Shown piece by piece: positions 1-6,453 of a stretch of DNA of 6,453 nucleotides. Within the stretch, counting starts at the first letter, position 1, and each line of letters starts with the position of its first letter. Where the stretch lies: the NCBI GenBank assembly GCA_937883885.1, contig CAKZXL010000539.1, positions 1 through 6,453 on the forward strand, read 5' to 3'. This DNA is from an uncultured Aquincola sp. (GTDB taxonomy: Bacteria > Pseudomonadota > Gammaproteobacteria > Burkholderiales > Burkholderiaceae). Below the pieces are notes generated by a model, which saw only the letters and a program-made list of their open reading frames with translations, was not told where the DNA came from and searched no databases. Both the position numbers and the translations under genes were made by a program.

Positions 1-1046
1 CCGATGGCCGCTACCCCGATGGCTTCGATGCGCAGCAGCCGCCGGGCACCCGCTCGTCGGTGGCCTGGGTGCTGCAGCATGCGTTCACGCTGGGCGCCGT
101 GACGGTGACACCCGGCCTGCGCTGGGACCGCTACACGCTGGAAGCCGACGGCCCCGCGGCGCTGATGCGGCAGGCTGCGGGCGAACCCGCGCGCTACCGC
201 TTCGAGCGCCACACACCCAGCCTGAGCCTGGCATGGAAGCCTGGCGCGGCCTGGTGGTTGAGCTACCGCGTGATTCAGAGCTTTCGGCCACCGCTGTTGA
301 ACGACTACTTCGGCATGGAAGCGGCCAACCCCTGCGGCGGGCTGCTTGACGGGCAGGGCGGCCAGTTGCTGCCCCATGGCTGTGGCGATGCGGTGCAGCC
401 CACCGAATCGCTCAACCGCGAGCTGACGCTGGCCTGGACGCCGCCACGCTGGGCCTCGGGCGCCAGCACCCAGGCCCGGCTGACGCTCTACCGCATCGAC
501 TCGCGCCACCTCAACGGCGCCAGCTACCTGGCGGCCGAAGACGGCCGCGTGGTGCAGCCCTTCCGCGAGAAGCGCCGCGGCGTGGAAGTGGAAGTGCAGC
601 ACGAGCGGCGCGAGGTCTACGGCAGCTTCGGTCTGTCGCGCATCCTGGCCGAGCGCTGGCGCGACGGTCAACCGGCGCGTCCGTTCTTCGCCGGCATACC
701 GGGCACCACCGCGAACCTGAGCCTGGGCCGCCGCTGGCAGCAGGGCCGCTGGGAAGCAGGCTGGCGGCTGCGCCAGATCTGGGACCAGAAGGTGTCGGAA
801 GCGCGCCAGCTCAATGCCAACACCCAGTGGTGCGGCAAGGTGACTTCACAAGGCACCGTGCATGCGGCCAACACCCAGCAGGACGTGTATGCCTTCTGGC
901 GGCCCACCGAGCGGGTGACGCTGCAGCTGGGCATCCACAACGTCTTCGACAAGCACTGGTGCCATGCCGGCGACGAACTCGGCAACGAGATCGGCCTGCA
1001 AGGCCCCGGCCGCAGCCTGCGGCTGTCGATCACCGCGCAGTACTGA
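1..1046 (+). CDS. TonB-dependent outer-membrane receptor, C-terminal beta-barrel (5' partial)
   Basis: The frame is open from base 3 with no start, so only the last 347 residues are visible and the plug domain and TonB box lie outside the window. What is seen is alternating aromatic/polar beta-strand sequence and the family-typical segment SYRVIQSFRPPLLNDYFG followed by ESLNRELTLAW, which resembles the 'FRAP...E.S...ELG' stretch of TonB-dependent receptors. Near the end come NVFDKHW and GPGRSLRLSITAQY, finishing on an aromatic residue as expected for insertion by the BAM machinery. Such proteins import scarce ligands (siderophores, heme, cobalamin, metals) across the outer membrane using TonB energy. 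The GPGRSLRL ending and overall style are compatible with heme/hemoglobin-type receptors, but this is a guess. Visible residues 111 and 127 are Cys in one probable loop, and 277 and 320 are two more, so loop disulfides are possible. The lipoprotein gene follows after 13 nt, suggesting co-transcription. Confidence 0.86.
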   Translation, partial: DGRYPDGFDAQQPPGTRSSVAWVLQHAFTLGAVTVTPGLRWDRYTLEADGPAALMRQAAGEPARYRFERHTPSLSLAWKPGAAWWLSYRVIQSFRPPLLNDYFGMEAANPCGGLLDGQGGQLLPHGCGDAVQPTESLNRELTLAWTPPRWASGASTQARLTLYRIDSRHLNGASYLAAEDGRVVQPFREKRRGVEVEVQHERREVYGSFGLSRILAERWRDGQPARPFFAGIPGTTANLSLGRRWQQGRWEAGWRLRQIWDQKVSEARQLNANTQWCGKVTSQGTVHAANTQQDVYAFWRPTERVTLQLGIHNVFDKHWCHAGDELGNEIGLQGPGRSLRLSITAQY

Positions 1047-1059
1047 AAGCACCTTGAAC

Positions 1060-2202
1060 ATGAGCCTGAAGTCGATGACCCTGGCCACCGATGGCGCCGG
1101 CCCCGGCCTGCCGGCCATGAGCCGCTGCGGGCGCTGGCGCCGCTGGGCCTGGCTGCTGGCCATGGCCTCGGCCACCGCGGCCTGCGGCGGTGGCAGCGGC
1201 GGTGGGGGCGGGCCGCTGCCGGCGGCCAGCCAGGCGCCGGTGCCTGTGCCCTCGCCGGTGCCGGTGCCTGCACCGGCGCCCGTGCCTGCACCGGCACCGG
1301 GCCCTGTTCCCGCACCCGCACCCGCGCCCGCACCCGCACCCGCACCCGCACCCGCACCCGCACCCGCGCCGGCGCCGGCGCCGGCGCCGGCGCCGGCGCC
1401 ATCTCCTGCGCCTTCACCCGCGCCTGCGCCAAGCCCAGCGCCAGCGCCGGGCCCTTCGCCTGCGCCATCTCCTGCGCCGTCGCCTGCGCCCGCACCCACC
1501 CCCGCACCAGCGCCTCCACCGTCACCCGCACCCAGCCCCGCGCCGGCTCCCGCCACGGCCCAGGCCTGCCTGAACACCGCGCTCTACACCCAGGCCGGCA
1601 CCGTCGCGCGCTACGAATACGCGCTGCGGCGGGGCGGGGTGGACCAGCGGGTGGAGGTCACCAGCACCGCGGAAGGCCCGGCCAGGATCGAAGGCCAGAC
1701 CGCCTGGCGGCTGGCCGTGGCCGAAACCGTGCGCACACCGGGACAGCCCGACCAGCTGTCCAGCAGCCAGCATCACCTGCTGCTGGACGGCAGCCTGCTG
1801 CGGCTGCTGGCCACGCGCAGCGAGTTCGTGCAGGGCGGCGCCACCGTCACCCAGGCCATCGTGCTGTCGCCCGCGCTGCCTGAGCTGGACTTCGGCCTGG
1901 CCGCCGACAGCAGCCGCAGTGCATCGGCCAGCGCCCGCCTGAGCCTGGGCGCCGCGGCCACCACGGCCAGCACCGCCACCTGGAGCAGCGAAGCCACGCT
2001 CACCTTCACCGGCCTGGAGACGGTGCAGGTGCCGGCCGGCAGCTTTGCCCAGGCCTGCCGCTTCGAGCAGCGGCTGGTCAGTGGCGGCCACGTGCAGACC
2101 AGCCAGCGCTGGCTGGCCGCCGGCACCGGCGTGCTGCTGAAGATGACCAGCGGCAGCGACACCCAGGAACTGGTTTCCGCCCGGATCGACGGCGCACGTT
2201 GA
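1060..2202 (+). CDS. Lipoprotein with long Pro-Ala stalk and C-terminal beta-rich domain
   Basis: A 380-residue protein of unrecognised specific function. From the ATG at 1060 there is a basic stretch (R22-R28), a hydrophobic segment (W29-A41) and a lipobox-like ATAAC with the acylated Cys at position 42, then a glycine-rich tether (43-51). Thr at -3 of the lipobox is not the most common residue. Residues 60-165 are almost strictly alternating Pro with Ala/Val/Ser, expected to form a stiff extended rod. Residues 170-380 form a globular, probably beta-sheet domain. It includes VPAGSF (324-329), then Cys333 and SQRWLAAGTG (348-357), a pattern seen in periplasmic lipoproteins that carry 'VPAGTF..C....W.A.G.G'. 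Cys170 and Cys333 could pair. A second in-frame ATG at 1117 gives a more compact signal peptide but has no visible Shine-Dalgarno; 1060 has a weak GAAAG 10 nt upstream. The gene lies 13 nt after the receptor and may serve as its surface or periplasmic partner (inference). Confidence 0.85.
   Translation: MSLKSMTLATDGAGPGLPAMSRCGRWRRWAWLLAMASATAACGGGSGGGGGPLPAASQAPVPVPSPVPVPAPAPVPAPAPGPVPAPAPAPAPAPAPAPAPAPAPAPAPAPAPAPSPAPSPAPAPSPAPAPGPSPAPSPAPSPAPAPTPAPAPPPSPAPSPAPAPATAQACLNTALYTQAGTVARYEYALRRGGVDQRVEVTSTAEGPARIEGQTAWRLAVAETVRTPGQPDQLSSSQHHLLLDGSLLRLLATRSEFVQGGATVTQAIVLSPALPELDFGLAADSSRSASASARLSLGAAATTASTATWSSEATLTFTGLETVQVPAGSFAQACRFEQRLVSGGHVQTSQRWLAAGTGVLLKMTSGSDTQELVSARIDGAR
1237..1551 (+). 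repeat. Low-complexity Pro-Ala coding tract
   Basis: About 315 nt in which nearly every second codon is proline (CCC, CCG, CCT or CCA) and the partners are mostly Ala, with some Val, Ser, Gly and Thr. Codons are varied at both edges and nearly uniform in the centre (1309-1398), as expected for an old degenerate repeat with a recently expanded core. The tract encodes residues 60-164 of the lipoprotein stalk. Confidence 0.9.
1309..1398 (+). repeat. Tandem hexanucleotide array, 15 units in frame
   Basis: Ten consecutive units of CCCGCA or CCCGCG (1309-1368; the G variants are at 1321 and 1363) run directly into five units of CCGGCG (1369-1398). Every unit encodes Pro-Ala, so gain or loss of units changes stalk length by two residues without breaking the frame. 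The first block is a perfect series of three-G tracts spaced by three bases on the - strand. The second block is self-complementary. Confidence 0.93.
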
Positions 2203-2231
2203 ACACCTTCACTCCCACCCCCCACCTCACC
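2203..2231 (+). other. G-free pyrimidine-rich spacer before the small gene
   Basis: The 29 nt between the lipoprotein stop and the ATG at 2232 contain no G on the + strand, an outlier in this GC-rich window. There is therefore no Shine-Dalgarno for the small gene. Translation could depend on coupling from the upstream stop, on S1-type binding to the unstructured leader, or on a TTG at 2199 that overlaps the TGA stop. The - strand is correspondingly G-rich, with a six-G run. Confidence 0.6.
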
Positions 2232-2441
2232 ATGACGGAGCAACCCAGCGACCGGGCCCGGGCCCGCCTGTGCCAACTTTTCGACGAACTGCTGCAGCAC
2301 GACGGCTTCGGCGACCTCAGCGTCGAGATGCGCATCCTCAAGCGCGGCCAGAAGGAGGTGCTGATCCGCTGCGGCAAGCAGTACCGCTACGTGGTCGACT
2401 TCGAGCCTGGGCCTGGCGCGCAGGCTTGTCTAGACAAGTAG
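2232..2441 (+). CDS. Small conserved-looking protein of unknown function (69 aa)
   Basis: I do not recognise this family with certainty. The 69-residue product is soluble, with no signal peptide or membrane segment. The N-terminal half (about residues 8-23, RARARLCQLFDELLQH) looks like an amphipathic helix. The second half, RGQKEVLIRCGKQYRYVV, looks like a beta-hairpin with alternating hydrophobic and charged residues, followed by a short Pro-Gly tail. The even spread of charged and hydrophobic residues and good codon use argue for a real gene. An in-frame TTG at 2199 overlapping the lipoprotein stop would add 11 residues rich in Thr and Pro; I prefer the ATG because the extension looks like non-coding spacer. 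It is the third gene in the receptor-lipoprotein run. The hairpin loosely recalls the small hemin-uptake protein HemP, but the usual basic C-terminal 'TR.GKLILTK' is absent. Confidence 0.62.
   Translation: MTEQPSDRARARLCQLFDELLQHDGFGDLSVEMRILKRGQKEVLIRCGKQYRYVVDFEPGPGAQACLDK
2425..2438. promoter_or_regulatory. Perfect 14-bp palindrome CTTGTCTAGACAAG
   Basis: This perfect inverted repeat with no spacer covers the last four sense codons of the small gene and stops just before its TAG. The regulator gene on the other strand ends 11 bp further on. It contains the GTCTAGAC core typical of operators bound by HutC-subfamily GntR regulators, and CTAG is a rare tetranucleotide in many bacteria. As RNA it gives only a 5-bp stem with a CUAG loop and has no U-tract, so it is a poor terminator. 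Its position between two gene ends is odd for an operator. Confidence 0.5.
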
Positions 2442-2448
2442 CCGCCGC

Positions 2449-3321
2449 TCAACGCCCCATCACCCGCCGCACCACGGCCGGCGCGCCATCGGTGCGGTTG
2501 CCCCAGGTGCCGATGTTGGCCGCCTGCATCAAGGGCGATGCATTGCCTGCCACCGCCATCTCGGCGGCCACCTCCATCAGCTCGGGGCCGAACTGCAGCA
2601 TGCGCGCTTCGGTCAGCCGCACCGAAGGCCCGGCCACCACGATGACGCCGGTGGCCGGCTCGCCGCGGCGCTGCACCGGCGCGGCCATGCTGCTCATGCC
2701 CGGCGCATAGGTTTCGCGCACCAGGCTGAAGCCGCGCTTGCGGTGCTCCTTGAGCAGCGTCATCAGCGCCTTGATGCTGCGCGGCGCATTGGGGCCGTAG
2801 CTGGCGCGGTCGCCCATGCCCTGGCGGGCCAGCGCCTGCATGGCCTGGTCTTCGGTCAGCGTCATCAGCCAGGCATGGCCGGCGGCGCTGCAAGACAGGT
2901 TCAGCTCGATGCCCATGTCGGGGTCGTAGCGCAGGCCCGAGCGGGCCCCCTGGGCCTTGGCCACCAGCGTCAGCCGCTCACCGTCGACGATGGCCAGCCG
3001 CACCAGTTCTTCCGTGCGCTCGGCCATGCGGTTGATCAGCGGCTGGGCGATGTCCACCACGCCCGACTTGCTCAGGAAACTCAACCCCAGCGAAGCCAGC
3101 TTGCTGGTGAGCGCATAGCTGCCGCGCAGCGGCAGCGCACGCACGTAGCCATAGCCGATGAGCTCCTGCAGCGTGCGGTGGCAGGCGCTGCGCAGCTGGT
3201 TCAGGTCGGTGGCGATGGCGGCCAGCGGCGCCCCGTCGGGACGGGCGGCCAGGTATTCGATGATGGCGATGGACTTCTCGAGGGCTCCGCTCACGCTGCT
3301 TGTGTCTCCTGGCAATGCCAT
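2449..3321 (-). CDS. IclR-family transcriptional regulator
   Basis: A 290-residue cytoplasmic DNA-binding regulator. Residues 12-62 form the IclR-type winged helix-turn-helix: ALEKSIAIIEYLAARPDG, then the recognition region LRSACHRTLQELIGYGYV, which corresponds to the usual 'lpkSTvhRlL..L...G'. Residues 85-265 are the GAF-like effector-binding domain with the family landmarks GLRYDPDMG (129-137), SCSAAGHAWL (143-152) and a C-terminal ETYAPGMSSMAAPV segment. Length is slightly above the family's usual 250-280. The ATG at 3321 has a poor ribosome site. A GTG at 3294 (281-residue product) has AGGAG 11 nt upstream and may be the true start. The gene is divergent from the PQQ dehydrogenase across a 335-nt control region, the classic position for a local regulator of a catabolic gene. 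Effector and sense of regulation cannot be deduced. Confidence 0.94.
   Translation of the reverse strand: MALPGDTSSVSGALEKSIAIIEYLAARPDGAPLAAIATDLNQLRSACHRTLQELIGYGYVRALPLRGSYALTSKLASLGLSFLSKSGVVDIAQPLINRMAERTEELVRLAIVDGERLTLVAKAQGARSGLRYDPDMGIELNLSCSAAGHAWLMTLTEDQAMQALARQGMGDRASYGPNAPRSIKALMTLLKEHRKRGFSLVRETYAPGMSSMAAPVQRRGEPATGVIVVAGPSVRLTEARMLQFGPELMEVAAEMAVAGNASPLMQAANIGTWGNRTDGAPAVVRRVMGR
3310..3320. promoter_or_regulatory. 11-bp dyad TGGCA-A-TGCCA at the regulator start
   Basis: Perfect 5-bp inverted arms around one central base, lying inside the first four codons of the long regulator form and, for the short form, just upstream of and touching the Shine-Dalgarno AGGAG. A protein bound here could repress the regulator gene itself. 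Short dyads arise by chance, so the call is weak. Confidence 0.3.
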
Positions 3322-3333
3322 TCAAGTTTTGAA
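3321..3333. promoter_or_regulatory. 13-bp AT-rich dyad TTCAA-GTT-TTGAA
   Basis: Perfect 5-bp arms around three bases, directly next to the TGGCA dyad. TTCAAG recurs at 3338-3343, 17 bp later. The dyad opens a 42-nt patch (3321-3362) with 30 A/T bases, the most AT-rich stretch of the window and the likely core of the divergent promoters. Confidence 0.3.
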
Positions 3334-3346
3334 CGATTTCAAGAAT

Positions 3347-3375
3347 ATTGGAATGGTTTTGAGCTTCGCTGGCAA
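3347..3375 (-). promoter_or_regulatory. Candidate sigma70 promoter for the IclR regulator
   Basis: Read on the - strand: TTGCCA (3375-3370; five of six match TTGACA), a 17-nt spacer, and TCCAAT (3352-3347; four of six match TATAAT). The predicted start of transcription near 3340 leaves a leader of about 20 nt to the ATG or 45 nt to the GTG. The -35 overlaps the left arm of the 23-bp palindrome, which would suit autoregulation. Confidence 0.4.
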
Positions 3376-3394
3376 CCTTCGGTCCGACGGTTGC
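3372..3394. promoter_or_regulatory. Near-perfect 23-bp palindrome, candidate operator
   Basis: Outer arms GCAACC (3372-3377) and GGTTGC (3389-3394) enclose inner arms TCGG (3379-3382) and CCGA (3384-3387) around a central T at 3383. Ten of the eleven possible pairs match; only 3378/3388 fails. It overlaps the candidate -35 of the regulator and lies between the AT-rich patch and the first good ribosome site on the + strand, so one bound dimer could affect both directions. The divergent IclR protein is the natural candidate ligand. In RNA it would be a hairpin in the dehydrogenase leader if transcription starts upstream. Confidence 0.55.
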
Positions 3395-3432
3395 GCCCTG
3401 GATGCGCACCGCACATTCAAAGAGGAGACACC

Positions 3433-3465
3433 ATGACCCAGCATCCGCCCATCCCGGCCACCTAG
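3433..3465 (+). CDS. Possible 10-codon upstream reading frame (leader peptide MTQHPPIPAT)
   Basis: The ATG at 3433 is preceded by AGAGGAGA at near-ideal spacing, the strongest + strand ribosome site in the window, yet the frame stops at TAG after ten codons. The dehydrogenase start lies 191 nt further on in another frame. The peptide has two consecutive prolines and a third nearby, a type of sequence at which ribosomes can pause. It could be a regulatory leader peptide, or the surviving start of a gene whose body was deleted. It has no signal peptide or known motif. Confidence 0.3.
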   Translation: MTQHPPIPAT

Positions 3466-3552
3466 CCGCGGCGCGCCCGCGCCCGCGCAGCCCGCCGCAC
3501 ACGATGCGCCGGCGCCTGCCGGCCCCGCGCCATGCCCGATCCCTGACGACCT

Positions 3553-3587
3553 GCCGGCTGAGCCGGCGGCGCCCTGTTGCGCCGCCG
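3553..3587 (+). promoter_or_regulatory. Two overlapping, mutually exclusive leader hairpins
   Basis: Hairpin A has a GCCGGC stem (3553-3558 with 3562-3567) and a TGA loop. Hairpin B has a 9-bp perfect stem CGGCGGCGC (3564-3572) with GCGCCGCCG (3579-3587) and a 6-nt CCTGTT loop. They share 3564-3567, so both cannot form at once. There is no T-tract after hairpin B, so it is not a standard intrinsic terminator. They lie about 90 nt after the 10-codon frame and 70 nt before the dehydrogenase start. GC-rich sequence makes chance stems likely. Confidence 0.35.
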
Positions 3588-3656
3588 CGCCCGTGCACGG
3601 CCCTGCATCCCTGTGGCAGCGCACAAGCCGCTGCCTTCACCTCCACGAGGACACCC

Positions 3657-6383
3657 ATGATGAAGATGAGTCACATCGCCACCGCTGCGCTGATCGCGAT
3701 GGCCGCTTCGGCCAGCACCGCCGTGCTGGCGCAGTCGGCCCTGGCGCCTGCCGGCAACAACTGGCCTTTCGTGCACGGCAGCCTGGGCAGCCAGGGCTAT
3801 TCGTCGCTGACGCAGATCAACAAGGGCAACATCAAGAACCTGGGTCCCGCCTGGGTGGTGCACACCAACGTGGAACCGGTGACGCAGCCGGTGCCTGGCC
3901 CCGGCAACACCGCCGTCGGCCAGCAGACCACCCCGGTGGTGGTGGACGGCGTGATGTACCTCGACACCCCGGGCGGCGGCGTGATGGCGCTCAATGCCGC
4001 CACCGGCGCGGTGAAGTGGAAGTGGCAGCCTTCGGTGGAGGCCAATGGCTTTGGCGGCATCAACCAGCACCGGGGCGTCAGCGTGGGTGAAGGCCGTGTC
4101 TACACCACCGCGGCCGGCGGCCGCATGGTGGCCTTGAACCAGGAAACCGGCGCGCTGATCTGGGCCGTGGTGCCCACCTACAACGGCACCGCGATCGGCG
4201 GCATCGGCAAGGTGGCCACCATGTACCACGACGGCATGGTGTACCAGGGCACCAACGACAACGGCCGCGGCGCCATGGTGGCGGTGCGGGCCAGCGACGG
4301 TGCCACGCAGTGGGTGTTCTACAGCGCCTACCCGCACGGCACCAAGTTCACCGACGTCAACGGCACCACCTTCGATGCGGGCGACACCTGGACCACCCGC
4401 AACAGCCCCAACGACACGCCCAACGAGTGCTACCTCAATGCCGGCGGCTCGTCGTGGATCCATCCCAGCTTCGACCCCGAGCTGGGCATGCTGTACGTCA
4501 CCTTCGGCAACCCGCGCAGCTGCACCGGCGCGCAGTGGGGCAGCGACCGCCCGGGCGACAACCTCTTCACCAGCTCGCTGGTGGCGCTGGACCTGAAGAC
4601 CGGCAGCTACAAGTGGCACTTCCAGTCGGTCAAGCACGACGTCTGGGACATGGACAACGTGCACACCCCCAGCCTGGCCGACGTGCAGATCGGCGGCCAG
4701 ACGCGCAAGGTGGTGTACTACGGCAGCAAGTCGGGCCACCAGTTCGTGCTGGACCGCACCAACGGCAAGCCGGCCCTGCCGGTGGTGTACCGGCAGGTGC
4801 CCACCGATGCGCGCCAGTCGCAGCCCACCACGCAGCCGTTCCCGGCGTCGGGCCCGTTCCAGGAACAGTGCCTGGTCTACCAGAACCTGGGCTCCGAAGT
4901 GCCCGGCGCGCCCAACCGCGCGGTGCCCAACTGGAACGGCTACCAGGCCCAGCCCGACCCCGAGAAGCCGGGCCAGTACAAGCTGGTGCTCAACCCCGAC
5001 AACTACCTGAAGAACGACACGCAGTACCTGTCGGGCACGCGTGAAGGCTGCATGTACGACCCGCACTGGAACGACAGCAGCATGTCCCTGTCGATGACCA
5101 GCCAGAACGGTGCGGCCGACTGGTCCAACGTGTCCATCAGCCCCAGGCTGAACCTGCGCTACATCGGCATGTCGTACAACCCGGTGGCGCACGGCGCCTT
5201 CCAGGGCGGCAACGGCCTACGGCAGATCGGCGGCTACCAGACCGGCGGCGTGGTGGCGGTGGACGCTTCCACCAACCTGCCGGTGTGGCGCCAGTACTTC
5301 GGCCTGGGCGGCGACGTGGCGCACGGCAACCACCCGCTGGTGACGGCCAGCGACCTGCTGTTCATCAACCGCGTGGACGGCTGGCTGGTGGCCATGGACG
5401 CCCAGACCGGGCAGGAGCTGTGGCGCTTCCAGACCGGTGCGCCCAGCGCCTCGGGCGTGGTGACCTACACCGTCAATGGCGAGCAGTACATCGCCATGCC
5501 CGCGATGGCCGGCACCCAGCCTTATGCCCAGCAAGGGCAGGGCGCCGCGGTGTGGGCCTTCAAGCTCGGCGGCAAGGCGGTGTACACCACCGGCCCGCGT
5601 GCCAACCCGGTGGTGGTTTCGGGCAGCAGCGAAGCGCCGGCCCCGGTGCCCATCACCAACCTGCGGCGCCCGGTGGACAACACCGCCGGCACCGACATGC
5701 CGGCCAACACCATCTACCTGGCCCGCAACAACGCCACGGCCACCGCCACCAAGGACAGCGTGACCACGGGCTCGATGGTGCCCAGCCGGCTGACGGTGCC
5801 GGTAGGCACCACGGTGACCTTCACCAACCCGGGCGATGCCACCTTCGGCGTGGCCGGCAGCGGCAACCTCAAGGAGCACTGCGCCACGCAGTACTTCGAA
5901 GGCAAGTTCAATTTCCGGCTGCAGCCGGGCCAGTCGGCGCAGTACAAGTTCGACCGCGAGGGCGAGTACTACTACAACGACTGCACCGACCCGCGCCCCA
6001 CCGGCAAGGTCACGGTGACGCTGGCCGCGCAGGAACAACCCGGCGCGCTGCAGTTCACGCCCAACACGCTGAACCTGCGCCCGGCCAACGGCGTGTTCAC
6101 CAGCGTGCAAGGCCTGGTCACGGCCACCTTCAAGCTGCCCGCCGGCTACACGCTGGACGGCAACGTGCAGCTGAAGACGCCGCTGACGCAGCAGACCTTC
6201 CCGGCCGTCAGTGCCAGCACCACGTCCGACGGCAAGACGCTGGTGGTCACCTTCGACAAGGCGCTGGTGGACAACAACATCCCGCAAGGCAGCGACGTGC
6301 CGCTGACGGTGTCGGCCAACTTCATGCACCAGGGCGTGCAGAAGAAGCTGACGTCCACCGCCGCCGTGCGCGTCATCAAGTGA
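3657..6383 (+). CDS. Exported PQQ-dependent dehydrogenase with cupredoxin-like C-terminal domain
   Basis: A 908-residue quinoprotein of the PQQ alcohol/glucose dehydrogenase superfamily, predicted periplasmic. The start at 3657 follows GAGG at 3647-3650 and gives a clean signal peptide (1-25, cleavage after VLA). Residues about 30-641 form the beta-propeller, with blade repeats such as LNAATGAVKW (112-121), LNQETGALIW (160-169) and MDAQTGQELW (581-589 region). Active-site landmarks are GNP with Asn285, HDVWDMD with likely catalytic Asp331 and Asp333, and TTQPFP (391-396). The vicinal cysteine pair of methanol-type enzymes is absent (Gly133-Gly134 align there), and there is no CxxCH heme motif. 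Residues about 685-789 resemble a plastocyanin-type domain (LTVPVGTTVTFTNP, LQPGQS, EYYYNDC), with most copper ligands missing. Residues 790-908 are a beta-sandwich tail (LQFTPNTLNLRP to RVIK). The six mature cysteines (258, 289, 405, 465, 742, 776) could form disulfides. The substrate is unknown; alcohols, polyols or aldoses are possible. It is divergent from the IclR gene and probably coupled to the next gene. Confidence 0.93.
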   Translation: MMKMSHIATAALIAMAASASTAVLAQSALAPAGNNWPFVHGSLGSQGYSSLTQINKGNIKNLGPAWVVHTNVEPVTQPVPGPGNTAVGQQTTPVVVDGVMYLDTPGGGVMALNAATGAVKWKWQPSVEANGFGGINQHRGVSVGEGRVYTTAAGGRMVALNQETGALIWAVVPTYNGTAIGGIGKVATMYHDGMVYQGTNDNGRGAMVAVRASDGATQWVFYSAYPHGTKFTDVNGTTFDAGDTWTTRNSPNDTPNECYLNAGGSSWIHPSFDPELGMLYVTFGNPRSCTGAQWGSDRPGDNLFTSSLVALDLKTGSYKWHFQSVKHDVWDMDNVHTPSLADVQIGGQTRKVVYYGSKSGHQFVLDRTNGKPALPVVYRQVPTDARQSQPTTQPFPASGPFQEQCLVYQNLGSEVPGAPNRAVPNWNGYQAQPDPEKPGQYKLVLNPDNYLKNDTQYLSGTREGCMYDPHWNDSSMSLSMTSQNGAADWSNVSISPRLNLRYIGMSYNPVAHGAFQGGNGLRQIGGYQTGGVVAVDASTNLPVWRQYFGLGGDVAHGNHPLVTASDLLFINRVDGWLVAMDAQTGQELWRFQTGAPSASGVVTYTVNGEQYIAMPAMAGTQPYAQQGQGAAVWAFKLGGKAVYTTGPRANPVVVSGSSEAPAPVPITNLRRPVDNTAGTDMPANTIYLARNNATATATKDSVTTGSMVPSRLTVPVGTTVTFTNPGDATFGVAGSGNLKEHCATQYFEGKFNFRLQPGQSAQYKFDREGEYYYNDCTDPRPTGKVTVTLAAQEQPGALQFTPNTLNLRPANGVFTSVQGLVTATFKLPAGYTLDGNVQLKTPLTQQTFPAVSASTTSDGKTLVVTFDKALVDNNIPQGSDVPLTVSANFMHQGVQKKLTSTAAVRVIK

Positions 6384-6391
6384 GGTCCGTG

Positions 6392-6453
6392 ATGATCCGA
6401 CGTTTGAACCTGAGCGCCCGCCTGCGGGCGGTGCCGGCGGCAGTGCTGCTGGC
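6392..6453 (+). CDS. Start of an exported or membrane protein gene (3' partial)
   Basis: Only 20 full codons are visible: MIRRLNLSARLRAVPAAVLL. A basic N-terminus followed by the start of a hydrophobic stretch suggests a signal peptide or membrane anchor. The ribosome site GAGG (6382-6385) overlaps the TGA of the dehydrogenase, and the ATG lies 8 nt after that stop, so translation is probably coupled; a GTG at 6389 is an alternative start. A 7-bp GC inverted repeat (6415-6421 with 6424-6430) falls within the first codons. A periplasmic electron acceptor or accessory protein would fit the context, but nothing visible identifies it. Confidence 0.6.
   Translation, partial: MIRRLNLSARLRAVPAAVLL

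Follow-up and report, generated by a model that had tools for sequence, protein, structure and literature searches.

Domain layout and distribution

The window (the whole 6,453-nucleotide stretch of DNA analysed) carries on its forward strand an open reading frame at 3657..6383, with an ATG at 3657 and a stop at 6381–6383, that encodes 908 residues. All features described below lie on this strand. The open reading frame, Pfam and homologs together indicate a PQQ propeller followed by a cupredoxin domain and a beta-sandwich. The protein begins with a putative signal peptide of the Sec type, without twin arginines (residues 1–26, 3657..3734, cleavage site placed by eye), and residues 1–24 have a pLDDT below 50 in the predicted structure. 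The propeller occupies approximately residues 30–640 (3744..5576) and scores 271.5 bits against PF01011, for which the cut-off is 26.7. A copper-less cupredoxin domain follows at approximately residues 698–788 (5748..6020), as placed by the predicted model and profile alignments. The tail, residues 791–908 (6027..6380), is a beta-sandwich, putatively Ig-like, in the predicted model with a pLDDT of 88–98 by blocks of ten residues; a beta-sandwich is what the original prediction had proposed. A Pfam search of this tail gave no match. Residues 640–908 are 95% identical to one database protein. The DNA matches locus L039 with 92% identity over 4247 bases and a locus of Aquincola tertiaricarbonis (L004) with 89% over 2770 bases, which makes an Aquincola relative the probable source.

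Judged by its homologs, the protein is a member of a large and widespread quinoprotein family without a name, present in Burkholderiales, Acidobacteria, Actinobacteria and other groups, whose architecture is described here. The 341 sequences collected comprise 338 proteins from three homolog searches (the best 120 of 497 matches, the best 120 of 213 and 106 of 106), two locus translations and the window protein. Two of them, P0341 and P0342, are tandem true cupredoxins and are excluded from the set of 339 PQQ-propeller proteins with a cupredoxin domain. A set of 321 excludes the 20 sequences shorter than 550 residues, among them the same two. Sources among the matches listed include Aquincola, Rhizobacter, Piscinibacter, Variovorax, Pseudohongiella, Acidobacteria, Verrucomicrobiae and Chloroflexota, as well as many Actinobacteria.

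A search of 299 genomes from the family of Aquincola gave matches at E ≤ 0.01 in 20. Sixteen of these contain the HC(A/V)TQ...NDC type at 18 loci, 2 of which are long while 16 are short and end just after the cupredoxin domain. The remaining four genomes gave weak matches alone, three of them to ordinary single cupredoxins. In the first 121 sequences, columns with 99% identity make up 31 of 90 positions in the domain (701–790) and 58 of 634 in the propeller (27–660), though the high conservation of the domain and tail is partly selected for, because homologs in the first search were chosen by similarity to the tail.

The PQQ propeller

The best solved relatives of the propeller include 1kb0, 1yiq, 6dam and 6zcv. 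The NCBIfam model for the methanol/ethanol family (TIGR03075) scores 254.9 bits, under its cut-off of 480.05, and the 'acido-empty' quinoprotein model of the same collection scores far under its cut-off. Propeller residues are well conserved among the 321 proteins: Arg139 (316), Trp267 (319), Asn285 (300), Asp331 (320), Asp333 (318) and Lys358 (321). We take Asp331 and Asn285 to be the catalytic Asp and the metal-binding Asn of PQQ dehydrogenases, respectively. The segment D331-M-D333 (4647..4655) aligns with HDEWDYD of XoxF (6dam) and HDGWDFD of PedH (6zcv), and such an Asp-x-Asp motif is taken as the mark of lanthanide-dependent PQQ dehydrogenases in a passage of PMC11996626. The window protein is thus probably a periplasmic PQQ dehydrogenase of the lanthanide type, the metal being predicted from this motif. 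The position of the Glu metal ligand falls in an alignment gap relative to 6dam, with N200 and D201 nearby.

Although it has the propeller and the Asp-x-Asp motif in common with XoxF and PedH, the protein differs from them in its extra C-terminal domains and in the absence of the vicinal Cys-Cys before the NRG motif (GGINQHRG, compared to GCCDVVNRG in 1kb0). A propeller with an additional C-terminal domain is also the arrangement of the type II quinohemoprotein alcohol dehydrogenases, three of which (1kb0, 1yiq and 1kv9) are among the best sequence matches of the window protein. In those enzymes the extra domain is a cytochrome c. Here it is a cupredoxin fold, and the cytochrome c of the family is either separate or placed further along the chain. 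The window protein itself contains no haem c domain.

Nine of 19 host genomes have a PqqE match above cut-off and a tenth has a split copy; the three Acidobacteria hosts are among those without such a match. These counts are limited to matches above cut-off because all 14 of 14 control genomes matched at E 1e-10, none of them above cut-off. In one locus (L037) the gene for a short form lies directly before pqqB-, pqqC- and pqqE-like genes, and a second (L038) has the same gene order as judged by a PqqE match and matching protein starts.

The cupredoxin fold and its copper positions

The predicted model shows a Greek-key cupredoxin fold at approximately residues 698–788, in line with the fold that the original prediction expected from structure prediction. 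Two Pfam families match at approximately residues 693–787, both below cut-off. Copper-bind scores 16.5 bits with the whole protein, 21.1 with a tail piece of 264 residues and 18.5 with the domain alone (cut-off 21.2), and the corresponding values for Cupredoxin_1 are 16.0, 19.1 and 21.7 (cut-off 27). In a fold search with the whole chain, the matches were taken up by propellers.

The register of the former ligands can be read from two anchors. His741 (5877..5879) is separated from the next Leu-x-Pro-Gly by 13 residues, counted by eye, as in the true cupredoxins L028–L030. Among 243 sequences, 178 have this spacing of 13 and 65 have one of 14. Short relatives lack the insertion that holds ATF, where the original prediction had sought the first His; one of them has the sequence NPADNTQPHCVTQ. 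The second anchor, YNDCTxPxxTG, aligns without gaps to Y-x-C-x-x-H-x-x-M-x-G in HMMER, MAFFT and hhalign. The HMMER alignments of a short relative were made against 6hbe, 9cck and amicyanin, and hhalign against nine canonical domains gives a probability of 98.8 for the short relatives (<840 residues) and 98.6 for all 339. This alignment therefore places Asp775 at the copper Cys, position 778 at the second His and position 781 at the Met. The first His falls on a ligand in HMMER against 9cck, in MAFFT and in hhalign. However, two HMMER alignments run counter to this register: the window domain against 5fc9 puts the His of 5fc9 opposite the insertion, and a short form against amicyanin puts the family His next to a non-ligand His.

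With this register, the first His is kept in 337 of 339 relatives, and as many have Asp775 in place of the copper Cys. Asn774, which precedes it (Asn774-Asp775-Cys776, 5976..5984), is found in all 339. The second His position varies widely (D 128, S 108, F 52, Y 21, A 11, H 7 and rarer others) and is Asp778 in the window (5988..5990). The Met position is P, N, T, S, A or I, never Met, among the 339, and is Pro781 (5997..5999) in the window. A complete His-Cys-His-Met set occurs in none of the 339 relatives. Based on the predicted model and these alignments, the domain has the fold of a cupredoxin without being a type-1 copper protein. This bears out the original prediction in part: it had described a PQQ dehydrogenase fused to a cupredoxin-like domain without the type-1 set, and had found YNDCTDPRPTG too ordered for simple decay, both of which are supported. 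Its ligand register does not hold. His741, which it regarded as displaced, aligns in the profile alignments with the canonical first His. Cys776, its candidate for the copper Cys, is rejected, since HMMER and hhalign put Asp775 at that position.

Comparison with known cupredoxins shows the extent of the replacement. Nitrosopumilus maritimus has a purple cupredoxin (5fc9) and a multicopper oxidase that ends in a cupredoxin (9cck), both titled as copper proteins. In the window protein Asp, Asp and Pro stand in place of their Cys, His and Met, and a PQQ propeller precedes the domain. Relative to amicyanin, three of the four copper ligands are replaced and the pair Asn54/Thr93 becomes Cys/Cys. In one open literature collection, no paper was found on a PQQ-dependent enzyme with a plastocyanin-like domain, a PQQ-dependent alcohol dehydrogenase with plastocyanin or a cupredoxin with lost copper ligands, and a quinoprotein with a cupredoxin domain returned papers that were off-topic by title.

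C-terminal modules and the probable electron acceptor

The module that follows the cupredoxin domain is exchanged within the family. Among the 341 sequences, 191 end within 30 residues of the domain, and 132, the window protein among them, continue into a tail like that of the window protein. A cytochrome c motif (CxxCH) follows the domain in 16 and never precedes it (0 of 341). These 16 cases make electron transfer through the cupredoxin domain unlikely. In two Acidobacteria loci (L001 and L002) the next gene downstream encodes a cytochrome c-HhH protein with 33–34% identity to the fused cytochromes (E ~1e-22). In L003, L004 and L039 the neighbourhood of the dehydrogenase gene shows no convincing cytochrome c gene; the CxxCH matches in two of these loci, L003 and L039, appear to come from wrong-frame open reading frames. 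A cytochrome c is the likelier electron acceptor than the cupredoxin domain, and electrons would then pass to it from PQQ, bypassing that domain.

Cysteines and export route

Cys742 (5880..5882) and Cys776 are the residues immediately after two of the ligand positions. In amicyanin they correspond to Asn54 and Thr93, which in the simulations described in an excerpt of PMC12723479 lose their hydrogen bond on the substitution N54S. For azurin, a portion of PMC12071310 states an interaction between Asn47 and residue 113. The residues at 742/776 in the 339 relatives are CC in 220, GP in 62, GC in 18, AA in 15 and GS in 12, with rarer others. Cys742 is never present without Cys776 in the 341 sequences, the two occurring together in 220 and Cys776 alone in 18. 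This distribution, together with the contact between their counterparts in cupredoxins, favours the disulfide that the original prediction had suggested as one option. Fisher values computed on the relatives take no account of their kinship and are given no weight as proof.

Two propeller cysteines, Cys405 (4869..4871) and Cys465 (5049..5051), belong to the same set. Cys405, Cys465 and Cys742 occur in an identical 206 of 321 proteins, every one of which also has Cys776, and 18 more of the 321 have Cys776 without the other three. The set follows the export signal, as classified by regular expression over the 321 proteins. A twin-Arg signal is present in 114 of the 115 proteins that lack the set; the remaining one is truncated. 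The 206 with it consist of 182 Sec/other, 17 unclear, four without a start and three that are twin-Arg by rule, the last lacking a typical twin-Arg motif. In the tree the four cysteines are lost on three branches, on each of which a twin-Arg signal is gained, so that the correlation rests on three events; two further gains marked as twin-Arg by the rule (P0151, and P0152 with its sister) retain the set.

One of the proteins without the set, P0032, is the sole loser among the first 121 sequences. It differs at 4 of 118 near-invariant columns, precisely the four cysteines, and starts with MKRRSFL, which is of the twin-Arg type. Its sister P0015 (support 0.94) has a signal of the Sec type and all four cysteines. 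P0032 retains Cys258 and Cys289, and proteins without the set carry other recurrent cysteines (columns 593 and 180), so twin-Arg export does not remove cysteines in general. A search for more forms like P0032 in 369 genomes of the class matched one, the already known Aquincola genome.

Because the set occurs all together and is missing where the signal is twin-Arg, disulfides are favoured, and the simplest reading of these patterns is that the four cysteines form disulfides after Sec export. Coupling scores are 1.50 for 742–776, 1.10 for 465–742, 1.01 for 405–742, 0.93 for 405–465, 0.83 for 465–776 and 0.62 for 405–776. They do not settle the pairing. The disappearance of the set with twin-Arg export offers a natural test of the effect of export route on disulfides.

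Role of the copper-less domain

The copper residues are gone but the pocket is conserved, and the fold therefore seems to be kept as a structural part, not to carry electrons. We consider it probable, with some reserve, that the protein is a periplasmic PQQ dehydrogenase with a copper-less cupredoxin as structural adaptor, a cysteine staple and a cytochrome c as acceptor. The cupredoxin fold would have given up copper and would now, as an adaptor, link the catalytic propeller to a C-terminal module that can be exchanged and may be nothing, a beta-sandwich (as in the window) or a cytochrome c. The pair His741/Asp775 would fill the emptied pocket where His and Cys bound copper. In the Sec-exported members a Cys742–Cys776 disulfide may staple this pocket, and it appears to have been gained or lost jointly with Cys405 and Cys465 of the propeller. 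The protein would thus be a case of a fold that has outlasted the dismantling of its metal site and has a conserved replacement there. Against a purely structural part, His741, Asn774 and Asp775 show stronger conservation than a spacer alone would require, which a role in metal binding or docking would explain.

Several other readings partly overlap, so that their probabilities need not total one. It is rather unlikely, although compatible with the structural adaptor, that the face once used for copper caps the propeller or docks to it close to the PQQ entrance, with His741, Asn774 and Asp775 as interface or active-site residues. The pTM of 0.89 for the whole predicted chain suggests a fixed arrangement of domains. 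In a direct-coupling analysis of 321 sequences (effective number 116), the copper face takes part in 6 of the top 10 inter-domain couplings where 2.6 are expected (p 0.025); however, the enrichment fades to 11 of the top 30 (7.8 expected, p 0.14) and 31 of the top 100 (26.2 expected, p 0.16). Somewhat less probable still is a single inter-domain unit of the four cysteines, either a pair of disulfides across the domains or a metal cluster held by all four. The all-or-none occurrence of Cys405, Cys465 and Cys742 across the domains points this way, as do couplings of 465–742 and 405–742 that exceed 405–465. The set is absent, however, from the twin-Arg forms, and twin-Arg is the route expected for proteins that load metal clusters in the cytoplasm. 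The 742–776 coupling is moreover the highest of the six pairs, and the cupredoxin counterparts of these two residues touch each other according to the excerpts of PMC12723479 and PMC12071310.

A comparably low probability attaches to a non-classical metal site, redox-active or structural, in which His741, Asp775 and Asp778 (His778 in seven relatives) replace His-Cys-His, by analogy with engineered Cys-to-Asp azurin or the FtrB cupredoxin. The near-invariance of His741 and Asp775 fits this idea, and in the 133 sequences of the long type position 778 is Asp in 125 and His in 6. According to a portion of PMC11966278, FtrB likewise has an Asp instead of the usual His-His-Cys set and binds Cu2+ with D118 and H121 as proposed ligands. 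The same portion reports that binding is lost in D118A, and cites Cu2+ binding by Cys-to-Asp azurin. It also states that the H121A variant still bound Cu2+ and that the FtrB crystal had no visible copper. The resemblance is one of motif, D118/H121 being D-x-x-H and D775-C-T-D778 of the window D-x-x-D; the Asp-x-x-His of FtrB is absent from the ligand loop of the window. The site would also lack a Met ligand, and residue 778 cannot be a shared ligand, since 192 of 339 relatives have Ser, Phe, Tyr or Ala there. That the family is, across phyla, a natural Cys-to-Asp cupredoxin in which a lanthanide quinoprotein is fused to a non-classical metal site is more doubtful again. It would draw on the near-invariant Asp775 beside the kept His741 and, in the long forms, on the Asp (seldom His) at 778. 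If true, it would be a natural counterpart of the engineered type zero copper azurin. A working blue-copper electron carrier with misaligned ligands is barely conceivable. The kinship to amicyanin-like cupredoxins is clear, but no relative has the complete ligand set, and none of the first 243 sequences has a His at 779 or a Met within 777–784.

Family members are named 'glucose dehydrogenase/plastocyanin' in some sources, a label that would falsely imply copper electron transfer.

Genomic context of the dehydrogenase

The dehydrogenase gene is oriented divergently from a gene for an IclR-type regulator (2449-3321, minus strand; Pfam PF01614 and PF09339). Judged by sequence, the homologs in Aquincola tertiaricarbonis (L004) and in the Aquincola-type locus L039 likewise adjoin an IclR-type regulator. 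On the other side, the gene that follows the dehydrogenase (6392 onward) is incomplete and runs off the end of the window. In L039 the counterpart of this truncated gene and its next neighbor both encode PEP-CTERM proteins (L039:11040-12709), the second of which carries a choice-of-anchor L domain. Beyond this pair come genes for a TIM-barrel protein whose start is Tat-like, for a 2OG-Fe oxygenase and for a TRAP transporter. A xylose-isomerase-like TIM-barrel gene with a Tat-like start lies 3' of the dehydrogenase in both Aquincola-type loci (L004 and L039) and also in one Acidobacteria locus (L002); the assignment was made by Pfam on the L002 and L039 copies. This shared neighbor may hint at the substrate of the dehydrogenase.

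At two loci of the short-form dehydrogenase, a ThuA-domain lipoprotein-like gene is located directly 5' of the dehydrogenase and its pqq genes (L037:8720-9781 and L038:219-1325; Pfam assignment on the L037 copy only).

The remaining genes of the window include the C-terminal part of a TonB-dependent receptor (3-1046, plus strand; PF00593), for which the top NCBIfam models are haem/haemoglobin receptors with scores below cut-off. An ORF at 964-2202, whose product had no matches in a Pfam search, contains low-complexity repeats with periods of 6-24 (1236-1493) that encode a Pro-Ala-rich stretch.

Variation among relatives

The consensus for 61 long relatives shows a vicinal Cys-Cys just past the signal peptide, near residue 28 (xxCCxPAxxDWP), whereas the dehydrogenase of the window lacks this pair. 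In four homologs (P0160, P0173 and the partial sequences P0131 and P0139), a single chain unites the propeller and the copper-less cupredoxin domain with a cytochrome c motif and with a helix-hairpin-helix of the ComEA-like type.
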